From IMG/VR virus record IMGVR_UViG_3300032307_000622, positions 1 through 64,000 of that record: DNA of 64,000 bases, one strand, 5' to 3'. Positions 1 through 64,000 of this stretch are shown in pieces. The notes under the pieces were generated by a model. The model was given only the letters and a program-made list of their open reading frames with translations, made no database searches and was not told where the DNA came from. Made by a program: the position numbers and the translations under genes. The stretch's first letter is position 1. The number at the start of each line of letters is the position of its first letter. The stretch is from a virus.

Positions 1-846
1 CTAATTGGTGGATCAACTTCTGCAACAGTTGAGGTCTCAAATACTGTATTTGGAAATGACCCAGCTCCTGGAACACCAAAGGTTCTTATTTTTCTTGTAG
101 TTTATGAGGATGTCCCAGTTGCCCCAACTCCTACACCTGAGCCTACCCCAGAACCTAGCCCTACACAGCCTGAGCCACAGCCTGAGCCACAAAACCCAGT
201 TATAATAGAGCCAGAACCTTTGCCAACGCAAGAACCTGTAGAGGAGCCAACTGTTGAGCCTAGCCCAGAACCAACCCCAGAACCAGAACCAGAGCCATCC
301 ATTCCATCTGAGGAAGAGCCAACACCTGAACCTACGCCTAGCGAGGAGCCTTCTCAAGAGCCAGAAGAAACTGAGCCCACTCCGCTACCAGAGCCAGTCT
401 CGCCAGAAACCCCAGAACCCAGAGAACCTGAGTTATCTGTAGAAGAGTCTGTTGAAATAATTGAAGATGCTGCCTCTATTGATCCATCAGCTTTGACTGA
501 TGAACAGGTAGAGGAGCTAGTGGAAGCAGCCTTGGCAATATTTGAAGTAGCAGAGCAAGGCTCAGAAGAGTATGAGGCTGCCTTAGATGCCCTTATGATT
601 GCGGCAGAAGCAGATGACTTAGAATTACCACAAGAATTAGCAGCTATACCACTCTTAGGAGATGTAGCTGGTGCTGCATTGGAAGTATTTAACAATGTAG
701 GAAATATTGGTGCAGACATGTCTCCCCAAGTTCGTGAGGATGCGGAAAAAACAGTTATTGCATCAGTTATAGCCGTTCAGGCAGCAGTTAGTGCAGTAGC
801 AACAGCTACTACCGTAACAGCCTCAAGCGGCACCAGGAGGATATAA
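1..846 (+). CDS. Pro/Glu-rich structural-type protein, 5' truncated
   Basis: The frame is open from base 1, so the start lies outside the window. The visible part begins with a short beta-like segment, then about 110 residues of [11 protein letters not shown]-type repeats rich in Pro, Glu and Thr, then an acidic and Ala-rich helical region ending in a hydrophobic [20 protein letters not shown] stretch. Pro/Glu linkers of this kind are common in phage tail or surface proteins as extended spacers. The function is not recognised. The next small gene follows one base after the stop, so the two are probably co-transcribed. Confidence 0.75.
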
Positions 847-847
847 G

Positions 848-1018
848 ATGAAGAAATTCTTCAAAGACATGCTAGATCAAGCATGGACACTTTTGGGTAT
901 GTTTGTGGCCTGGGTAGTATTGGAGGGTAGTGCAAAGACAATAGTTGGCTATTGCATTATTGGTACTCTTGGGCTATGGGCAATCACATACCCATTAAGA
1001 AAGGACGGTGAGGAATAG
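848..1018 (+). CDS. Small membrane protein (56 aa)
   Basis: ATG lies one base after the previous stop, with AGGAGGATATAAG as ribosome-binding site. The protein has a short charged N-terminus and then one or two hydrophobic segments (about residues 12-25 and 30-48), ending in a charged tail. It lies just upstream of another hydrophobic small protein, so a holin or lysis-accessory role is possible, but nothing specific identifies it. Confidence 0.7.
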   Translation: MKKFFKDMLDQAWTLLGMFVAWVVLEGSAKTIVGYCIIGTLGLWAITYPLRKDGEE

Positions 1019-1019
1019 C

Positions 1020-1094
1020 ATGAACAGCTATTGCGAACTACAAGAAATAACCAGAAAGACTGACACGCTCAGGTTGAGGTGCCAGGCTATATGA
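1020..1094 (+). CDS. Possible 24-aa peptide
   Basis: ATG starts two bases after the preceding stop (TAGCATG). The 24-residue product is Cys- and Arg-containing (MNSYCELQEITRKTDTLRL...). It is supported only by position and spacing and may be spurious. Confidence 0.25.
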   Translation: MNSYCELQEITRKTDTLRLRCQAI

Positions 1095-1144
1095 ATAACT
1101 AAATAAATAACCATTTAGACTAAACCCCACAGAAAGGAGTTAAA

Positions 1145-1411
1145 ATGGACGAACAGGGAGTAGCAGGAGGGCTTGCTACATTAAAGAATGTATTCTGGAG
1201 AATACTGGCTGTATTTGCAGCATCTGGACTATCAGTTCTAGGTGCTGGAGCCGTTGTTGGAATTGACCTAATATCAGCTGTATTTATGGCAGGTATTTTG
1301 GGTGTTGCGACAGTAGTTGAAAAGCTAGCCAGGGCATTCCTAGAAGATGGAAAGCTAACCATGCAAGAGATCAACGATGCCTTTTCAAAGGTAGACAAAA
1401 ACTCTAAGTAA
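1145..1411 (+). CDS. Holin-like two-TM protein (88 aa)
   Basis: Strong Shine-Dalgarno (GAAAGGAG) upstream. Residues 18-40 and 44-58 are hydrophobic, the first rich in Ala and Gly, followed by a charged, amphipathic C-terminus (LEDGKLTMQEINDAFSKV). Two Gly/Ala-rich helices in under 100 residues with a charged tail resemble r1t-type phage holins. That assignment is by pattern, not alignment. A holin would permeabilise the host membrane to release the endolysins coded at 9891-11363. Confidence 0.65.
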   Translation: MDEQGVAGGLATLKNVFWRILAVFAASGLSVLGAGAVVGIDLISAVFMAGILGVATVVEKLARAFLEDGKLTMQEINDAFSKVDKNSK

Positions 1412-1429
1412 TTGACTTAGCCCAACCCC

Positions 1430-1458
1430 TTGACAGTCCCCTCTGGGTCGTGTATAAT
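1430..1458 (+). promoter_or_regulatory. Consensus sigma70/HrdB-type promoter
   Basis: TTGACA (1430-1435), exactly 17 bp, then TATAAT (1453-1458). Both hexamers match the consensus. It drives the Ntn-hydrolase gene at 1491, giving a leader of about 25 nt. Confidence 0.9.
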
Positions 1459-1485
1459 GATAATACACTAAATCTAGAGGGGACT
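1435..1485 (+). promoter_or_regulatory. Inverted repeat: anti-Shine-Dalgarno arm upstream of promoter
   Basis: AGTCCCCTCT (1435-1444, in the promoter spacer) is the exact reverse complement of AGAGGGGACT (1476-1485), which contains the Shine-Dalgarno of the gene at 1491. The -10 box lies in the loop. Transcripts reading through from upstream would hide the ribosome-binding site in a 10-bp stem. Transcripts from the local promoter lack the left arm and leave it free. The same design occurs at 63728-63772. Confidence 0.6.
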
Positions 1486-1490
1486 TTCTT

Positions 1491-2021
1491 ATGACCTGTA
1501 TAGCTGCCCTAAAGGCCAATGGCAAGGTATATATGGCAGGGGAGCGTGGAGCCTCTACTGATGACACAATCCTACACCTATCAAAGCCAAAAGTCAAGAC
1601 AGTTGGCCCATACATAATTGGGTTTGCTGGAAGTATGGACGGACAACGACTAACCTACTCTTTCGATCCACCAAAACCACATCCAGACGAAGATCTAGAT
1701 ATTTTTATGAATACTAAATTTATGCGATATCTTAAGGATTTTTATGATGAGTGGTGGGTAGATACATCAAGAGATTCAGAGCTGTCATTACTAATAGGGA
1801 TTAGAGATAAGCTATATGAGCATAATGCCTCTGACATGTCCTTAAACGAATTTTCTTCTCCATTTACGTGTATTGGCAGTGGTTCGGCATTTGCTATGGG
1901 GCATTTGTCTGCAACATCAATGGCCAAGAGTTCCCCAGAAAGTAGGGTAGAGGCAGCAGTTAAAACTGCAATAAAATTTTCACCAACTTGTTCTGGAACA
2001 GTTGACATTTTAAGCACATAG
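1491..2021 (+). CDS. Proteasome/HslV-like Ntn hydrolase
   Basis: The 176-residue protein starts MTCIAAL, so Met removal would expose Thr as the N-terminal nucleophile of the T1 peptidase (proteasome-beta/HslV) fold. Further family-like features are GKVYMAGERGAS near residues 11-22, a lysine/valine strand, YIIGFAGSMDGQRL around 41-54, and a C-terminal SGTVDIL strand. The length equals HslV (about 175 aa). It may process or degrade host or phage proteins. No ATPase partner is visible, so it would act alone or with a host unfoldase. Expression comes from its own consensus promoter. Confidence 0.65.
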   Translation: MTCIAALKANGKVYMAGERGASTDDTILHLSKPKVKTVGPYIIGFAGSMDGQRLTYSFDPPKPHPDEDLDIFMNTKFMRYLKDFYDEWWVDTSRDSELSLLIGIRDKLYEHNASDMSLNEFSSPFTCIGSGSAFAMGHLSATSMAKSSPESRVEAAVKTAIKFSPTCSGTVDILST

Positions 2022-2036
2022 GAGTACAATATAACC

Positions 2037-2234
2037 ATGGAAAAAAAAGATGTCATCATTCTTGAAGAGCAAGACATGTGGGAATGGCTACAAATAGGTC
2101 TTGACAAAGGTTGGGTTTCTGAACCATTTTGCTACACGCATGATGGTGACCCTTACATGACAGAAGAAGAAGAAAAAGAATGGGAAGATGGCGGAGACCC
2201 ATGTTCCCCAGTAATTAAACTATTAAATCAATAA
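2037..2234 (+). CDS. Acidic hypothetical protein (65 aa)
   Basis: Starts MEKKDVIILEEQDMWEWL. It is acidic with a run of Glu (TEEEEKEWEDG) near the C-terminus and no recognised domain. It lies between the Ntn hydrolase and the subtilase, 15 bases after the former, and is probably in the same transcript. Confidence 0.6.
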   Translation: MEKKDVIILEEQDMWEWLQIGLDKGWVSEPFCYTHDGDPYMTEEEEKEWEDGGDPCSPVIKLLNQ

Positions 2235-2248
2235 AGAAAGAAAAGGGT

Positions 2249-3052
2249 ATGAGAAAACTATTTTCAGTTGTACTTGCTGCATTTCTTGCAGTATCATTCG
2301 TAACACCGTCCCAGGCAGAAGAGACTAAGACTCTTGTCATCATTGATAGCTATTTTGATGCATCAAAGATTGATGGCGATGTAGAATCTGTCTGTCTTGC
2401 TGTTTCTGGCTGTGAGCTAACACCAACTCCACGCTCTGGATTTTCAGACGCATATAATCATGGAACTGCTATGGCAGAGGTTGCTCTTAAGCAAGACCCA
2501 GATATTAAGCTAGTCCTTATTAGTGCTGCATCACTAACTAGAAATCCTCGCACAAATGTTGTAACTATTTCTACTTTAAATGGAAATGACTTTCTCCGTG
2601 CACTATCTTATGTAAACAACAGAAATGATGTTGATGCAGTATCATTCTCATACAATCTGTCTGGCCCAAGACCATGTTCTTTGGCAGCCATTGGCGGAGT
2701 TAATGTTAGAGTGGTAGATCCACAGATTCGTGCCACAATCTCTACTCTAAAGTCCAAGGGTATTCCAGTGTTTTCATCAACTGGAAACAGAGCAGGAGCA
2801 GCTGTAAATTATCCAGCCTGTATTGAAGATGTAAACTCTGTTGGAGTGGGTGACTTAAACAGGCTTGGCAACATCGCTAGTGTATTTACATTTGATGCAA
2901 ATACAGATTATTTTGCAACTGGATCAGTGTCAAACTATTCATCAAAGATCTTTGGTCTAATTCCAAACACAACTTCTGCTGGAAATGTTGCAGTTGCAGT
3001 AAAGTATTTGCTTGGACAACTTGACAGCAAGTTTGTCTCCGTGCTACAATAG
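2249..3052 (+). CDS. Secreted subtilisin-like serine protease (S8)
   Basis: The protein is 267 aa. Residues 1-23 form a signal peptide (KLF, hydrophobic core, AxA-like SQA). The catalytic triad can be read as Asp33 (VIIDS), His71 (NHGTAMAEV) and Ser243 (TTSAGNVA, replacing GTSMAAP). IPVFSSTGN carries the oxyanion Asn region. The chain is shorter than typical secreted subtilases and has no obvious propeptide. RBS is AAGAAAGAAAAGGG. It may cleave host surface proteins, or act late at lysis with the peptidoglycan hydrolases. Confidence 0.85.
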   Translation: MRKLFSVVLAAFLAVSFVTPSQAEETKTLVIIDSYFDASKIDGDVESVCLAVSGCELTPTPRSGFSDAYNHGTAMAEVALKQDPDIKLVLISAASLTRNPRTNVVTISTLNGNDFLRALSYVNNRNDVDAVSFSYNLSGPRPCSLAAIGGVNVRVVDPQIRATISTLKSKGIPVFSSTGNRAGAAVNYPACIEDVNSVGVGDLNRLGNIASVFTFDANTDYFATGSVSNYSSKIFGLIPNTTSAGNVAVAVKYLLGQLDSKFVSVLQ

Positions 3053-3063
3053 TACTGTAGCAA

Positions 3064-3135
3064 TCCTCACTAGCTCAACGGCAGAGCAACGAGCTGTTAA
3101 CTCGTGGGTTCCTAGTTCGAATCTAGGGTGGGGAG
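3064..3135 (+). tRNA. tRNA-Asn (GTT)
   Basis: Acceptor TCCTCAC pairs with GTGGGGA. The anticodon arm is ACGAG-CTGTTAA-CTCGT, the T arm CCTAG-TTCGAAT-CTAGG, and G is the discriminator. CCA is not encoded. Confidence 0.93.
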
Positions 3136-3191
3136 CTAATGGTTCGGCTTGCACCACTCTTCGGGTATAAGATAAAAGCAAGCAAACTTTA

Positions 3192-3228
3192 ATAGCATGG
3201 GTAAGGCTTATAGTCAAGCCTATGCTAT
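3192..3228 (+). terminator. Hairpin between tRNA genes
   Basis: ATAGCAT and ATGCTAT flank an inner AGGCTT/AAGCCT stem, and TTTT follows the outer arm. It may act as a processing site or weak terminator separating tRNA-Asn from the other three tRNAs. Confidence 0.4.
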
Positions 3229-3231
3229 TTT

Positions 3232-3305
3232 GGCTTCGTAGCTCAGTTGGTTAGAGCACCACCCTGTCACGGTGGGGGTCGTGGGTTCAAGTCCCATCGG
3301 AGTCG
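3232..3305 (+). tRNA. tRNA-Asp (GTC)
   Basis: Acceptor GGCTTCG pairs with CGGAGTC (G-U allowed). The anticodon arm is CCACC-CTGTCAC-GGTGG, the T arm GTGGG-TTCAAGT-CCCAT, and the discriminator G. No encoded CCA. Confidence 0.93.
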
Positions 3306-3309
3306 CTTT

Positions 3310-3382
3310 GGTCCGTTGGAGTAGCGGTTATCTCGTCTGCCTTTCACGCAGAAGATCGCCAGTTCGAATCTGGTACGGACTA
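3310..3382 (+). tRNA. tRNA-Glu (TTC)
   Basis: Acceptor GGTCCGT pairs with ACGGACT. The anticodon arm is TCTGC-CTTTCAC-GCAGA and the discriminator A. Four bases separate it from tRNA-Asp, so one precursor is likely. Confidence 0.93.
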
Positions 3383-3383
3383 C

Positions 3384-3457
3384 GCCGCCTTAGCTCAGTT
3401 GGCCAGAGCATCCGCCTTGTAAGCGGAGGGTCGTGAGTTCGAATCTCACAGGTGGCT
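3384..3457 (+). tRNA. tRNA-Thr (TGT)
   Basis: Acceptor GCCGCCT pairs with AGGTGGC. The anticodon arm is TCCGC-CTTGTAA-GCGGA and the discriminator T. It ends 14 bases before the start of the RsmI-like gene. Confidence 0.93.
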
Positions 3458-3471
3458 CAGATAGGAAAAAT

Positions 3472-4176
3472 ATGTTAATAGTTGGTGGAATAGACATCGG
3501 AAATAGAATGGATGTCAGCTCAAGAATTATAAATGCCATTTCACATTTCAGGGTTATTGTGGTTGAAAACATTCATAATTTTAATCGCCTATGCTCTGAA
3601 CTAGGTCTAGCTCCACGAGCAAAAGTAGTTGAGTATTTTTCTCCTATGGATGCCGTAGAAGAGCAAAATGTAATTGATATGATCATGGAGCACCTTGCTG
3701 ACGGAGATGACGTTCTATTGCTGTCTGACGATGGCATGCCAGGTATAGCTGATCCAGGTGGATTGCTAATAGATTATGCACATAGAGCTGGTCATAGGGT
3801 CTCTGTATTCCCTGGACCATCCATTGTCTCTACCTTACCAGCAGTTCTAGGTGTTGATAGCAGAAGGTTTACATTTGAAGATGAGATTCCATCTGACAAA
3901 ACTGAAAGACTTCAGCTATTGGAAAAGCTATATGGTGAGGGTAGAGGTGTAGTCTTTATTGTAAAAAATCGCAGAGATGACAATGGGACATTTAAAGAAG
4001 TGATAAAGGACATTGCTTCCGTAATACCTAAAGAAAACATTATTGGTTTGGGTGTAAACTTAACCATGAAAAATGAAATGATAATTAAAACAAGAGTTGG
4101 CAAGCTATACGATAGTCTAGAAAGCTACAACTTTTCGCAAGAAGATTTCATTTCCCTATATGTGGATTGTAGATAA
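3472..4176 (+). CDS. RsmI-like tetrapyrrole-methylase-fold methyltransferase
   Basis: The order of motifs matches 16S rRNA C1402 2'-O-methyltransferase RsmI. An N-terminal strand-loop with DIGNRMDVSSRI corresponds to PIGNLEDIT, VIVVENI to the AEDTR strand, DDVLLLSDDGMPGIADPGG to VALVSDAGTPLISDPG, and VFPGPSIVSTLPAVLG to PIPGPSA. The protein has 234 aa. ATG at 3472 was chosen because the frame upstream overlaps tRNA-Thr. The expected substrate is S-adenosylmethionine plus an RNA or small molecule. Placement right behind four tRNAs hints at RNA modification, but the partner genes downstream are not translational. Confidence 0.75.
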   Translation: MLIVGGIDIGNRMDVSSRIINAISHFRVIVVENIHNFNRLCSELGLAPRAKVVEYFSPMDAVEEQNVIDMIMEHLADGDDVLLLSDDGMPGIADPGGLLIDYAHRAGHRVSVFPGPSIVSTLPAVLGVDSRRFTFEDEIPSDKTERLQLLEKLYGEGRGVVFIVKNRRDDNGTFKEVIKDIASVIPKENIIGLGVNLTMKNEMIIKTRVGKLYDSLESYNFSQEDFISLYVDCR

Positions 4177-4838
4177 TGGATATATTAACTGATACTAGTT
4201 ATGATTTTAATGTTTGGTATAACACATACGATCCAAACTTCATTGATATTTGTGCAAGATCAAAGGTCCCAGAAAAGTGGGTATCTTATGACAGAGTTTT
4301 GTCAAGCAAGTATAGGGATTCAGTAATTAAGCCAGTCAACAGCTATGCAGAAAATCTTTATCCATTCCCAGAATTAGTAAACATTACAAAAGATACTGCT
4401 ACTCTAAGACAGCACAACCATGCTGAGATATTGCTAATAGAGGAAGCTGGAAAACTAAAGGCACTTGATAGGCCATGGATAAGACAATTTTATCAGTCTA
4501 GCCACAATCGTGAGCCATCTACAGGATGCTTTAGTGATGCCTTCGTTTTTTATGTGCCATGGTTTATTGATGGAGACGCTGATGTGAGCTTTTATAGCTC
4601 TCCAGAATCCCCCATCATGGCCTATAGCAAAGAGCATAGGTATGTGACGATTCCCAGTGATACCAAGTTTGTTGAGCCAGCAATGGTTCCATTTAGATTT
4701 AAGCGATTTGGAACACATATGGAGTCTGAAAATGTAGGAAAAGTTAAAAGAAAAAGCCCACTTTTCGACATAACCATTAAAGCAGATGATATAATTATAG
4801 AAAGAGTTAGGAAATTCTATGAAGAAGAATGTAATTAA
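4176..4838 (+). CDS. Hypothetical protein (220 aa) in hydroxylase operon
   Basis: ATG overlaps the preceding stop (TAATG). The protein has aromatic-rich segments (VYYVPWF-like FVFYVPWFID near residue 130, FRFKRFGTH near 170) and no recognised family. Its size and style resemble the two VPxWYR proteins that follow, and it overlaps the next gene by 20 bases, so tight co-translation is likely. Confidence 0.75.
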   Translation: MDILTDTSYDFNVWYNTYDPNFIDICARSKVPEKWVSYDRVLSSKYRDSVIKPVNSYAENLYPFPELVNITKDTATLRQHNHAEILLIEEAGKLKALDRPWIRQFYQSSHNREPSTGCFSDAFVFYVPWFIDGDADVSFYSSPESPIMAYSKEHRYVTIPSDTKFVEPAMVPFRFKRFGTHMESENVGKVKRKSPLFDITIKADDIIIERVRKFYEEECN

Positions 4839-5544
4839 GTTTTATCCGTTTAACGAAGCCTCAGCAGAGTTTGCACCACCGCCTATCCCAGCAACCAAAA
4901 TGGTTCCAGACTGGTACAGGAAGCAACCAGGCATTATCAAAAACGACAATGCATATATTGGTGGTGGCGTTGATGCAACCGTTAAAAAGTGCATGGCAAT
5001 ATTCGATGCAATGACAATGGGCTATTTAATCTTGGCACCGTGTGACATATACGTTGATGCCACAGATCCAGAAAAGCTATCCTACTCTGTTCCAATAAAA
5101 ATTAAGCAATACCAATCAGATATGTTTGCGGTACACTCTTTTGAGCAGTATGACCACTATCCACTAGATCACAGCATTTATCACAAACAGTTGCTAAGAA
5201 TTTTCCCATTCTGGTCTGTTGAAACTCAAAAGGGATATAGCTGCATGTACCTACAACCACTACACAGAGAGCTAGACACTCTAGCTATCCCTGGCATTAT
5301 AGATACAGATGGCTTTGTTTCAGAGGGGCACATGTCCTTTTTGGTAAAGAAAGGCTTTAAGGGAGTTATTAAGCAAGGCACTCCACTAATTCAGGTATAC
5401 CCATTTAAGCGTGAGTCGTGGACTAGCAGGATAGTCACGATGGCTGAAGCACTAAAAACTTTAACAGTTCAAAGACTTATTCTTCGTAGCAAGTTTATCA
5501 ACTCATATAAAGAAAATTTTTGGACCAAAAAAGATTATAAGTGA
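4819..5544 (+). CDS. VPxWYR paralogue A
   Basis: 241 aa. A conserved block ATKMVPDWYRKQPG (residues 25-38) is followed by CMAIFDAMTMGYLIL (about 58-72), a middle region with HPLD-like and WSVETQKGYSCMYLQP motifs, and KGVIKQGTPLIQVYPFKRESW near 185-205. The next gene has the same blocks in the same order, so the pair is a tandem duplication. The repeated FPF/PFKR and GYS motifs suggest a single globular, possibly cupin-like domain, but no function is known to me. Confidence 0.8.
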   Translation: MKKNVIKFYPFNEASAEFAPPPIPATKMVPDWYRKQPGIIKNDNAYIGGGVDATVKKCMAIFDAMTMGYLILAPCDIYVDATDPEKLSYSVPIKIKQYQSDMFAVHSFEQYDHYPLDHSIYHKQLLRIFPFWSVETQKGYSCMYLQPLHRELDTLAIPGIIDTDGFVSEGHMSFLVKKGFKGVIKQGTPLIQVYPFKRESWTSRIVTMAEALKTLTVQRLILRSKFINSYKENFWTKKDYK

Positions 5545-6311
5545 TTCCTTTAAAGATAAAATTTATTCCAGCGTTTAAAAATTTTACTGGACATCTTTCT
5601 CCACCAGAACCAGCCGTTCGCCACGTTCCAGAGTGGTATAGGTCCTTAGCAAAGTTTGACAAGTCTAACGATGAAATTACGCTTAACCCAGTAAATAATC
5701 TAGGAACAGATGGTGCTCAGGTATCAACCAAGATGTGCATGCCGTTCTTTGACGCTATGACAGCTGGATATCAGTATGTATTAGAGGATGACCTGCATAT
5801 AGATCTGGATGAAGAGGGCAGGCCATTGCTTTGGTGGGAGGGAGATGTCATGCTTGTGGACAAACGCCCAATCGTTGACATAGTTGTTCCAGATAATTGC
5901 CACCCAATACACTATGGCTGGAGAATGAACTGGTATTATGAAACGCCACCAGGATATTCAGTTTTAATAACTCACCCAATGAATAGGCACGATCTGCCAT
6001 TTTATGTTCAATCTGGTATAGTCGAATCAGATATTTGGGGACTTCCAGTTTTTATAGCATTTTTTCTAAAAAGAAACTTTCGTGGAGTAATTCCTAAAGG
6101 AACTCCAATTATGCAGATTATTCCATTTAAACGTGATGACTGGGAGCTAGAAGTTGTATCAGATGAATCCGCTATAGATAAGCATGAATTCATGGCAGAA
6201 AATAGAAGGTCTATGCTTTTTGGATATTATAAGAAAACCGCTTGGAGAAAAAAGTTTTTTGGTATTTTTGGAAAAAGATTTAAAGATGTGAGTCATGATG
6301 ACCAGGATTGA
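5541..6311 (+). CDS. VPxWYR paralogue B
   Basis: GTG start overlaps the previous stop (GTGA). 256 aa. The matching blocks are VRHVPEWYRSL, CMPFFDAMTAGYQYV, ETPPGYSVLITHPMNR and RGVIPKGTPIMQIIPFKRDDW. An extra C-terminal basic tail (KKTAWRKKFFGIFGKRFKD) is absent from paralogue A. It lies directly before the glycosyltransferase gene, which overlaps its end by 17 bases. Confidence 0.8.
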   Translation: MIPLKIKFIPAFKNFTGHLSPPEPAVRHVPEWYRSLAKFDKSNDEITLNPVNNLGTDGAQVSTKMCMPFFDAMTAGYQYVLEDDLHIDLDEEGRPLLWWEGDVMLVDKRPIVDIVVPDNCHPIHYGWRMNWYYETPPGYSVLITHPMNRHDLPFYVQSGIVESDIWGLPVFIAFFLKRNFRGVIPKGTPIMQIIPFKRDDWELEVVSDESAIDKHEFMAENRRSMLFGYYKKTAWRKKFFGIFGKRFKDVSHDDQD

Positions 6312-7146
6312 TGCCCTAGTATATTCTTATAAAAATAAAAACTTAAAGTTAGTTGTGGATGCACTCTTAAATAATACAAAGAGTGATATTTATATTAATG
6401 TGTTTGATCAAAATCCTATAGATAGAACTTCTCTTTTTAAAGACCAGAGAATAGACTACGAGTATATATTTTGGGATAAAATTTATAGCCCCAGCGAAAA
6501 GAAGGGGGATACTATTAACAGGTCAACCGCTGACTACATCTTGGAGATATCAGATGATTGCCTTCTTTCTGATGGCTGGGACATCGAAATGATAAAGTTG
6601 GTAGAGTCTAAAAATTGCGTTGTCTCTGGAAACTCTAATATCAAGCTAGTAAAAAATGGACCATTCTTTTTCTCTACAACAGAAGAAACATCTGGGCAGT
6701 CTATCTTAACAAATTATATAGATAAAGATTTTACATTTACTAAAAATAAAATTTGGAAGTCTATACAATATCCATATTTTTTAAAGTATAATGGAGAGGC
6801 AGAATTATTAAGTTTAAACTTTTTTCGTGCTGGGTATGATATATATAGTGCACCAGTGCAAACTTATACAAATTTAAATCTTAAGACTTTCGATCGATTG
6901 TATGTGCCATTTTCAAAAGATCATAACTACAATATGGTTGTAGACATAATTAATGATGAGTCTATTGACGAGACCAACAACACTCCCAGAACAAAAAAAG
7001 ACTTTTTTAGGTTCCACGGCATAGATGATTTTAAAATAAAAAGGCTGCCATACTCAACGAATGACGTGCAATATGACCCATATGGCCTTAAGTTTCAAGA
7101 CATAGATGCCAGAAAGTTTATATCCAAGACAAAGTCTATTTACTGA
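6295..7146 (+). CDS. GT-A glycosyltransferase, GT60-like
   Basis: 283 aa. The N-terminal VVDALLNNTKSDIYINVFDQNPID resembles a GT-A beta-alpha-beta start. GDTINRSTADYILEISDDC (about residues 71-90) is followed by GWDIEMIKLV, the layout of the family (GT60, PF11397) whose eukaryotic member adds GlcNAc to hydroxyproline of Skp1 (GPxxAR, LQIDSH, NWD). SDDC would supply the metal-binding acidic pair. The next gene is a prolyl-4-hydroxylase-like enzyme, which supports a hydroxyproline acceptor. The family match is by motif pattern only. Confidence 0.55.
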   Translation: MMTRIDALVYSYKNKNLKLVVDALLNNTKSDIYINVFDQNPIDRTSLFKDQRIDYEYIFWDKIYSPSEKKGDTINRSTADYILEISDDCLLSDGWDIEMIKLVESKNCVVSGNSNIKLVKNGPFFFSTTEETSGQSILTNYIDKDFTFTKNKIWKSIQYPYFLKYNGEAELLSLNFFRAGYDIYSAPVQTYTNLNLKTFDRLYVPFSKDHNYNMVVDIINDESIDETNNTPRTKKDFFRFHGIDDFKIKRLPYSTNDVQYDPYGLKFQDIDARKFISKTKSIY

Positions 7147-7169
7147 TATAATTGATGCAGGAGAGTATG

Positions 7170-7769
7170 ATGCACAGAATACATATTATTGATAATTTTA
7201 TTACACCAGAAGATGCTCAAACTTTGATTAATGAGCAGAAGAATCCTTCTCAGGTAAACCCATATCCAGAATACTATAGTGAGCGTTTTGGTGGAACAGC
7301 ATTCCCATACAACAAAACAGTAATGGACCTACTAATTAAGTATGGTCATAAATCTAATGAGGTTCATAGAGAACAAAATAGTTTTGTGAACCCAATCTAT
7401 GTTTTTAAGGCATTTGGTTCTTGGTGGCAACCAGGCACCAAGGGTGACCTGCACATTGATGCACAAGATCCAGAGCCATTTATTGAGTGGAGCACAATCA
7501 TATATCTTAATGATCCTTCAGAATATGAGGGTGGTATTATATACTTCCCCAATCAGGGATTTGAGTATAAGCCTAGACAATACTCCGCAGTATTTTTTCC
7601 ATCAGCTGGCTCAGAATACATCCATGGAATTACTACGGTAACTTCTGGAACAAGGCATACAGCACTGTATATGCACACTAGTATTCCAAAATACCTAGAT
7701 CCAGAATTTCATCCAGAAGTAAACAGAAGCATGTGGATGGCACAGCAACACCCATACGTTAGGCAGTAA
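7170..7769 (+). CDS. Fe(II)/2OG oxygenase, prolyl-4-hydroxylase type (I)
   Basis: ATG 7170 is 6 nt after AGGAG; ATG 7167 and TTG 7152 are alternatives. The 199-aa protein has the full metal and cosubstrate set: His95-x-Asp97 (LHIDAQ), His152 (YIHGI) and Arg162 ten residues later. WSTIIYLNDPSEYEGGIIYFP is the typical P4H core strand pair. The expected reaction is hydroxylation of a protein side chain with O2 and 2-oxoglutarate. It is sandwiched between a glycosyltransferase and a carbamoyltransferase. Confidence 0.88.
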   Translation: MHRIHIIDNFITPEDAQTLINEQKNPSQVNPYPEYYSERFGGTAFPYNKTVMDLLIKYGHKSNEVHREQNSFVNPIYVFKAFGSWWQPGTKGDLHIDAQDPEPFIEWSTIIYLNDPSEYEGGIIYFPNQGFEYKPRQYSAVFFPSAGSEYIHGITTVTSGTRHTALYMHTSIPKYLDPEFHPEVNRSMWMAQQHPYVRQ

Positions 7770-9188
7770 GTGAAAATATTTGGCTTTAACGAAACCTCGC
7801 ACGATGCCGCTTTAGCAGTCATTGAAAATGGCAATATTTTATTTGCTGGTCATGCAGAAAGATATAGCAAAGTAAAGAATGACTGGTATACGAATAAAGG
7901 ACTTTGGCTAAATGCTTTGCGGTTTGGAAATCCCTACGTTATTGCCTATTACGAAAAGCCATATCTTAAAAAGCTTAGACTCTCTTTAAGAGGCGGAGCC
8001 TCTGACTGGAAACCAACACACCCTTATGAAAAAAGTTTTAAGCACCACTATTCGCATGCTGCAGCAGGCTACTACACAAGTCCATTTGACAAGGCAGCAA
8101 TTGTTGTAATAGATGCAATTGGAGAATTTTCAACATCGACTGTTTGGTCTGGAAATGGTGAAAAGATTAAGCTTGTAAAACAGTTTAACTATCCATTGAG
8201 TTTTGGGCTGTTCTACTCAGCGTTTACAGAGCTTATTGGGCTAAAGCCAAATGAGCACGAATATATTCTTATGGGGATGGCAGGCTACGGAAATCACTCA
8301 CGGTACTACAGAAAGATCAAAGAATACTTTCCTAGCATAAATGAACAGAAATATAACTTTCATCAGGGCATTGTTGACTGGGATGAACCAATTGATGACC
8401 AGGCAAAGTTTGACATTGCAGCAGCTGTACAAAAAATTTATGAAATAAGATTGCAAGAGTTTATGTGTGAAGTAAAAACAAAATGGCTCCCAGAATATGA
8501 CAATTTAGTATTTATGGGAGGCTGTGCACTAAATGCCTCTGCAAACACAAAGCTGTGGAAGATTTTTAAAGATATCTGGATTATGCCAAATCCAGGAGAT
8601 GCTGGTTCATCACTTGGTGCAGCACTGGCCTTGTATGGCAAGCATGCTAAGTGGGAGGGTCCATACCTTGGATATGATTTGGGTGGAGATTACCCAGTAG
8701 AAAAAATTTTTAATGAAATAATGAAGAACAAGGTTGCTGCTGTAGCTACTGGTAGAGCAGAGTTTGGTCCACGTGCTCTTGGGAATAGAAGTATTCTGGC
8801 AGATCCAAGAGATCCTGAGATCAAAGATAAAGTAAATAGAATTAAAAAGCGTGAACTCTTTAGGCCATTTGCTCCAGTTGTAATGGCTGAACATGCATCT
8901 GAGTGGTTTGATATGGACTATGAATCTCCTTATATGCAGTATACCCCAAAGTGTTTAAAGCCTGAGCTGATCCCATCAGTGGTTCATATTGATGGAACCT
9001 CTAGGGTTCAAACGGTAACAAGAGAGCAGCATCCTGGATTATATGCAGTATTAGAAAAATTTTACAAGGCAACTGGCGTACCAATACTACTAAATACAAG
9101 CCTTAATATCAAGGGGCAGCCACTTTTAAATGATGAACGTGATATCATTGAGTGGGAACAGACATACAGAACAAAAATTATTCGATAG
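7770..9188 (+). CDS. Carbamoyltransferase, NodU/CmcH/TobZ family
   Basis: GTG follows the previous stop directly. 472 aa, slightly shorter than usual. The N-terminal Kae1-like domain starts KIFGFNETSHDAALAV and has HHYSHAAAGYY (92-102), carrying the metal-binding histidines. The C-terminal YrdC-like part has the signature GRAEFGPRALGNRSILADPR near 327-346 and NTSLNIKGQPL near 448. The family transfers carbamoyl from carbamoyl phosphate, via carbamoyl-adenylate, to a hydroxyl of a sugar or antibiotic. Here the acceptor could be the sugar put on by the upstream glycosyltransferase. Confidence 0.9.
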   Translation: MKIFGFNETSHDAALAVIENGNILFAGHAERYSKVKNDWYTNKGLWLNALRFGNPYVIAYYEKPYLKKLRLSLRGGASDWKPTHPYEKSFKHHYSHAAAGYYTSPFDKAAIVVIDAIGEFSTSTVWSGNGEKIKLVKQFNYPLSFGLFYSAFTELIGLKPNEHEYILMGMAGYGNHSRYYRKIKEYFPSINEQKYNFHQGIVDWDEPIDDQAKFDIAAAVQKIYEIRLQEFMCEVKTKWLPEYDNLVFMGGCALNASANTKLWKIFKDIWIMPNPGDAGSSLGAALALYGKHAKWEGPYLGYDLGGDYPVEKIFNEIMKNKVAAVATGRAEFGPRALGNRSILADPRDPEIKDKVNRIKKRELFRPFAPVVMAEHASEWFDMDYESPYMQYTPKCLKPELIPSVVHIDGTSRVQTVTREQHPGLYAVLEKFYKATGVPILLNTSLNIKGQPLLNDERDIIEWEQTYRTKIIR

Positions 9189-9199
9189 GAGAACGGCTA

Positions 9200-9844
9200 A
9201 TGGAATACGAAATACTAGATTTGGGACTAGTTTATTATAAAAATGCAATACCAAGCCCACAATTCATAATAGATACTGTCAACAGTGTAGATAACAGATT
9301 TTTGAATGGTGAACACGGAGACAATTACACTAGCGTTAAGCCATGGACTGCCTGGACCTATGGAGACACAACATTTAATTGGCAAAAGTTTTTTCCAGAA
9401 TCAAAGAATATCAGACCTGATGACTACTATGCGGAAGAAATGAAGTCTGTTTCAGACATGCTGTATTCATCACTAGATGCCGCTTTTGACCACTACTCAA
9501 ATACCATATACCCATTTGCAGCAAAAAATATTAAAAGTCGTGAACAAAGCATTCATCTATTAAAGTATGAGGAAGGCGGACACCTTCCAGCACACCAAGA
9601 TCAGGGAGTCAGTAGCCGTGTCCTGTCTACCGTAATGTATCTTAATGACAACTATGAAGGCGGAGAGATTGAATTTAGGCAATCTAATGTTAAAATAAAG
9701 CCAGAGGCTGGAAGCATTATATTCTTCCCATCTAACTTTTTGTACGTACATGAGGTGTACGCAATAACAAAGGGGGCAAGATATTCTATGCCACACTGGT
9801 ACCACAATATGACCAATTTTATCCACTCAAATGGGGACGAATAG
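9200..9844 (+). CDS. Fe(II)/2OG oxygenase, prolyl-4-hydroxylase type (II)
   Basis: The start ATG 9200 follows AGGAG by 8 nt; an upstream in-frame ATG at 9152 lies inside the carbamoyltransferase gene. 214 aa. His132-x-Asp134 (AHQD), His184 (YVHEV) and Arg194 give the complete 2OG site. LSTVMYLNDNYEGGEIEF and IIFFPSNFLY are P4H core strands. It closes the operon that begins at 3472. Confidence 0.9.
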   Translation: MEYEILDLGLVYYKNAIPSPQFIIDTVNSVDNRFLNGEHGDNYTSVKPWTAWTYGDTTFNWQKFFPESKNIRPDDYYAEEMKSVSDMLYSSLDAAFDHYSNTIYPFAAKNIKSREQSIHLLKYEEGGHLPAHQDQGVSSRVLSTVMYLNDNYEGGEIEFRQSNVKIKPEAGSIIFFPSNFLYVHEVYAITKGARYSMPHWYHNMTNFIHSNGDE

Positions 9845-9890
9845 TGGTATAATAATCTTGCCAATATAACTTGTGTAAGGGGTTGATAAA

Positions 9891-10547
9891 ATGGCAAAAG
9901 CACAATACCCAATTGATGGAAAAAAGGGCAAGGCTTGGAAGATTACAAGTCCGTTCGGATGGAGGGTACATCCCATCGAAAAAATCAAAAAGCATCATAA
10001 CGGCGATGACATCTGGGGACCTAACCCAAAGATCTATATTGAAGCATGGCATGATGGAACTGTTGTTTATGCAGGACCATCAAAACTAAAGAATGCCGAT
10101 GGCTCTCTAGGAGGCATTGGTTACTACGTAGATATTCGTTCTAAGATTAATGGCAAGTGGTATGTAACTCGTTCTGGCCACATGGAAAAGGGTAGCCTAA
10201 AGGTTAAGACTGGGCAAAAGGTTGAGGCTGGAACTATCCTAGGAATTATGGGAAACACTGGGGCTTCAGCTGGAAGGCATTTGCACTTTGAAATTGTTGA
10301 AGGCAAGGTTCACCGCTGGGATCTAAACGGTAAAGGGTTTGTTAGCCCTATTGCCTTTGTTGAAGCTGTAATGGCTTGGGAAAAGCTAAAGGATTCTGCT
10401 AAAGATGAAACTCCAGACGATGGTGTTCTTAATGATACTCCTCCAAGCTTAGATGTTTCTAGTCTTGCTGCTAAGAAAAAACCAGGAAAGGGCACAAAAT
10501 TAGTAAACCCAGTCCCTGGTTTTGGTGGCAAAAAGAAAAAAAGCTAG
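9891..10547 (+). CDS. M23 peptidoglycan endopeptidase A (endolysin)
   Basis: 218 aa, no signal peptide, so release would need a holin. FGWRVHPI...HHNGDDI carries the first zinc His/Asp pair and HLHFE the last His. Residues 1-150 form the lysostaphin-like domain, followed by a Lys-rich tail (AAKKKPGKGTK, GGKKKKS) that could bind the anionic wall. TATAAT at 9848-9853 precedes a leader of about 30 nt with RBS AGGGG. Its first 30 residues closely parallel endopeptidase B, so the two are tandem paralogues. Confidence 0.92.
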   Translation: MAKAQYPIDGKKGKAWKITSPFGWRVHPIEKIKKHHNGDDIWGPNPKIYIEAWHDGTVVYAGPSKLKNADGSLGGIGYYVDIRSKINGKWYVTRSGHMEKGSLKVKTGQKVEAGTILGIMGNTGASAGRHLHFEIVEGKVHRWDLNGKGFVSPIAFVEAVMAWEKLKDSAKDETPDDGVLNDTPPSLDVSSLAAKKKPGKGTKLVNPVPGFGGKKKKS

Positions 10548-10595
10548 CTTTATTTTATTTAAGTCTTCTGCTATAATTGTACCTGGAGGTGCGTT

Positions 10596-11363
10596 ATGGC
10601 TAAAGCACAATTTCCCATTGATGGGGTTCCAGGCAAGGACTGGAAGGTAACAAGTAAAATGGGCTGGAGAGTTCATCCAGTTAAAAAAACTAAGAAGCAT
10701 CACAATGGTACAGACATCATTGGAAAAGGCAGCAAAGTTTTTATTGAATCAGCGTTTGACGGTAAAGTAACATATGCTGGACCATCAAAGACTAAAAATT
10801 CTGATGGAGAGCCAAGTGGATTTGGCTATTACGTAAAAGTTACAAGCAAGATTAATGGAGAATGGTATAGCCATCTTTATGCTCATCTTGCCAAAGGATC
10901 TCTTCAGGTAAAAACTGGAGATAAGATTGAAGCTGGAAAAGTTCTTGGAGTGATGGGGACTAGTGGTATGAGCACTGGTGTTCATTTGCACTGGGAGATT
11001 TGGAAGGGTAGCCAGCACGGTTGGTCAGACAATGGTAAGGGATTTGTTGAACCAATTGAGTTTACAAAGTCTGTTATTGCTTCTCAAAAGGCAGCAGGAT
11101 TTGCTAACGAAGCAACTCCAGAAGATGCCCCAGCTGAAATTATAAAGGTTGAAGCAGCACCAAAACCAGCAGCAAAGCCAGCAGTAAAAAAGGCACCAGC
11201 TGCTAAGCCAGTAGCAAAGCAAAAGTCACACAAGGTAGTGTCTGGAGACACCCTAAGCAAGATTGCTGCAAAAAATGGCACTACAGTAGCCGCTTTGACA
11301 AAGTTAAATAACATTAAGAATGCTAATTCTATTAGTGTGGGACAGGTAATAAAGCTACCATAA
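10596..11363 (+). CDS. M23 endopeptidase B with LysM domain
   Basis: 255 aa. M23 domain (MGWRVHPV, HHNGTDI, YSHLYAHLAKG, HLHWE) in residues 1-155, an Ala/Pro/Lys linker (about 170-205), then one C-terminal LysM repeat (HKVVSGDTLSKIAAKNG to SVGQVIKLP) that binds GlcNAc polymers in peptidoglycan. RBS is CTGGAGGTGCGTT, with TATAAT at 10572-10577. It differs from its neighbour mainly by having a specific wall-binding module. Confidence 0.94.
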   Translation: MAKAQFPIDGVPGKDWKVTSKMGWRVHPVKKTKKHHNGTDIIGKGSKVFIESAFDGKVTYAGPSKTKNSDGEPSGFGYYVKVTSKINGEWYSHLYAHLAKGSLQVKTGDKIEAGKVLGVMGTSGMSTGVHLHWEIWKGSQHGWSDNGKGFVEPIEFTKSVIASQKAAGFANEATPEDAPAEIIKVEAAPKPAAKPAVKKAPAAKPVAKQKSHKVVSGDTLSKIAAKNGTTVAALTKLNNIKNANSISVGQVIKLP

Positions 11364-11539
11364 TGGCAACTTACGAGTATAAGTGTAAGCTTTGCGATGC
11401 CTCTATAACAATCTCTAGAGGCATTGCTGACAAGGAAGAAATTCCTAAATGTTTAGCTTGCAATATTGACTATAGTAGGGTATACTCTTCTTTAGGAGTT
11501 ACCTTTAAGGGTAGCGGATTTTACAGCACAGACAAATAG
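11363..11539 (+). CDS. FmdB-type zinc ribbon protein (58 aa)
   Basis: Starts with TAATG overlap. MATYEYKCKLCD and a second pair CLAC form a CxxC...CxxC zinc ribbon, and VTFKGSGFYSTD is the family's hallmark C-terminus. FmdB proteins are common in actinobacteria and often regulatory. The substrate or DNA target is unknown. Confidence 0.88.
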   Translation: MATYEYKCKLCDASITISRGIADKEEIPKCLACNIDYSRVYSSLGVTFKGSGFYSTDK

Positions 11540-11548
11540 GAGCAACGC

Positions 11549-11788
11549 ATGCAAGACGTTGTAGAGCAACAGTGGACGCTAACAGCTAACGATAGATGTG
11601 ACTATGGGTGTTCTGCCCAAGCCTACGTAAAAGCTACTGGAGTTACTGGAGATCTTTTATTCTGTTCTCACCACTATGAAAAAATCATGAATGATCCTGT
11701 TGGATATGAAAAAATGATGAATTTCGCATATGAGTTCTTGGATGAGAGAGAAAGACTCATTGAAAATAGATTGGTCGGAGAAAATTGA
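11549..11788 (+). CDS. DUF7455-like small protein (79 aa)
   Basis: The stretch TLTANDRCDYGCSAQAYVKA and LLFCSHHYEK matches the actinobacterial DUF7455 pattern (AADRCDxCxAQAYVR...LLFCAHH). Cys and His residues suggest metal binding. Function is unknown. RBS is AGGAGCAACGC. Confidence 0.8.
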   Translation: MQDVVEQQWTLTANDRCDYGCSAQAYVKATGVTGDLLFCSHHYEKIMNDPVGYEKMMNFAYEFLDERERLIENRLVGEN

Positions 11789-12543
11789 TTATTCAGATTA
11801 TTGGTCTACCAGGCAGCGGTAAGACCACATTGGCAAAAGCATTGCTAGAAAAGATAGATGCAATACACTTAAATGCTGATGAAGTCAGAGCAACCATAAA
11901 CTCTGACCTTGGTTTTAATATTGATGACAGAATTGAAAATGCCAGAAGGCTTGGAGCAATGGCAGAGCTGCTCTCTGCTCAGGGTAGAACTGTTATTGTT
12001 GACTTTGTTTGTCCAACAGTAGAAACAAGAAAGGCCTTTGGCTATAGTGACTTTTTAATTTGGATGGATAGAATCGACAAGGGTAGATTTGAAGATACCA
12101 ATTCTATTTGGCAAAATCCAGCAGTATGTGATCTTAGAATTAAAGATGGTCTTACAATTGATGAAGAGGTTGCCTTAGTAATTAAAGAAGCAGAGCTGTT
12201 TGATTGGTCTGCACCTACGACCCTACAGCTTGGTAGATATCAGCCATGGCACGAAGGTCACCAAGCCTTAAAGGATGAGGCACATAAGCGAACAGAACAA
12301 GTTTTAGTTGGAGTAAGGAATACATATGGGACTTCGGAAAAAGATCCGCTCACTTATGAAGAAGTTGAACGATATATATATCAGAATAGCGAAGAACGAG
12401 TGGGGACCTTAGTTCTCAGGCTACCCAACATTACCAATATTGTTTATGGTAGAGATGTTGGATATAAAATTGAGCACATAGATCTTCCGCCAGAAATTCA
12501 AGCTATTTCTGCCACACAAAAAAGGAAAGAACTTGGAATCTAG
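11785..12543 (+). CDS. APS-kinase-like / nucleotidylyltransferase fusion
   Basis: TTG start overlaps the previous stop (TTGA). Residues 1-140 form a P-loop kinase close to adenylylsulfate kinase (CysC): GLPGSGKTTLAKAL at 7-20, LNADEVR, IVDFVCPT. Residues 148-252 form a HxGH nucleotidylyltransferase: GRYQPWHEGH, VRNTYGTSEKDPLT and the closing ISATQKRKEL (ISxTxxR-like). Kinase then transferase is the reverse order of NadR. It could make PAPS for the sulfotransferase at 25233, or an NAD-like or activated-sugar cofactor. Domain identities are good; substrates are inferred. Confidence 0.75.
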   Translation: MIIQIIGLPGSGKTTLAKALLEKIDAIHLNADEVRATINSDLGFNIDDRIENARRLGAMAELLSAQGRTVIVDFVCPTVETRKAFGYSDFLIWMDRIDKGRFEDTNSIWQNPAVCDLRIKDGLTIDEEVALVIKEAELFDWSAPTTLQLGRYQPWHEGHQALKDEAHKRTEQVLVGVRNTYGTSEKDPLTYEEVERYIYQNSEERVGTLVLRLPNITNIVYGRDVGYKIEHIDLPPEIQAISATQKRKELGI

Positions 12544-12736
12544 TCTAAGATCAATAACAAAAGCATTAACTTATAGGTTTTGGCAAAGTGCCAACACCTT
12601 CTTGATATCTTTAATAGTTACTGGTAAAATAGAAATGGCTGCAGCTATTGTAAGCATAGAAGTTATAATCAAGATAGTGGTTTATTTCTGGCATGAAAGA
12701 ATCTGGAGCAAGATTAGATGGGGACTGAAAAAATGA
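12533..12736 (+). CDS. DUF2061-type membrane protein (67 aa)
   Basis: TTG start overlaps the previous gene by 11 bases. RSITKALTYRFWQS, TFLISLIVTGK and YFWHERIW are the DUF2061 signatures, with two membrane helices. A second, more distant copy lies at 29039. The next gene overlaps it by ATGA, so the three genes are translationally coupled. Confidence 0.85.
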   Translation: MESSLRSITKALTYRFWQSANTFLISLIVTGKIEMAAAIVSIEVIIKIVVYFWHERIWSKIRWGLKK

Positions 12737-13239
12737 TTATTCAAATGTTCGGCATGGATGCTTATGCCAGAAAAGAGATCGGAACAGCTCTCGCATCAGA
12801 GCTTGACGCTTGGTACTTGGCAAGCACAGACCTTCCAATGGGTCACACACAGCCTCAGCAGGCACGTTGGCTACGTGTAGTGTCTAAAGTATTTGATAGA
12901 AACTATCATGGTGACATTATTACTAGTGGGTACTTTGCTACAGCTGAAGCTAGAGAGCAATACAAGATTGAGCCTGGACGCAAGATGCCAGACTTAGCGA
13001 TTTATGTAGATACTGTTCCACACGAAGACTTCGATAAAATTCCAGGGTACGTTGAGCGAAAGATTCAGCTTGTAGACAACCACAGTGGAGAAGAATTCCA
13101 GGAACTGAATTACTGGGAAGAGCCAGATCCTAGCGAATATGATATTCATATCACATCTCTTGGAACAGAGGATAACAACTCAGTAGAGTATTGGGTTGAT
13201 GTTATACTAAAAAGAATAAAGGAGCTTAGAAGTGTTTGA
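12733..13239 (+). CDS. Degenerate APS-kinase-like paralogue
   Basis: ATG overlaps the upstream stop (ATGA). 168 aa. Its start MIIQMFGMDAYARKEIGTAL lines up with MIIQIIGLPGSGKTTLAKAL of the gene at 11785, but the Walker A GSGKTT is replaced by DAYARKE. The strand-helix pattern continues (DIITSGYFATAEAREQY, LAIYVDTVPHEDF). It looks like a kinase fold without a normal P-loop, perhaps a regulatory partner of the fusion enzyme. Confidence 0.65.
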   Translation: MIIQMFGMDAYARKEIGTALASELDAWYLASTDLPMGHTQPQQARWLRVVSKVFDRNYHGDIITSGYFATAEAREQYKIEPGRKMPDLAIYVDTVPHEDFDKIPGYVERKIQLVDNHSGEEFQELNYWEEPDPSEYDIHITSLGTEDNNSVEYWVDVILKRIKELRSV

Positions 13240-13639
13240 GTATTATGTAAAAAATGTTATTAAGGTTGTTGATGGTGACACAATTGACGTTGTTATTGAT
13301 CTAGGTTTTGATATTAGCTTTACCTCACGTGTTCGTCTTGCTGGCATTGATACCCCAGAGTCTCGTACAACAGACAAGAAGGAAAAGGCCCTTGGTCTAG
13401 AGTCAAAGAAGTATCTTGAGACTAGGATTAAGGCAGCCAAGAATATTGTTATTAAGACTGAAAAAATGGACTCATCTGAAAAGTATGGACGTATTCTAGG
13501 ATGGTTATATCTTGATGGCGATGGCAACTCAGTCAACCATGAGATGATTGAAAAGGGTTATGCTTGGGGATATCTTGGAGACACCAAGGTAAAAGATTTT
13601 GATGCACTTGCAAAAGCAAGAGAAAAACACTCTAAGTAA
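13232..13639 (+). CDS. Thermonuclease-like (SNase) nuclease
   Basis: GTG start with RBS AAAGGAG. 135 aa. IKVVDGDTIDVVID, VRLAGIDTPES, EKYGRILGWLYLDGD and MIEKGYAWGY follow the staphylococcal nuclease fold with the Asp, Glu and Arg active-site set. There is no signal peptide. A role in host DNA or RNA degradation is probable. Confidence 0.9.
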   Translation: MFEYYVKNVIKVVDGDTIDVVIDLGFDISFTSRVRLAGIDTPESRTTDKKEKALGLESKKYLETRIKAAKNIVIKTEKMDSSEKYGRILGWLYLDGDGNSVNHEMIEKGYAWGYLGDTKVKDFDALAKAREKHSK

Positions 13640-13665
13640 TTTAACTAAAGTAGTATAATCTTATC

Positions 13666-14097
13666 ATGGAATTCTTGCTTGGATTTTTTATTGGGGCTAC
13701 CCTGGTTGTGTTGTCCTATAGGTTTGTGATTAAAAACAGCCTAAATGTAGATAAAAAAATTAAAGTGAGATACTGTCAAAGCCATATAGTCGAAATATTG
13801 CGACCGCTTGGCCTTATGCCCCATGCTACTCCTAAAAGGGCTAAAAAGACCCAATCATCCGATTACGAAGATTCTCAATCAGTTCGTGTAGTTATGGTAG
13901 ATGGCCAGGCTTACTGGATTAGAGACAATGTATTCTACACTGCTGATATAGATGAAAACTACTTAATCAATAATGATTCAACAAGAAGGGTTGACACAAT
14001 GGGTATGGATAAGGTACAATTGGAGAAAATAATGATTATTGTAGACAAGCTCACGGAAGGGGAAAACCATGATGATCGCAATTCAAGGAACACGTAA
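13666..14097 (+). CDS. Membrane-anchored hypothetical protein (143 aa)
   Basis: TATAAT (13654-13659) ends exactly 6 nt before the ATG, so the mRNA is predicted leaderless. One N-terminal helix (LLGFFIGATLVVLSYRF) anchors a soluble domain with VVMVDGQAYWIRDNVFYTADI. Function not recognised. Confidence 0.75.
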   Translation: MEFLLGFFIGATLVVLSYRFVIKNSLNVDKKIKVRYCQSHIVEILRPLGLMPHATPKRAKKTQSSDYEDSQSVRVVMVDGQAYWIRDNVFYTADIDENYLINNDSTRRVDTMGMDKVQLEKIMIIVDKLTEGENHDDRNSRNT

Positions 14098-14419
14098 TTT
14101 TGAAGATTACAATGTTTTCCTAAGAGCTATGGGAACAGCCATGTCAACCATGGATTCTGAAGACACAGAAATTAGTATCTTTTCTGCAGGACCTTTTAAA
14201 GTTAATGCAATGGCAATAGAGTTTGCAAACATTTCTGAAAGAAGTCTGAAGGCAAGGGGAAAAAAGATCAAGGTCGTAAAGGTACCACCTTCCTGGATTG
14301 AACAAAACATTCACAGTATTGATTATTTTGCATTTTTTAGTAAGCCAAAAGAAACTGTTTCTAGTTTAGTAGATTTAGCAGATGCTAAAGATGTAGAGGT
14401 TGGTGTATATAGATACTAA
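14069..14419 (+). CDS. SLOG/YpsA-like small Rossmann protein
   Basis: 116 aa, overlapping the previous gene by 29 bases with RBS GGAAGGGG. The N-terminus IAIQGTRNFEDYNVFLRAM and the later ISIFSAGPFKVN and VVKVPPSW fit the GSRxFxD pattern of SLOG (DUF2493-like) nucleotide-binding proteins. The ligand is unknown. The family match is moderate. Confidence 0.6.
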   Translation: MMIAIQGTRNFEDYNVFLRAMGTAMSTMDSEDTEISIFSAGPFKVNAMAIEFANISERSLKARGKKIKVVKVPPSWIEQNIHSIDYFAFFSKPKETVSSLVDLADAKDVEVGVYRY

Positions 14420-14433
14420 TTCTTGTATCTATA
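14408..14433 (+). terminator. Hairpin around a stop codon
   Basis: TATAGATAC and GTATCTATA form a 9-bp stem, and the TAA stop of the preceding gene is in the loop. There is no U-tract, so it may protect the 3' end or attenuate rather than terminate. Confidence 0.4.
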
Positions 14434-14459
14434 TTAGTAAAAGCAATAGGGGTGTGATT

Positions 14460-14669
14460 ATGCTAATTAATTCACTTGAAAAAATGGAGACCATTGTAGA
14501 AAACAATAAGGCTCTCTCTTGGGATGGTTGGACAGTTGTTGAAAACAATTTCAAGGAAAATGGTGTCGTATCTAAAGACGGTGCCTACGTTAATAACAGA
14601 TGGATTGTACAGAAACGATACGAAGCTACTGTTGACGGCTGGGAGATACCAGATAAGTTTATGAGGTAG
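14460..14669 (+). CDS. Hypothetical protein (69 aa)
   Basis: ATG 14460 follows AGGGGTGTGATT; the frame upstream runs back through the hairpin and is not used. Contains WDGWTVVENNFKENG. No known domain. Confidence 0.7.
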   Translation: MLINSLEKMETIVENNKALSWDGWTVVENNFKENGVVSKDGAYVNNRWIVQKRYEATVDGWEIPDKFMR

Positions 14670-14671
14670 CC

Positions 14672-14953
14672 GTGAAAAACGAATGGAAAGATCACGGCTC
14701 TTGTCGTAACTATGACACAAACTTCTTTTTTGATAAATATGAAGAAAGTGTTACCCTAAGACCTGCAATTGATCAACTCTGTAACTCCTGTCCAGTAGTA
14801 AGGCAATGCTTTGCTATAGGAATTTCCCAAAAAGAGTGGGGAGTCTGGGGCGGAGTTTATCTTGAAAATGGAGAGATATCTAGAGAGTTTAACAGACATC
14901 GAACCAAGGTTGAGTGGGCTGAAAAATGGAAAAACTTAACGATGGATAACTAA
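14672..14953 (+). CDS. whiB-like: WhiB-family Fe-S transcription factor
   Basis: GTG start. 93 aa. Four Cys at 11, 37, 40 and 46 (C-x25-C-x2-C-x5-C) ligate a [4Fe-4S] cluster. GVWGG (57-61) is the WhiB turn, followed by a basic C-terminus. WhiB proteins are restricted to actinobacteria and their phages and bind the primary sigma factor. This copy could redirect host transcription. Confidence 0.93.
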   Translation: MKNEWKDHGSCRNYDTNFFFDKYEESVTLRPAIDQLCNSCPVVRQCFAIGISQKEWGVWGGVYLENGEISREFNRHRTKVEWAEKWKNLTMDN

Positions 14954-15189
14954 TGTATACAGATGCAATGAAGATGGCTTTTCACTCAATTACTCCCCCT
15001 AAAAATTTTGGGGTTCAGTTAGTTGACAATGAGCATTTTATTAGCGTAAGGGCCAAAGAGGATGCCTTTCTAAGACTTTCTGATCAGGAGAAAAGATACG
15101 CAGTGGAATATATGGTTAGGGTTAAAAAGGCTTTAGAAGACAATGGAGCTATCGTATTACTGGTTAGAGAGGGTGGGGCAGAGCTATGA
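14953..15189 (+). CDS. Hypothetical protein (78 aa)
   Basis: TAATG overlap with whiB. Mixed alpha/beta sequence (NFGVQLVDNEHFISVRAKEDAFLRL). Not recognised; tightly packed between whiB and a membrane protein. Confidence 0.7.
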   Translation: MYTDAMKMAFHSITPPKNFGVQLVDNEHFISVRAKEDAFLRLSDQEKRYAVEYMVRVKKALEDNGAIVLLVREGGAEL

Positions 15190-15584
15190 TTCTTGACACC
15201 ATAGCAGTAGCTATACCTTCTTTAATTTGCGTACTTTTGGTAGTAACAGTCTTACAACAAAGAAAGGCTGAGAAAGAGCTTTTAGAAAAGTATGTGAGGG
15301 CTGAAATTGAAAAGTCTGTGGTTTTAGAAAAATTAAGAGATGCCCTAACAGAAATTGAAGCCAAGGGCGTTGAGGAATCTGATGGCTTTTTAAAGTTTAT
15401 ATCTGAATCTCGTGACTGGGCCTTTAAATACATTGAGGATGTCCAGGAAGCTCTTTCAGAGTTTGATGCAAAGGTGTCTCCTTATTTTGCTAATAAAATA
15501 GCTTCTGATCAAGAGGCCATAATTGCTATCAAAAAGGAATATGAGAAGTTAAAGCAAATGCTTCCAAATGATGTGGTAAACTAA
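15186..15584 (+). CDS. Membrane-anchored coiled-coil protein (132 aa)
   Basis: ATGA overlap with the previous gene. One N-terminal transmembrane helix (about residues 6-22), then long charged helices (RKAEKELLEKYVRAEIEKS...). Possibly a lysis spanin-like or scaffolding role; nothing specific. Confidence 0.7.
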   Translation: MILDTIAVAIPSLICVLLVVTVLQQRKAEKELLEKYVRAEIEKSVVLEKLRDALTEIEAKGVEESDGFLKFISESRDWAFKYIEDVQEALSEFDAKVSPYFANKIASDQEAIIAIKKEYEKLKQMLPNDVVN

Positions 15585-15612
15585 TCTTTGGCCATTGGGC
15601 TGTGGAGGAAAA

Positions 15613-15783
15613 ATGTTTTCAATTAAAGATTATGCTGAAACGGACACATATAATTATAAGGTTTGCCAAATTTCTTATTGTGAGGAAGAGGCAACAGAGA
15701 TTTATGAAGACGAGACAAAGGTTATCGATGTCTGCGATCATCATGATAAAATCCTTAATGCCAACAAGTGGACATTATGGTAA
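15613..15783 (+). CDS. Small Cys/His-rich protein (56 aa)
   Basis: ATG 15613 follows GGAGGAAAA. CQISYCEEEATEIY and VCDHHDKIL resemble the Cys/His arrangement of the DUF7455-like gene at 11549 (C..C.....CxHH), so it may be a divergent relative with a metal site. Confidence 0.65.
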   Translation: MFSIKDYAETDTYNYKVCQISYCEEEATEIYEDETKVIDVCDHHDKILNANKWTLW

Positions 15784-15797
15784 CGAAAGGCAAAAAA

Positions 15798-16175
15798 ATG
15801 AAAAATCAAGTAAAAGCAGCACTAGATTCTTATCTAAGAAATCTGCTTGGTGTTGGATTGGCCCTAGTAACTACTACTATGGCTAGTGCAGGGGTATCCT
15901 CTCCACTAGACTTTGGTGTTGCAGAATGGCTAGCAGTAGCCAATGGTCTATGGGCAGCAGCCGTGCCAACTCTGATTCGTTGGGCTAACAAGAAGGACCC
16001 AGCTTTTGGTTTGGTAGCTCAGGTTGTAGCGTCTTCTGTATCAAAAAAGATTAGTGAAGAAACTGCAAAGACAACCACAAAGCCATCCGCTGGGACTGGC
16101 AAAGTTGCATCAGGTGATTCAAAGAAGACAGCTGCTAAGAAGACAGCTGCAAAGAAGCCAGCAACTAAAAAGTAA
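15798..16175 (+). CDS. Holin-like membrane protein with Lys/Ala tail
   Basis: ATG 15798 has RBS GAAAGG at 7 nt; in-frame starts upstream overlap the previous gene. Two hydrophobic segments (LLGVGLALVTTTMASAG and WLAVANGLWAAAVPTLIRWA) are followed by a 40-residue Lys/Ala/Thr tail (KKTAAKKTAAKK). The topology fits a holin or membrane-tethered nucleic-acid binder. A terminator follows. Confidence 0.65.
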   Translation: MKNQVKAALDSYLRNLLGVGLALVTTTMASAGVSSPLDFGVAEWLAVANGLWAAAVPTLIRWANKKDPAFGLVAQVVASSVSKKISEETAKTTTKPSAGTGKVASGDSKKTAAKKTAAKKPATKK

Positions 16176-16194
16176 ATAGCTACACAACAAGACC

Positions 16195-16225
16195 TGAACA
16201 AGTCTTAAAACTGTTCATTTTTTTA
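16195..16225 (+). terminator. Rho-independent terminator
   Basis: TGAACA...TGTTCA stem followed by a run of seven T. It ends the plus operon, facing a convergent minus gene. Confidence 0.65.
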
Positions 16226-16945
16226 TTCTTTGTTGGGCTTAACTTTTCCAAATGTTGGGCTAAAGACATATTCAAGGTTTGGCTGATAATATTTCTTAGG
16301 ATCTAGAAGATCTTGCCTATCCTGTCTTTCATCAAAAGTAATTTCATTAAAGAAGCACACCATTGTAATCCTTGTGCCACTTTTAACTGGATGTACCTTG
16401 TGCTCATAGCTATATCCAGAAGGGAACATAAAGAGCTGTCCAGCTTTTGGCTTTATAGTAATGCCAAAATGAATAAACTCTAGCTCTCCACCTTCATAAT
16501 CATCATTTGGATAATAGACCAAAGATGCTGTTCTGGGCGTGGCAAAAGTATCATCTGAGTGAGATCCAAAAAACTCTCCAGGACCAGTAAACTTTGTAAT
16601 TCTTAAATCTTCTCTACTTTTTGGATCTAGGTTCCAGTGATAAAGATAAGAGTCAATAACTTCTTCAAGATTTGTGGTAACCTCTGGATCTTCCCATACC
16701 CAACATGTACGACTTTTCTTGCCAGTATCTTCGTCTAGATAATCTTCTCGAATCCATTTTCTATTTCCAGGAAGACCTCGTTCCCAGTATTCGTCATTTT
16801 CTATTTTATTAAAGAACTCCATGGAGTTTGGCCATACATCGCTATAGATATGTAGGCCAGGAATTGGGGATTCGTATGGAAATGTATTTTCTTTACGGCT
16901 TCTAGTTATCTTATTTGCCGCATCTTCTAGGCGTTCTCTGATCAT
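16223..16945 (-). CDS. Fe(II)/2OG oxygenase, prolyl-4-hydroxylase type (III)
   Basis: 240 aa. His129-x-Asp131 (SHSD), His182 (YEHKV) and Arg192 form the active site. ASLVYYPNDDYEGGELEF and KPKAGQLFMFPSGYSY are the core strands. Leader AAAGGAATCCA precedes the ATG, with a TATAAT in the divergent intergenic region shared with the gene at 17021. It has an N-terminal 60-residue extension compared with the P4H-like enzyme at 53771. Confidence 0.9.
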   Translation of the reverse strand: MIRERLEDAANKITRSRKENTFPYESPIPGLHIYSDVWPNSMEFFNKIENDEYWERGLPGNRKWIREDYLDEDTGKKSRTCWVWEDPEVTTNLEEVIDSYLYHWNLDPKSREDLRITKFTGPGEFFGSHSDDTFATPRTASLVYYPNDDYEGGELEFIHFGITIKPKAGQLFMFPSGYSYEHKVHPVKSGTRITMVCFFNEITFDERQDRQDLLDPKKYYQPNLEYVFSPTFGKVKPNKE

Positions 16946-17020
16946 TGGATTCCTTTTGTTATATAAAAATTATAGCATAAAATCTGGTACAATTAGTTGT
17001 TCAATACGAAAGGGAACACT

Positions 17021-17302
17021 ATGAAAGAATTAATTTTTGCCACTGCTGATGGTTGTACAGCCTCTGTAGAGGTCCAAGAAAAGGTAGACCTATTTAGCCA
17101 GCAGAACCCAGATGTAGTTATTACCAAGCTAAAGGCAGAAGATGACATGGATCTTTTTGCTAGCCTTTCTGGTGGTTGGAAGTTCAATGAGACACCTGCC
17201 TTTACAGCAAGAATTGACGGAGAAATTGTTGATAGACACCAGGGTAAGCTATGCGAGGTTAGGCTTGGGAAGATGTTTACTGGCGGAGACTCAGGCAACT
17301 AG
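17021..17302 (+). CDS. Thioredoxin-fold-like protein (93 aa)
   Basis: ATG 17021 with RBS GAAAGGG. KELIFATADGCTASVEVQEKV, PDVVITKLKAEDD and NETPAFTARIDGEIVDRHQG follow the thioredoxin beta-alpha-beta plan with a cis-Pro-like TPAF. Only one Cys is at the usual site, so it is unlikely to be a normal disulfide reductase. A related product is coded at 27363 on the other strand. Confidence 0.6.
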   Translation: MKELIFATADGCTASVEVQEKVDLFSQQNPDVVITKLKAEDDMDLFASLSGGWKFNETPAFTARIDGEIVDRHQGKLCEVRLGKMFTGGDSGN

Positions 17303-17371
17303 TAGATAAATCTTTTTGGTTTATTTAATTCTTTTTTGATTTTTCTAAATCTATACCATAGTATTATTTTT

Positions 17372-18289
17372 TTAATCATCAAAAAGACCTCTTGACTCTA
17401 TTTCTTCCTTAAAAGATTTGAGCCAATACTCATGTATTAGCCTGCCAGAGTGACCATCTCTTCTCTTTAAATCTCCAGGATTAATCTTTCCATCTGGCCT
17501 AGCAGATTGAATATAGCTTTGAACTTCAGAGCTATTCATTCTAAAAAATGATTTTAAAGTTGTAATCTTGTCAATATTCTGACCTTCTAGATAATCCCAG
17601 GTAGAGCATAAAAGTTTTACGCCATTAGATTCACAATACTTTTCAAATAGTTTCCAACTTACCAAAAAGTTTATAAAAAAGTCTTTATGGTCTAGCGGAG
17701 TAGTTATGTCATTAAAAAAGTTTCGATCTTTTTGTGGTATAACCTCTGTGGGCGGAGCTTTTTGAACATATCTCCATGTTTCTTGCTCTTCTTCCCATTT
17801 AAAAAATCTTCCAAGATTTGGTAAAAGTACAAAAAAGTGTGTTGGAAATCCATACTTTTCTACATAAATCATAAAGTTGAGAATTATTTTTTGCCAACCA
17901 AAGCCAGAACGAGCTATACTATAAAAGCCATCGATGTCATGTTTATTTTTAATATTTTCGTGAAGCATTTTAGACCAAACTTCTTCTATTGGGCTAGCAA
18001 TTCCCTCAGTTTCTGAGCAGCCACCAAATAAAATATGATATTTATTGTTGTGAATATCTGTAAAGTCATCACTTCTAAACCATTCATTGTTATATTTATA
18101 TTTGATTGATCCATCATCATATTTTACATTTTGTAAATGTTCTATTGGGGTAATTGTTAACTCTCTATTGGAGTCTTGCCACTCGTGTCCAAATGCCCAG
18201 GTTATATCAAACTTATTTAAAAATACATCCCAAGCTGCAGTACTCTTTGAAAAAATATTTTCAGTTAATAAAAAATCTTTTTGGTTCAT
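17372..18289 (-). CDS. SGNH-fold hydrolase-like protein
   Basis: ATG 18289 overlaps the upstream stop (ATGA). 305 aa. Blocks in order: LFGGCSETEG (Ser92 nucleophile candidate), ARSGFGWQ (block II Gly), VLLPNLGRF (block III Asn), and near the end DGHSGRLIHEYW (Asp278-x-His280). These fit GDSL/SGNH esterases or sugar O-acyltransferases. With the adjacent methyltransferase it could modify a glycan. Confidence 0.6.
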   Translation of the reverse strand: MNQKDFLLTENIFSKSTAAWDVFLNKFDITWAFGHEWQDSNRELTITPIEHLQNVKYDDGSIKYKYNNEWFRSDDFTDIHNNKYHILFGGCSETEGIASPIEEVWSKMLHENIKNKHDIDGFYSIARSGFGWQKIILNFMIYVEKYGFPTHFFVLLPNLGRFFKWEEEQETWRYVQKAPPTEVIPQKDRNFFNDITTPLDHKDFFINFLVSWKLFEKYCESNGVKLLCSTWDYLEGQNIDKITTLKSFFRMNSSEVQSYIQSARPDGKINPGDLKRRDGHSGRLIHEYWLKSFKEEIESRGLFDD

Positions 18290-18978
18290 AGCTTCCTTAA
18301 ATATATATCGTAAAAACCAATAGGGTGTAGGGCAAGTGCATCTACAGCCCAACCTTGATTAAAATGTAAGAATTCGTTCACTGCTTGAAAGGTTCCGTAT
18401 GGGGAGTCTTCAATTACTCCATCATAAATCAAATAGTCATTAAGTCCAACTAGCCCACCACTCTTGACCATTGACGAAACTTTCTTTAATACTTCTCTTA
18501 TCTCTATTCTACCATTAGTCATGTCTATGTATATATAATCATATCCAGTTTCATTTGGCAAAACTTGTGGGGCAAATCCTTTAATTGTTCTAACACTGCC
18601 ATATTTTGAAAATAGATCAATGATATATTGCTCATTAGTTTCAGGGGTAAAAAGGAGTTCGTGCTTCATATTGGTACATTTACATTCACCAAATTTACGC
18701 CATGACCAGCATTTTAGATCATTGTTAAAGGGGTCAACGAGCACTATTTCTGAGGGGGCTGTTTGCTGGCAGACTAGCTCAGAGTAGTATCCCCAGGCAA
18801 CACCAATTTCCATATACTTGATGCCAGATGGCAGAGTCTTTATGTATTCCTCACGGCTAGAAAAAATTTTGGCATTGGTTAGCTGGTTCTGATTTATTGG
18901 CCTTGCAGGCTCTATCTCACCATCATTGGAGCCTGGGAGTTCTTCATAATCTAAAAACCTTGTTGGTATTTTTGCCAT
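18286..18978 (-). CDS. Class I SAM methyltransferase
   Basis: 230 aa. MEIGVAWGYYSELV is motif I, EIVLVDPF carries the acidic ribose-binding residue, and YDYIYIDMTNGR plus SGGLVGLNDYL are later motifs, as in Methyltransf_24-like families acting on small molecules or sugars. TATACT ends 6 nt before the ATG, so it is a predicted leaderless start. It is divergent from the gene at 19021. Confidence 0.8.
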   Translation of the reverse strand: MAKIPTRFLDYEELPGSNDGEIEPARPINQNQLTNAKIFSSREEYIKTLPSGIKYMEIGVAWGYYSELVCQQTAPSEIVLVDPFNNDLKCWSWRKFGECKCTNMKHELLFTPETNEQYIIDLFSKYGSVRTIKGFAPQVLPNETGYDYIYIDMTNGRIEIREVLKKVSSMVKSGGLVGLNDYLIYDGVIEDSPYGTFQAVNEFLHFNQGWAVDALALHPIGFYDIYLRKL

Positions 18979-19020
18979 AATTATAGTATATCATGTAGCC
19001 ATTGATGCTATAATATAACC

Positions 19021-19932
19021 ATGCCATATCATGTTGGAGAAAAAGGATCTTACGGTTGCTCAGGGTACCCTGCCCTAAAAGATGATGGCACCGTAATGGG
19101 TTGTCACACGACCAAGGAAGAGGCAGCTAATCAAATTTATGCCATCAATCAGTCTGAGGGCAACATAGACAAAGCTGATCCATGTTGGGATGGGTACACT
19201 CAGCGTGGTATGAAGCCAGGAGATAACGGCAGAATGGTTCCTAACTGTGTTCCAGTATCTAAGGCAGATGCTGCGATTACTGAGGGTGACTTCGTAATAG
19301 CAATGACATCTGAGGGACCAATTGTTGGCCAAGTAGAACACGTTATGCGTGAGGGTGGAACCTATGGAGAACCAGGCAATCCATATGCGGTTCAGTCTAC
19401 ACCAGAAAATCCAGCGGTAGCTATTAGAATGCTGGAAGAGGATGATGGAGTATATTATTACACACCTTACTCTATTGGTGCACTCATGTCTGATGTAAAT
19501 AGAATTAACATGCCTAATATTAGTATGGAAGATTACGAAGATGAAAAACTTATGGATAAAGCTGAAGGCTACTCTCCTCCTGCTGGGGCTCGTGCTGCTG
19601 CTCGTCGTGCTATCAAGTTCAAAGAAGAAGGTAAGGCCAAAGGAGCAGGAACTGCAGTTGGATGGACAAGAGCTAGACAATTGGCTAATGGAGAGACACT
19701 CTCGCTAAGCACTGTAAAGCGTATGTACTCATACTTTTCACGTCACGAGGTAGACAAAAAGGGCAAAGACTGGGGCAACCAGGCTAATCCATCTAACGGA
19801 TATATCATGTGGCTTGCTTGGGGTGGGGACGCAGGGTATTCCTGGTCTCGTAGAATTGCTCAGCGTGAAGCCGATAAGGCCATGTTCTCTGATTTTGGAA
19901 AAGACTACACAAAGTCTTCCAGATTAATTTAG
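19021..19932 (+). CDS. Conserved phage protein, two-domain (303 aa)
   Basis: TATAAT at 19009-19014 lies 6 nt before the ATG (leaderless). The N-terminus has YGCSGYPALKDDGTVMGCHT and TKEEAANQIYAIN, a motif often fused to phage prohead/protease-type proteins. The C-terminus (from about residue 185) carries GARAAARRAIKFKEEGKAKG, VGWTRARQLANGE, TVKRMYSYFSRHEVDKKG and GYIMWLAWGGDAG, a phage domain I have seen but cannot assign. A structural or assembly role is possible. Confidence 0.75.
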   Translation: MPYHVGEKGSYGCSGYPALKDDGTVMGCHTTKEEAANQIYAINQSEGNIDKADPCWDGYTQRGMKPGDNGRMVPNCVPVSKADAAITEGDFVIAMTSEGPIVGQVEHVMREGGTYGEPGNPYAVQSTPENPAVAIRMLEEDDGVYYYTPYSIGALMSDVNRINMPNISMEDYEDEKLMDKAEGYSPPAGARAAARRAIKFKEEGKAKGAGTAVGWTRARQLANGETLSLSTVKRMYSYFSRHEVDKKGKDWGNQANPSNGYIMWLAWGGDAGYSWSRRIAQREADKAMFSDFGKDYTKSSRLI

Positions 19933-19933
19933 C

Positions 19934-19962
19934 TTGACATTGCTTAACTAAAATGTTATAAT
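19934..19962 (+). promoter_or_regulatory. Consensus promoter for HSP20
   Basis: TTGACA, 17 bp, TATAAT. Both hexamers are perfect. The leader is about 50 nt with a strong AAGGAG. Confidence 0.9.
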
Positions 19963-20018
19963 ATATATGCCTGCCATTTGGGGGCAATTAACTCGCTTAA
20001 TATAAGGAGATGATATAT

Positions 20019-20408
20019 ATGGTTATTTTTAATGACCCATTCGGAAGCCTTGCTCAGGAATTTGAGAAGGTATTCAATCAGCCAGTAAAGGCATCTTACC
20101 CACCATACAACATCAACAAGATCTCGGACGAGCACTATGTCCTAGAGTTTGCTGTTGCTGGATTCAATCAGTATGGCATTGATATCTCAGTAGAGAAGGA
20201 TGTGCTAACTGTTAAGGGTGAGCGTCATGAGGATGAAAAGGCCAACTATGTTCACAAGGGCATTGCTGGTCGTAAGTTCACACGATCATTCAGTCTGCCA
20301 GAATATTTTGAGGTAGACAGGGCATCTATGATTGATGGAATTCTGTACATTGATTTGTACAAGCGTGTTCCAGAAGAAAAGAAGCCAAAGAAGATTAGCA
20401 TTAACTAA
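20019..20408 (+). CDS. hsp20: Small heat-shock protein HSP20
   Basis: Start ATG 20019 is 9 nt after AAGGAG; the ATG at 20010 is too close to it. 129 aa. The alpha-crystallin domain spans about residues 22-115: YNINKISDEHYVLEFAVAGF, DISVEKDVLTVKGER, GRKFTRSFSLPEYF, IDGILYIDL. ATP-independent holdase, with its own consensus promoter, next to a GroES gene. It may protect phage proteins during synthesis. Confidence 0.95.
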   Translation: MVIFNDPFGSLAQEFEKVFNQPVKASYPPYNINKISDEHYVLEFAVAGFNQYGIDISVEKDVLTVKGERHEDEKANYVHKGIAGRKFTRSFSLPEYFEVDRASMIDGILYIDLYKRVPEEKKPKKISIN

Positions 20409-20456
20409 TCTATTAGTCATGTTGTCCTGGGCACGACAAAAAACTGCCCAAATCAC

Positions 20457-20485
20457 TTGACAAGCTGTCTATTTTGCAGTATCAT
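20457..20485 (+). promoter_or_regulatory. Promoter for GroES
   Basis: TTGACA (20457-20462), 17 bp, TATCAT (20480-20485). Confidence 0.8.
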
Positions 20486-20513
20486 ATTAATATTAAACAA
20501 AGTTAGGTTAAAA

Positions 20514-20801
20514 ATGATTAAACCACTAGAAGACAAGGTAGTTCTAGAGCTTCCCGAAGAGGAAGAAAAGACTACACAGTTTGGCCTTATTATTGCAGGG
20601 TCAAGCGATGAGAAACCACAAGAGGCTATTGTTGTTGCTGTAGGTCCAGGTGCTAGGTTTGCAGACGGAACACTTATGGAGCTAGACCTTAAGGTTGGTG
20701 ACAAGGTAATCTTTTCAAAGTATCAAGGAACGGAAGTTGAGCACGAGGGCAAAGACTATTTAATTATTGCCTATCGTGATATTTTTGCAGTCATTGACTA
20801 A
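20514..20801 (+). CDS. groES: GroES-like co-chaperonin
   Basis: 95 aa, the usual Cpn10 length. IKPLEDKVVLELPEEEEKTTQFGLIIAGSSDEKPQEAIVVAVGPGA contains the mobile loop and roof hairpin, and GDKVIFSKYQGTEVEHEGKDYLIIAYRDIFAVI is the C-terminal barrel. No GroEL is seen, so it would use the host GroEL, as T4 Gp31 does. Start ATG 20514 is downstream of the promoter. Confidence 0.95.
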   Translation: MIKPLEDKVVLELPEEEEKTTQFGLIIAGSSDEKPQEAIVVAVGPGARFADGTLMELDLKVGDKVIFSKYQGTEVEHEGKDYLIIAYRDIFAVID

Positions 20802-20824
20802 CTAGCAAAAAGATTGGATGGCGT

Positions 20825-21244
20825 ATGATATTACATGGACCAGCCTATACTGAAATTGGGCAAATACTTTTAACCAATACCGAAACTCTTGAGTACGAGG
20901 CTGATTGGGCAACAAACGGTCTTCAGGCAATTGCTGAAGTAATTGCTGAACATAGAGGACATGTTGAGGACAAGTATGGCTATGGGCCATTGCTAACATC
21001 TAACGAAGGTGATCATGAGTTTGACAACAAAACTTTTACTATGCGTACTTATTGTTGGTGTGATGGTGCTTTGGAAGGCCATGAAGATGCCTGTCCACCC
21101 AATTTTGTCTACAAGCCTAGCGGTATTAATATTACTTGGTATAAGCATGCTGGTAGAGGTATTACAGCAAATATAGAATGGATGCCAGCATTAGATTGGC
21201 ACAGAATAGTAAACGAATGTATAGAAAGTGTAGCTAAACAATGA
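20825..21244 (+). CDS. Hypothetical protein (139 aa) with Cys/His cluster
   Basis: A metal-site-like TYCWCDGALEGHEDACPPNF lies at about residues 76-95 and is followed by INITWYKHAGRGITAN. No known family. It follows groES and overlaps the next gene by ATGA. Confidence 0.75.
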   Translation: MILHGPAYTEIGQILLTNTETLEYEADWATNGLQAIAEVIAEHRGHVEDKYGYGPLLTSNEGDHEFDNKTFTMRTYCWCDGALEGHEDACPPNFVYKPSGINITWYKHAGRGITANIEWMPALDWHRIVNECIESVAKQ

Positions 21245-21513
21245 ATAATATTCTACAAGAAAACGAAGAGCATGGACATGAAGAGCATGGGCATGAAGAG
21301 GTAGTGACTACAGTTGAAGTTCACGAGCACGGCGATGGACTAGATGGCTTGTTTGAGGTAATGTTTGGCTTTGAGCATGTTGTTGCAGAGTTTTTTTGGA
21401 ATGCAATCTTTTTGATAGCTGGTTTTGCAATTTCAAGATTTATTGGTTGGCAAAAAATTCACAAGTATATTGATGACAGACATGGTGTCAAGCACAATAA
21501 AGATGAATACTGA
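21241..21513 (+). CDS. His-rich small membrane protein (90 aa)
   Basis: Residues 8-34 are rich in His and Glu (HGHEEHGHEE, VEVHEHGDG), a likely metal-binding patch, followed by one membrane helix (FFWNAIFLIAGFAISRFI) and a basic tail. Function unknown. Confidence 0.75.
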   Translation: MNNILQENEEHGHEEHGHEEVVTTVEVHEHGDGLDGLFEVMFGFEHVVAEFFWNAIFLIAGFAISRFIGWQKIHKYIDDRHGVKHNKDEY

Positions 21514-21664
21514 TTCAGAAAATATCTGGGCAGAGATAGCAAAGATTAACAGAGAGCTTGACAGAATAGATATTGAGCTTAGTATGAACAGAGAAGCTCT
21601 TCAATCAATTGAAATTGATTTAATGCTTTTTAAAACTGAACTTGACTATCTTACAGAGGGCTGA
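21503..21664 (+). CDS. Small helical protein (53 aa)
   Basis: ATG 21503 overlaps the previous stop. Predicted coiled coil (INRELDRIDIELSMNREALQSIEID). Its last codons and TGA stop form the first bases of the tRNA-Met acceptor stem, so mRNA and tRNA overlap by 7 bases. Confidence 0.65.
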   Translation: MNTDSENIWAEIAKINRELDRIDIELSMNREALQSIEIDLMLFKTELDYLTEG

Positions 21665-21731
21665 TAGCTCAGCTGGTTAGAGCAGCGGACTCATAATCCG
21701 TCGGTCATGGGTTCAAGTCCCATTCAGCCCA
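21658..21731 (+). tRNA. tRNA-Met (CAT), elongator type
   Basis: Acceptor GGGCTGA pairs with TCAGCCC. The anticodon arm is GCGGA-CTCATAA-TCCGT and the T arm ATGGG-TTCAAGT-CCCAT, with discriminator A. Ile2 (lysidine-modified) identity is not excluded. Confidence 0.92.
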
Positions 21732-21736
21732 CAGAA

Positions 21737-21809
21737 GCTCCTGTATTCCAATGGTAGAGAAAGAAGACTTAAAATCTTTACAGTGTGGGTTCGAATCCCA
21801 CCAGGAGTA
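21737..21809 (+). tRNA. tRNA with TAA anticodon (Leu), short variable loop
   Basis: Acceptor GCTCCTG pairs with CAGGAGT. The anticodon arm is GAAGA-CTTAAAA-TCTTT and the T arm GTGGG-TTCGAAT-CCCAC, with discriminator A. The anticodon reads UUA (Leu), but the variable region is only about 5 nt, whereas bacterial tRNA-Leu has a long class II arm. The D stem is weak. Confidence 0.8.
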
Positions 21810-21854
21810 CAAAAAATGGTATAATATTTCCTGTTATAGATTGGATCCCAAATT

Positions 21855-22148
21855 TTGAGTAAAAAGAATAAACCAGAATGGATGCTTGCATTAAAAACAA
21901 TGCGTAATCCAAAATATTGGAATAGGGCTAACACTGTAGAGTTTTTTGCCTTTATGGTAAAACTGGTAATCATATTCCCAGGACTTATATTTGGTATTCA
22001 ATTTTGGTGGCTATACATTTTTGCATTGGTGTCAAGTCTTGCATTGATATGGTCATCTACTATAAAAACTTTGCCAACAATTATTTTGTTTAACATTGGC
22101 TGGACAATCTTGGCTAGTGCGGCAATAATAAAGTATTGGTTTTTTTAA
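21855..22148 (+). CDS. Membrane protein (97 aa)
   Basis: TTG start with TATAAT at 21819-21824. After a charged N-terminus, three hydrophobic segments follow (about 28-50, 52-68, 75-95). Unknown; it lies just before the halogenase gene. Confidence 0.65.
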   Translation: MSKKNKPEWMLALKTMRNPKYWNRANTVEFFAFMVKLVIIFPGLIFGIQFWWLYIFALVSSLALIWSSTIKTLPTIILFNIGWTILASAAIIKYWFF

Positions 22149-22160
22149 TAAGGAGAGCTT

Positions 22161-23363
22161 GTGTCGAAAAAAATTGCTATTGTCGGAAGAGGCACTGCTG
22201 GTAGCCTTGCAATTAGCAGCCTATCACGTAGGTTTGCAGACTATGAAATTGAGTGGTACTTTGATCCCAAAATCCCTACTCAGGCGGTAGGAGAAGGCTC
22301 CACCATTACCGTTCCAAGAAACCTATTCCTTGGTTTTGGCTTTACTTATGAAGACTTTTTTCGTGTAGACGGAACAGTTAAAACTGGAATCTATAAAAAG
22401 AACTGGGGCCTAAAGAATGAGGTTTTTCGCCACGACTTCCGTCCTCCAGCATCTGGGATTCACTTCTCTGCCGTAGGCATACAAAAATACATCATGGAAC
22501 AGTCTGAGAAAATTCTTGGTGATAGGCTTAAGATAATTCCAGAACTAGTTGACTACAATAATATTGATGCAGACTATATTTTTGATGCCAGCGGTGCTCC
22601 AAAAGACTATGAAAAATTTTATAAGTCTGATTATATTCCAGTTAATGCTACATATGTGACCCAGTGCTACTGGGACTTTCCAAGGTTTGACTATACCCTG
22701 GCCATAGCTTCTAAACATGGATGGGTATTTGGTATTCCGTTACAGAATAGGTGCTCCATTGGCTATATGTACAATAGCAATATAACAACCAAAGAAGAGA
22801 TTATTGAAGACGTTAAAGGGATTTTTGAAGAGTGGAATCTGACTCCAAGCACGGATACAATTAGTATTAACTTTAATAATTATTATAGAAAAGAAAACTA
22901 TGAAGATGGTGGAAGAATTGCTCATAGTGGAAACTCTTCCTTTTTCCTAGAACCACTTGAAGCCACATCTACTGGTCTTATGACCAAGATTCAATCAGAT
23001 GCTGGAGATGTGTGGAGTGGTTTGCAGACAGCAGAAGAGGCAAACCAGGCTTATTTGGATGAACTAAGAAATATTGAGCTGATGATTATGTTGCACTATG
23101 CATCTGGATCTAAGTTCAAAACAGATTTTTGGGAGTTTGCCCAGGAACGTGGAATTAGAAAGATAGAAAGCTACAAAGATAATGCAAGATTTAGAGAGAT
23201 ATTTGAGGCCGTGAAAGATGGAAAGAGTTTTTACGACTCACTAAGCTTGCCACAAAGCATTGTTGAATCTGGTGACTTTGGTAGTTGGCCAGCTGCTGCA
23301 TACATGGTAAATATGGAAAAACTTGGCGTAAAGCCAACAGTAGATAAGATACTTAATCATTAG
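22161..23363 (+). CDS. FAD-dependent tryptophan-halogenase-family enzyme
   Basis: GTG start with RBS AAGGAG. 400 aa. The FAD motif GRGTAG is at residues 9-14, VGEGSTITVP at about 43-52, the catalytic-Lys region GTVKTGIYKKNW near 70-81, WVFGIPL in place of the WxWxIP motif, and FFLEPLEATSTGLM near 256-269. It is shorter than bacterial tryptophan halogenases (about 520 aa). It would need a flavin reductase from the host. Substrate unknown; a role in decorating host or phage molecules is speculative. Confidence 0.85.
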   Translation: MSKKIAIVGRGTAGSLAISSLSRRFADYEIEWYFDPKIPTQAVGEGSTITVPRNLFLGFGFTYEDFFRVDGTVKTGIYKKNWGLKNEVFRHDFRPPASGIHFSAVGIQKYIMEQSEKILGDRLKIIPELVDYNNIDADYIFDASGAPKDYEKFYKSDYIPVNATYVTQCYWDFPRFDYTLAIASKHGWVFGIPLQNRCSIGYMYNSNITTKEEIIEDVKGIFEEWNLTPSTDTISINFNNYYRKENYEDGGRIAHSGNSSFFLEPLEATSTGLMTKIQSDAGDVWSGLQTAEEANQAYLDELRNIELMIMLHYASGSKFKTDFWEFAQERGIRKIESYKDNARFREIFEAVKDGKSFYDSLSLPQSIVESGDFGSWPAAAYMVNMEKLGVKPTVDKILNH

Positions 23364-23366
23364 AAT

Positions 23367-24338
23367 ATGAGTGAAGAAAAGTTAAAAATTGTAGCATATG
23401 TTCATGGATATTTTCCAAACCATAATGCTGGAGCTGAAGCAATGCTTCATCAAATCTTGCTTGACCTTGTTGGTAGGGGACACGAAGTAAAAGTCCTTAC
23501 AGCCAATCCAGGTGCAGAAGAATATGAGGGAATACCTCTATATGAGGTTCATGGCAAAGACGAACAAGAAATTTTAAAATGGTGCAACATCATTGTTACA
23601 CATCTGGATAAAACTCGTTTCGCAATGCAGCATGGAAAGAGATTTAAAAAGCCAGTGGCACACCTAGTGCACAATGACAAACAGCTATCTTATAACAAAG
23701 TTTTTGAGAATAGCGGTGACAGTCTGGCAATCGCAAACTCTGAATGGATCAGAAAAACAATTAGACGTGGAATGCCATCATTGGTTGTGTATCCTCCAAC
23801 CATTCCAAATCGTTATGCCGTAGATAGCACTAAAGAATATATAACTTTAATCAATATGAATGAGGGTAAGGGCGGAAAAATGTTCTGGCAGCTAGCAAGA
23901 ATCTTGCCAGAATATAAGTTTTTGGGGGTTCGTGGGGCATATGGGGAGCAAATAGAGTATTCTAAAAATCTTCCCAATGTTACGATTATTGATAATACCC
24001 CTAACATTCAAGAAGTTTATGGTAAAACAAGAATTATTTTGATGCCGTCATCATATGAAAGCTGGGGCCGTGTTGCCATGGAAGCCTCTTGCTCTGGTAT
24101 TCCAGTAATTGCTACGCCAACTCCAGGACTACAAGAATCCTTAGATTACTCTGGCATTTTTGTTGACTTTGACGATGTTGCAGGGTATGTTGAGGCCATT
24201 AGAATGTTGGACAATGATAAGAATTACGATAAATATTCTAAACTAGTTAAGAAAAGATCTAAAGAGATTTATGCAGCTTCCGAACAGCAGCTAAATGATT
24301 TAGAAAAAAGGTTACTCAATACTGTTTTTAAAATCTAA
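23367..24338 (+). CDS. GT4-type glycosyltransferase
   Basis: 323 aa. The N-terminal Rossmann part has VHGYFPNHNAGAEAMLHQIL and the C-terminal part ITLINMNEGKG, PNVTIIDNTPNIQEVYG and SSYESWGRVAMEASCSGIPVIATP, with the E-x7-E retaining motif. GT-B fold, nucleotide sugar donor. The 3' end overlaps the convergent Stealth gene by 27 bases. Confidence 0.9.
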   Translation: MSEEKLKIVAYVHGYFPNHNAGAEAMLHQILLDLVGRGHEVKVLTANPGAEEYEGIPLYEVHGKDEQEILKWCNIIVTHLDKTRFAMQHGKRFKKPVAHLVHNDKQLSYNKVFENSGDSLAIANSEWIRKTIRRGMPSLVVYPPTIPNRYAVDSTKEYITLINMNEGKGGKMFWQLARILPEYKFLGVRGAYGEQIEYSKNLPNVTIIDNTPNIQEVYGKTRIILMPSSYESWGRVAMEASCSGIPVIATPTPGLQESLDYSGIFVDFDDVAGYVEAIRMLDNDKNYDKYSKLVKKRSKEIYAASEQQLNDLEKRLLNTVFKI

Positions 24339-25019
24339 CTCATAAATGGTTGGCTCTGAAAACATCTCTGCCAAAAGACTATCTTTGACTAATTCAAAAG
24401 AGCTATCGTCAGTAGACATAAAGTCATGCCTAAGGCTAGTAAAGTCATAGCTCTTACTTTTTAGAGGTCCGCCATCATATACCTTTACATCGTCTATCTT
24501 TTTGCCACCAACAGCAAAAATATTGCCATAGCTAGATCTCCATAAGCCGCCTCCCTTGATAGCCTGACCCAATCCACTCCTAGACATTATCATTGGAACA
24601 TGGATGTCATAGTCTAATGGATCTTTTATCCCCATCCTAATCAATTTCATATAGGTTTGTTGCAATAAACTTGTATAGGCAGACCGCATGGCCAAATCCT
24701 GGTGAAGTTCAACCTTTGATCGTAATGAGCCACCATGAAAATTCTTCATTCTTTTAACTGGTTTTAACACAAAAAAGTCATCATTCATTAATATAAATTT
24801 ATTTGAAATTAGATTATTATTCTTAATCTCTTCTAGAATATTTCTTACATTGGAGTATTTGCTGCTAGCTTGTTTTACTGGTATAAAGTTTCCACCATAC
24901 CACTCTGGTTTTCCCCCAACGACCCAAATCTTGCTATGTGGCAAATTTTTGACGGCGGATCTAATAGAATACCTAAGCTCTTCATTTTCGCCATCTCTAC
25001 AAATATATACCAAATCCAT
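24312..25019 (-). CDS. Stealth-like sugar-phosphate transferase
   Basis: 235 aa. DLVYICRDGENEELRYSIRSAVKNLPHSKIWVVG resembles Stealth CR1, FILMNDDFFVLKPV is the CR2 signature, and DIHVPMIM the CR3-like His region. Stealth proteins transfer sugar-1-phosphate in capsule synthesis. Leaderless: TATACT lies 6 nt before the ATG. Confidence 0.8.
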   Translation of the reverse strand: MDLVYICRDGENEELRYSIRSAVKNLPHSKIWVVGGKPEWYGGNFIPVKQASSKYSNVRNILEEIKNNNLISNKFILMNDDFFVLKPVKRMKNFHGGSLRSKVELHQDLAMRSAYTSLLQQTYMKLIRMGIKDPLDYDIHVPMIMSRSGLGQAIKGGGLWRSSYGNIFAVGGKKIDDVKVYDGGPLKSKSYDFTSLRHDFMSTDDSSFELVKDSLLAEMFSEPTIYELDFKNSIE

Positions 25020-25068
25020 CTGTCAAGTATATCATGTAGCAATTATGACAGTATGATATACTAATTAG

Positions 25069-25236
25069 ATGGATACATGTACACAATGCAATCATGAGTT
25101 AGTTAATATTATTTATGGTATGCCTGGACCTAAGCTAATTGAAATGGCTAAGAATGAAGATATCGCATTGGGTGGCTGCTCTATAATCGTTGACAGGCCA
25201 AGATTATATTGCTATGGTTGTGGAGAAACTTATTAG
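25069..25236 (+). CDS. Zinc-ribbon miniprotein (55 aa)
   Basis: TATACT (25057-25062) is 6 nt before the ATG. CTQC at 4-7 and CYGC near 48-51 form two CxxC knuckles, with GGCSIIVDRPRLYC between. The pattern GMPGPKLIEMA is typical of small actinobacterial proteins. It overlaps the convergent sulfotransferase gene by 4 bases. Confidence 0.75.
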   Translation: MDTCTQCNHELVNIIYGMPGPKLIEMAKNEDIALGGCSIIVDRPRLYCYGCGETY

Positions 25237-25790
25237 TTTTCATACCTGGAAATTTCACAAGCAGCCTGATAAATTTCATAAGCTTCACACAAATCATGTT
25301 GTAGAATTTTTGCTTTAATGCTGTCATATTGTGAGTAGGTTTTGCTAGAAACTAAATATCCATTAACTGAGTCTATCCTATCCTCTATTGTGTGATATGG
25401 GATGTAGTTTGGGACAGATGGCTTTTGTATATCAAGCTTATTAACTACTTTTTCTAATGCAAAATCAAGGTTATTTGTAAAATCTTCATAAATTAGTATT
25501 GCTTTTGATGCTTCAATAATTTTTTTATTTGTTTTGATATACCTATCAATAAAACCGTCAATATTAATTTCATCGTTTGGTGGAGTATTTTGTAAAAAAT
25601 GCCCCATTGCAATATCTGAGGTAATCGAATCCAGTGGGTCTCTAACTATCCCAATAATCTTATGATCATCTTTAAATTTATATTCAGGGCTATGGGTTTT
25701 TTGTATATCTATGCCAGTCTTTTTTTGAAAAGCTGCTGCAAAATACCTAGATGCAACTCTGGGGGTACATAAAATAATTGGTGTGCTCAT
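25233..25790 (-). CDS. Sulfotransferase-like protein
   Basis: 185 aa. ILCTPRVASRYFAAAF is the 5'-phosphosulfate loop (PRSGTT-like) and IIGIVRDPLDSITSDI the 3'-phosphate motif (RDPxDxxxS). Short for the family, with only the core. It would use PAPS, for which the gene at 11785 is a possible source. Target unknown. Confidence 0.75.
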   Translation of the reverse strand: MSTPIILCTPRVASRYFAAAFQKKTGIDIQKTHSPEYKFKDDHKIIGIVRDPLDSITSDIAMGHFLQNTPPNDEINIDGFIDRYIKTNKKIIEASKAILIYEDFTNNLDFALEKVVNKLDIQKPSVPNYIPYHTIEDRIDSVNGYLVSSKTYSQYDSIKAKILQHDLCEAYEIYQAACEISRYEN

Positions 25791-25867
25791 GACTTCCTTG
25801 CCGTTTAATAAACTAATTATATCAACAAATACTTGATAAAAATATTTCTAAGAGGTATAATATGTAT

Positions 25868-26092
25868 ATGGATATTAATAGTATAGCAAATATGAAGCTG
25901 TCGGACTTTGAGAATATTGGGAAAGATCAGTATAATAAAGGATTTTCTGCAGCCCTAACAATAGTAGTTAAGCTATTAAGCAATCAGATATGCGAAGACT
26001 ACAATGCAGACGGTCAGTGTTCTCACGACAAATGCCCTGCCTTTTTTGAGCTATCAGAAGGCCTTAATGCTGCAAAAAATAATGTTTTGTAG
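25868..26092 (+). CDS. Hypothetical protein (74 aa)
   Basis: TATAAT 25856-25861 places the leaderless start at ATG 25868 rather than the ATG at 25862. A Cys-rich part CEDYNADGQCSHDKCPAFF may bind metal. Confidence 0.65.
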   Translation: MDINSIANMKLSDFENIGKDQYNKGFSAALTIVVKLLSNQICEDYNADGQCSHDKCPAFFELSEGLNAAKNNVL

Positions 26093-26121
26093 TTGACAAA
26101 GACAGCAAACTTAGATATTAT
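26093..26121 (+). promoter_or_regulatory. Promoter for pyrimidine-dimer glycosylase
   Basis: TTGACA, 17 bp, TATTAT, ending 6 nt before the ATG at 26128. Confidence 0.8.
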
Positions 26122-26127
26122 ATAAGT

Positions 26128-26595
26128 ATGCAAACTTTTTTACCTTATAAAGATTTTGATGAATCTGCTCATATCCTAGACTCAAAGCGTTTAAACAAGC
26201 AAATTCTAGAGGGGTATCAGATTTTAAAAGTTCTCAATAACCCAGATCCTCGTGCTGCCTGGAGAAATCATCCAGCAGTAAAAATGTGGAAAGGTTTCGA
26301 GAATGCTTTATTTACATATATTTTAGCAATGTTGCGTGAAGCTGACTATCGTGGAATTAAGACTGATAAGAATAAAGAAAATTTGGTTCGGCTTCGTACT
26401 GCAACAATATCAAATTGGGGTAGTGGCTACCCAAGGTGGCTCTCTGACAAAAAGAAAATATCTAGAATAACTGAGTCTCACAGGGCCAACCTATATAGAA
26501 AAGATCCAGAATTTTATGACATGTTTCGTAATGATAAAGCCAATCCTTGCTGCGATAAGTGCCAGTATTACTGGGTAACCCATGAGCAGAACTAG
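26128..26595 (+). CDS. Pyrimidine-dimer DNA glycosylase family (Pyr_excise)
   Basis: 155 aa. MQTFLPYKDFDESAHILDSKRLNKQILEGYQIL and AAWRNHPAVKMWKG match the PF03013/MSMEG_6728-like family related to T4 endonuclease V. Such enzymes excise UV-induced cyclobutane dimers, useful to phages in sunlit water. The C-terminus has CCDKC. Leaderless from a good promoter. Confidence 0.85.
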   Translation: MQTFLPYKDFDESAHILDSKRLNKQILEGYQILKVLNNPDPRAAWRNHPAVKMWKGFENALFTYILAMLREADYRGIKTDKNKENLVRLRTATISNWGSGYPRWLSDKKKISRITESHRANLYRKDPEFYDMFRNDKANPCCDKCQYYWVTHEQN

Positions 26596-26609
26596 TGTAT
26601 AATAGATTT

Positions 26610-27185
26610 ATGACAGTATCCCCAATAGATATCAAAGCTAGCAATATCAATTTAAATCTAATAGATGTTGTTGATATATCTGAAATAAAAAGATTAGTAA
26701 GCCAGCTCACAGAAGAAGAATGGCTAGAAAATACATCCAGGCAAACTAGCTTTAAGAACCACTCTACAACACAGACATACTTCTTGGTAGATTATTTCTT
26801 GGGCTGGGAAAAGAACACTTCATATGAAGCCAAAGTCCTTCGTCCAGAATCGTTGATCTGGAAAGAAATCGCTCCAATTGTTGAGAAATTAGAAAAGTAT
26901 CACGATGGCAAGGTTGGCAGGGTTATCATTCCAAAACTTCTTGCAGGTGGAATTATTGATGCACATACAGATGGCGGAGATTATCTAGAATCTGTCCACC
27001 GTCACCACATAGCAATTGTTACCAATGAGGATGTCTTTTTTAGAGTTGGGGATGAAATAATCAACATGTTCGCTGGAGAGATTTGGGAGATTAACAACAA
27101 CATGCTCCATGAAGTAGAGAACATGTCTGACCAAGACAGAATTCATCTCTTAATAGACATTATTCCTAATAAATATTTAGGATAA
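26610..27185 (+). CDS. Aspartyl/asparaginyl beta-hydroxylase-like 2OG oxygenase
   Basis: ATG 26610 lies 6 nt after TATAAT (26598-26603). 191 aa. His119-x-Asp121 (AHTDGG), His167 (MLHEVEN) and Arg177 (DRIHLLIDI) match the Asp_Arg_Hydrox (PF05118) core. The expected action is beta-hydroxylation of Asp/Asn or a related protein residue. It adds a second hydroxylation chemistry to the P4H-like enzymes. Confidence 0.82.
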   Translation: MTVSPIDIKASNINLNLIDVVDISEIKRLVSQLTEEEWLENTSRQTSFKNHSTTQTYFLVDYFLGWEKNTSYEAKVLRPESLIWKEIAPIVEKLEKYHDGKVGRVIIPKLLAGGIIDAHTDGGDYLESVHRHHIAIVTNEDVFFRVGDEIINMFAGEIWEINNNMLHEVENMSDQDRIHLLIDIIPNKYLG

Positions 27186-27362
27186 TTCCTGGCTATTCTT
27201 AATGATTGGCTTTAGTTTGTCCCAGCTACCAGACTCAGACCCTTCGTATACTTGACCTGTCTCTCTGTCTATTAGCAACCATTTTTGTGGAGACTTTGTA
27301 TATACTTCTAGCCTCACTGGGCGTTCAAGTTCTGGATATTTGGCGGAATATCGATCACTCAT
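27177..27362 (-). CDS. Hypothetical protein (61 aa)
   Basis: RPVRLEVYTKSPQKWLLIDRETGQVYEGSE is beta-rich and reminiscent of small actinobacterial proteins. Its stop overlaps the convergent hydroxylase by 9 bases, and its start abuts the next minus gene. Confidence 0.6.
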   Translation of the reverse strand: MSDRYSAKYPELERPVRLEVYTKSPQKWLLIDRETGQVYEGSESGSWDKLKPIIKNSQELS

Positions 27363-27629
27363 TTAATTCACCAATGACTCCAGCATAAGCTGTGTAGCAG
27401 TACCTATATGACCATCCTGCATTGTATTATCTACTAGACCAATAAAAATAGGGAAGAATACAGGAAGGTTGTATTTGCTTGTATAGTATTTGTATATGCC
27501 CTCATCAGACTGACTATCTATCTTTGTATATTTAATATCTGGATTTTCTATAATTAGCTTATCTATGATAGCTGTCATTTGATTGCATCCAGTAGATTCT
27601 GAATGGCTTAGGTGAATTAACTCTTTCAT
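27363..27629 (-). CDS. Thioredoxin-fold-like protein (88 aa)
   Basis: KELIHLSHSESTGCNQMTAIIDKLI, DIKYTKIDSQSDEGIYKYY and LPVFFPIFIG follow the thioredoxin plan, with a single Cys where CxxC would be. Similar style to the gene at 17021. Confidence 0.55.
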   Translation of the reverse strand: MKELIHLSHSESTGCNQMTAIIDKLIIENPDIKYTKIDSQSDEGIYKYYTSKYNLPVFFPIFIGLVDNTMQDGHIGTATQLMLESLVN

Positions 27630-27685
27630 ACATTAATTATATCAAAACTATTGACTTTTGAGCTGTTTTCTTATAAAATATATAC

Positions 27686-27880
27686 ATGTTTGTAACGGCT
27701 AAACGAGATACCTTTATTAATCTTATGAGTGATATAGATGTTGAAACTCCTATTTCACAGGGAACTTGGATGTTCCATATCACATCTGATAAGCAAACTA
27801 AGTACCTAGAGCCAGATGAGATCTGTGTGTATCTTCCTGGCATGGGGGTAAATTTTACTTATAAGGGAGACTGGGAATAG
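27686..27880 (+). CDS. Hypothetical protein (64 aa)
   Basis: TAAAAT (27674-27679) is 6 nt before the ATG. Beta-rich (TWMFHITSDKQTKYLEPDEICVYLP). Unknown. Confidence 0.6.
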   Translation: MFVTAKRDTFINLMSDIDVETPISQGTWMFHITSDKQTKYLEPDEICVYLPGMGVNFTYKGDWE

Positions 27881-27881
27881 C

Positions 27882-28079
27882 ATGGGGCTAACTGATTACA
27901 CCATTGGTGACAAGAAGTACTGGAACGCTGGCAGAGATTATGAGCGTGAGCGTATCATTAAATTATTAGAGCCTCTTGCCAAACACAGAGACTGTGAACT
28001 GGGCTGTTATCCAGAAGACTGCTCTGCACCCAGTTATGCATATGCTATTGAGCTAATCAAAGGAGAGACAGATGAGTAA
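27882..28079 (+). CDS. Hypothetical protein (65 aa)
   Basis: Starts right after the previous stop. AGRDYERERIIKLLEP is a helix shared in style with other phage miniproteins, and CELGCYPEDCSAP may bind metal. Confidence 0.65.
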   Translation: MGLTDYTIGDKKYWNAGRDYERERIIKLLEPLAKHRDCELGCYPEDCSAPSYAYAIELIKGETDE

Positions 28080-28100
28080 GTGGACTAACAAGGAATAACC

Positions 28101-28322
28101 ATGGAATACTGGTCATGGATACTTGCTGCAATTGGCGTAGCTGGAATTTACTTTGTAGGAAAGAAAACGCTTTGGGGATGGTTTGTCCTTTTGTTCAATG
28201 AGGCTGTCTGGATTATCTATGCTATCATTACAGAACAGTATGGATTTATTGTTTCAGCGTTTGCTTATGGAGCAGTATATATCAAGTCTTATCTACATTG
28301 GAGAGAAGACGCTAAAGTTTAA
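28101..28322 (+). CDS. Membrane protein (73 aa)
   Basis: Two to three membrane segments (WILAAIGVAGIYFVG, FVLLFNEAVWIIYAII, FIVSAFAYGAVYI). Unknown. Confidence 0.7.
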   Translation: MEYWSWILAAIGVAGIYFVGKKTLWGWFVLLFNEAVWIIYAIITEQYGFIVSAFAYGAVYIKSYLHWREDAKV

Positions 28323-28339
28323 TGACCAAAGGAGGAGCA

Positions 28340-28438
28340 ATGGCTAAGATGGCAAGTCTACATGCAGAAGGCTACACAGACAAGGATCTAGAAGACATAG
28401 AGCTTATTGAAATTTTAGAAGACATTCTAATAGACTAA
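28340..28438 (+). CDS. Acidic miniprotein (32 aa)
   Basis: Strong RBS AAAGGAGGAGCA directly before the ATG. Acidic helix (DKDLEDIELIEILEDILID). Unknown. Confidence 0.6.
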   Translation: MAKMASLHAEGYTDKDLEDIELIEILEDILID

Positions 28439-28462
28439 AACTGAGCGGTATAGGATAACAAG

Positions 28463-28684
28463 ATGATCAAATATGAACACGGCATGCTGGTATTAAATGC
28501 AGCCATGTCCAAGGCAGATGCAAAGGCAATTAACGATTTCCTGGAGAAGGTAAAACAGGAAGAAAAACAAAGGATTCTTAATGAGATAGATAAGGTTGAG
28601 GCTCAGTCACATGCCACAAAGACACCAATCTATCAAGAAGCCTTGCTGTCTAAAATAAGAGAAATTGTTGTCCAACACTCTTGA
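28463..28684 (+). CDS. Hypothetical helical protein (73 aa)
   Basis: Charged helices (KADAKAINDFLEKVKQEEKQRILNE). Unknown. Its stop overlaps the next promoter. Confidence 0.65.
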   Translation: MIKYEHGMLVLNAAMSKADAKAINDFLEKVKQEEKQRILNEIDKVEAQSHATKTPIYQEALLSKIREIVVQHS

Positions 28685-28709
28685 CAGATACCCTGATATC
28701 AGGTATACT
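28681..28709 (+). promoter_or_regulatory. Promoter with palindromic operator
   Basis: TTGACA (28681-28686), 17 bp, TATACT (28704-28709). The spacer holds the perfect 12-bp palindrome CCTGATATCAGG (28692-28703), placed to let a dimeric repressor block RNA polymerase. Confidence 0.75.
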
Positions 28710-28746
28710 TTCATTAAAGAAACAATAACTTTCATTTAAGGAAAAC

Positions 28747-29046
28747 ATGGACTACGAAACTCTGACTTCTGAGCAAAAAGAGATATTTGACGCAGGCGAA
28801 GAAGCTGGCTACGAAAGCGGTTTTGATGCTGGCTGGCAGGCTTGTGAGAATGATCCTGGCATTGAGCACTATGACGAGGGCTATGCAGATGGAATTCAGG
28901 CAGAGCGTCAGCGTGTCCAAGATGTACTTAGCATGATGTTTGAGGCTTCCCTAAATCTGGGGCAGGGGAACAAGGCCGTACAATACAAGAACGTTATGGA
29001 ACTGCTCCAGCCAGTAGAAATGAGAACGGTATTAAACGATGACTAG
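28747..29046 (+). CDS. Hypothetical protein (99 aa)
   Basis: Acidic. GEEAGYESGFDAGWQACEND and GYADGIQAERQRVQDVL contain repeated GYxxGxxAG-type turns, seen in small phage proteins of unknown role. Overlaps the next gene by 8 bases. Confidence 0.7.
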   Translation: MDYETLTSEQKEIFDAGEEAGYESGFDAGWQACENDPGIEHYDEGYADGIQAERQRVQDVLSMMFEASLNLGQGNKAVQYKNVMELLQPVEMRTVLNDD

Positions 29047-29242
29047 AGAATCAAATAAAAGAAGTCTCCTAAAGACTCTAAGCTGGGAGTTCGTCCATCT
29101 TGTTATCATAGCAGGAGCAATCTTCGTATTCACAGGTAAGTGGGAGTATGCTACTCTAGGAGCACTTATCTATATTGCTTGGGAGGCTCTGGCATACTTT
29201 ATCCATGAGCGTATCTGGGCAAAGTTTATTAAGATTAACTAA
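29039..29242 (+). CDS. DUF2061-type membrane protein, second copy
   Basis: KRSLLKTLSWEFVHLVIIAGAIFVFTGKWEYATLG and IAWEALAYFIHERIWAKF carry the same pattern as the gene at 12533 (R-S-x-x-K, TGK, HERIW). Two membrane helices. Not next to a kinase gene here. Confidence 0.8.
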   Translation: MTRESNKRSLLKTLSWEFVHLVIIAGAIFVFTGKWEYATLGALIYIAWEALAYFIHERIWAKFIKIN

Positions 29243-29352
29243 GCTTTAACTAGCTTACGCTTAATTGGATCAAAGGTCTTCGGGTGCTTCTTGAAGGCCT
29301 TTCCATTTTGCCTGTCAGAGTTTCGTGTACGAGTGGTATTCTTATTTGCCAT
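29239..29352 (-). CDS. Basic miniprotein (37 aa)
   Basis: TATAAT is 6 nt before the ATG on the minus strand (leaderless). Product MANKNTTRTRNSDRQNGKAF... is rich in Arg and Lys, possibly nucleic-acid binding. Its stop overlaps the convergent gene. Confidence 0.6.
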   Translation of the reverse strand: MANKNTTRTRNSDRQNGKAFKKHPKTFDPIKRKLVKA

Positions 29353-29421
29353 TTAAAAATTATAGCATAGTGGGCTAAAAATTCGGGCGAAAAAGTTCGG
29401 CGGTAAATAAGAGGTTCTAAG

Positions 29422-29892
29422 CTACTCCGTAGCAATACTCTCTAGTATCCTATTATGCTTCACTATATTACATTTACCATGAGCAGGTCTAACATTCTCT
29501 AAAGTATCATCTCCACCCCTAGACAAAGGTATGACATGATCGATATGCAAAGACTTCTCCCAGCCTGGTTGACCTGTACCACGAGGAGCGTCTAAATCTA
29601 TGGCTCCGCCACAAAGATGACAATCCGTGCCATAAGTCTCTATAACCATATTAGCTGAGAAATAATCTTTTTTAGGGTTAAAGCCTTGACGAAGGAGTTT
29701 CTTAAATCTGGTGCCATTTCTAATCTTACGGTTAGTCCTGGTATACTCCCTAATTCGAATTTTCTTTTCTGGACGTTTACGATATTCTTTCCAGTATTCT
29801 CTCATAGCCTCCATACAAGGTTCACAAAAGTCATCCTTGTACTTACGTCTGTGATCATCATGACCAGCTTTAGTTCCACATTTAGGGTGCAT
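29422..29892 (-). CDS. HNH endonuclease
   Basis: 156 aa. N-terminal basic/Cys region (CGTKAGHDDHRRKYKDDFCEPC), then the HNH core CHLCGGAID, LHIDHVIPLSRGGDDTLENVRPAHGKCN, with two CxxC-type zinc sites. Free-standing, possibly homing or DNA-processing. Confidence 0.9.
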   Translation of the reverse strand: MHPKCGTKAGHDDHRRKYKDDFCEPCMEAMREYWKEYRKRPEKKIRIREYTRTNRKIRNGTRFKKLLRQGFNPKKDYFSANMVIETYGTDCHLCGGAIDLDAPRGTGQPGWEKSLHIDHVIPLSRGGDDTLENVRPAHGKCNIVKHNRILESIATE

Positions 29893-29965
29893 ACTCTATT
29901 GTATCAAAATCAGGGGGGATGCACAAGAAGCATCATAATCCCTAGTATAAGATATAATAACTAGT

Positions 29966-30070
29966 ATGAACGATATAACCATATTAGCTATTAGTCTCAT
30001 AGGGGCTTTTGTAAGCTCAGCTGCTATCCTGATATGGCTAGAAAAAGAAGAAAAGAAGAATCAGAGATAG
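29966..30070 (+). CDS. Single-TM miniprotein (34 aa)
   Basis: TATAAT at 29953-29958 is 7 nt before the ATG. One helix (ITILAISLIGAFVSSAAILIWL) and a charged tail EKEEKKNQR. Confidence 0.6.
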   Translation: MNDITILAISLIGAFVSSAAILIWLEKEEKKNQR

Positions 30071-30506
30071 CCCACATAAGGTCATAAACGAAGATTTAAG
30101 TACCCCCAAATATTATCGTAAAGACATAATCATATGGTCTTAGAATCCATTTTAGAGCTGTTTAGAGCATGTTTTTGATGTATTTTTAGATATAAAGTTC
30201 TTACTGATTATATAAAGATATATCGTAAAGTGGAGTAAAGTGGATGATAGTGGAGAATGGAGCCCCATTAATCTTAAGCCTCGTAATGATTTTTTCCAAA
30301 TACCCATATCCCCATATCACACATATCCAAATTTGTCAAGTATTTTCTATATAAATTTTATGCAAAAATATCCAAATATCGTAATGTTATTTAAATAAAC
30401 ATATATCAAATATTCTAAAATATAATAACTTTCTGGGAAAATTTTAATAGCGATCGTAATGTCATATCAGCACATGTATTTGTATTTATACTAGGGATAT
30501 TTGATA
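30071..30506. other. AT-rich convergent intergenic region with CGTAA motifs
   Basis: No gene seen in 436 bases. It separates the plus-strand left part from the minus-strand block. Five CGTAA sites in one orientation (about 30117, 30223, 30282, 30380, 30455), several in TATCGTAA context, lie in A/T runs. A TTCTGGGAAAA motif at about 30431 recurs upstream of later minus operons. It could be a replication or regulatory region; no terminator stands out. Confidence 0.5.
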
Positions 30507-30722
30507 TCAGGAGTTGTTCTGATCTGTACCGCTTTGCGAATCCTTAACAGGATTAGTATTAATGATCTCATCTTTCGGGGTAAAAACAAACATCTTCGTA
30601 ATAGCTTTATCTAAACCAGTAAGAGAAAAGAACCCATACCAAATATTCATACCTGGTTGAAATGGACTTTCGTAATCTGGGTCCTTCATCATCTCTGCAA
30701 AGTGATGTCTACCTGGACTCAT
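30507..30722 (-). CDS. Hypothetical protein (71 aa)
   Basis: RBS AAAGGAT. Contains GMNIWYGFFSLTGLDKAI. Follows the propeller gene in the same operon. Unknown. Confidence 0.6.
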   Translation of the reverse strand: MSPGRHHFAEMMKDPDYESPFQPGMNIWYGFFSLTGLDKAITKMFVFTPKDEIINTNPVKDSQSGTDQNNS

Positions 30723-30739
30723 GAAATATCCTTTACAAA

Positions 30740-31714
30740 TTAGTTAAGAATTACTACGTCAGCAATGGTAGCAAACTGTGATGTATTGATAGATTCGATA
30801 ACTGTCTGTGTTGCTAGATCAACTCTTAGAATCTTTGCATCATCCCAGTTCTGTGCACCATGGGTAAGCTCAAATGTTTCTGATCCCTTAGCATTAGCAA
30901 ATACTAGGATCTCTCCATTAAGGATAACTCCACCACGTAGGAACTTGTCTTCAGCATTTACAATGTACTTCTTAGATACTCTATTAGTAGCTAGATCCAT
31001 TGTAACGATCATACCCCTCTGGGATCCAAATGAGTATAGCTTTCCATCGTGGATAAGAATGTCATGACATGCGTAATCAAGGTTAGCAAGTTTTGTTGCA
31101 TTTGTCAAGTCCTTGTCCATAACAAATATTTCTGATCTCTTCTGGTATCTATTGTGAGCTAGAACATAGACATTGTCTCCATCTACGGTAACAGCGTTAA
31201 GGTGGAAGGTATCCATTGTGTTCTTAGGATCCGAAGGGTATGTAAGGGTAGCTTCCCTATCCATAGTCTTAAAGCTAAAGTGAATCTCTTCCTTAGTAGA
31301 TACATTAATTCTTGTGATAGTGTCATTGCTTGTATTTGTTCTAAAGATATATCCATCTGAATAGGTAATCTCATGAACATGTGGAACACCTGATGTTGAG
31401 ATAGTCTCAATATACTGATAAGTATTTTCATCAAATGCAACAATATTGTAATTTGAAGCTACAAAGATCTTTCCTTCACCAGTAGTAATACCAAATGGAA
31501 GGAATGCTAATTCTCTAGGCTGAGCACTAATCTCATCAGTATCCTGGGTTGCAAATACCCCACGAGGTTGTGGTCTACCATCTGTTGGTCTAGCATCTAG
31601 TTCTGGGGAAAAAGGAACTGAGTTCGTAATAGTCTTAGTCTCAGGATCTAGAACGAAAAAGGAATAACGGTTATTGTCTACTTTGTGATAGACGGAAGTA
31701 AGTAGTAGTTTCAT
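30740..31714 (-). CDS. Beta-propeller protein
   Basis: 324 aa with repeated blade-like units: GKIFVASNYNIVAFDENTYQYIETI, GYIFRTNTSNDTITRINVSTKE, DNVYVLAHN, GKLYSFGSQRGMIVTMDLATN, GEILVFANA. Similar in style to YncE/NHL-type propellers. Possibly ligand or protein binding; no signal peptide. Leaderless: TATAAT is 6 nt before the ATG. Confidence 0.75.
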   Translation of the reverse strand: MKLLLTSVYHKVDNNRYSFFVLDPETKTITNSVPFSPELDARPTDGRPQPRGVFATQDTDEISAQPRELAFLPFGITTGEGKIFVASNYNIVAFDENTYQYIETISTSGVPHVHEITYSDGYIFRTNTSNDTITRINVSTKEEIHFSFKTMDREATLTYPSDPKNTMDTFHLNAVTVDGDNVYVLAHNRYQKRSEIFVMDKDLTNATKLANLDYACHDILIHDGKLYSFGSQRGMIVTMDLATNRVSKKYIVNAEDKFLRGGVILNGEILVFANAKGSETFELTHGAQNWDDAKILRVDLATQTVIESINTSQFATIADVVILN

Positions 31715-31749
31715 GTTTAAATTATACCATCATTTCTGCGAATTTTTTA

Positions 31750-31778
31750 TTGACTTTCGTAATGGAAAGTGTTATAAT
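31750..31778 (+). promoter_or_regulatory. Plus-strand promoter without a gene behind it
   Basis: TTGACT, 17 bp (containing CGTAA), TATAAT (31773-31778). It reads into a region where both neighbours are minus-strand genes. Confidence 0.75.
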
Positions 31779-31784
31779 GCAAGG

Positions 31785-31890
31785 GCTGTCGCCATGTTTG
31801 AGGGGGAAACTAGAACCAACGACAATTCCAGTCTCCCCCTCTGTGATAGCCAGCCCAACCCCTCAGACCGATACGCTATCACTCTTGACA
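31785..31890 (+). ncRNA. Candidate small structured RNA
   Basis: Starting about 7 nt after the -10 box, two stems form: AGGGGGAAACT (31801-31811) with AGTCTCCCCCT (31830-31840, one mismatch), and GTGATAGC (31843-31850) with GCTATCAC (31875-31882). The translations here are short and featureless. The 3' end is not defined; it may run antisense into the gene at 31923. Confidence 0.4.
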
Positions 31891-31922
31891 GGGAGTAATC
31901 TCAACCTGCCAAATCTATTTAG

Positions 31923-32132
31923 TTATGATACAGAACTTGCCTTACGAAGTGTATCAAGGCTGACAGAGTCAATGAACTTGCCGTTCTTGCGGTATACAAT
32001 TCGTTCTGATGTTCCATAACGAGTGTTCCATACCTCTAGGTAAGGAATAACATCTCCTTCACGCTTAGCCTTCTTCGTCACCTTAGTTAGACGCTTTGGC
32101 TGAGCCTTCTTGGCCTTTGGAAATACTGCCAC
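31923..32132 (-). CDS. Basic hypothetical protein (69 aa)
   Basis: GTG start after AAGGAG. N-terminus rich in Lys (KAKKAQPKRLTKVTKKAKRE), then YLEVWNTRYGTSERIVYRKNGKFIDS. Possibly DNA- or RNA-binding. Confidence 0.7.
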   Translation of the reverse strand: MAVFPKAKKAQPKRLTKVTKKAKREGDVIPYLEVWNTRYGTSERIVYRKNGKFIDSVSLDTLRKASSVS

Positions 32133-32159
32133 TTTTTTCTCCTTGTTGTTTATGTATTA

Positions 32160-32188
32160 ATTGTAGACTATTCAGTTATGTTTGTCAA
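32160..32188 (-). promoter_or_regulatory. Minus-strand promoter
   Basis: TTGACA, 17 bp, TACAAT upstream of the gene at 31923-32132. It lacks the ATGTC box of later promoters. Confidence 0.8.
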
Positions 32189-32193
32189 TAGCT

Positions 32194-32469
32194 TTATCCA
32201 AGCAAATCATCTAGAGTTTCAAAGCCTGTGTCTTCTATCTCCATGCCAGTTAGAAAAAGATCGAAAGTTTCATTAACAAACTTTTCAGCCATTGTACTTG
32301 GCTCTACGATCCTGTTTGCCAGCATGTATGCTAGGGGCAGTCCGATATCGTTATACTCAATAAAGTCCTTAAACTCTTCGTCATCACGATAGTTGAGCCA
32401 GAGGTCTCCCAGTATCTCTGTCTTACTAGTAAAAGAAGTTGTTTCCAAAATCTTCTTCCTCTCTCTCAT
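32194..32469 (-). CDS. Hypothetical protein (91 aa)
   Basis: ATG 32469 is inside the end of the upstream gene (44-bp overlap). Contains LGDLWLNYRDDEEFKDFIEYNDIGLPLAYM, a pattern of conserved actinophage proteins without known role. The start is uncertain. Confidence 0.6.
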   Translation of the reverse strand: MRERKKILETTSFTSKTEILGDLWLNYRDDEEFKDFIEYNDIGLPLAYMLANRIVEPSTMAEKFVNETFDLFLTGMEIEDTGFETLDDLLG

Positions 32470-32632
32470 ACCTTGCGGCATCAGCAATTTCCATAAATCT
32501 TCTATAAGTGACATTTGGTGCTGACCTTGCTATGTATTCTCCAACTTGGTCAAGGTCTAGTGTCACATTGTTTACGAGTTTAGATAATTGCTCTGCCACC
32601 TTTTCATTATCGCTTTTTGTTCGCTTTCCCAA
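32426..32632 (-). CDS. Hypothetical helical protein (68 aa)
   Basis: KVAEQLSKLVNNVTLDLDQVGEYIARSAPNVTYRRFMEIADAA. Probably all-helical. Own consensus promoter upstream. Confidence 0.65.
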   Translation of the reverse strand: MGKRTKSDNEKVAEQLSKLVNNVTLDLDQVGEYIARSAPNVTYRRFMEIADAARYEREEEDFGNNFFY

Positions 32633-32653
32633 TTATACAAATCTCCTGTGCTT

Positions 32654-32682
32654 ATTGTACCAAAAATGGTTGGGGGTGTCAA
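32654..32682 (-). promoter_or_regulatory. Minus-strand promoter
   Basis: TTGACA, 17 bp, TACAAT. A GGGGGTGT/ACACCCCC inverted repeat extends from the spacer upstream to about 32713, a possible operator or terminator of the preceding operon. Confidence 0.75.
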
Positions 32683-32775
32683 GAGTGAAAGTAGGAAATC
32701 TCTCAACACCCCCTCAGTGCCCAGCTACCCAACCAGGCACCTTACTAGGGAGCTAGGCTCAACCTAATAAGATTA

Positions 32776-33123
32776 TTAAACTACATCTTCCCAGTACTTG
32801 GGCAGTTCATCGAAATACTGCTTTAGCCTATCTGACATCTTATCCCAATACTCTAGCTTGAAGCCGTGTAGGCCATACCATGTGTCAACCTCAGTCCTGA
32901 AGTATTCATCCTGGTTTAAACCCAAGGCCACAATCTCCTCACCTGTTAATCTAATAGGGTCATTGCTGTACTCTTGAGAGTTACCCTCATTATACGTGTA
33001 GACATGAATGCACCAGCTAGCAGGGTCCCAATATGACTCCCCTCCAGCATCTAGCTCCTCTGGCATATAGATGTTTAAATCATAGTCAATAAGAGTCTTA
33101 TCTCTGTTCTTGTTCCTATACAT
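32776..33123 (-). CDS. Hypothetical protein (115 aa)
   Basis: ATG 33123 overlaps the upstream stop (ATGTATAG); a longer reading from 33186 is possible. Acidic, aromatic-rich (ESYWDPASWCIHVYTYNEG). Unknown. Confidence 0.6.
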   Translation of the reverse strand: MYRNKNRDKTLIDYDLNIYMPEELDAGGESYWDPASWCIHVYTYNEGNSQEYSNDPIRLTGEEIVALGLNQDEYFRTEVDTWYGLHGFKLEYWDKMSDRLKQYFDELPKYWEDVV

Positions 33124-33508
33124 ACTTTGTAACATAGCCGTAGCCCTCACATTCTTGGCAGTCTGGGTCTCCCCATTCGTTGCCACGCTTCTCTAACATT
33201 TCTTCGTCTTCACTGTAGCACTCACATTCTGTTTCTACAGATAGGATAACTTCATAGTCTGTGTCATCTTGCCACGGTACCTCGCAAACATGATAACTAA
33301 TCCTATTAACCCAAGCAATACCTGCCACTAGCAGGCTAGACATGTCTCCGTCCACCCATGTCCAAACATAGTGTGGGTCTAGGGATTTGATGTACTCCCA
33401 TTCCTCACCATAGGTTTCAAAGTTGTAATTGTTGGTGGGCACGAGGTGATTTTGCTTTGGCTTGAATTCTTCTTCAAAAGCATCCCAACCTTGGATTTCT
33501 CTAAACAT
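33116..33508 (-). CDS. Hypothetical protein (130 aa) with Cys knuckles
   Basis: Acidic N-terminus, then CECYSEDEEMLEKRG and CQECEGYGY near the C-terminus, a DnaJ-like CxxCxG zinc knuckle. Unknown. Confidence 0.65.
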   Translation of the reverse strand: MFREIQGWDAFEEEFKPKQNHLVPTNNYNFETYGEEWEYIKSLDPHYVWTWVDGDMSSLLVAGIAWVNRISYHVCEVPWQDDTDYEVILSVETECECYSEDEEMLEKRGNEWGDPDCQECEGYGYVTKYV

Positions 33509-33532
33509 TTCCTACTCTACTTTCTACTGGGG

Positions 33533-33763
33533 TTATTTCCTAAAGACATTATAGCCTGACATACCGACTTTGTCAACAGCAGTTCTCTGAACATCCATCC
33601 AAGCAGTCTCACCAAAGAAATACTTAGGTCGCTGCCCTTCAATAACTAACTTATAAAAGTCATAGTAGCGATCAGACTCCATAACCTGGACGGTATTGTA
33701 GTGATAGATCCTGGTCCAAGTGGTATCTTTTACACTAGGCTTTTTATCAACATAAATCTGCAT
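33533..33763 (-). CDS. Hypothetical protein (76 aa)
   Basis: TAATG overlap with the small gene upstream. Contains RYYDFYKLVIEGQRPKYFFGETAWMDV. Unknown. Confidence 0.65.
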   Translation of the reverse strand: MQIYVDKKPSVKDTTWTRIYHYNTVQVMESDRYYDFYKLVIEGQRPKYFFGETAWMDVQRTAVDKVGMSGYNVFRK

Positions 33764-33867
33764 TAGACTCTCTTTCCTTTGTATAAATCTACACCAAGAC
33801 CTTTATTGATCTTCTTGCCACACCATGTACATGCTCCATAGCTATAGTAATGCATGTGTTTACTCAT
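33763..33867 (-). CDS. Zinc-knuckle miniprotein (34 aa)
   Basis: GACTWCGKKINKG holds a CxxC. RBS AGGAGATAAGTAG. Preceded by the promoter at 33904-33932. Confidence 0.6.
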   Translation of the reverse strand: MSKHMHYYSYGACTWCGKKINKGLGVDLYKGKRV

Positions 33868-33903
33868 CTACTTATCTCCTAGGGTTGAAGGGTTTGATAA
33901 TCA

Positions 33904-33932
33904 ATTATCTCAAATTCTGCGAAAAAAGTCAA
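33904..33932 (-). promoter_or_regulatory. Minus-strand promoter
   Basis: TTGACT, 17 bp, GATAAT. A CGTAA motif lies just upstream at 33939-33943. Confidence 0.7.
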
Positions 33933-34003
33933 GCTGTTCGTAATTCTTTTTTATCACTAACAATATTATGTAAGTTATGCTGTCGCCCCAGAATGGGGTC
34001 CTG

Positions 34004-34213
34004 TTATAGACCCCACTCCTCTGTAAAGTTATCAAGTTCAATGTGACGAACTTTGTCATCATCTCCAGCAAGGATAGCCTCAACATAGTCAAGCCTGTCC
34101 ATAGAAGACATGTCCTCTAGATTAGACCACTGCTGTTCGTTGAGGGCATTGAAGTCAAACTCCAATACGATAGAAGAGCCGTTGTATTCACCGTCATTAG
34201 TTACCCATGCCAT
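34004..34213 (-). CDS. Hypothetical protein (69 aa)
   Basis: Acidic; SSIVLEFDFNALNEQQWSNLEDM. TAATG overlap with the gene upstream; last of a five-gene overlapping run. Confidence 0.65.
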   Translation of the reverse strand: MAWVTNDGEYNGSSIVLEFDFNALNEQQWSNLEDMSSMDRLDYVEAILAGDDDKVRHIELDNFTEEWGL

Positions 34214-34386
34214 TAGTCATCCTCCTGTATTCTAATTGTCGCAAGAAGTATTCCGAGAGCCTGCCGTGCTGACATTATGTCGAGAGCAGGATTGTCTATC
34301 GCATTCTTGATTGTTCTTTCTACATAGGCAATGGTGTCAACCATACCTTGCTCGTAGCCAATCTGTTCTAGTTCTGATACAGCCAT
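34213..34386 (-). CDS. Hypothetical helical protein (57 aa)
   Basis: SELEQIGYEQGMVDTIAYVERTIKNAI, all helical. Overlaps both neighbours at start and stop codons. Confidence 0.65.
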   Translation of the reverse strand: MAVSELEQIGYEQGMVDTIAYVERTIKNAIDNPALDIMSARQALGILLATIRIQEDD

Positions 34387-34598
34387 CAGTAGTTGTCCTC
34401 GTATTTCGGTAGTTGGTCATAGGGATAGCCAATAGCACCTAGAACATTTTCATAGGCACTGATAAGGCCATTGAAATAGTCCTTAGAACTATCGTTCATG
34501 TCTAGCATGTTGTAGTGTGGCACAAGCTCATCTAGTCTTCCCAATAGATACTTTGCCAAACCGTTCATAGTTACATAGTCTGCGTCTTTACTCAACAA
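34386..34598 (-). CDS. Hypothetical protein (70 aa)
   Basis: YLLGRLDELVPHYNMLDMND and AYENVLGAIGYPYDQLPKYE. Unknown. Confidence 0.65.
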   Translation of the reverse strand: MLSKDADYVTMNGLAKYLLGRLDELVPHYNMLDMNDSSKDYFNGLISAYENVLGAIGYPYDQLPKYEDNY

Positions 34599-34722
34599 CT
34601 GTTGCCTCCCATGCTCCGTCAGGTAGATTAGCGTGATACTCTAATGCCATGTCAATAGCCTCATCTTCATCTAAGGCTTCTACTTCATACTCGCAAGTAT
34701 AAGTAACTAGATACTTCTTCAT
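34588..34722 (-). CDS. Small protein (44 aa)
   Basis: KKYLVTYTCEYEVEALDEDEAIDMALE: a beta strand pair then a helix, resembling the N-terminus of the genes at 35209 and 39584 (MxKYxVxYxxxxxVxAxxxxEA). ATGA overlap upstream. Confidence 0.6.
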   Translation of the reverse strand: MKKYLVTYTCEYEVEALDEDEAIDMALEYHANLPDGAWEATVVE

Positions 34723-34847
34723 TTTACTTTCTCCAACATCTCTGCCAACTTCTTCAGTTGCTCAGGGGTAAGGTTGTTCAATATATCTTCGTTGATTAGG
34801 TTGCTATTTGTCCACATAGAAACCATTGTAGCGTTAGGGTCTGACAT
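34719..34847 (-). CDS. Small helical protein (42 aa)
   Basis: ATG directly follows the upstream stop. INEDILNNLTPEQLKKLAEML. Its first bases match the ATGTC promoter box, with TACAAT 17 bp on, so an internal promoter is possible. Confidence 0.6.
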   Translation of the reverse strand: MSDPNATMVSMWTNSNLINEDILNNLTPEQLKKLAEMLEKVK

Positions 34848-35228
34848 TTATTCCTCGTCTTCCTCTCCAAAGAATTGTCCAATAACAGTAACAAACTTAT
34901 CAGTCTCATCATCATTGGTAAACACAGCGTTGATGAATCTCAGGGAACAAGAATCCTCATACCAAGTAAGGACTAGGTCTTTCATCGCAGCAGGGGTATC
35001 AATAATAGTCTTATCATAACCATAGCCAATCATCTTCTCAGTCTGCTTAGCATCCATGTTTAGATAAATTTTGTGACAGCCATCAAAGGATACTGAGTCT
35101 GTTTGGTACATCAGGTCATCTAGGTTTGTTTCCTGGTTTCCCTCGCATAGATTACAGAAAGGGGTACAGTCAAAGTTGCCTTCGTGATTAGGGCATTCGA
35201 TGGTGGTATCAATCATTGTCATCATCAT
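34848..35228 (-). CDS. Hypothetical protein (126 aa) with Cys motif
   Basis: Several ATGs lie in a row; 35228 is 6 nt after AGGAGG. IECPNHEGNFDCTPFCNLCEG may bind zinc. Acidic end. Unknown. Confidence 0.6.
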   Translation of the reverse strand: MMMTMIDTTIECPNHEGNFDCTPFCNLCEGNQETNLDDLMYQTDSVSFDGCHKIYLNMDAKQTEKMIGYGYDKTIIDTPAAMKDLVLTWYEDSCSLRFINAVFTNDDETDKFVTVIGQFFGEEDEE

Positions 35229-35400
35229 CTTCATCCTCCTCTAGCTCCTCAACATCAATGTCATAGACACCATCATAGGTAATGTCGTTGTCCATAGAAT
35301 CTCCCCAACTAGTCCAAGCTAGCTGTTCGGCTGCCTCTGCTGATTCTGCTTCTAGCTCACCAGCAAAGTCAATACGCATCTTCACATAGTATTTGGGCAT
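35209..35400 (-). CDS. Acidic hypothetical protein (63 aa)
   Basis: PKYYVKMRIDFAGELEAESAEAAEQLAW followed by a poly-Asp/Glu tail. First gene behind the promoter at 35427. Confidence 0.65.
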   Translation of the reverse strand: MPKYYVKMRIDFAGELEAESAEAAEQLAWTSWGDSMDNDITYDGVYDIDVEELEEDEDDDDND

Positions 35401-35426
35401 TTATCTACTTTCTTTAGGGTAGGTCT

Positions 35427-35455
35427 ATTATGACATGACCCTCAGACATTTTGTA
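35427..35455 (-). promoter_or_regulatory. ATGTC-box promoter 1
   Basis: ATGTC TGAGGGTCATGT CATAAT. The -35 position is TACAAA, not TTGACA. Confidence 0.7.
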
Positions 35456-35585
35456 GTTTCTGGGAAAAAAGTTATGCGGTCGTAATTATTTTTTTATCTT
35501 AATCTATATGATTATTGAAAACCTGGGCGGCTCAATTTCGATCCATGAATGGAGGGCAGTTTATACTCATGCCCAGGAGTGTTGC

Positions 35586-36590
35586 TTAGTTAGCTAAAAC
35601 CAACTGAAGCAGTCTGTTCTTTTCAGCAGTTGTCACTGGGTCAAAACCAGAAGCAGCTGCTAGGATAGATTCGTTAGAACCACCACGAGCAGAGCGGTAC
35701 CAGTCTAGTCTTTCAGTTAGAGCGTTGAAAGCTCCCCACTTAGTTCCAGCGATTGTGTTGTTATACTCACCAACATAGATTGCGTTGATTAGGTCAATCT
35801 TATCGTTGTGCTTTTTGAATGAGCCCTTAGAGTCTTTTTCTGGGGCAGGGTAAGCGAGTTCAACAATCTTGTCAAACTGTGCCTTGGTGATTTCAGTTTC
35901 AATCATAGCCTTAGCCATCTCATCAAACTTATCCATGTAAGCGTTAGCCAAACCAAGAGCCTCTCTAGCTTGCTGAACTTTGCCAGAAGCTGTTGCGGTG
36001 TGTCTAATCTTGAATGACTGCTTGACACTTCCACCTCTGCCACGATTACCAAGAGCAAGGTTTAGAGTGTTAGCACATACAACACGAACTGGTGTGATAC
36101 TAGCTTGAATGGCAACAGAACCATCATGGCTAGTGTTGATTAGAAGATAAGTGTTTACCTTATCAGACACGCCGTTAGGGTCTAGGATAGTCTCACGCTC
36201 AAGAGCAAGAGAACCAAAAACCTGTCTGCCACCCTTGATAGAGCCAGCAGTCTCCCAACGACCTCCGCCATCTAGCATCAGGTCTCCGAAATCAAACAAG
36301 TCTTCATTCTGAAGCGGAACATAACGCTCACCAACTACGCCAAGAACATCATTTTGTTCTGAGTTGAATGGGTTAGTTCTAGTTACGAATGAGTAACCCT
36401 TGTCTGAAGCAAAACCATCAGGAATTGCTACATCTTCCAAGCGAACATTCCAGTTAGACAAGTGTGCCAAGTCTAGCATCTCTGCTGTGGTTACTTCCTT
36501 GTCAAAGACTGTGCCTAGCCCATGCCAAGCTGGCTGGCGAAGGGAAGCAAAAGCGGTCTGTCCGTTTACGGTCTCTAGCTCATGTGCCAT
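35586..36590 (-). CDS. DUF932 phage/plasmid-type protein
   Basis: 334 aa. AHELETVNGQTAFASLRQPAWHGLG at the start, NTYLLINTSHDGSVAIQASITPVRVVCANTLNLAL at about 147-181, and a C-terminal WGAFNALTERLDWY match the DUF932/TIGR03299 family found on phages and plasmids. The molecular role is unknown. It is the largest gene of the minus block and has its own consensus promoter. Confidence 0.88.
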   Translation of the reverse strand: MAHELETVNGQTAFASLRQPAWHGLGTVFDKEVTTAEMLDLAHLSNWNVRLEDVAIPDGFASDKGYSFVTRTNPFNSEQNDVLGVVGERYVPLQNEDLFDFGDLMLDGGGRWETAGSIKGGRQVFGSLALERETILDPNGVSDKVNTYLLINTSHDGSVAIQASITPVRVVCANTLNLALGNRGRGGSVKQSFKIRHTATASGKVQQAREALGLANAYMDKFDEMAKAMIETEITKAQFDKIVELAYPAPEKDSKGSFKKHNDKIDLINAIYVGEYNNTIAGTKWGAFNALTERLDWYRSARGGSNESILAAASGFDPVTTAEKNRLLQLVLAN

Positions 36591-36628
36591 GTTTTTCTAC
36601 TTTCTGTTAGGGGATTTCTAATAATCTA

Positions 36629-36657
36629 ATTATAGGGTTACCCTCCGACATTGTCAA
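36629..36657 (-). promoter_or_regulatory. ATGTC-box promoter 2
   Basis: TTGACA ATGTC GGAGGGTAACCC TATAAT. Perfect hexamers plus the box, driving the DUF932 gene. Confidence 0.9.
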
Positions 36658-36817
36658 GGATTCAGGGCAAAATAATTAATCTTCGTAAATAACAGTTTGG
36701 TAACAAAATGGGGGCCGCCCAAATCCACCCACTCAGTATTTGTGATCACGAGATCTTCAGCTTTTGTGTGGGTGGCTGGGTGAGCAGTTTAGCGACATAC
36801 TCAGGTCGTTTGTCTGT

Positions 36818-37264
36818 TTAGATAAGTTCCATTACAGACGAGTAAGATGAAGCAGAAACTTCCTCTTGCGTAGTCATACGAAGCACCTTGAGATTACGCT
36901 CTAGGATTTCCTTACGAGTTGAGTGTTCCCTACCAAACCACTCACGCTGGTTAGGCTTGCTTGGCTCAGTTGGCTTCTCTCCCAACCCAATTAGTTCTGG
37001 GTCTAGGACAAGTTCCAGCCTACCATTGTAGTTGGTTGAGATACGAATAACGCTATCGTAGTCATAACCAATCTTGGCAGAGTTGTTCTTGAGATACTCA
37101 GAAACAGCACTAGCAACCTTCTTCTTGTATTCCTCAGTTGCCAACTCATACTGCTTACGCTCATCTGCGTAGTTTGCTACTGCCTCGTCAATCTTCGCAA
37201 TAGACTTCTCAATGTCTGCGATTAGAACGGATACAGGGATTTTTACGGACATAGTTCTAGCCAT
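36818..37264 (-). CDS. Coiled-coil hypothetical protein (148 aa)
   Basis: Helical (LIADIEKSIAKIDEAVANYADERKQYELATEEYKKKVA), then a beta part with NGRLELVLDPELIG. Unknown. 227 bases between its stop and the DUF932 gene hold a hairpin CCACCCAC/GTGGGTGG (36725-36775). Confidence 0.65.
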   Translation of the reverse strand: MARTMSVKIPVSVLIADIEKSIAKIDEAVANYADERKQYELATEEYKKKVASAVSEYLKNNSAKIGYDYDSVIRISTNYNGRLELVLDPELIGLGEKPTEPSKPNQREWFGREHSTRKEILERNLKVLRMTTQEEVSASSYSSVMELI

Positions 37265-37296
37265 AATTTATTTCTACTTTCTTTCAGGGTAATTAC

Positions 37297-37325
37297 ATTA
37301 TACATAGGGGGTAGGACATTTATTT
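37297..37325 (-). promoter_or_regulatory. ATGTC-box promoter 3
   Basis: ATGTC CTACCCCCTATG TATAAT, driving 36818-37264. Confidence 0.75.
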
Positions 37326-37373
37326 AGTTGTGGTGAGCAGTTTATCTTGACTTGCTCAGGTCAGAGGAGGTGA

Positions 37374-37520
37374 TTACTTTACAGTAGTCCAGCGAGGCTG
37401 TCCGTTTACATCAAGGCGAACACGAGCAGAGCCACTAGGGTTCTTTACGATTTCCTTGATAGTTCCAACGACACCAGACTTAGCGGTGGTGAACTGTGAG
37501 CCAACAGTTAGATTTACCAT
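37374..37520 (-). CDS. Small SH3-like protein (48 aa)
   Basis: VNLTVGSQFTTAKSGVVGTIKEIVKNPSGSARVRLDV reads as a small beta barrel with basic residues, perhaps nucleic-acid binding. RBS GGAAGC. Confidence 0.65.
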   Translation of the reverse strand: MVNLTVGSQFTTAKSGVVGTIKEIVKNPSGSARVRLDVNGQPRWTTVK

Positions 37521-37584
37521 TTTGCTTCCTTTTCCGCCCCAGAGGGACTGTTTTGATTTATTACCAACCTTTGTTGATAGGTCT

Positions 37585-37613
37585 ATTGTAGCCTAACCCT
37601 CCGACATTATCAA
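37585..37613 (-). promoter_or_regulatory. ATGTC-box promoter 4
   Basis: TTGATA ATGTC GGAGGGTTAGGC TACAAT. Confidence 0.85.
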
Positions 37614-37725
37614 GCATTGTTTTATAACATTTCTGGGGAAAATTGTTATACTTCGTAACTTGACAAAATGTTGATCTTGGGGCGACACAAAACCCCCAGG
37701 ATGTCAAGTCCCAGGGGTAGTGTGT

Positions 37726-38274
37726 TTAGACTGCTTGTTCTTCTTTGAGGTACGAGTATACTCCGCACTTTGCTCTCTCACAATAGTCCTCATTAGTTAT
37801 CTCACGGACCTCTTGGAAAGTCAGAGTCAAAGTATTGTCTCCGTAGGTTGTAGCAAAGGTTTGGTTATCAAGATTTATGATGTAGATACCCTCACAGAAT
37901 AAATCATCATTCTTGAACTCTGGGTCTAGCACTAGCGGCACAGGGTCAGTAGCGTTGACAATTACCTCAAGAATACCAGCACCAGTATCTCTAGTTAGGC
38001 TAGGATAGTCCTTACTAAACCTCTCGCCATCTTCCAGACTTCCCATACCATCTTCTCTAAAGTAGTTGGCATAGATTTTCTTTAGCTCCTCATCACTTGC
38101 CTGATAGGTCAGGTGTAGGTCAAAGTTTTTCTCTAGCTTTTCGATGTTCGTTGGCTTAGACAAAAAGTTTACAATAGTGATACCCTGCCCACTTGGATAG
38201 TGGTCCCATTGACCATACTGGGCTACTACTGTCTTTCCGTTGTAAATTACCTCTGTAATTCCTCTAGTTCCCAT
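37726..38274 (-). CDS. Conserved MGTRG protein (182 aa)
   Basis: The N-terminus GTRGITEVIYNGKTVVAQYGQWDHYPSGQG is a recurrent phage/bacterial motif of unknown role. ATG 38274 was chosen because the longer reading begins inside the promoter. Acidic C-terminus. Confidence 0.8.
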   Translation of the reverse strand: MGTRGITEVIYNGKTVVAQYGQWDHYPSGQGITIVNFLSKPTNIEKLEKNFDLHLTYQASDEELKKIYANYFREDGMGSLEDGERFSKDYPSLTRDTGAGILEVIVNATDPVPLVLDPEFKNDDLFCEGIYIINLDNQTFATTYGDNTLTLTFQEVREITNEDYCERAKCGVYSYLKEEQAV

Positions 38275-38302
38275 TTTCCTACTTTCTTTTGTTGGTGAGA
38301 TT

Positions 38303-38331
38303 ATTATACATTGGGGGTCAGACATTTAGGT
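38303..38331 (-). promoter_or_regulatory. ATGTC-box promoter 5
   Basis: ATGTC TGACCCCCAATG TATAAT, driving 37726-38274. Confidence 0.75.
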
Positions 38332-38362
38332 TCTTAATTCGTAACTGTTATAAAGCTGTGAT

Positions 38363-38391
38363 CTGGGCCGCCCTAAAGGTGGCCAGTTTTT
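38363..38391 (+). terminator. Plus-strand terminator hairpin
   Basis: CTGG-CCGCC, loop, GGTGG-CCAG with one bulge, followed by TTTTT. It points along the plus strand although both flanking genes are minus. A TATAAA at 38349-38354 lies just upstream. Confidence 0.6.
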
Positions 38392-38407
38392 CGTCATGGC
38401 CAGGACG

Positions 38408-38463
38408 TGGTCCACATGTTAGAAAGGATAAGAAGTGTGGACCATCTTGCCCCTATGCAAGAT
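38408..38463. other. Two hairpins in 260-base gap
   Basis: TGGTCCACA (38408-38416) pairs with TGTGGACCA (38436-38444), and ATCTTGC (38444-38450) with GCAAGAT (38457-38463). No gene is seen in 38275-38534, so a structured RNA on either strand is possible. Confidence 0.45.
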
Positions 38464-38534
38464 CTATTTTCTGGAATATACAAATATGAGACATGCTATT
38501 CCTAGGAAGTACAGAGCCCAGTGATACAGCTCCA

Positions 38535-39254
38535 TTACTTTTTACTCGCACTAAACAATATGTCATTGCGAGCAAATACGCATTGTCCGCAGGTAACGCA
38601 GGCGGAACCCTTGTCGCTAATTAGCGGAAGTTTCTTAGCATTCTCAGGGCACGGTATTGCAGACTTGACGGTGATAGACAACATCCGCTCTTTACCGCTA
38701 GCAAAATTGTTAGCAAGATATGCAAGCTTTACGCCACTATCTTTCTTTAGCTTTTCTGCCAGCTGCCAGTTGTCATCATCAGTTGAGAAGTATAGTGCAA
38801 GGTTGTCAACATCGCTAAGAATTGGAACAGCAAAATCTGACCTCGTGTATACCCAGAATTGAATTTGGGGGAATGCCTTGATTACATTCTTCCAGGCCTT
38901 AGTATAGTCTTCACTAAAGAAGTCACCATCCCAGTGAATTCGAAACAGCTTTTCTGCATTACGCTTGTCACAATCTTTCTCAAACTCTTGAATCATTTGA
39001 TAAATTAGAATTTCCATTTCCAATTCATCTGCATTACGTAGCAGGTCCCAATTGTTTATGAGAACAGCTTTTACGCCCTTGTAGACTTTTTCGAGCTTGC
39101 CTGCATAACAGACTTTCTCGCATACACTTGTTGCTCCAGGGCAGGAATAAGCTTTCCCTGAAGGAAGGCCAAAAGTGTTCGCAATAGTTGGCGTTTTACC
39201 ATTTGGAGAGACTGCATTAGTTACCTTTCGGTCTTTAGAACGGATTAGGGGCAT
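38535..39254 (-). CDS. GP88-like Cys-rich phage protein
   Basis: 239 aa; ATG 39254 behind AAAGGA. ANTFGLPSGKAYSCPGATSVCEKVCYAG (about 26-53) and C-terminal IPCPENAKKL...CVTCGQCVFAR give seven Cys in two clusters. The first motif resembles mycobacteriophage GP88-family proteins. FRIHWDGDFFS and FWVYTRSD are conserved-looking. An Fe-S or zinc site is likely; the function is unknown. Confidence 0.7.
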   Translation of the reverse strand: MPLIRSKDRKVTNAVSPNGKTPTIANTFGLPSGKAYSCPGATSVCEKVCYAGKLEKVYKGVKAVLINNWDLLRNADELEMEILIYQMIQEFEKDCDKRNAEKLFRIHWDGDFFSEDYTKAWKNVIKAFPQIQFWVYTRSDFAVPILSDVDNLALYFSTDDDNWQLAEKLKKDSGVKLAYLANNFASGKERMLSITVKSAIPCPENAKKLPLISDKGSACVTCGQCVFARNDILFSASKK

Positions 39255-39276
39255 TAGGGGTCCTTTCAACAGTTAT

Positions 39277-39305
39277 ACTATAGCAGGGGGTACCGACATC
39301 TATAG
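39277..39305 (-). promoter_or_regulatory. ATGTC-box promoter 6
   Basis: ATGTC GGTACCCCCTGC TATAGT, overlapping the end of the next gene upstream. Confidence 0.7.
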
Positions 39306-39584
39306 CTCTTCGTAGTATACCCAACCATCTAAGTGGTGAGCCTCTATGATAGCGTGAACAGGGGCAGCGGTAAGTCCTCTATAGCCAATACCCTCAGGAA
39401 GTCCAACTAACTTATCAAACTCACCCTCATTAGCTAAGTCAATAGCCTGAATACAAACAGGTACCATAGACTTAGGTACAGGGGGGAAGTGATTAGAAGT
39501 TAGGTGCCACTCAATAGCTTGCTCTAGTGTAATTGAACCAATCTCAGCTAGCTCTCTAAATTCTGTTGCGTGTAGTGAACCCAT
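39300..39584 (-). CDS. Hypothetical protein (94 aa)
   Basis: Begins GSLHATEFRELAEIGSITLEQAIEWHL. TAATG overlap with the upstream gene. Unknown. Confidence 0.65.
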   Translation of the reverse strand: MGSLHATEFRELAEIGSITLEQAIEWHLTSNHFPPVPKSMVPVCIQAIDLANEGEFDKLVGLPEGIGYRGLTAAPVHAIIEAHHLDGWVYYEEL

Positions 39585-39745
39585 TACTCTACCTCTTCCG
39601 CTTCGGCAACATACCATTCACCCTCATCACCATCATTGATAAGGTTAGACTTACTTAGATACTTGTTAGCCTTTTCATAGGCCTCTTCTTCATTTTTAGC
39701 ATTGACAATAATGAATCCGTCATAAGCAACAGAATACTTTCCCAT
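39584..39745 (-). CDS. Small acidic protein (53 aa)
   Basis: GKYSVAYDGFIIVNAKNEEEAYEKANKYL, the same strand-strand-helix plan as 34588 and 35209. TAATG overlaps at both ends. Confidence 0.65.
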   Translation of the reverse strand: MGKYSVAYDGFIIVNAKNEEEAYEKANKYLSKSNLINDGDEGEWYVAEAEEVE

Positions 39746-39888
39746 TACTTTACCTTTCTTGTTGAGGGGTGTTGAACTCTAATAGCATAGCACCTACCAC
39801 AGACATTGTCAAGCAGGTGGCCGTACAAGTTTTCTGGTCTAATTAGTCTTTGGCAGTCTGTACAGTTATAGGTTTTCTTTGATAGCAT
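39745..39888 (-). CDS. Zinc-ribbon miniprotein (47 aa)
   Basis: CTDC and CGRC 21 residues apart form a zinc ribbon. A TTGACA-ATGTC-TATGCT promoter match (39784-39812) lies inside it and would serve the genes below. Confidence 0.6.
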   Translation of the reverse strand: MLSKKTYNCTDCQRLIRPENLYGHLLDNVCGRCYAIRVQHPSTRKVK

Positions 39889-40018
39889 TTCGTCTATTTT
39901 CACTTCTTGTGCCTTTCTTTGGCTTAGGGGTTATTACAGTGTGCTTAGACTTTAGCATAGAGTGAAACAACGCTTGACTCTCAGCCTTGCGTCTTGCTTC
40001 ATTTCTTTTTCCTAACAT
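39866..40018 (-). CDS. Basic miniprotein (50 aa)
   Basis: MLGKRNEARRKAESQALFHSM... with many Lys/Arg. TAAGAT is 6 nt before the ATG (leaderless from promoter 8). It overlaps the next gene by 23 bases in another frame. Confidence 0.55.
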   Translation of the reverse strand: MLGKRNEARRKAESQALFHSMLKSKHTVITPKPKKGTRSENRRNAIKENL

Positions 40019-40024
40019 ACTAAA

Positions 40025-40053
40025 ATCTTAGCATAACCCTCTGACATTTTGGG
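40025..40053 (-). promoter_or_regulatory. ATGTC-box promoter 8
   Basis: ATGTC AGAGGGTTATGC TAAGAT. Confidence 0.65.
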
Positions 40054-40131
40054 AAAATTCCTGGGGCATTTTTAATAGACTACGTAAAGTTATTTCTAGA
40101 TCAGAATTGGGGCGGCACAACCAACGGACAT

Positions 40132-40151
40132 TGTCAAGTGCGACACGCCGT
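40132..40151. repeat. TGTCAA-N4-GACACGCCGT repeat, copy 1
   Basis: Interrupted palindrome TGTC/GACA plus a fixed CGCCGT tail, 13 bases past the stop of the minus gene at 40165. Confidence 0.75.
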
Positions 40152-40164
40152 AGTTGTGAAAGTT

Positions 40165-40272
40165 TTAGAACGGTGGTTGGTTTTTGCGGTATCCAATTCC
40201 GTGAGCAATCACATACACAACCGCAATTAGAATTAGGTCAATCATTAGGTTGAATCCGTTGTAAAAAATCAT
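40165..40272 (-). CDS. Single-TM miniprotein (35 aa)
   Basis: NLMIDLILIAVVYVIAHGIGY is one membrane helix. RBS AGAGGAAAACTAA. ATG directly follows the upstream stop. Confidence 0.6.
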   Translation of the reverse strand: MIFYNGFNLMIDLILIAVVYVIAHGIGYRKNQPPF

Positions 40273-40389
40273 TTAGTTTTCCTCTCTTGTTGTGAATAGG
40301 CTACCAACACCCTCAGACATTTTATCTTCTGAGAGCATTAGGTCAATTTGGAAAATTAGGGTTTCTAGTTCTTCTACTGATAGGCTCAC
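40273..40389 (-). CDS. Miniprotein (38 aa)
   Basis: GTG overlaps the upstream stop (GTGA), RBS GGGAGGGGGACAA. SLSVEELETLIFQIDLML. An ATGTCTGAGGGT box lies within it (40316-40320) with a poor -10. Confidence 0.5.
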   Translation of the reverse strand: MSLSVEELETLIFQIDLMLSEDKMSEGVGSLFTTREEN

Positions 40390-40556
40390 TTGTCCCCCTC
40401 CCACTCTAGGATTAGTTCTGCGATACGCTTGGCATCTTCTAGTGGCACATTAGGCATTAGGTATCCAACCATTCTCGCATAAGGGTATTGAGCCTTAGTC
40501 TTTAGAACTGCTAGGGCTGAGTCTAGTAGTTCGTGTGATTCTCTGTTGTAAGCCAT
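40386..40556 (-). CDS. Hypothetical helical protein (56 aa)
   Basis: NRESHELLDSALAVLKTKAQYPYARMVGYL. RBS AAAGGAAAATAA. First gene after promoter 10. Confidence 0.6.
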   Translation of the reverse strand: MAYNRESHELLDSALAVLKTKAQYPYARMVGYLMPNVPLEDAKRIAELILEWEGDK

Positions 40557-40582
40557 TTATTTTCCTTTCTTCTGATACTTAG

Positions 40583-40611
40583 AATCTAGCATAGGGGTAT
40601 GACATTTTAGA
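40583..40611 (-). promoter_or_regulatory. ATGTC-box promoter 10
   Basis: ATGTC ATACCCCTATGC TAGATT. Confidence 0.65.
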
Positions 40612-40756
40612 CTAGTTCCAGATACTCTTCTGGAAAATCTTCGCCAAGATAACTCCTGGCATCATCTAGGGGCATTAGTCCCTTGTAGTCATTACACTCG
40701 TGGCAAACATAGTCATTGACTAGGTTCATACAAAACACACAAATTGTTTCAGTCAT
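40607..40756 (-). CDS. Zinc-ribbon miniprotein (49 aa)
   Basis: CVFC and CHEC 12 residues apart (rubredoxin-like knuckles), then an acidic helix. Promoter 11 (40786-40814, ATGTC TGAGGGTTATGC TAAGTT) is upstream. Confidence 0.65.
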   Translation of the reverse strand: MTETICVFCMNLVNDYVCHECNDYKGLMPLDDARSYLGEDFPEEYLELV

Positions 40757-40760
40757 TTAT

Positions 40761-40946
40761 TTAGTTTCCTTTCGTTGATAGTTCTAACTTAGCATAACCC
40801 TCAGACATTTTCTTGGGCAACACGCTGTAGTGATAGGGCAGGTGGTTTGCGTCCCACTGCTTGCGGTCTAGGTAGTAGCTAGTGCTTGTTTCTTGGACAT
40901 AGCCACAGCCTTTACATTCAGTTTTACGCCACATTCTTCTACTCAT
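40761..40946 (-). CDS. Zinc-knuckle protein (61 aa)
   Basis: RRMWRKTECKGCGYVQETSTSYYL with one CxxC. Its 3' end contains the ATGTC box of promoter 11, so the last residues may not be under protein selection. Confidence 0.6.
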   Translation of the reverse strand: MSRRMWRKTECKGCGYVQETSTSYYLDRKQWDANHLPYHYSVLPKKMSEGYAKLELSTKGN

Positions 40947-40971
40947 TTATTCCTTCTTTCTAACTACTAAA

Positions 40972-41000
40972 AACCTATCACGACCCTACGACATTTTGGG
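40972..41000 (-). promoter_or_regulatory. ATGTC-box promoter 12
   Basis: ATGTC GTAGGGTCGTGA TAGGTT. Confidence 0.65.
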
Positions 41001-41117
41001 GACATTTAGGGGTGTGTCGTGATACTTGTTATCATTTTGTTATAATTCTGGGGGGTCTAGATCTAGTGTCTTAAATTGATCTGGGTACTAAATGTGGGCG
41101 GCACACAAAAGCGGATC

Positions 41118-41136
41118 TGTCAAGCAGACACGCCGT
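41118..41136. repeat. TGTCAA-N3-GACACGCCGT repeat, copy 2
   Basis: Same layout as copy 1, 14 bases past the stop of the minus gene at 41151. Confidence 0.75.
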
Positions 41137-41150
41137 AGATTTAGAATTTT

Positions 41151-41261
41151 CTAGTGAATCTCACCATACTCATTCCAGCATGACTCACAGCCATACTCAT
41201 CTTCTTCTACTACGAAGACTTTCTCTACTACTACATCGCATAATTCACAAACTGAAAACAT
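41151..41261 (-). CDS. Zinc-ribbon miniprotein (36 aa)
   Basis: CELC and CESC 17 residues apart; otherwise acidic. Unknown. Confidence 0.6.
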   Translation of the reverse strand: MFSVCELCDVVVEKVFVVEEDEYGCESCWNEYGEIH

Positions 41262-41328
41262 TTGTTATCCTTTCTTTTATTTATCTTTATTTATCTTTAT
41301 ACTTATACTCTACTCCCTATTGTCCCTT

Positions 41329-41347
41329 TGTCAAGTTGACACGCCGT
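41329..41347. repeat. TGTCAA-N3-GACACGCCGT repeat, copy 3
   Basis: Here TGTCAAGTTGACA is a perfect odd palindrome. On the minus strand TTGACA stands 16 bp before TAGAGT, so this copy overlaps the promoter of the gene at 41151. Confidence 0.75.
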
Positions 41348-41371
41348 TATTTTTATAACTTTTTGGTAACA

Positions 41372-41488
41372 CTACCTGCTAGTGCTTTCGCAGTAGAGGC
41401 ATCCACCATTTACAGTTTCTGGAACTGTTGAGTGGAAGTCACAGACATAAGGCCTGCCTGTGGTTTCTATCTTTTGAATCTTTATCAT
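41372..41488 (-). CDS. Cys-containing miniprotein (38 aa)
   Basis: VCDFHSTVPETVNGGCLYC has a CxxH...CxxC set likely to bind zinc. Confidence 0.6.
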   Translation of the reverse strand: MIKIQKIETTGRPYVCDFHSTVPETVNGGCLYCESTSR

Positions 41489-41512
41489 TTTTTATCCTTT
41501 CTTTATACTATT

Positions 41513-41541
41513 ACTCTATAAAGGGGGTCTGACATTTTGGG
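41513..41541 (-). promoter_or_regulatory. ATGTC-box promoter 13
   Basis: ATGTC AGACCCCCTTTA TAGAGT. Confidence 0.65.
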
Positions 41542-41608
41542 GGATTTTTAGGGGTGTTTTATAGAATGTTACTATTTTGTTATAAACGTCGCCACCTTTC
41601 GGTGGGAA

Positions 41609-41627
41609 TGTCAAATCGACACGCCGT
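41609..41627. repeat. TGTCAA-N3-GACACGCCGT repeat, copy 4
   Basis: Ends 3 bases from the stop of the minus gene at 41631. Preceded by the hairpin CCACC-TTTC-GGTGG. Confidence 0.75.
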
Positions 41628-41630
41628 GTT

Positions 41631-41804
41631 TTAGAAATTTTCTTTGTATAGCAAGTGAGTGATCACAGCAAACAAAGAAGCTACAACAACAAAGCCAGTG
41701 CCCAAGACCAGGCCATACATTATGAATCCATTGAGTGGAAAAAACCACATTGAAAAAATTGCGGTAAGTATTGAAGCAATTGTTAGAGTTAGGGTTGTTC
41801 TCAT
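41631..41804 (-). CDS. Two-TM small protein (57 aa)
   Basis: TLTIASILTAIFSMWFF and MYGLVLGTGFVVVASLFAVI are membrane segments. TAATG overlap upstream. Confidence 0.65.
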   Translation of the reverse strand: MRTTLTLTIASILTAIFSMWFFPLNGFIMYGLVLGTGFVVVASLFAVITHLLYKENF

Positions 41805-41896
41805 TAGTTATCCTTTGCTAGTTCTGTTTCTAATACTACAATAGAGGCAATAGCCTTGTCAAATTCTTCCCAAGTGTCAAAAGTTAGAGTTATCAT
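41804..41896 (-). CDS. Miniprotein (30 aa)
   Basis: ITLTFDTWEEFDKAIASIVVLETELAKDN. TAATG overlap at both ends makes it credible despite its size. Confidence 0.55.
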   Translation of the reverse strand: MITLTFDTWEEFDKAIASIVVLETELAKDN

Positions 41897-42087
41897 TACC
41901 AAGCCCTTCTAGTTCCAAGTGCCTTAGCAACCTTGATTAGTCCGTTGATTTCGTTGATTAGTTCCCAACTAGGGTCATCAGAGATAGACATTAGCAAGTC
42001 AATCTCATCTTCTACAGCCTGTAGATTTAGGAGATTTACCTTAGCGTATCTAGTTAGGCTATCTGTTGGGGTTGTGTATCTTTTCAT
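41896..42087 (-). CDS. Hypothetical helical protein (63 aa)
   Basis: LTRYAKVNLLNLQAVEDEIDLLMSISDD. First gene of a three-gene overlapping operon behind promoter 14. Confidence 0.65.
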   Translation of the reverse strand: MKRYTTPTDSLTRYAKVNLLNLQAVEDEIDLLMSISDDPSWELINEINGLIKVAKALGTRRAW

Positions 42088-42107
42088 TGTTTATCCTTTC
42101 TATCTAG

Positions 42108-42136
42108 ATACTAGCATAAACCACCGACATTTTAGT
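42108..42136 (-). promoter_or_regulatory. ATGTC-box promoter 14
   Basis: ATGTC GGTGGTTTATGC TAGTAT. Confidence 0.65.
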
Positions 42137-42260
42137 CAGTGATTTTCACAATCTCAAAACCCATTTTCTTTAGGTTCTGAACCTGTGTTTCTAGAGTGTT
42201 TGGCATAGCACCAAACCAAATCATTGAGGAACCAACTTTGTTTACAAAAATCTTTTTCAT
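42132..42260 (-). CDS. Small protein (42 aa)
   Basis: KKIFVNKVGSSMIWFGAMPNTLETQVQNLKKMGFEIVKI, a beta-beta-alpha-beta look. TTGACT (17 bp) TTAGAT upstream. Confidence 0.6.
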   Translation of the reverse strand: MKKIFVNKVGSSMIWFGAMPNTLETQVQNLKKMGFEIVKITD

Positions 42261-42380
42261 TTTGTATCCTTTCTATTTATCTAATTTATCTTTATATATA
42301 TATCTAAACATACTATTAGTGAAAAGTCAAGTATCAAAACATACAAACTTTAGCGTGTCGTTTTGTAGGGTTCAAACAAA

Positions 42381-42404
42381 AGTTATTAACAGAGTTATTA
42401 ACAG
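42381..42404. repeat. Tandem 12-bp repeat AGTTATTAACAG
   Basis: Two perfect adjacent copies in the AT-rich 253-base gap at the head of the minus block. TTATTAACA is one to two changes from a DnaA box; an origin or regulator site is conceivable. Confidence 0.55.
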
Positions 42405-42513
42405 GTGGCACTAGTGTGTGCTCACTAAGTTTTTTGTTGTGTTTGTTGTAAAATCTGCATCATACATCTCTACAAAATATTCAGATTTTGCAAAATATAA
42501 AATTTTTCAGATT

Positions 42514-43149
42514 TTACACTGTGGTGGGGTATTTTTTAAAATACTTCTCTAGCTCTGCATCTTGCAGGATTTGCATATTTTGGTAATGAGAAGGTAGCAG
42601 GTATTCTGATCCATCTATTGACATCTGACAAACCAGGATGTCTAAATAATCATTTTCAGAAAAATTGGTTGGTGGTCTCCAATGCATTTGGTGAGATCCA
42701 GAAAAGACTAAAGCTTCATTAGATGCGAGGGTATCACATGTATCATATGCACATAGCTCCCAATCCAAAGTACTATCCAATTGAATAGATAAAGTAATAG
42801 ATGGCTTCTTTAGCTGATTGTCGCTATGTGGTCTTAGCTCTGGCTGATGTCCAGTTTTAGTTGTATATCTAGCAAAATGTACTTGTGCGGTCTTAAGAGA
42901 TAGTCCTGTAACATCTTCTGTAAAATCTCTTATTGTTAAAAGAAAGTTATTGTCAAAACCTTTAATATATGCAAAATATCCTAGCTCTGGAACATTTAGA
43001 TATTCTAGACCTTCTCTATTATCTGGCGGTAGATCAGGAGCTAGCTCCTCTGGGAAAGCATTCTTGACGCATTCATACACATAGGCATAATCCTCCTGAG
43101 ATAAAACATCCTTGACAACAAAAGGCTTAAATTCTGTTAAGTTCGTCAT
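42514..43149 (-). CDS. 2OG oxygenase-like protein, HWRP type (A)
   Basis: 211 aa. LRPHSDNQLKKPSITLSIQL supplies His108-x-Asp110, and MHWRPP supplies His156 and Arg158. LDWELCAYD and EALVFSGSHQ are the core strands. The last His and Arg are closer than in the P4H type, so it is a separate subfamily shared with 43127 and 54369. Overlaps the upstream paralogue by 23 bases. Confidence 0.75.
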   Translation of the reverse strand: MTNLTEFKPFVVKDVLSQEDYAYVYECVKNAFPEELAPDLPPDNREGLEYLNVPELGYFAYIKGFDNNFLLTIRDFTEDVTGLSLKTAQVHFARYTTKTGHQPELRPHSDNQLKKPSITLSIQLDSTLDWELCAYDTCDTLASNEALVFSGSHQMHWRPPTNFSENDYLDILVCQMSIDGSEYLLPSHYQNMQILQDAELEKYFKKYPTTV

Positions 43150-43765
43150 TTAGGCTTCTTTCCAGTAAGTGCTTATACTTCTCGATAAACTGTCCTGATA
43201 TCTTATCCATTTCGTCAAAGTAGCTATCCTCCAAGACGGTATCATCGTCATCTTCAATATATGTCTGCAAGATAATCACATCAAAGTAATCATCGTCTTT
43301 AAATTCTATGTCTGGTCTCCAGTGTACATCCTTAGATCCAGAGAAAAGCAATATCTGGTTCTTTTCTAGATTATATTTCTCGTCGTTCACATAGATATCC
43401 CAATCTAGTGTTGTATCTAGTTCTATAGTAGCTGTTAGGGATGGTCTCTTTACCGCCCTATCTACGTGCGGTCTTAAACGTGGACGATATCCAGAATCTC
43501 TTGTGTACCGTGCAAATAGGACACCTGGCAAAGCTACTGTGGCATGGAGGATATCTTCAAGCTTTTCTCTAATTGTTTCAACGACATCATCCTTAACTAC
43601 GTCAAAGTAAATAATAAAGCCGTTGTTGTCGATAACAGCAAAACCATCGTCATACTTGCCAAGATCATTTTTTAAGTTGTTTTCGATCTTTTCATGTACG
43701 GCCTCATATACCAAATCATAATGTTCTTTAGTTAAAAAATCTGAGGCTACAATAGTTTTTTCCAT
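43127..43765 (-). CDS. 2OG oxygenase-like protein, HWRP type (B)
   Basis: ATG 43765 is 6 nt after TATCAT (leaderless). 212 aa. LRPHVDRAVKRPSLTATIEL gives His100-x-Asp102, and VHWRPD gives His148 and Arg150. Tandem duplicate of the gene at 42514. Confidence 0.77.
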   Translation of the reverse strand: MEKTIVASDFLTKEHYDLVYEAVHEKIENNLKNDLGKYDDGFAVIDNNGFIIYFDVVKDDVVETIREKLEDILHATVALPGVLFARYTRDSGYRPRLRPHVDRAVKRPSLTATIELDTTLDWDIYVNDEKYNLEKNQILLFSGSKDVHWRPDIEFKDDDYFDVIILQTYIEDDDDTVLEDSYFDEMDKISGQFIEKYKHLLERSLNDELNRI

Positions 43766-43787
43766 AGATATATGATACACTATAGTT

Positions 43788-43838
43788 ATGTGTAATGGCA
43801 ATTGTACTTGTGGCAAAGAGCAGCCACAGCCAAAGTAA
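43788..43838 (+). CDS. Possible Cys-rich peptide (16 aa)
   Basis: TACACT (43776-43781) is 6 nt before the ATG, and MCNGNCTCGKEQPQPK has three Cys in 8 residues. Its -10 overlaps that of the divergent gene at 43765. Size makes it uncertain. Confidence 0.4.
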   Translation: MCNGNCTCGKEQPQPK

Positions 43839-44033
43839 TTATCGGATTATAGTATATTCTTTTAGCAGGTCGTAAAGCTCTCCGTTTACACGGTTTAGCT
43901 CAGGCTGCATCTCTTCTATTGCCTTGTCGATCTTTTCAGCCGAACCACCAATATTCAGCATTGCTTCACGATTCATCTTGTTAATGTAATCTGTCATTAA
44001 CGCTACAACTTCATCTCTAAACATTTCTACCAT
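43839..44033 (-). CDS. Helical hypothetical protein (64 aa)
   Basis: ATG 44033 overlaps the upstream stop. VEMFRDEVVALMTDYINKMNREAML, then a coiled coil. Unknown. Confidence 0.6.
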   Translation of the reverse strand: MVEMFRDEVVALMTDYINKMNREAMLNIGGSAEKIDKAIEEMQPELNRVNGELYDLLKEYTIIR

Positions 44034-44224
44034 TTCTCCAAAGGGCATTTAGCCTGTCTTAAAGTGGATTTCAATTTCATAAAACATCCACACTTTTTGC
44101 ATTTCGTAAGACGCTTGTCCAGCCATGGACATTGGTTACAAATTGCAAGTCTCTGTTCGATAAGTTCTCTATCGCTCCTAGGTTGGCTAGGATCAAATAG
44201 ATCAAAAAACTTCACATCGCCCAT
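44027..44224 (-). CDS. DUF6171-like Cys-rich protein (65 aa)
   Basis: RLAICNQCPWLDKRLTKCKKCGCFMKLKSTL...KCPLEKW: six to seven Cys for one or two zinc sites. Leaderless behind TATCAT. Paralogue of the gene at 53530 in front of the fibre-associated oxygenases. Confidence 0.82.
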   Translation of the reverse strand: MGDVKFFDLFDPSQPRSDRELIEQRLAICNQCPWLDKRLTKCKKCGCFMKLKSTLRQAKCPLEKW

Positions 44225-44381
44225 CTATAAATGATACCACACATAGGCTACATGTTGCATATATGTTTATGCATATTGGGTAGATAGGGTGTATGGGATC
44301 TCTTATTCCGCCGAGCTACATCCGCCGAATTTAATTTCTATTTTTACGCCGAACTAAAAAATCAGTTATAATTGTTATATT

Positions 44382-44699
44382 ATGACCCCCATCGAAATAA
44401 CTAACATGATACTGGGAATTGTAATTTCCGTAGGAACCATAATCTCAATTGCCGCCCTGGGAATCAGATGGCTAGTCAAGCATTATTTTGATGAAATTAA
44501 AGCAGAGCTAAAACCTAATAGTGGATCAAGTATAAAAGATCAGGTTACTAGACTAGAAAAACAAATGGTAGAGTCTCAGGAACAGCGAAAAGAAGCTAAC
44601 AAAAAAATAGATCACATGTACGATCTGCTTATTGAATATATCGCAAAAAGCTCAGAGCCAAAAAACTCAGCAAGAAAAACTACAAAAAAATCAAGCTAA
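44382..44699 (+). CDS. Membrane-anchored coiled-coil protein (105 aa)
   Basis: One helix (MILGIVISVGTIISIAALGIRWLV), then charged coiled coil (IKDQVTRLEKQMVESQEQRKEANKKI) and a basic tail. Layout of some phage holin/antiholin-type proteins. TATAAT ends 9 nt before the ATG. First plus gene before the fibre module. Confidence 0.7.
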   Translation: MTPIEITNMILGIVISVGTIISIAALGIRWLVKHYFDEIKAELKPNSGSSIKDQVTRLEKQMVESQEQRKEANKKIDHMYDLLIEYIAKSSEPKNSARKTTKKSS

Positions 44700-44897
44700 A
44701 AGCCGATTATTATATTATAATATAAAAACTAAATCGTAAATTTAATATTTAAGATATCTTATATATAGATATATATTATACTCGAATATCAGCTTTGTCA
44801 AGTCATTTTTTGATAACAATTGTGTAAATTTTTTGTTACATTTTGATAAACTGTGAAAACATACATATAATAAGAAACTTTATGTTATAATTTATAC

Positions 44898-44946
44898 AAC
44901 TAGTGTTCAGGGAAGTCTCTCATACCCACGTCCTTGAACACTAGTT
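44898..44946 (+). terminator. 16-bp hairpin upstream of tail-fibre operon
   Basis: AACTAGTGTTCAGGGA (44898-44913) pairs with TCCTTGAACACTAGTT (44931-44946) through one G-U pair, with a 17-nt loop, then TTATTATTTTT. Probably a terminator insulating the fibre genes; the long regular stem could also be a processed RNA. The rest of 44700-44977 is AT-rich with no gene. Confidence 0.6.
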
Positions 44947-44977
44947 TTATTATTTTTACTGGTATAATTAGAGTATT

Positions 44978-45361
44978 ATGGCTAATTGTGGACCTCAAGT
45001 ATTCGGTGCTGATCCGATGAATCTTAAATGGCAAATTGTTAGGGGAGATACCTCTCCTCTGAGGGTAGAATTTTACGAAGATGACGAAGTAACCCCATAT
45101 GATACTACTGATTGGGAATTTGCTGCCTCTGCCTATGATTTTAAAGCAGATACCGTGGATGAGCTTGATATTGAAGTCGGAGATGGGTATGTAATTATTA
45201 CAGCACCCTCAGACATAACTCAGTACTGGGGCACTGGATATAGATCGTCCGTAGCAGAATTAGCCTTTGATCTCCAAGTCATAGTTGATGGAGAAACCGT
45301 CTGGACACCTATTGTTGGTACCATTTCGGTTATTGGAGACGTTACAGGAGGAAGTTTATAA
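44978..45361 (+). CDS. BppU-N-like fibre/baseplate protein (127 aa)
   Basis: LKWQIVRGDTSPLRVEFYEDD and the C-terminal VGTISVIGDVTGGSL recur in the genes at 50170 and 56837. A RGDT strand followed by an immunoglobulin-like beta sandwich is typical of baseplate or fibre-head domains. TATAAT lies 9 nt upstream of the ATG. Confidence 0.65.
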   Translation: MANCGPQVFGADPMNLKWQIVRGDTSPLRVEFYEDDEVTPYDTTDWEFAASAYDFKADTVDELDIEVGDGYVIITAPSDITQYWGTGYRSSVAELAFDLQVIVDGETVWTPIVGTISVIGDVTGGSL

Positions 45362-45552
45362 TGCCAACAGTTAAAATTGTGCCTTTCCCAGGCGGACCTG
45401 GCCCACGTGGCGAACAGGGACCAAGGGGGTACCAGGGAGATCCTGGGCCAACCTATACTCCAACAGGAGCTTCAGGAACTTTTGTTTCAAATGATAACAA
45501 AACGATAACAGTTGTTAATGGAATTATTACAGCAATCACAGAGGGAGATTAA
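45361..45552 (+). CDS. Short collagen-like protein (63 aa)
   Basis: TAATG overlap. GGPGPRGEQGPRGYQGDPG is a run of Gly-X-Y triplets, then a beta tail (ASGTFVSNDNKTITVVNG). Possibly a fibre connector and a hydroxylase substrate. Confidence 0.75.
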   Translation: MPTVKIVPFPGGPGPRGEQGPRGYQGDPGPTYTPTGASGTFVSNDNKTITVVNGIITAITEGD

Positions 45553-45553
45553 T

Positions 45554-45838
45554 ATGGCAACATCACATGCACTAGTTACTTTAGGAAATTCTACAGCTAC
45601 AAGGCTTACCCCAAACGGAGTTCACTCTGGTATGGATATCACTATTCAAAACGTAAGTGACGAAAACTATGTTTACATTGGTGGTGAAGACGTAAACCCT
45701 GAAGACTTTGGATACCGCTTGAGCCCTGGCCTAGCTATTTCCTTTGAGCTTCCTGGAAAAAACGCACTTTATGCCATTGCAGACGAAAATGAAACTTTGA
45801 TCGCAGTTCTAAAGACTAATCTGGAGACTGGTAACTAA
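45554..45838 (+). CDS. Beta-rich fibre-associated protein (94 aa)
   Basis: ATG 45554. ALVTLGNSTATRLTPNGVHSGMDITIQN and FELPGKNALYAI. Structural, likely part of the fibre. Confidence 0.65.
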   Translation: MATSHALVTLGNSTATRLTPNGVHSGMDITIQNVSDENYVYIGGEDVNPEDFGYRLSPGLAISFELPGKNALYAIADENETLIAVLKTNLETGN

Positions 45839-48800
45839 TGGCTAGATTTTCTCAGAATTCATCCAGTAATGATGCATCAGCACTAAACTACGTACAGGTA
45901 GTTGGAACGCAGCAGGTAATCTCATCTGCCCCAAACTCAATTATTGACCTAAACATTACAACTACTGGTAAGCCAGTTCAAATCTCTATAACTGGTGAGG
46001 GTGCAAATGCAAATGCTGGATCTTGGCTAAGACTCAACCTATTCCGTGACAACGTAGAAATCGGAAACGCAATTCAGCTTGAGTCCTCTGCAGCTTCTGA
46101 GAACGTACCATTCGCAATTAACTTTATTGATGCAGTAGAAGCAGGTACATATAACTATTCTGCTCGTGTTACATCTATTACTGGTGGTAACTGGACATTT
46201 GGTGAGGCTGCTGGTCCTGTTATGAATGCCGTTGAGCTTACTGGTTTTGAGGGTGATCGTGGTCCTAGGGGATTTACTGGAGCTGACGCTCTATGGAACT
46301 TTACTGGTGCCTATGACCTTGGTGCATCTTACGCTATCGGAGATGTTGCAACTTATGAAGGACAAACCTGGTACAGACTAGATGCTAACGGCGGTAACAC
46401 TGGAGATACCCCAGTAGAGGGAGACTTCTGGACTCTAATTGCACGTAAGGGTGACACTGGAGATACCGCAAATATTGCTGACTTTGTGTTTGAAGTTGAT
46501 CCTGATAACCTCAGCACGATGACTGTGGCTAATCACGACATGGCAATTCGCACTACTCGTGATGATAACCAAGATGCAGACATAAGTATTGAATCTGCAG
46601 ATGACGTTTGGGTTTACGCAAATGGAGATGACATTCATCTTTATGCAGCAGACGACGTAGAAATTACTACTAACAATAACGGTGACACGTCCTACAACTG
46701 GGAGTTTAGAAATACTGGTGGACTAAAGTTCCCAGATGGCACTGTTCAGAATACCGCCTATACTGGTGGCTCAGGTGGCGGTGGCAACACAGCTGACTTT
46801 GTATTTGCTCTTCATGAGGACGGCGAGGACACTGAAAGCAGAATGACGATCCACAACCACGACATGCGTATTGAAACGACTCGTGATGGTGAAGAAGATG
46901 CAGACATTGAGATTAACTCAGCAGATGATGTTTGGATTACAGGATACGACGAAGTTGAAATTCGTTCAACTACCGATGAAGTAAGAATTATTACAAATAA
47001 TTTCCAAACTCAATGGCACTTTAGACCTGATGGTGGCATTCTCTTCCCAGACAATACCGTCCAGACAACTGCCTATACAGGTAATGACGCAGGTCTTCCA
47101 CAAGACTTGGGAACTTCAGATAGCCCAACATTTAACAAGATTATTCTTACAAGCAATAACGGAGAAGCAGACAACATTGCAATTGGTGATGACGCATTTG
47201 TTGGCGATGCCAATGTTGCAAACCACGTAGCAATTTTTGGTAACCAAGATTCAACTAATGGCGGTATTATTCTAGGTGACGGACTTACAGAGACACTATC
47301 TTCTGATGGCTCAAACCTTTTTGTAACTGCAGACAACGACATTGTTCTTAACCCTGGAAGTACATATGCTTACATTGGTACCCCAGAACTAGACGGAAGC
47401 AATAGAATTGCCAAGATGTCTGACATCCAAGGTGGCGGACCAGACAGCCACGGTAACTTTGAGTTCAATAACAGCGAAATGTTTACCGAAGGCTCAATGG
47501 ATATTAATGCTAAGCGTGAGGATTCAGCATTAGGTGCTGCTATTGAGCTAGACCCAAATGATGGCTATATTGCTCTTTTTGCATACTCAAGCCCTAGAAC
47601 TAATTCTTTCTCACCAGACGACTGGTCAGATGCAATGTGGTTAACATGGGGAGAAGGTGGAAGCCAAGTAGTTCTAAGTGGTGCCAGCTCAATAACCACA
47701 TACATGGGTGAAGAATTTAACTCAGCACCTTTCCAGTCTATAAGCGTAAACGGTTCAGATTTTTACTCCTATCAGGGGGGATCAAGTGGAGACGGTCAAA
47801 CAACCATCTATCTATCAGGTGGTTCTCCAGACTTCCCTACCACTGTAACTTCACTTGAGTTTAAGCATCAGACCGAATCACGCATTGAAATTGATGATGA
47901 CGATGAGGAAATCTTGATCCAGGGTATAGGTTTAGATGTAAACCTTGAGTCAACAGAGGGCATTACGTTTAGGTCTAATCTAAATAGCAATACAGAATAT
48001 ACCTGGGCAATGGGATCAAATGGCGAATTTAGACTTCCTGGTGACGGATACATTCAGAACGTTGCCAATGGTTCTGGTGACGGCAGTGGGAACGACACAA
48101 TCAAAATTGTTCCAGACTCAAGCCTTGACAATGACCAATACATAATCATTGATCCAACCTTTGGTTCTCCAAACCACATTCACATTCGTGCAGGTGGTGA
48201 GCAGGATAACTCAAGTGCAGACTTGATTCTCGGTGGTGAAAGAACTCACGTCAGGCTATCTGACACCGATGGGGCAGTCTACGTTTCTTCGAAGCGAGAA
48301 GACACAACCACCGCTTATGTAAACGGCGGTGGCTTTGAGGCTAATGTTCTAGCCATCGTTGGAGATCTATCGCACATCCAGCCATATGCAAACTTCAGTG
48401 TTGAGGTGGGCGGAGATCTCTATCAGATCGACTATGTAAGCTACAACTCTGGCACAAACGTAACTCAAATTACCGCAACCCCAGCAACGTTTGAAATGAA
48501 CGGTGTCTACGTAATCCACCAATCAAACGGTGAAAACTACTGGGCATTTAACGAAAACGGATATCTAATGGGTCCTGCAATGGGTAGCCTAGGTGTTACA
48601 GGTATTATAAATGCTGATGGTGACCTATACGTTCAGTCCTCCAATGACAATGTATCTGTTAGCAGTGGTGCAAGCATAAACCTAAATGCTAACAATGCTG
48701 TTAGAGTAACTACAGATGGTGGGGATTCGGCTTGGGACTTTGGTGCTGACGGAAAGCTGTACGGTCCAGGAGAAGAGGGTACTCTAATACTTGGTGGAGA

Positions 48801-49398
48801 GCTTTTGACTACAGATAGGAACATGTCAATCAGGTCTACCCAGCAGTCAGTAGTTCTAAGTGGACAGCTTGGAGAATTCCTGGGAAGTTCAGATGATGCA
48901 AGCAGCCAGATTGCAACTATTGGAGATGTAAACGCAGCTAGATTTGGTGCCTCAGCATCATTCTTTAGCACGGTAGACCAGGGTCCATCTGCTGCAAACA
49001 CAATCCAGGCATTTACCTTTAACAATACTGATTGGGCAACTGGAGTTACACTTGGTAGCACAACTCAGATAACGATGGCAAATGCTGGAAAGTATAATAT
49101 TGCGTTCTCAGCTCAAATGCACCAAACCAATAGCTCTGGCCTTATCAACATCTGGCTAAACAAGAACGGTACTCCGCTAGCAAACTCAAACACAAAGTTT
49201 GCAATTACTTCTAATAATCCATACTCTGTTGCAGCACTAAACCTGTTTGTAGATGCTGCTGCTGGTGATTACTACGAACTTATGTGGTCTTCTGACAGCC
49301 AACACACGGTAATGGAATATGAGGCAGCAACTGGTTCTGGAGCAACACTCCACCCAGCAGTACCATCAGTTATTTTGACGGTAAATCAAGTTGGATAG
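45838..49398 (+). CDS. Large tail fibre with Gly-X-Y insert and C1q-like end (1186 aa)
   Basis: Overlaps the previous stop. Residues 1-130 are a beta sandwich. GFEGDRGPRGFTGAD is a short collagen-like part near 137-151. A long region follows of two clear repeats (DFVFEVDPDN/ADFVFALHEDGE, NHDMAIRTTRD/NHDMRIETTRD, ADDVWV/ADDVWI), then beta-helix-like shaft. The last 140 residues (ASFFSTVDQGPSAANTIQAF... LNKNGTPLANSN... AAGDYYELMW) look like a C1q/TNF-type trimeric head, probably the receptor-binding tip. Confidence 0.85.
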   Translation: MARFSQNSSSNDASALNYVQVVGTQQVISSAPNSIIDLNITTTGKPVQISITGEGANANAGSWLRLNLFRDNVEIGNAIQLESSAASENVPFAINFIDAVEAGTYNYSARVTSITGGNWTFGEAAGPVMNAVELTGFEGDRGPRGFTGADALWNFTGAYDLGASYAIGDVATYEGQTWYRLDANGGNTGDTPVEGDFWTLIARKGDTGDTANIADFVFEVDPDNLSTMTVANHDMAIRTTRDDNQDADISIESADDVWVYANGDDIHLYAADDVEITTNNNGDTSYNWEFRNTGGLKFPDGTVQNTAYTGGSGGGGNTADFVFALHEDGEDTESRMTIHNHDMRIETTRDGEEDADIEINSADDVWITGYDEVEIRSTTDEVRIITNNFQTQWHFRPDGGILFPDNTVQTTAYTGNDAGLPQDLGTSDSPTFNKIILTSNNGEADNIAIGDDAFVGDANVANHVAIFGNQDSTNGGIILGDGLTETLSSDGSNLFVTADNDIVLNPGSTYAYIGTPELDGSNRIAKMSDIQGGGPDSHGNFEFNNSEMFTEGSMDINAKREDSALGAAIELDPNDGYIALFAYSSPRTNSFSPDDWSDAMWLTWGEGGSQVVLSGASSITTYMGEEFNSAPFQSISVNGSDFYSYQGGSSGDGQTTIYLSGGSPDFPTTVTSLEFKHQTESRIEIDDDDEEILIQGIGLDVNLESTEGITFRSNLNSNTEYTWAMGSNGEFRLPGDGYIQNVANGSGDGSGNDTIKIVPDSSLDNDQYIIIDPTFGSPNHIHIRAGGEQDNSSADLILGGERTHVRLSDTDGAVYVSSKREDTTTAYVNGGGFEANVLAIVGDLSHIQPYANFSVEVGGDLYQIDYVSYNSGTNVTQITATPATFEMNGVYVIHQSNGENYWAFNENGYLMGPAMGSLGVTGIINADGDLYVQSSNDNVSVSSGASINLNANNAVRVTTDGGDSAWDFGADGKLYGPGEEGTLILGGELLTTDRNMSIRSTQQSVVLSGQLGEFLGSSDDASSQIATIGDVNAARFGASASFFSTVDQGPSAANTIQAFTFNNTDWATGVTLGSTTQITMANAGKYNIAFSAQMHQTNSSGLINIWLNKNGTPLANSNTKFAITSNNPYSVAALNLFVDAAAGDYYELMWSSDSQHTVMEYEAATGSGATLHPAVPSVILTVNQVG

Positions 49399-49453
49399 CT
49401 TTTAGCGTTACAACAGCATATATTATTCTTTAATAATCTGAGATAATATATGT

Positions 49454-50155
49454 ATGCCAACCTCTAAAAGTATGGATTTCCCAAAAACAAACTATGCTGC
49501 TGCAGTTAGTAAATCAAAATCAGATGAGCCATTCCTTATTCCAGTAGCTGGACCACAGGGACCAGCTGGAAATCCTGGTCCAAAAGGAGATCGTGGAGAG
49601 CCTGGCCAGCCTGGAAAAGATGGTTTGCCAGGACCAAAAGGAGACAAGGGAGCACCAGGAAAAGATGGAAAATCTTATTTGGGCTCTTACGGACAAAGTA
49701 TTGGTTGGGCAAAATATATAAATTCTAAACCATCATCAATAGCACTTGGCTCAGACCGTGGAGAGGATGGTTGGGTAACAGTTTTTATCAAAGACGATGA
49801 CAAAATAGAAAGCTACCTACCAGAAGGCGGAGTTTCTCTATACAACAAAGAAGTTAAAAGATTTAACTTTAAGGGCCTAAAAACTGGTACGCAGGTTCAA
49901 ATTGTTTATAACTTTGTGATAACAACACTTAACCCAAATACCGAAGTATGGGCAAGAACCATTTTCCCAGAATCAAAAAATGAAACAACCACTTTTGTGG
50001 CATCCTTAAAGTATCAATATGAGTATGATTTGTCTACGACCCACAACTTCACTATTGATACTGATATAGACAGATCCTCTGGTGCCATCATTCAGCTACG
50101 TACTGATATGCAGTCTTCTGTCAAGCTAAAATCAATATATATATCAGTTTATTAG
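49454..50155 (+). CDS. Collagen-like fibre protein (233 aa)
   Basis: GATAAT is 6 nt before the ATG (leaderless). Residues about 35-77 are 14 uninterrupted Gly-X-Y triplets starting GPQGPAGNPGPKGDRGEPG. Five have Pro in Y (GNP, GEP, GQP, GLP, GAP), the position hydroxylated in animal collagen. The C-terminal 150 residues form a beta domain (VTVFIKDDDKIESYLPEGG). Best substrate candidate for the P4H-like enzymes. Confidence 0.85.
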   Translation: MPTSKSMDFPKTNYAAAVSKSKSDEPFLIPVAGPQGPAGNPGPKGDRGEPGQPGKDGLPGPKGDKGAPGKDGKSYLGSYGQSIGWAKYINSKPSSIALGSDRGEDGWVTVFIKDDDKIESYLPEGGVSLYNKEVKRFNFKGLKTGTQVQIVYNFVITTLNPNTEVWARTIFPESKNETTTFVASLKYQYEYDLSTTHNFTIDTDIDRSSGAIIQLRTDMQSSVKLKSIYISVY

Positions 50156-50169
50156 TGTATAATGATATC

Positions 50170-50517
50170 ATGGCTTTTCCAGGTACCCACAACATTTCAT
50201 ATTATCAGGGAGATACCCTAGAATTTACTATTAGGCCGAAGGCATCAGATGGCTCAGCATTTTCTCTAGATGGATATTCCAGCAAATTCTTTATTGCTGA
50301 CAGAAGGGGTCCATCTTTTACCGTTCAGCATGAGTGTACTGCAACTATATCTAATGGTGCAGTGTTTTGCACAATTTCTCCAGGTGTTGGTAGATTACTA
50401 ACTGCTGGTACTACATACTTTTATGATGTTCAAATAAGCAAATCTGCAGGGGCGGTTATTCACACTTTGCTAACTGGAACAATTTCAGTTACAGCAGACA
50501 TTACTGGAGCTGCATAG
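50170..50517 (+). CDS. BppU-N-like fibre protein (115 aa)
   Basis: TATAAT 50158-50163 is 6 nt before ATG 50170. ISYYQGDTLEFTIRPKASDG and LTGTISVTADITGAA match the gene at 44978. Confidence 0.7.
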   Translation: MAFPGTHNISYYQGDTLEFTIRPKASDGSAFSLDGYSSKFFIADRRGPSFTVQHECTATISNGAVFCTISPGVGRLLTAGTTYFYDVQISKSAGAVIHTLLTGTISVTADITGAA

Positions 50518-51077
50518 TGACCGTATTAGTTGCAAACGATGACTTAACTGTAATTGGTGGACCAACATCAATCAATGTTAGTTTAGATATTGGGGCAACT
50601 GGAAAACGTGGAAGCCGAATATTCCTAAGTCCTGGTAATCCAAATGATGTTGCAATTGGACAGACTCCAGAAGTTTTTGACTTAGTTATAAACGTTCTTA
50701 GATCAGATCAGGAATACCTGTATCTGTATCAGTATCAAAACTTAGGTGCTGCTAACCAATGGGTGCCTCTTTTTAAGCTAATGCCAGACACATTTTCAGA
50801 AAATCTAACAAAGCTATTCGTTGATGGAGAAACTGAGATTAATGTTCCAATATTTAGCATCACCTCAACTGAAAACCTAACTGCCCAAAATTTTAATGTT
50901 CAATGTTCAGTGATTGAGGCACACCCAGTAGTTTCTTCTGTATCTATTGGAGAAATTCAAATAATTGACGATGTACAAGTTTTACCGCTTTCTGTAAGTT
51001 CTGTAGAGTTCGTTGATGGCGAATGGACACCATTGTCTGGAACTAAGATAGTTCATTTAACGATTACTGTGGTATAA
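50517..51077 (+). CDS. Fibre-associated protein (186 aa)
   Basis: GTG overlaps the previous stop (TAGTG). SINVSLDIGATGKRGSRIFLSPG contains a short GxxGxxG part typical of baseplate-fibre joints. The rest is beta-rich. Unknown. Confidence 0.7.
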   Translation: MTVLVANDDLTVIGGPTSINVSLDIGATGKRGSRIFLSPGNPNDVAIGQTPEVFDLVINVLRSDQEYLYLYQYQNLGAANQWVPLFKLMPDTFSENLTKLFVDGETEINVPIFSITSTENLTAQNFNVQCSVIEAHPVVSSVSIGEIQIIDDVQVLPLSVSSVEFVDGEWTPLSGTKIVHLTITVV

Positions 51078-51096
51078 TTTAAAATGGTGATAAAAC

Positions 51097-51819
51097 ATGG
51101 CATCTGAAAATATTGGCCCCATATATACTACTCAAATTCCAGGGTACGAAGACTCTGCTGATATTCAGGCAGCACTAAAGCTATATCACTATGGAACAAC
51201 GACTGTTCCAACTCAAGAATCTCAAATAGTACCAAACTCTGTCGCTGGACACATAAAGGCCCTTGATACAAGAGTAGATACCATAGAATCTTTAGGTGTG
51301 GGATCATCATATACAAACGTAGAGCCAACATCTCCAGTAGAGGGCTTTATTTGGGTTAAGGCCGATAGCACAGTTCCACAATTTAATGTCCCTACATGGA
51401 AACTTAAAGGCTCTGGAAATCTTTCTGGAACATCTTTCTCAGTTTCTAATATTTCTGGAGAAAAGGTTTACTTAATACTAAAAGATTGGGGACATTCAAA
51501 TACTGGAGAAGATGTTGGCCTAGTTATTAAGTTTAATTCTGATTCTGGACCAAACTATGTTAATACTGGAGGGCTTACTTCTGCCTCTGGTTTATATTCT
51601 CCAGAGTTTCCAAATACAACAACTCAAGATTTGACGGTAGAAATAGATTTAGCAAACACTGCAGCAGCTCTTAAACCAGTTGCAACAATTGCAGATACTT
51701 CTGCTGGTCCATATTTTGGATACTACAAGAATACAAATGAAATTACATCAGTTCAGGTAACACTGTCTAGCACTGGAAACTTTGATACTGGATCTTACCA
51801 AGTCTGGAGTTATGAATAA
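51097..51819 (+). CDS. Tail fibre protein (240 aa)
   Basis: N-terminal helical trimerisation-like part (DIQAALKLYHYGT), then GFIWVKADS and a beta domain. VDTIESLGVGSSYTNVEPTSPVEGFIW resembles phage fibre adaptors. Confidence 0.7.
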   Translation: MASENIGPIYTTQIPGYEDSADIQAALKLYHYGTTTVPTQESQIVPNSVAGHIKALDTRVDTIESLGVGSSYTNVEPTSPVEGFIWVKADSTVPQFNVPTWKLKGSGNLSGTSFSVSNISGEKVYLILKDWGHSNTGEDVGLVIKFNSDSGPNYVNTGGLTSASGLYSPEFPNTTTQDLTVEIDLANTAAALKPVATIADTSAGPYFGYYKNTNEITSVQVTLSSTGNFDTGSYQVWSYE

Positions 51820-52451
51820 TGTCTACTATTTCTTCTACCCCTAAAGTTGCCTACATCTATGACTCTCAAACAGATACATGGCACCCAACTGCTGGAGCAG
51901 CAAACACCTCAGAAAACTATTCGTGGTCTGGCGAACACACCTTCAACGATTCTGTAACCCTGAACGATGTAGTTGTTGCAAAAGCTGGCATTAATAATTT
52001 TCAAAATCCTACAGCGAGAGATGCAGCAATTCCAAGTCCAGCTAACGGAACAGTTTGTTTTGTTAGACAAGACAATTCTGGAAATTCAATTAGGCAAATT
52101 CAATATTATTCTTCAACCAGTTCACGATGGGTAAACTACTATGACGCTCAGCTTGAAAATAAAACTGCCAACTATGTTATTACTCTAAGCGATAGTGCTA
52201 AGGCAATTACAATGGACTCATCTTCCGCAAACACTGTCACTGTTCCAGCAAATTCTACAACAGCAATTCCTGTAGGAACTATCGTAACAGTTATTCAGAC
52301 TGGAACTGGTGCAACATCTTTTGTAGAGGCATCAGGAGTAACAATAAGAAGCAAAAACTCCCACAAAACTTTAAATACCCAGTATTCAGCTGCACAATTA
52401 GTAAAAACTGATACCGATATTTGGATACTATTAGGCGATCTTAAGGCATAG
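51819..52451 (+). CDS. Tail fibre protein (210 aa)
   Basis: TAATG overlap. WSGEHTFNDSVTLNDVVVAKAGINNF, then a C-terminal beta domain ANYVITLSDSAKAITMDSSSANTVTVP, also present in the gene at 61396 (GVTVTIPTNSSVAYPVGT). Shared receptor-module style. Confidence 0.75.
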   Translation: MSTISSTPKVAYIYDSQTDTWHPTAGAANTSENYSWSGEHTFNDSVTLNDVVVAKAGINNFQNPTARDAAIPSPANGTVCFVRQDNSGNSIRQIQYYSSTSSRWVNYYDAQLENKTANYVITLSDSAKAITMDSSSANTVTVPANSTTAIPVGTIVTVIQTGTGATSFVEASGVTIRSKNSHKTLNTQYSAAQLVKTDTDIWILLGDLKA

Positions 52452-52459
52452 GAGGTCCA

Positions 52460-53461
52460 ATGTTAAATGCTGGAATCCTTGCATCTTCGTCTTCCCTAGT
52501 TTTAGTGCCAGATCTATCAAACTTTAATCTTGCCCAGGTTAACTCAGCATTGCAGACAGCTGGGCTTGTTGTTGGCACTGTTACGACTACAGGAACAAAC
52601 GCTACACCATCAAATAGTGGACTAGTTTCCTCACAATCGCCAACTGCTGGAACGCTTGTTGAAAGATTTAGTCAGGTAAATTATGTAACCTACTCATATA
52701 CAGCACCAAGTCCAACACCAACACCAATTACGCCAACACCAGTTACACCAACCCCAGCAAACTGGTATGCAGCTGGGTGTTGTAACGGTTCTCCAATATA
52801 TGATTCAGATAATGACTATAATACTCTTAATCAAAGATTTACAGCATCATGTGCTGGTGGAACGCTAACAAATACATCTATTGGTACTACATCTTTTATG
52901 TCTGTGACCTGTACTCCAGCTCCAGTTCCAGCTCCATCACAAGATATTCCAGTTTGGTATGGTGCTGCCTGTTGTGGAGGAACTGCAATAACATCTTCAA
53001 GTGCCGCTAGCTCGTCAAACGTTTATGACAATCTTGATGCAAACTGTATTGGCGGAACAATTTATAACGCAACAGTTATTTTGGGAACTTTTGGAAATCC
53101 AAGTTATCCATCTATTAGCTGTACCTCAACACCTACACCAAGTACGCCAACACCAGGTGGAACAGTCTGGTATTGTAGCTATAGCGGAACTGATGGATCT
53201 GCTAGAACAACCCAGACATCAGATTTAACACAAACAGGAGACTGTGACTATGCTGTTGTGTGTAGCACTTCTGGATATCCAGCCTACCCAAGCTATACCC
53301 CATGTGGTGGCTCTACACCTACACCAACACCTACACCAACACCTACACCTACACCAACTCCATCTGGCGGAGGAACTTGTGGTTCTGCTTGTGGAAACTG
53401 TCTAGACTATGGATGTACATGGTATTACAGTGGACCATTTGGCCCATACTGCCAATGCTAA
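52460..53461 (+). CDS. PASTA-domain, Cys-rich, Pro/Thr-repeat protein (333 aa)
   Basis: RBS AGGAGGTCCA. Residues 15-80 (LVPDLSNFNLAQVNSALQTAGLVVG ... SQSPTAGTLV) fit a PASTA domain, which binds peptidoglycan fragments in actinobacterial kinases and PBPs. Then PTPTP linkers separate three Cys-rich modules (AACCGG/AAGCCNG), ending CGSACGNCLDYGCTWYYSG. Looks like an extracellular binding protein on the tail. Confidence 0.75.
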   Translation: MLNAGILASSSSLVLVPDLSNFNLAQVNSALQTAGLVVGTVTTTGTNATPSNSGLVSSQSPTAGTLVERFSQVNYVTYSYTAPSPTPTPITPTPVTPTPANWYAAGCCNGSPIYDSDNDYNTLNQRFTASCAGGTLTNTSIGTTSFMSVTCTPAPVPAPSQDIPVWYGAACCGGTAITSSSAASSSNVYDNLDANCIGGTIYNATVILGTFGNPSYPSISCTSTPTPSTPTPGGTVWYCSYSGTDGSARTTQTSDLTQTGDCDYAVVCSTSGYPAYPSYTPCGGSTPTPTPTPTPTPTPTPSGGGTCGSACGNCLDYGCTWYYSGPFGPYCQC

Positions 53462-53529
53462 AAATATCATTTTTGTGATCAAGCGAACTTGTGATATAAT
53501 TTTTATGATATGAGAGGACACGCCTTAAA

Positions 53530-53769
53530 ATGGAAGAAAACTTAAATCCTTGGCAAAAATATAAGAAAAATCTTGGTGACACCAGGGTTTGGGACATGGT
53601 AAATCCAAATGCAGAACGAGTTGATGATGAGACTGCAGCAAAAAGGCTTGCAATTTGCAATGAGTGTCCAGAATTAATTAAACTTACAAAACAGTGCAAA
53701 AAGTGTGGATGCTTTATGGCTGCAAAAACTAAATTGGGTAGGGCCACCTGTCCTCTAGGGAAGTGGTAA
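53530..53769 (+). CDS. DUF6171-like Cys-rich protein (79 aa)
   Basis: RLAICNECPELIKLTKQCKKCGCFMAAKTKLG...TCPLGKW. Zinc-binding, same family as 44027, and directly upstream of two oxygenase genes. Confidence 0.85.
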   Translation: MEENLNPWQKYKKNLGDTRVWDMVNPNAERVDDETAAKRLAICNECPELIKLTKQCKKCGCFMAAKTKLGRATCPLGKW

Positions 53770-53770
53770 T

Positions 53771-54367
53771 ATGAAAAAAATCGAACTTGCAACTGGAATT
53801 ATGGTTTATGATGATGTTATTCCAAATCATGAATCACTTGTAAACGACATTGAAGAAGTTGTGTCATCAGGAGCTGTCTCTTGGCAGGCCGCCGCAGTAA
53901 AGACATATGACCAACCAGCAGTGGATACTAACAGTAGAGACACTAGCACAATATCTGTTCCATATAGCTCACAACCTGCGGTAGATTATTCAAATCCACA
54001 AACAACTTTCTATGGAGAGCTATCAAACATTTTTTATTCAAGCTTTGATCCTATTGAGCGTGATTATATGAATTCTTTTGGGATAAACTTTAAAGATCAT
54101 TATCCTTGGGACATTCTAAAATATGGTATTGGTCAAAAGTTTACGAACCATATAGATGATCACACAGACTATCCACGTAGAGTTTCTACTGTTTACTATA
54201 TGAATGATGATTACATGGGCGGTATGATTCATTTTCCAAGATTTAACCTTAGCTTCAAGCCAAAGGCAAATCAGATGATTCTCTTCCCATCAAACTATGT
54301 TTATAACCACTCTGTTGTTCCAGTAATAGAGGGTACTCGCTATGCAGTTGTGAGCTGGATTAACTAG
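53771..54367 (+). CDS. Fe(II)/2OG oxygenase, prolyl-4-hydroxylase type (IV)
   Basis: 198 aa. His127-x-Asp129 (NHIDD), His180 (YNHSV), Arg190. STVYYMNDDYMGGMIHFP and LFPSNYVY are the core. Located in the middle of the fibre genes. Confidence 0.9.
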   Translation: MKKIELATGIMVYDDVIPNHESLVNDIEEVVSSGAVSWQAAAVKTYDQPAVDTNSRDTSTISVPYSSQPAVDYSNPQTTFYGELSNIFYSSFDPIERDYMNSFGINFKDHYPWDILKYGIGQKFTNHIDDHTDYPRRVSTVYYMNDDYMGGMIHFPRFNLSFKPKANQMILFPSNYVYNHSVVPVIEGTRYAVVSWIN

Positions 54368-54368
54368 C

Positions 54369-54959
54369 ATGAAGGAACCAGTGATTCTAGACTCAGTATT
54401 GAGTTTTGAGGATCGTAACGAGCTTGTTAATGCAGTAAAAGACTATAAGCGATTTGAATTCCAGCCTGGATTTTCTAGATACATAGCATCAGATATGACA
54501 ATATCAAAGTTGGGGGAACTGGCAAATAGCCTAATTCCATTAGCAAGAAAAACCTTTAATAGTAACACTTTGCTACCAAGCTATACGCTTTTTTCTCATT
54601 ATGAGGGAGCTAACCCACCACCAAGCTTGTACAAGCATAAAGATGACAATGCCTGTACATATACGATAGACCTATGCCTATATCAAACTGAGCCATGGGA
54701 TTTATGGGTAGATGACAAATCATACACGCTACAAGAAAATCAAGCATTAGGGTACTATGGCAACGATCAACTTCATTGGCGAGAAAAGTTTCCAAAGCCA
54801 GGGGCTCAGCATGTTGCCATGGTATTTTTTCATTTTGTAGAACCAGATCATTGGTGGTTTACAAAGGGTAGCTCATATCTAAACGTTATTCGTGGACAAC
54901 TTACTAATGATGCTTGGGAAAAAAGCGAGTCAATTCGGAAAAGTATGAATAATGTCTAA
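54369..54959 (+). CDS. 2OG oxygenase-like protein, HWR type (C)
   Basis: 196 aa. KHKDDNACTYTIDL gives His90-x-Asp92, LHWREKF gives His136 and Arg138. Same subfamily as 42514 and 43127. The 3' end overlaps the convergent transglycosylase gene by 30 bases. Confidence 0.75.
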   Translation: MKEPVILDSVLSFEDRNELVNAVKDYKRFEFQPGFSRYIASDMTISKLGELANSLIPLARKTFNSNTLLPSYTLFSHYEGANPPPSLYKHKDDNACTYTIDLCLYQTEPWDLWVDDKSYTLQENQALGYYGNDQLHWREKFPKPGAQHVAMVFFHFVEPDHWWFTKGSSYLNVIRGQLTNDAWEKSESIRKSMNNV

Positions 54960-55433
54960 AGCAGTATTCTTGGTTGACCAAGCACTCCAGTTTTTTCCAC
55001 CATTTGACATTTGATAAGCAATTCTTGCATTAGTTAGTGGATCATACAAATCCTCATTGGAGGATAGTCCATACTTTTTTCTACGATCAGGCCCCATTGA
55101 GCCAGTCATATTAATCTGAAATAATCCATAGCAATTGCTAGACTTGTTTAGTGCCATTGGTCTTTTTGTAGATTCCTTTACGACAATGGCCCAAGCATAC
55201 CTTAGCTCATATCCCCTAAATCCAGCCTCTTTTAAAATTGAGATAAGCTCTTTATCAGATAACATGGTTTTTGGGGTTCTAGTAGACTTAATAATCTCGT
55301 AGTCTCCACGTTCAAATGAAACTGTGTACGTGTTTGGAACTACCAGGCTCTGAGTCTTTGGAGAATTCAAGAATCCAAATGTGGATATAGATAGGGTTGC
55401 ACTAATTAACCCAATAGCTATGATTACATGCAT
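54930..55433 (-). CDS. Lytic transglycosylase (SLT-like)
   Basis: 167 aa. N-terminal hydrophobic signal/anchor (VIIAIGLISATLSIS). The C-terminal lysozyme-like domain has AWAIVVKESTKRP (catalytic Glu), NCYGLFQINMTGSMG and LTNARIAYQMSNGG. It would cleave the glycan strand. TAATG overlap with the NlpC gene. Confidence 0.87.
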   Translation of the reverse strand: MHVIIAIGLISATLSISTFGFLNSPKTQSLVVPNTYTVSFERGDYEIIKSTRTPKTMLSDKELISILKEAGFRGYELRYAWAIVVKESTKRPMALNKSSNCYGLFQINMTGSMGPDRRKKYGLSSNEDLYDPLTNARIAYQMSNGGKNWSAWSTKNTALDIIHTFPN

Positions 55434-56071
55434 TAGTTTTCAAGTATCCTAACAAAGGTAATTTCGCTTTTCTTAAATTTTTCATCAGAAAGAGATACTA
55501 GCTCTGTTACAGTTCCCTTACGCCTAGCGTGAATGATTTCATTATTTCCAACGTATATCCCAATGTGATAATACTTTTCAGCATTATAGTGACGGAATGC
55601 AACCAAATCTCCTACTTTGGGATAGTCCACATGAAATCCAGCATAAAGAGCTTGCTTTGTTGCAGAATGCTCTAGCTCAACACCAAGACCACGATAAAAC
55701 CAAAGAGTCAGCCCTGAACAGTCCCACCCACTTGGGGTAGATCCACTAAATACATACCAGGTTTTATTTACATAGTTCCTTAGCTCAGAGACTCTTATTT
55801 CTAGCAATAGCTTGTTCTCTTTGAGCATCTTTTGTCGTTGTTTTTCAGCCTCAATCTCCAAGAGCTTTTCTTGTTGAATTTGAACAAGCTCTAATACGTC
55901 TTGTTGCTCTTGCCCAAACATCTCTGAGACGCTTTGGGGTATTACCTGACTATATGATTTTTCAGGCATCGTTGAATCTGATACAGCCTTGGCTTTTTCT
56001 GGGGTTTGAGTTGTAAGGCCCATAATAATTAGTCCAAAGACTACAATTGCAGCAATTTTTTTGTTATCCAT
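55433..56071 (-). CDS. NlpC/P60 peptidoglycan endopeptidase
   Basis: ATG 56071 behind AAAGGAGG. 212 aa. Signal peptide/anchor, a coiled-coil stretch (QQDVLELVQIQQEKLLEIEAEK), then the domain with DCSGLTLW (Cys nucleophile), KVGDLVAF and HIGIYVGNNEIIHA (His). Cuts stem peptides. With the transglycosylase it forms a two-enzyme wall unit on the opposite strand. Confidence 0.9.
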   Translation of the reverse strand: MDNKKIAAIVVFGLIIMGLTTQTPEKAKAVSDSTMPEKSYSQVIPQSVSEMFGQEQQDVLELVQIQQEKLLEIEAEKQRQKMLKENKLLLEIRVSELRNYVNKTWYVFSGSTPSGWDCSGLTLWFYRGLGVELEHSATKQALYAGFHVDYPKVGDLVAFRHYNAEKYYHIGIYVGNNEIIHARRKGTVTELVSLSDEKFKKSEITFVRILEN

Positions 56072-56136
56072 TGCTACCTCCTTTTTATTCTTTTCGTAGT
56101 TACGGCTCTTACACAGCCTCACCGACAATATTTTTA

Positions 56137-56211
56137 TTAGTGCGATAGCAATAAAATTGTCTGTTTTTTAGAGTTAGTACTCAATGTCACTTTGTTGTTA
56201 CTCTGTTTCAT
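56137..56211 (-). CDS. Possible 24-aa leader peptide
   Basis: ATG 56211 follows a strong AGGAGGACAAAACG. The reading MKQSNNKVTLSTNSKKQTIL ends 66 bases before the NlpC start. TATAAT (56261-56266) is about 50 bases upstream. Attenuation or coupling is possible. Confidence 0.4.
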   Translation of the reverse strand: MKQSNNKVTLSTNSKKQTILLLSH

Positions 56212-56314
56212 CGTTTTGTCCTCCTAGAACAAAAACTCCCTTTTCAGGAAGTTGGATATAATTATACCATTATTTAACCCCATGTTCAACTTTTTTGCGT
56301 GGTATAATTATTGG

Positions 56315-56818
56315 ATGGCAACTGGACAATCGGACGCATATGATCTACCCTATCCATTAGCAGAGGATAATGTTAATGTTCATGGGGATATTAAGCAGCT
56401 AGTAGAAAAACTTGAGGCTGTCTTGCCCCTAGCATCATATTCACAGGTAAATGTGTTAAATAATAGTGGACAAGTAATTAATGCTGGAGATCCAGTATAT
56501 GTTACTGGATATACCACTGCTACAACGGTAGCTAAAGCTACACAAAGTACAACGGCACCAATCTTAGGATTGGCAAAAAGTTCAATCGTTAACAATGCTA
56601 ATGGAATTGTTGTAGTGTCTGGAATCATTCAAAATATTAATACATCTGCATTTGCTGCTGGAGATATTTTGCATGCAGGAACAAACGGCGGACTGACTAA
56701 CGCAGAATTGCCTGGCGGAGCAGTAGCCGTTGTTGTTTATGCAGCTGAAAATGGAATAGTCTCTGTTGACTCAAAAGGTAATGGAACATGGGGGGCACTA
56801 AAAGCTGGACTAGCTTAA
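56315..56818 (+). CDS. Fibre-associated protein (167 aa)
   Basis: TATAAT 56303-56308 is 6 nt before ATG 56315 (leaderless). VLPLASYSQVNVLNNSGQVINAGDPVYVTG and GLAKSSIVNNANGIVVVSG are beta repeats like phage capsid-decoration or fibre domains. Confidence 0.7.
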   Translation: MATGQSDAYDLPYPLAEDNVNVHGDIKQLVEKLEAVLPLASYSQVNVLNNSGQVINAGDPVYVTGYTTATTVAKATQSTTAPILGLAKSSIVNNANGIVVVSGIIQNINTSAFAAGDILHAGTNGGLTNAELPGGAVAVVVYAAENGIVSVDSKGNGTWGALKAGLA

Positions 56819-56836
56819 TAGTGATATAATGATAAA

Positions 56837-57229
56837 ATGGTAAGAACAGCTGCTTATAATGTAGGGAACACTCCTCCAAGAGTTACTTGGACAGTTGTTC
56901 GTGGCGATACCGCATCATTTAGGGCATACGTAACAGATGACTTCAAAGTAGCCTTAAATATCCCAGACTGGACAATTTCCATGAAGATCAAGCGTCCAAA
57001 TCTTGCCATCAATGCTGGAAAGATTACGGATGATGCAACCCTTGTTTTAATTCTATCACCAGAACCCATTGATGGCGATGGGGCTGGAGAGTTTACAGTT
57101 TCTTTAACAGCAGAAGAGTCTAATGTTCTTCAAACTGGGGATATTTTTGACATCCAGCTATCTGATGCTACAAGAGTTTGGACAGTTGCTCAGGGCAGCA
57201 TGATAATTCTTGAAGATGTGACAGACTAA
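56837..57229 (+). CDS. BppU-N-like fibre protein (130 aa)
   Basis: Leaderless (TATAAT, 6 nt, ATG). VTWTVVRGDTASFRAYVTDD shows the RGDT motif of 44978. Confidence 0.7.
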   Translation: MVRTAAYNVGNTPPRVTWTVVRGDTASFRAYVTDDFKVALNIPDWTISMKIKRPNLAINAGKITDDATLVLILSPEPIDGDGAGEFTVSLTAEESNVLQTGDIFDIQLSDATRVWTVAQGSMIILEDVTD

Positions 57230-57453
57230 TGGCCTTTGTAAAGATTTCGGAACGCAACTATTCTTCTAAAATAAAAAAGCATTTTAGCTATGGCATTTTT
57301 AGAATTGGCAAAACTTCTAGAAAAGTAGAGATAAAAGAGGTTCTTCCTTTTAGGATTAAGTTTACAAATACCAACATTAGAAGCAACTATGGACCAGGTA
57401 ATGCTGCCCCAATCGGAATAGCAATTATTGGCCTAAACAATTACGTAATGTAA
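57229..57453 (+). CDS. Small fibre-associated protein (74 aa)
   Basis: TAATG overlap. Basic N-terminus, then PIGI AIIGLNNYVM at the end. Unknown. Confidence 0.65.
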   Translation: MAFVKISERNYSSKIKKHFSYGIFRIGKTSRKVEIKEVLPFRIKFTNTNIRSNYGPGNAAPIGIAIIGLNNYVM

Positions 57454-57476
57454 ATAAACAATGATATAATTTAATC

Positions 57477-57923
57477 ATGTCTAGAACAACCCTATCTTAT
57501 GTAAAGACCAGATTTGAGACTGGTGACCGTCCAGAGCAGCAAGACTACGTTGACCTAATTGATACAGTGTCAGCCCAGTCAACTGACCTTGGTACTTTTG
57601 GAAATAACGAAAACACAATCAATGAAATCGAAAACGTAACAGTTCTTGATAGCTTTGATGCGACTGTTTGGAGAATGGTTAAGTACCTGATTTCTATTTC
57701 TAAAACCACAAACGGAGATAATAAGTTCTACGCAACAGAATTGACCATACTAGTTGACGGTAACAACGTTAATGTTAGCGAATATGGAACGATAGACAAC
57801 GATGGGAATATGGGAACCATAAGCGTCTCTAGAGCTGGAGATACAGTGGCAATTACACTAACTCCAGATTCAGTAATCAAGCCAGTAACTGTACGTTATG
57901 CACGTATGGGACTTAAGGCATAG
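57477..57923 (+). CDS. Tail fibre component (148 aa)
   Basis: Leaderless. SYVKTRFETGDRPEQQDYVDLIDTV at the start is a common fibre N-terminus. The C-terminal beta part (ATELTILVDGNNVNVSEYGTI) recurs at the end of the 57941 protein (ILLTLDSSDNIAITEYGIV). Confidence 0.75.
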   Translation: MSRTTLSYVKTRFETGDRPEQQDYVDLIDTVSAQSTDLGTFGNNENTINEIENVTVLDSFDATVWRMVKYLISISKTTNGDNKFYATELTILVDGNNVNVSEYGTIDNDGNMGTISVSRAGDTVAITLTPDSVIKPVTVRYARMGLKA

Positions 57924-57940
57924 ACTAATAGGAGATAATA

Positions 57941-60844
57941 ATGGCAACAGTAAACAAGAATTTTAAGGTCAAGCATGGCTTGGTCGTTGAAGGTACCACA
58001 GGTACCATTGCTGGTGAGGACATCCTTACCAAAAAGCAAGAAGATATTGATTATATTATTGATCAAGTTGGTGGCTCTGGTGTTCCTACTAATACCCCAA
58101 ATACCCTAGTCCTTCGTGATGAAAACGGAGACTTCGCTGCTAACGATATTACAGCAAATGAAATTAGCATTGGCTCAATAGGTCGCATTTACGATGACGG
58201 TGGCGACATGGTCATTGACAATCTTGATGGCAACGATGTTACGATTAATGCTGATGATATTAGACTTAATGCACAAGATGATGTTCGTGTCAGTGCAAAC
58301 GATTTAGTTCAGCTTACATCTAATAATGGAGACATTGAGCTGGTTGCAAATGGCAATGTCTACATTGGGACTGACAATAGTCCAGAATATGTGGTAGTTG
58401 CCAAGGGAACACTTGACAGCCACATTGGTGATGTAACTGTTGACGGCACTGCAGGAAACACTGTAACTGACAGAATTGCTACTGCTAAGCAGGAAGCTAT
58501 TGATGCTGGTTCTTCAGACGTAACCACTCACTCAAACCTTACAACTGGAGTTCACGGTGTAACTGGTGATGTTGTTGGAACAACTGACACTCAGACACTT
58601 ACAAACAAGACTCTTGGTTCTGGAACTAATCTTTCTGTAAACCTAGACATGAACGGTAACAAGATTGAAGATCTTGGAACACCTACTGCTGGTACAGATG
58701 CTACAACTAAGAACTATGTAGACGATGGAGATACCGCAACTCTTGGTTCCGCCAACTCCTACACAGATGACGAAATTACTGCACTAGACACTTCTCTAAA
58801 GGCTTATGCAGACCAGGCAGAGTCAGATGCAATTAGCTCAGCAGCTTCAGCTGCAGCAGCTCTATATGCACCACTTGCTGGAGCAACCTTTACTGGTGAT
58901 GTTATCCTTCCTGGAGACCCTACCCAGGCTCTAGGTGCAGCTACAAAGCAGTACGTAGACGCAGTTGCAGAAGGACTACACGTTCACGCATCTACAGTTG
59001 CAGCTACTACCGCAAACGTGGATCTTGCAACAGGTGGATTGCTAACAATTGATGGCGTAGGTCTTAATGAAGACGAGCGTGTTCTTGTTAAGAATCAGTC
59101 AAATGCAACTCAGAACGGTATCTACCTAGCCAAGCCTGGTGCTTGGGTACGTGCAGATGACTACAACTCTGCTGCAGAAATTCAGGGTGGTGACTTTACC
59201 TTCGTAACTGGCGGTAACACTTACGCAAATACTGGATGGGTTCAGACAAATGTTGTAACAACTCTAGGAACATCCACAATTAACTTCGACCAGTTCTCTG
59301 GTGCTGGAGAATATGTTGCAGGTACTGGTCTAACTCTAAATGGAAACTCATTCGCTATTGATGATACCGTTACAGCTACCAAGTCTTACGTAGATGGCGA
59401 AATTTCAGACCTAGACGCTGCTGCTCAAGGCTATGCAGATGATGCAGAGGTTGATGCAAAAGCGTACACTGATCAGCGTGAAAGTGCAATCACAACTGCT
59501 TACCAAGGTTATGCAGATAACGCAGAAGCTGATGCAAAGCTTTACACAGATCAGGAAATTTCTGCTCTAAACACTGATGACATTGAAGAAGGTCTTACCA
59601 ACGAATACTTCACAGATGCTCGTGCGAAAGGATCTGCTGCAGATCTTTTGGTAAATGCTAATAAGACAAACATTACCATTACTGGAAACGAAGATGGTCT
59701 AACCATTACTGCAGAAAATGGTGTTGCTCAGTCTACCACAGACGATTTGACTGAAGGATCAGCAAACCTATACTTCACAGATGCTCGTGCTCAGGCTGCA
59801 GTTGCAGGAGATATAACTACTGCAATAAACGCTCTTGACACTGATGCTATTGAAGAGGGCGTAGGCAATCTTTACTTTACAGATCAGCGAGCACTTACTG
59901 CTACATCTTCAGCATATGACCCAGCAGGTTCTGCTCAGGGTGCTTATGACAATGCAGTGTCTTACACAAACACAACGCTTGAAAATTACACTCCAACAAA
60001 CTCGCTAGATTCAGTAGTTGATAATTTTGGATTCCTCAAGCAAGAAGATCTTACAGGCTATGCAACAGAAACCTATGCTAATAATGCTGCAAATACAGCA
60101 CAGCAAAATGCAGAAAGCTATGCAGATTCCAAGATCAGTGATTCCTCATCTGCCTCAGACAAGGTTTGGTCCGCATACAAGACAAGCACTGAGATTAGTC
60201 TTGCTCAGGCAGCTGCAGAGCTACACGCAGATAACGCAATTGCTGCTCTCGTAGATGCTGCACCATCAACTCTAGACACTCTAAATGAGTTGGCTGCAGC
60301 ACTTCAGGATAACCCAGACATCATTTCTGACCTTCAGGATATTGCTGCTGGAAAGCAGGATACACTAACTGCTGGAGCAAACATTGACATTACAGGGGCA
60401 ACAATCTCTGTAACTGGTCTAGACACTAACGATGTTTCTGAGGGTACAAACCTGTACTTTACAGACCAGAGAGCAATTGATGCAGTTCAGAATACAACTC
60501 CAGTCTTCTCAGCAGTTGATATTGATTCAGTTGCTAAGCAGGTTGCAGCAAGTCTTGAAGCATCAACAGCAGGACTTCAGGTAGCATATGCCTGGAACAA
60601 GTCAGAATATCGTTCAGCAGAATTCCTTGTAAAGGTTGAAACCTTGACAAACTCTGAAATTTCAAAGATTCTTCTGACACTTGATTCTTCAGACAACATT
60701 GCAATTACTGAATATGGAATTGTTGGAACAAATGGCTCAATGTCATCTGTTTCAGCAGGTATCTCAGGATCAGATGTACAACTTGAGGTAACAACCACTA
60801 ACAATAACTCAGTAGTTACTGTTATGGGAACTCTACTAGCATAA
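57941..60844 (+). CDS. Large tail fibre with LYFTDARA repeats (967 aa)
   Basis: N-terminus NKNFKVKHGLVVEGTTG is shared with the gene at 60863. It then has beta repeats (DDIRLNAQDDVRVSANDLVQL), LPGDPTQALGAATKQYVDAVAEG and HASTVAATTANVDL typical of phage fibres. Four YFTDxRA repeats (EYFTDARA, LYFTDARA, LYFTDQRA twice) make a triple-stranded shaft, followed by helical NTAQQNAESYADSK. Confidence 0.88.
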   Translation: MATVNKNFKVKHGLVVEGTTGTIAGEDILTKKQEDIDYIIDQVGGSGVPTNTPNTLVLRDENGDFAANDITANEISIGSIGRIYDDGGDMVIDNLDGNDVTINADDIRLNAQDDVRVSANDLVQLTSNNGDIELVANGNVYIGTDNSPEYVVVAKGTLDSHIGDVTVDGTAGNTVTDRIATAKQEAIDAGSSDVTTHSNLTTGVHGVTGDVVGTTDTQTLTNKTLGSGTNLSVNLDMNGNKIEDLGTPTAGTDATTKNYVDDGDTATLGSANSYTDDEITALDTSLKAYADQAESDAISSAASAAAALYAPLAGATFTGDVILPGDPTQALGAATKQYVDAVAEGLHVHASTVAATTANVDLATGGLLTIDGVGLNEDERVLVKNQSNATQNGIYLAKPGAWVRADDYNSAAEIQGGDFTFVTGGNTYANTGWVQTNVVTTLGTSTINFDQFSGAGEYVAGTGLTLNGNSFAIDDTVTATKSYVDGEISDLDAAAQGYADDAEVDAKAYTDQRESAITTAYQGYADNAEADAKLYTDQEISALNTDDIEEGLTNEYFTDARAKGSAADLLVNANKTNITITGNEDGLTITAENGVAQSTTDDLTEGSANLYFTDARAQAAVAGDITTAINALDTDAIEEGVGNLYFTDQRALTATSSAYDPAGSAQGAYDNAVSYTNTTLENYTPTNSLDSVVDNFGFLKQEDLTGYATETYANNAANTAQQNAESYADSKISDSSSASDKVWSAYKTSTEISLAQAAAELHADNAIAALVDAAPSTLDTLNELAAALQDNPDIISDLQDIAAGKQDTLTAGANIDITGATISVTGLDTNDVSEGTNLYFTDQRAIDAVQNTTPVFSAVDIDSVAKQVAASLEASTAGLQVAYAWNKSEYRSAEFLVKVETLTNSEISKILLTLDSSDNIAITEYGIVGTNGSMSSVSAGISGSDVQLEVTTTNNNSVVTVMGTLLA

Positions 60845-60862
60845 TAAGGCAAAGGTGATAAA

Positions 60863-61324
60863 GTGACTGTAGAAAATAAAGACTTTAAAGTCAAGCATGG
60901 TCTTCAGGTTGCTAACGGCGGTATATTTGGTGCTGCAGTTGTGGTTGGTACTCCAACAGAAAATACACACGCTGCAACTAAAGAATATGTAGACTCTGTA
61001 GCAGCAGCTCCACTTGTCCCAATTGAGTCAGATGCCCCAGAGGCTCCAATAGATGGACAGATGTATTTTGATGCAGAATCAAAGAGATTAGCAATCTATC
61101 ATGATGGAGTTTGGACAACACTTGCAACATTGGCAGATGCCGCAGAGTTGCCACAACACATTCACGATACAGCAATTGGCGGTACTGGTTTAATCGTAAG
61201 TACTTTCGTAGATGCTGGGTTTTATAACGATTCTTCTTCTACACCAGTAGATGCAGGATACTATAACACATCGTCTTGGAATGAGACTTGGGATGGCGGA
61301 CTAGCTATCGACAACTTTAACTAA
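60863..61324 (+). CDS. Tail fibre protein (153 aa)
   Basis: GTG start with AAAGGTGATAAA. NKDFKVKHGLQVANGGIFGAAV parallels the 57941 N-terminus. GQMYFDAESKRLAIYHDGVWTTLA is a standard fibre motif. Confidence 0.8.
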   Translation: MTVENKDFKVKHGLQVANGGIFGAAVVVGTPTENTHAATKEYVDSVAAAPLVPIESDAPEAPIDGQMYFDAESKRLAIYHDGVWTTLATLADAAELPQHIHDTAIGGTGLIVSTFVDAGFYNDSSSTPVDAGYYNTSSWNETWDGGLAIDNFN

Positions 61325-61395
61325 TTCATAATAAAATAGATGATATAATTATGAATAGAACACTTGGGTAAACCCCACTTAGAGGAGATATAGAC

Positions 61396-62967
61396 ATGGC
61401 AACAAGAATGCAACAGCGACGAGGCACTGAGGCTCAGTGGACCTCTGCAGACCCAATCCTGGCTTCTGGAGAAATTGGTTTTGAGTCCGATACTGGTCAG
61501 TTTAAGATTGGTGATGGTATCAATCACTGGTCAGACCTATCCTACTTCAAGGATCTTAGCGATCTTGGTGGAACCCTAGATGATTATGTTCCACTAACTC
61601 AAAAAGGTTCAGACAATGGAGTTGCCACACTAGATGGCAATGGGTATGTTCCAGTTGACCAGCTTGGCAATGTTATTGGAGATGCTCCACAAATCTTGGA
61701 TACACTAGGAGAAATTGCTAGTGCTGTTAATGATGCAAATGGAATTGTGTCAAGCAAAATTGAAATTGCCATTGGAGAAGAAGCTACCGCTAGGGACACT
61801 GCAATAGACACTGCAGTTCAGACTCTAACTGGACTTATTAATGATGAAGAAAATGCTAGAATAGATGCAATTCACGACGAAGCTGATGCAAGAGCAGAGG
61901 CAATCTCTAGTGCAATCGGAACCCACTCTAGCGACACTACAAACGTTCACGGTATCGCAGACACATCTTTGCTTGTTACAACAACAACTGCACAGGGCTA
62001 TGTTTCCACTCACAATTCTGAGACTGAAAACGTGCACGGCATTGCAAGTACCGCAGACCTAGTAACAAAGTCTGCAACTCAATCTCTATCAAACAAGACC
62101 ATTAACACCGCAGACAATGACATCACAGTTGTAGCTGCAGACATTAGCGATGTTACTGCCTCTGCTGCAGAGCTTAATGTTCTTGACGGAATCACCGCCT
62201 CAACTACAGAACTAAACTATGTAGACGGAGTGACATCTGCCATCCAGACTCAGCTAAATGCCAAGGCACCCATAGCTGACCCAACATTTACAGGAACTAC
62301 CACTACAGCAAATCTTTCTATTACTGGAAACCTTACTGTTGGCGGAACAACCACAACTGTTAATGCAACAGACTTGAGCATATCAGACCCACTAATTTAC
62401 ATGTCTAGCGGAGCCTGGACAACAGATATCGTAGACGTAGGATTCCTTGCTGCTACAGGTGAAGTTGGAGGAACTGAGCAAGACCACAAGCACTCTGGAT
62501 TGTTCCGTGACGTAAGTGATAACAAGAAATGGAAGCTTGTTTCGAATGTTCCACACCCAGTATCAAATACTGTAGACCTGACAAACGCTGCATACGACAC
62601 CCTCAGATTGGGTGCGGTTGAGTTCTCTGATGGTGTACAGGTTAAGCAGGGTGTTCCATCCCTTACTGAAATTAACCAGAAGACATCTGCTTACACAACT
62701 GTTCTAACAGACCGTGATAAGCTTGTAGAGATTAATTCATCTTCTGGTGTAACTGTTACAATTCCTACAAACTCATCTGTGGCCTATCCAGTCGGAACAT
62801 CATTTGATATTCTGCAAACTGGAACTGGGCAGGTAACAATTGCTGGTGCAGGTGGCGTAACTGTAAATGCAACACCTGGACTAAAGCTACGTACTCAGTG
62901 GTCATCTGCCACCCTATTTAAGAGGGCAGAAAACACCTGGGTTGTCTTTGGAGACCTTTCAGCATAA
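61396..62967 (+). CDS. Mtd_N-like tail fibre (523 aa)
   Basis: The start MATRMQQRRGTEAQWTSADP ... GEIGFESDTGQFKIGDG is the Mtd_N module of fibre proteins that docks to the tail. Repeats SATDSLLVTTTTA-like and ASAAELNVLDGITASTTELNYVDGV in the middle form a shaft. The C-terminal 90 residues are shared with 51819. Confidence 0.88.
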   Translation: MATRMQQRRGTEAQWTSADPILASGEIGFESDTGQFKIGDGINHWSDLSYFKDLSDLGGTLDDYVPLTQKGSDNGVATLDGNGYVPVDQLGNVIGDAPQILDTLGEIASAVNDANGIVSSKIEIAIGEEATARDTAIDTAVQTLTGLINDEENARIDAIHDEADARAEAISSAIGTHSSDTTNVHGIADTSLLVTTTTAQGYVSTHNSETENVHGIASTADLVTKSATQSLSNKTINTADNDITVVAADISDVTASAAELNVLDGITASTTELNYVDGVTSAIQTQLNAKAPIADPTFTGTTTTANLSITGNLTVGGTTTTVNATDLSISDPLIYMSSGAWTTDIVDVGFLAATGEVGGTEQDHKHSGLFRDVSDNKKWKLVSNVPHPVSNTVDLTNAAYDTLRLGAVEFSDGVQVKQGVPSLTEINQKTSAYTTVLTDRDKLVEINSSSGVTVTIPTNSSVAYPVGTSFDILQTGTGQVTIAGAGGVTVNATPGLKLRTQWSSATLFKRAENTWVVFGDLSA

Positions 62968-62990
62968 TTAAAGAATTAAGGAGAATATAA

Positions 62991-63716
62991 ATGGCAGCAA
63001 ATAAAAGAGCAGGAAAGAAGTCTCTTGCACAAAATGATTATCTGGCTCCAGCAGCCCCATTAATTGGGACTGCGGAAGATACTGGAAGCGGTAGATCTTT
63101 TAATGATGCCAAGGTTCTTGTAACATTTACTCCTCAGGGACCAAATGATGCTACTTCGTTCACAGTAACATCTTCTCCAGGAGGATATACTGCAACAGAT
63201 TCATCCTCTCCAGTTATTCTTACTGGGCTTCAGTCAGGAGTATCCTATACATTTACAGTAACAGCAACTAATTCTTATGGAACTTCTGCTCCATCTGCAG
63301 CTACCTCTGCAATTACAGCAACAACTGTTCCTGCTGCCGTAGGTACGCCATCAGTTAGCTCCCCATCAGCTGGTATTGACAGAGTTAGTTGGGACGCTCC
63401 TGCAAATGGTGGAAAAGCTATTTCTAGCTATTACTGGTATTCCTCTGATGGAAAGTCTGGAACGACATCTTCAACAACAGTAGATGTTAGCCAGGAGCAG
63501 GGAACATCTCAGACATACCAGGTTTATGCAACGAATGCTAATGGAAATGGAGCATCGTCTCCAAGCTCAGCTTCAGTCACCACAACCTTCTCCTTTGCAC
63601 CTTTTGGTGCGTTTGGATTCTCACCATTTGGATTCTCTCCATTCGGCTTCTCGCCCTTTGGCTTCTCTCCATTTGGGTTTGCTCCAAACTGGTATGGCTG
63701 TGCTGGCTGGTGCTAA
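62991..63716 (+). CDS. FN3-domain protein with SPFGF repeats (241 aa)
   Basis: Two fibronectin type III-like domains (about 30-110 and 115-195; VILTGLQSGVSYTFTVTATNSYG and SYYWYSSDGKSGTTSSTTV). Then five FGFSP units in tandem and the tail WYGCAGWC. Likely a surface-binding protein. Confidence 0.8.
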   Translation: MAANKRAGKKSLAQNDYLAPAAPLIGTAEDTGSGRSFNDAKVLVTFTPQGPNDATSFTVTSSPGGYTATDSSSPVILTGLQSGVSYTFTVTATNSYGTSAPSAATSAITATTVPAAVGTPSVSSPSAGIDRVSWDAPANGGKAISSYYWYSSDGKSGTTSSTTVDVSQEQGTSQTYQVYATNANGNGASSPSSASVTTTFSFAPFGAFGFSPFGFSPFGFSPFGFSPFGFAPNWYGCAGWC

Positions 63717-63727
63717 AAAATTGCAAC

Positions 63728-63772
63728 AAAATCTCCTATAGTGTATAATAAAATATATCGTTAGGAGATTTT
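63728..63772 (+). promoter_or_regulatory. Inverted repeat: anti-Shine-Dalgarno arm upstream of promoter
   Basis: AAAATCTCCTA (63728-63738) and TAGGAGATTTT (63762-63772) are exact complements; the right arm holds AGGAG for the gene at 63776, and TATAAT (63744-63749) lies in the loop. Same design as 1435-1485. It may also serve as the terminator of the fibre operon. Confidence 0.6.
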
Positions 63773-63775
63773 ATT

Positions 63776-64000
63776 ATGGACACCATGTCCCCACTAAAAA
63801 GTGTAAGCCAATCAACACAACCACATCGCTTTTTTGAAGCTTTTTTGGATAATGACCTTGAAAAGTTAAAAACAGAGCTAATTGATAGGTACGAAAAGAT
63901 TAGACGAGCAGAGGTCTCTGGGGTAGGAGATCTAAGAGAAGACGAGCTTTGGAAATCTTCCAATAGTGTCTCTACAATGAAATGGAGAGAATATAACGTC
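63776..64000 (+). CDS. Hypothetical protein, 3' truncated
   Basis: Open to the window end (75 codons). Starts MDTMSPLKSVSQSTQPHRFFE and continues FLDNDLEKLKTELIDRYEKI. Not recognised. Confidence 0.7.
   Translation, partial: MDTMSPLKSVSQSTQPHRFFEAFLDNDLEKLKTELIDRYEKIRRAEVSGVGDLREDELWKSSNSVSTMKWREYNV

Follow-up and report, generated by a model that had tools for sequence, protein, structure and literature searches.

In actinobacteria, the host RecA-NDp promoter motif has been defined as tTGTCRgtg followed after 8 nt by TAnnnT (PMC5656591), and in an alternative statement as TGTC[GA]G-N10-TA-N3-T, with its direction being essential (PMC8151990). According to one study, the motif seen in M. smegmatis is not conserved in S. 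venezuelae (PMC9380542). Published accounts describe PafBC as a host activator that is switched on by single-stranded DNA (ssDNA), a heterodimer with winged-HTH and WYL domains that recognizes a -26 element and, lodged between the promoter and region 4 of sigma-A, substitutes for contact with the -35. In these accounts its promoters consist of a -26 element plus a -10, and region 4 of sigma is held away from the -35. In the middle-mode promoters of T4 (MotA/AsiA sigma appropriation), the -35 contact is likewise replaced, there by an activator box immediately before an ordinary -10. The stoperators of cluster A mycobacteriophages are short sites to which a repressor binds, and they are found apart from promoters.

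The locus compared here belongs to a large actinobacterial virus in which about 15 small genes sit behind ATGTC-type promoters; the window is the 64 kb stretch analysed within a phage record of 116,302 bases. The original prediction had placed 14 ATGTC boxes on the minus strand, all of which were found; 13 of them are followed by TAnnnT at an offset of exactly 17 nt (the exception, at 35445, has CATAAT). It had also mentioned a match at the gene start at 34847. This match was real, but it proved to be a full promoter, and because it scored 24.8 bits as such it was counted in the family. Judged by sequence, these 15 sites are real promoters with a common anatomy: ATGTC is followed at 17 nt by a -10 hexamer, then come a start-site signature of pyrimidine-A and a short leader, and the ORF downstream usually has a ribosome-binding site. 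With the inferred start site placed 29 nt after the box, the 17-nt geometry puts the box at -29 to -25. All 15 boxes precede a minus-strand ORF, and the strict form TGTC[AG]G was present in 7 of them (TGTCnG in 12).

Across the whole 116,302-base record, ATGTC with TAnnnT occurred 19 times at offset 17, compared to 3-10 times at nearly all the remaining offsets from 8 to 29 (15 times at offset 28), and 14 of these 19 were the listed sites or 34847. Within the cluster, TGTC at -16 from TAnnnT was strongly enriched, with 15 observed and 1.3 expected. Using a PWM built from promoters of related viruses, the 15 window sites scored 21.8-30.2 bits. Elsewhere in the record no site scored above 10.2 bits, and Markov controls yielded 0.4 sites per 64 kb above 14 bits.

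The promoters, all on the minus strand, form a leftward series. At 42108..42130 (26.4 bits), the box ATGTCGGTGG leads to the -10 TAGTAT, an inferred start site at 42101 and a 14-nt leader with AAAGGA before an ORF of 63 aa (42087-41896). The promoter at 41513..41535 (ATGTCAGACC to TAGAGT, 26.1 bits) precedes a 38-aa ORF (41488-41372), and that at 40972..40994 (ATGTCGTAGG to TAGGTT, 23.6 bits) a 61-aa ORF (40946-40761), whose 3' end contains the next promoter, at 40786..40808 (ATGTCTGAGG to TAAGTT, 28.5 bits; ORF 40756-40607, 49 aa). Next are promoters at 40583..40605 (ATGTCATACC to TAGATT, 24.3 bits; ORF 40556-40386, 56 aa) and 40298..40320 (ATGTCTGAGG to TAGCCT, 24.0 bits; ORF 40272-40165, 35 aa), and one at 40025..40047 (ATGTCAGAGG to TAAGAT, 30.2 bits) whose ORF of 50 aa (40018-39866) is possibly leaderless. 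The promoter at 39784..39806 (23.5 bits) combines a TTGACA (-35) with the box ATGTCTGTGG and the -10 TATGCT ahead of a 53-aa ORF (39745-39584). At 39277..39299 (ATGTCGGTAC to TATAGT, 23.6 bits), the ORF downstream (39269-38535) belongs to the GP88 family (PF17338 match, 3e-55).

Further leftward, the promoter at 38303..38325 (ATGTCTGACC to TATAAT, 25.8 bits) precedes an ORF of 182 aa (38274-37726), and that at 37585..37607 (29.3 bits), with TTGATA, the box ATGTCGGAGG and the -10 TACAAT, an ORF of 48 aa (37520-37374). An ORF of 148 aa (37264-36818) follows the promoter at 37297..37319 (ATGTCCTACC to TATAAT, 22.4 bits). The promoter at 36629..36651 (27.2 bits) has TTGACA, the box ATGTCGGAGG and the -10 TATAAT, and its ORF of 334 aa (36590-35586) matches PHROG 1221 (7e-100). 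The series ends with promoters at 35427..35449 (ATGTCTGAGG, -10 CATAAT, 21.8 bits; ORF 35400-35209, 63 aa) and 34825..34847 (ATGTCAGACC to TACAAT), the latter followed by a possibly leaderless ORF of 32 aa (34817-34719) and a second ORF (34722-34588).

Almost all of 80 related viral loci have these same promoters, with 909 occurrences at offset 17 and 18-138 at other offsets, and PWM sites in the relatives were oriented forward in 1043 cases and reverse in 36. A logo of 829 unique sites reads TGTC, R (68%), G (78%), T/A, GG or CC, and then TAtAaT, with a Y-A signature at the start site, 29 nt beyond the box, giving the family form A-TGTC-R-G-[T/A]-[GG/CC] followed by TAnnnT. The original prediction had divided the boxes into two classes (NGAGGGT and NNACCCC), but this division was dropped because GAGGGT and ACCCC interchange at one and the same orthologous promoter. 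When written in the host form, TGTC[AG]GTG-N8-TAnnnT was found 309 times in the 80 relatives, versus 0-35 times for any other gap length between 3 and 14 and 3 times on the opposite strand, and TGTC[AG]G-N10-TAnnnT 611 times versus 3-40 for the remaining gap lengths between 6 and 14. Matches to the strict pattern in 12 records of 100-117 kb numbered 89 at the right spacing and 1 with an extra base, most of them in one cluster and on one strand per record, with a few outliers.

The prediction that TTGACA lies upstream of only some boxes held in the window, where it was seen at 36647 and 39802 (TTGATA at 37603) and the other promoters had no -35. No TTGACA signal appeared in the 829-site logo, and 31 of the 829 sites carry it. 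At the promoter orthologous to that of the PHROG 1221 gene, the box was present in 66 of the 80 relatives and hybrid promoters with both TTGACA and the box occur, while several of the box-less orthologs have TTGACA at 17-bp spacing instead. Such a pattern would be expected of a box that substitutes for the -35. The earlier proposal that the box replaces that contact is supported, with the box lying near -26. Plain TTGACA promoters were found in the Loccivirinae phages Karp and Annadreamy.

In both sequence and spacing, the phage box is the known RecA-NDp/PafBC promoter motif and not a new one. Like recA P1 and SCO6735, the phage promoters have a TGTC core followed by R-G (TGTCRG(tg)), a spacing to TAnnnT of exactly 8 nt counted from gtg (10 nt counted from TGTCRG), a motif pointing along transcription, and generally no -35. 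The SCO6735 promoter, as read from a primer in PMC5087735, scored 12.7 bits on the phage PWM, a value reached by none of 200,000 GC-matched random sequences. The phage sites differ in a strong preference for A ahead of TGTC (t in the host consensus) and in the frequent replacement of GG by CC at box positions 8-9. Some also carry TTGACA, whereas PafBC promoters are described as lacking a -35. Furthermore, they drive a phage module of about 15 promoters and not DNA-repair genes. A partial match was seen in terminal-repeat promoters of Stanwilliamsviridae (Samisti12, Angela and Mildred21; also Mandalore), which have TGTC 12 nt from TAGACT, the same distance, and homologous genes nearby, but in which TGTC is not followed by RGTG and the -35 carries TTG.

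We consider it probable, at roughly 70%, that the 15 sites are RecA-NDp-type phage promoters and that the module is driven by host PafBC through sigma adaptation. A WYL domain was absent from 24 phage records (this phage and 23 related ones) and a Sigma70_r2 (sigma factor) domain from 12, so that no phage sigma factor was found there as a reader, and together these absences point to a host factor. The host is probably a low-GC aquatic actinobacterium. Another host protein could read the same promoter type, either a different WYL activator (SiwR-like or another PafBC paralog) or a regulator such as ClpR/ClgR. SiwR likewise acts through a -26 element at the dinS promoter of M. smegmatis, and ClgR is reported, as cited in PMC5656591, to recognize the P1 (RecA-NDp) motif. 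However, the SiwR element is a GGA triplet (PMC10693628) serving a single operon, and the phage motif fits that of PafBC in sequence and spacing, making a different host reader unlikely. Slightly less likely still is a phage activator without a WYL or sigma domain, such as a WhiB-like or uncharacterized small protein, acting in the manner of T4 MotA. The geometry is akin to that of T4 middle-mode promoters, family matches are lacking for many of the small phage proteins, and WhiB was present in 12 of 12 relatives tested, but the motif coincides with that of the host, with spacing exact to the base. WhiB itself, one of the two proteins originally suggested for testing, was discarded, as Samisti12 and Trina also have an annotated WhiB although the canonical box is missing from the segments of them that were examined; the box therefore did not track the WhiB gene. 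A search of genome contigs with the phage WhiB gave a sole match, to a phage-like contig in a Chitinophagaceae MAG.

Two further explanations would place the box on ordinary sigma-A promoters. As a repressor operator, it would resemble the stoperator arrays of cluster A mycobacteriophages in having dozens of short asymmetric sites in small-gene clusters, and some of the promoters do have a good -35. Yet most have none and would be weak unaided, and AATGTCnG[AT]GG boxes have a -10 in place at one exact spacing in 366 of 390 cases (about 94%), free boxes being rare. Because the boxes almost always carry a -10, the stoperator reading was rejected as very improbable. The least probable explanation is that the box merely reflects a sequence preference of the host sigma-A polymerase for strong early promoters, with no added regulator. 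Many sites (527 of 829) have an extended -10 TG and Streptomyces relatives combine TTG at -35 with TGTC, but most TTGACA-17-TAnnnT promoters of the same loci are without TGTC (240, versus 46 with it), so TGTC is not something that these sigma-A promoters share in general.

On the PafBC reading, TGTC-R-G, located at about -28 to -23, is the -26 element of each promoter; it is paired with a -10 of sigma-A type, mostly without a -35. We infer the reader, ssDNA as the trigger and early timing as follows. Single-stranded DNA accumulating in the infected cell would be bound by the host PafBC heterodimer, which would slot in between the promoter and region 4 of sigma-A and bring the housekeeping polymerase to the phage sites. 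Some 15 small genes of early type, arranged as a leftward block, would thus answer to the DNA-damage sensor of the host and not to a phage activator. The likeness to middle-mode promoters that had been proposed is apt for the mechanism, as a box just upstream of a normal -10 takes the place of the -35 contact, although the box sequence differs, the putative activator is a host protein, and no phage sigma-remodelling gene like those for T4 MotA/AsiA was identified. The label "middle" is doubtful, since in the Streptomyces phage Samisti12 the homologous genes are located within the terminal repeat of 10,666 bp, and terminal repeats are where other large phages keep early genes. Contig ends of the relatives were a weak guide to terminal-repeat boundaries, with six right-hand ends lying, by eye, 4.5-5.0 kb downstream of the PHROG 1221 gene and the others scattered. 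We lean, if only slightly, towards the view that this phage family has ceded a terminal-repeat-type gene block to an ssDNA-activated host activator, with the appearance of ssDNA (through genome entry, replication or host DNA breakdown) as the switch and no phage activator or sigma factor needed.

No earlier description of a PafBC-type phage module was found in the literature searched. Phages are known to provoke or exploit the SOS response via LexA. If our reading is true, a module resting on the LexA-independent, ssDNA-sensing PafBC would be a new coupling of phage expression to host physiology. Hundreds of natural PafBC-type promoters would then be available for defining the tolerance of the -26 element, and sigma adaptation could be tested directly beyond mycobacteria. 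Changes in PafBC would also be predicted to alter the growth of such phages.

All fourteen ATGTC boxes of the original prediction are present in the window sequence as described, and together with a fifteenth at 34847 they are predicted, from sequence, to be promoters. Throughout the 116,302-base IMG/VR source record, of which the window is bases 1-64000, ATGTC followed by TAnnnT occurs 19 times at an offset of 17, most other offsets having roughly 6 occurrences, and this surplus is on the minus strand at 34.8-42.1 kb. On a weight matrix trained on relatives the 15 sites score 21.8-30.2 bits, the best remaining site anywhere in the record scores 10.2 bits, and in Markov controls 0.4 sites per 64 kb exceed 14 bits. 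Thirteen boxes lie outside assigned ORFs and two overlap one. The family logo (829 unique sites of relatives) shows a pyrimidine-A signature about 29 nt after the box A (T/C 84%, A 79%), taken as the putative start site. In the window each box is followed by such a putative start site, a leader and then an ORF, usually with a purine-rich ribosome-binding site; leaderless messages are predicted from two sites, 40047 and 34847.

The relatives are 80 viral loci collected with the PHROG 1221 protein (35586-36590) as query, at 72-93% identity. On their coding strand the ATGTC-17-TAnnnT pattern occurs 909 times versus 18-138 at other offsets, with 63 on the reverse strand at offset 17, and weight-matrix sites above 14 bits number 1043 forward and 36 reverse. 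Counts given here contain mutually related sequences and are not independent. A strict pattern gave 89 matches with the right spacing versus one with an extra base in 12 records of 100-117 kb; it was found in 11 of them, mainly as a single same-strand cluster, and a few records also had an isolated match elsewhere. The PHROG 1221 gene's own promoter keeps the box in 66 of 80 relatives, while the sequence between motif elements varies. GAGGGT, GTGGT and GACCC types interchange at this position, so the proposed division into GAGGGT and ACCCC classes does not hold, and the types are not separate regulons.

The idea that ATGTC replaces the -35 contact is supported by the sequence. The logo of the 829 sites has no -35 signal, and just 31 of them have TTGACA. 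Many relatives carry TTGACA immediately upstream of the box at the PHROG 1221 promoter, and several box-less relatives retain it there with 17-bp spacing; across the 80 loci, 240 of 286 TTGACA-17-TAnnnT promoters lack TGTC. The box and the -35 element thus give access to a single -10 element either as alternatives or stacked together. Classical TTGACA-17-TACAAT promoters without a box lie downstream of the cluster on the minus strand (32682 and 32188).

In sequence and spacing the box matches the LexA/RecA-independent damage promoter (RecA-NDp) motif, tTGTCRgtg-8 nt-TannnT (PMC5656591), whose mycobacterial form is TGTCGG or TGTCAG-10xN-TA-3xN-T, with direction essential (PMC8151990). In the phage family, TGTC[AG]GTG-N8-TAnnnT occurs 309 times (against 0-35 for other gaps and 3 on the reverse strand) and TGTC[AG]G-N10-TAnnnT 611 times (3-40 at other gaps), and GTGG is the most frequent continuation (292/829 sites). 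When scored with the phage matrix, a Streptomyces coelicolor RecA-NDp promoter whose sequence was taken from a primer in the literature reaches 12.7 bits; of 200,000 GC-matched random sequences, none does. An independent IMG/VR scan with the literature-type sequences TTGTCAGTGGT or ATGTCAGTGGT-N6-TAnnnT found about 100 contigs bearing at least three such promoters on one strand. The family differs from the host consensus in its first base, A rather than t, and in CC often replacing GG at box positions 8-9. Promoters of this type are activated by PafBC, which is switched on by ssDNA at its WYL domains, wedges between sigma-A region 4 and promoter DNA and recognises a -26 element (PMC11804915, PMC10936776). 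TGTC in the phage logo occupies -28 to -25. We infer that the phage promoters would depend on PafBC and be induced by damage, and that they would fire early.

A phage-encoded reader was also considered. No WYL domain was found in this phage or 23 related phage records, and no sigma-70 region 2 in 12 phage records. WhiB, an actinophage marker (PMC10202952, PMC6802176) and one of two proteins originally suggested for testing, is encoded in the phage record and in 12/12 relatives tested, but Samisti12 and Trina also have annotated WhiB while the segments examined lack the canonical box, which argues against it. A host factor is the simplest candidate for the reader of the box. WhiB is also encoded by CANGYR010000020.1, a contig of a Chitinophagaceae MAG (66% identity to the phage protein), which is probably a mis-binned phage contig.

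Other elements were seen in the window. ACGGCGTGTC-n3/4-TTGACA lies between small genes on the minus strand at 41618-41627, 41338-41347, 41127-41136 and 40142-40151; only one of the four copies, at 41347, has an obvious -10 (TAGAGT), and ACGGCGTGTC occurs in 44/80 relatives. A 35-nt repeat family, CTGGGGAAAAA...TTCGTAAT (63-71% identity), is found among minus-strand genes at 30426, 30568, 31596, 33910 and 35452. A tryptophan-halogenase-like gene is at 22161-23363 (PHROG 2928, 2e-62). In Streptomyces phage Mandalore, a conserved GC-rich dyad, GCGCCCGGCGCACAAGATG...CATCTATTCTTGT, precedes genes in about ten copies.

In several promoters of the Streptomyces phages Samisti12, Angela, Mildred21 and Mandalore, TGTC is retained 12 nt upstream of TAGACT, a partial form with TTG added at -35 and RGTG absent. 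Within the cluster, the PHROG 1221 and GP88-family genes have homologues in conserved order in Samisti12, inside a terminal repeat of 10,666 bp whose two end copies are identical. The earliest-expressed genes of the well-studied large phages T5 and SPO1 occupy terminal repeats. If the terminal-repeat genes are first expressed in the box phage too, a phage activator would not yet have been made when these promoters fire, which would again favor a host factor.
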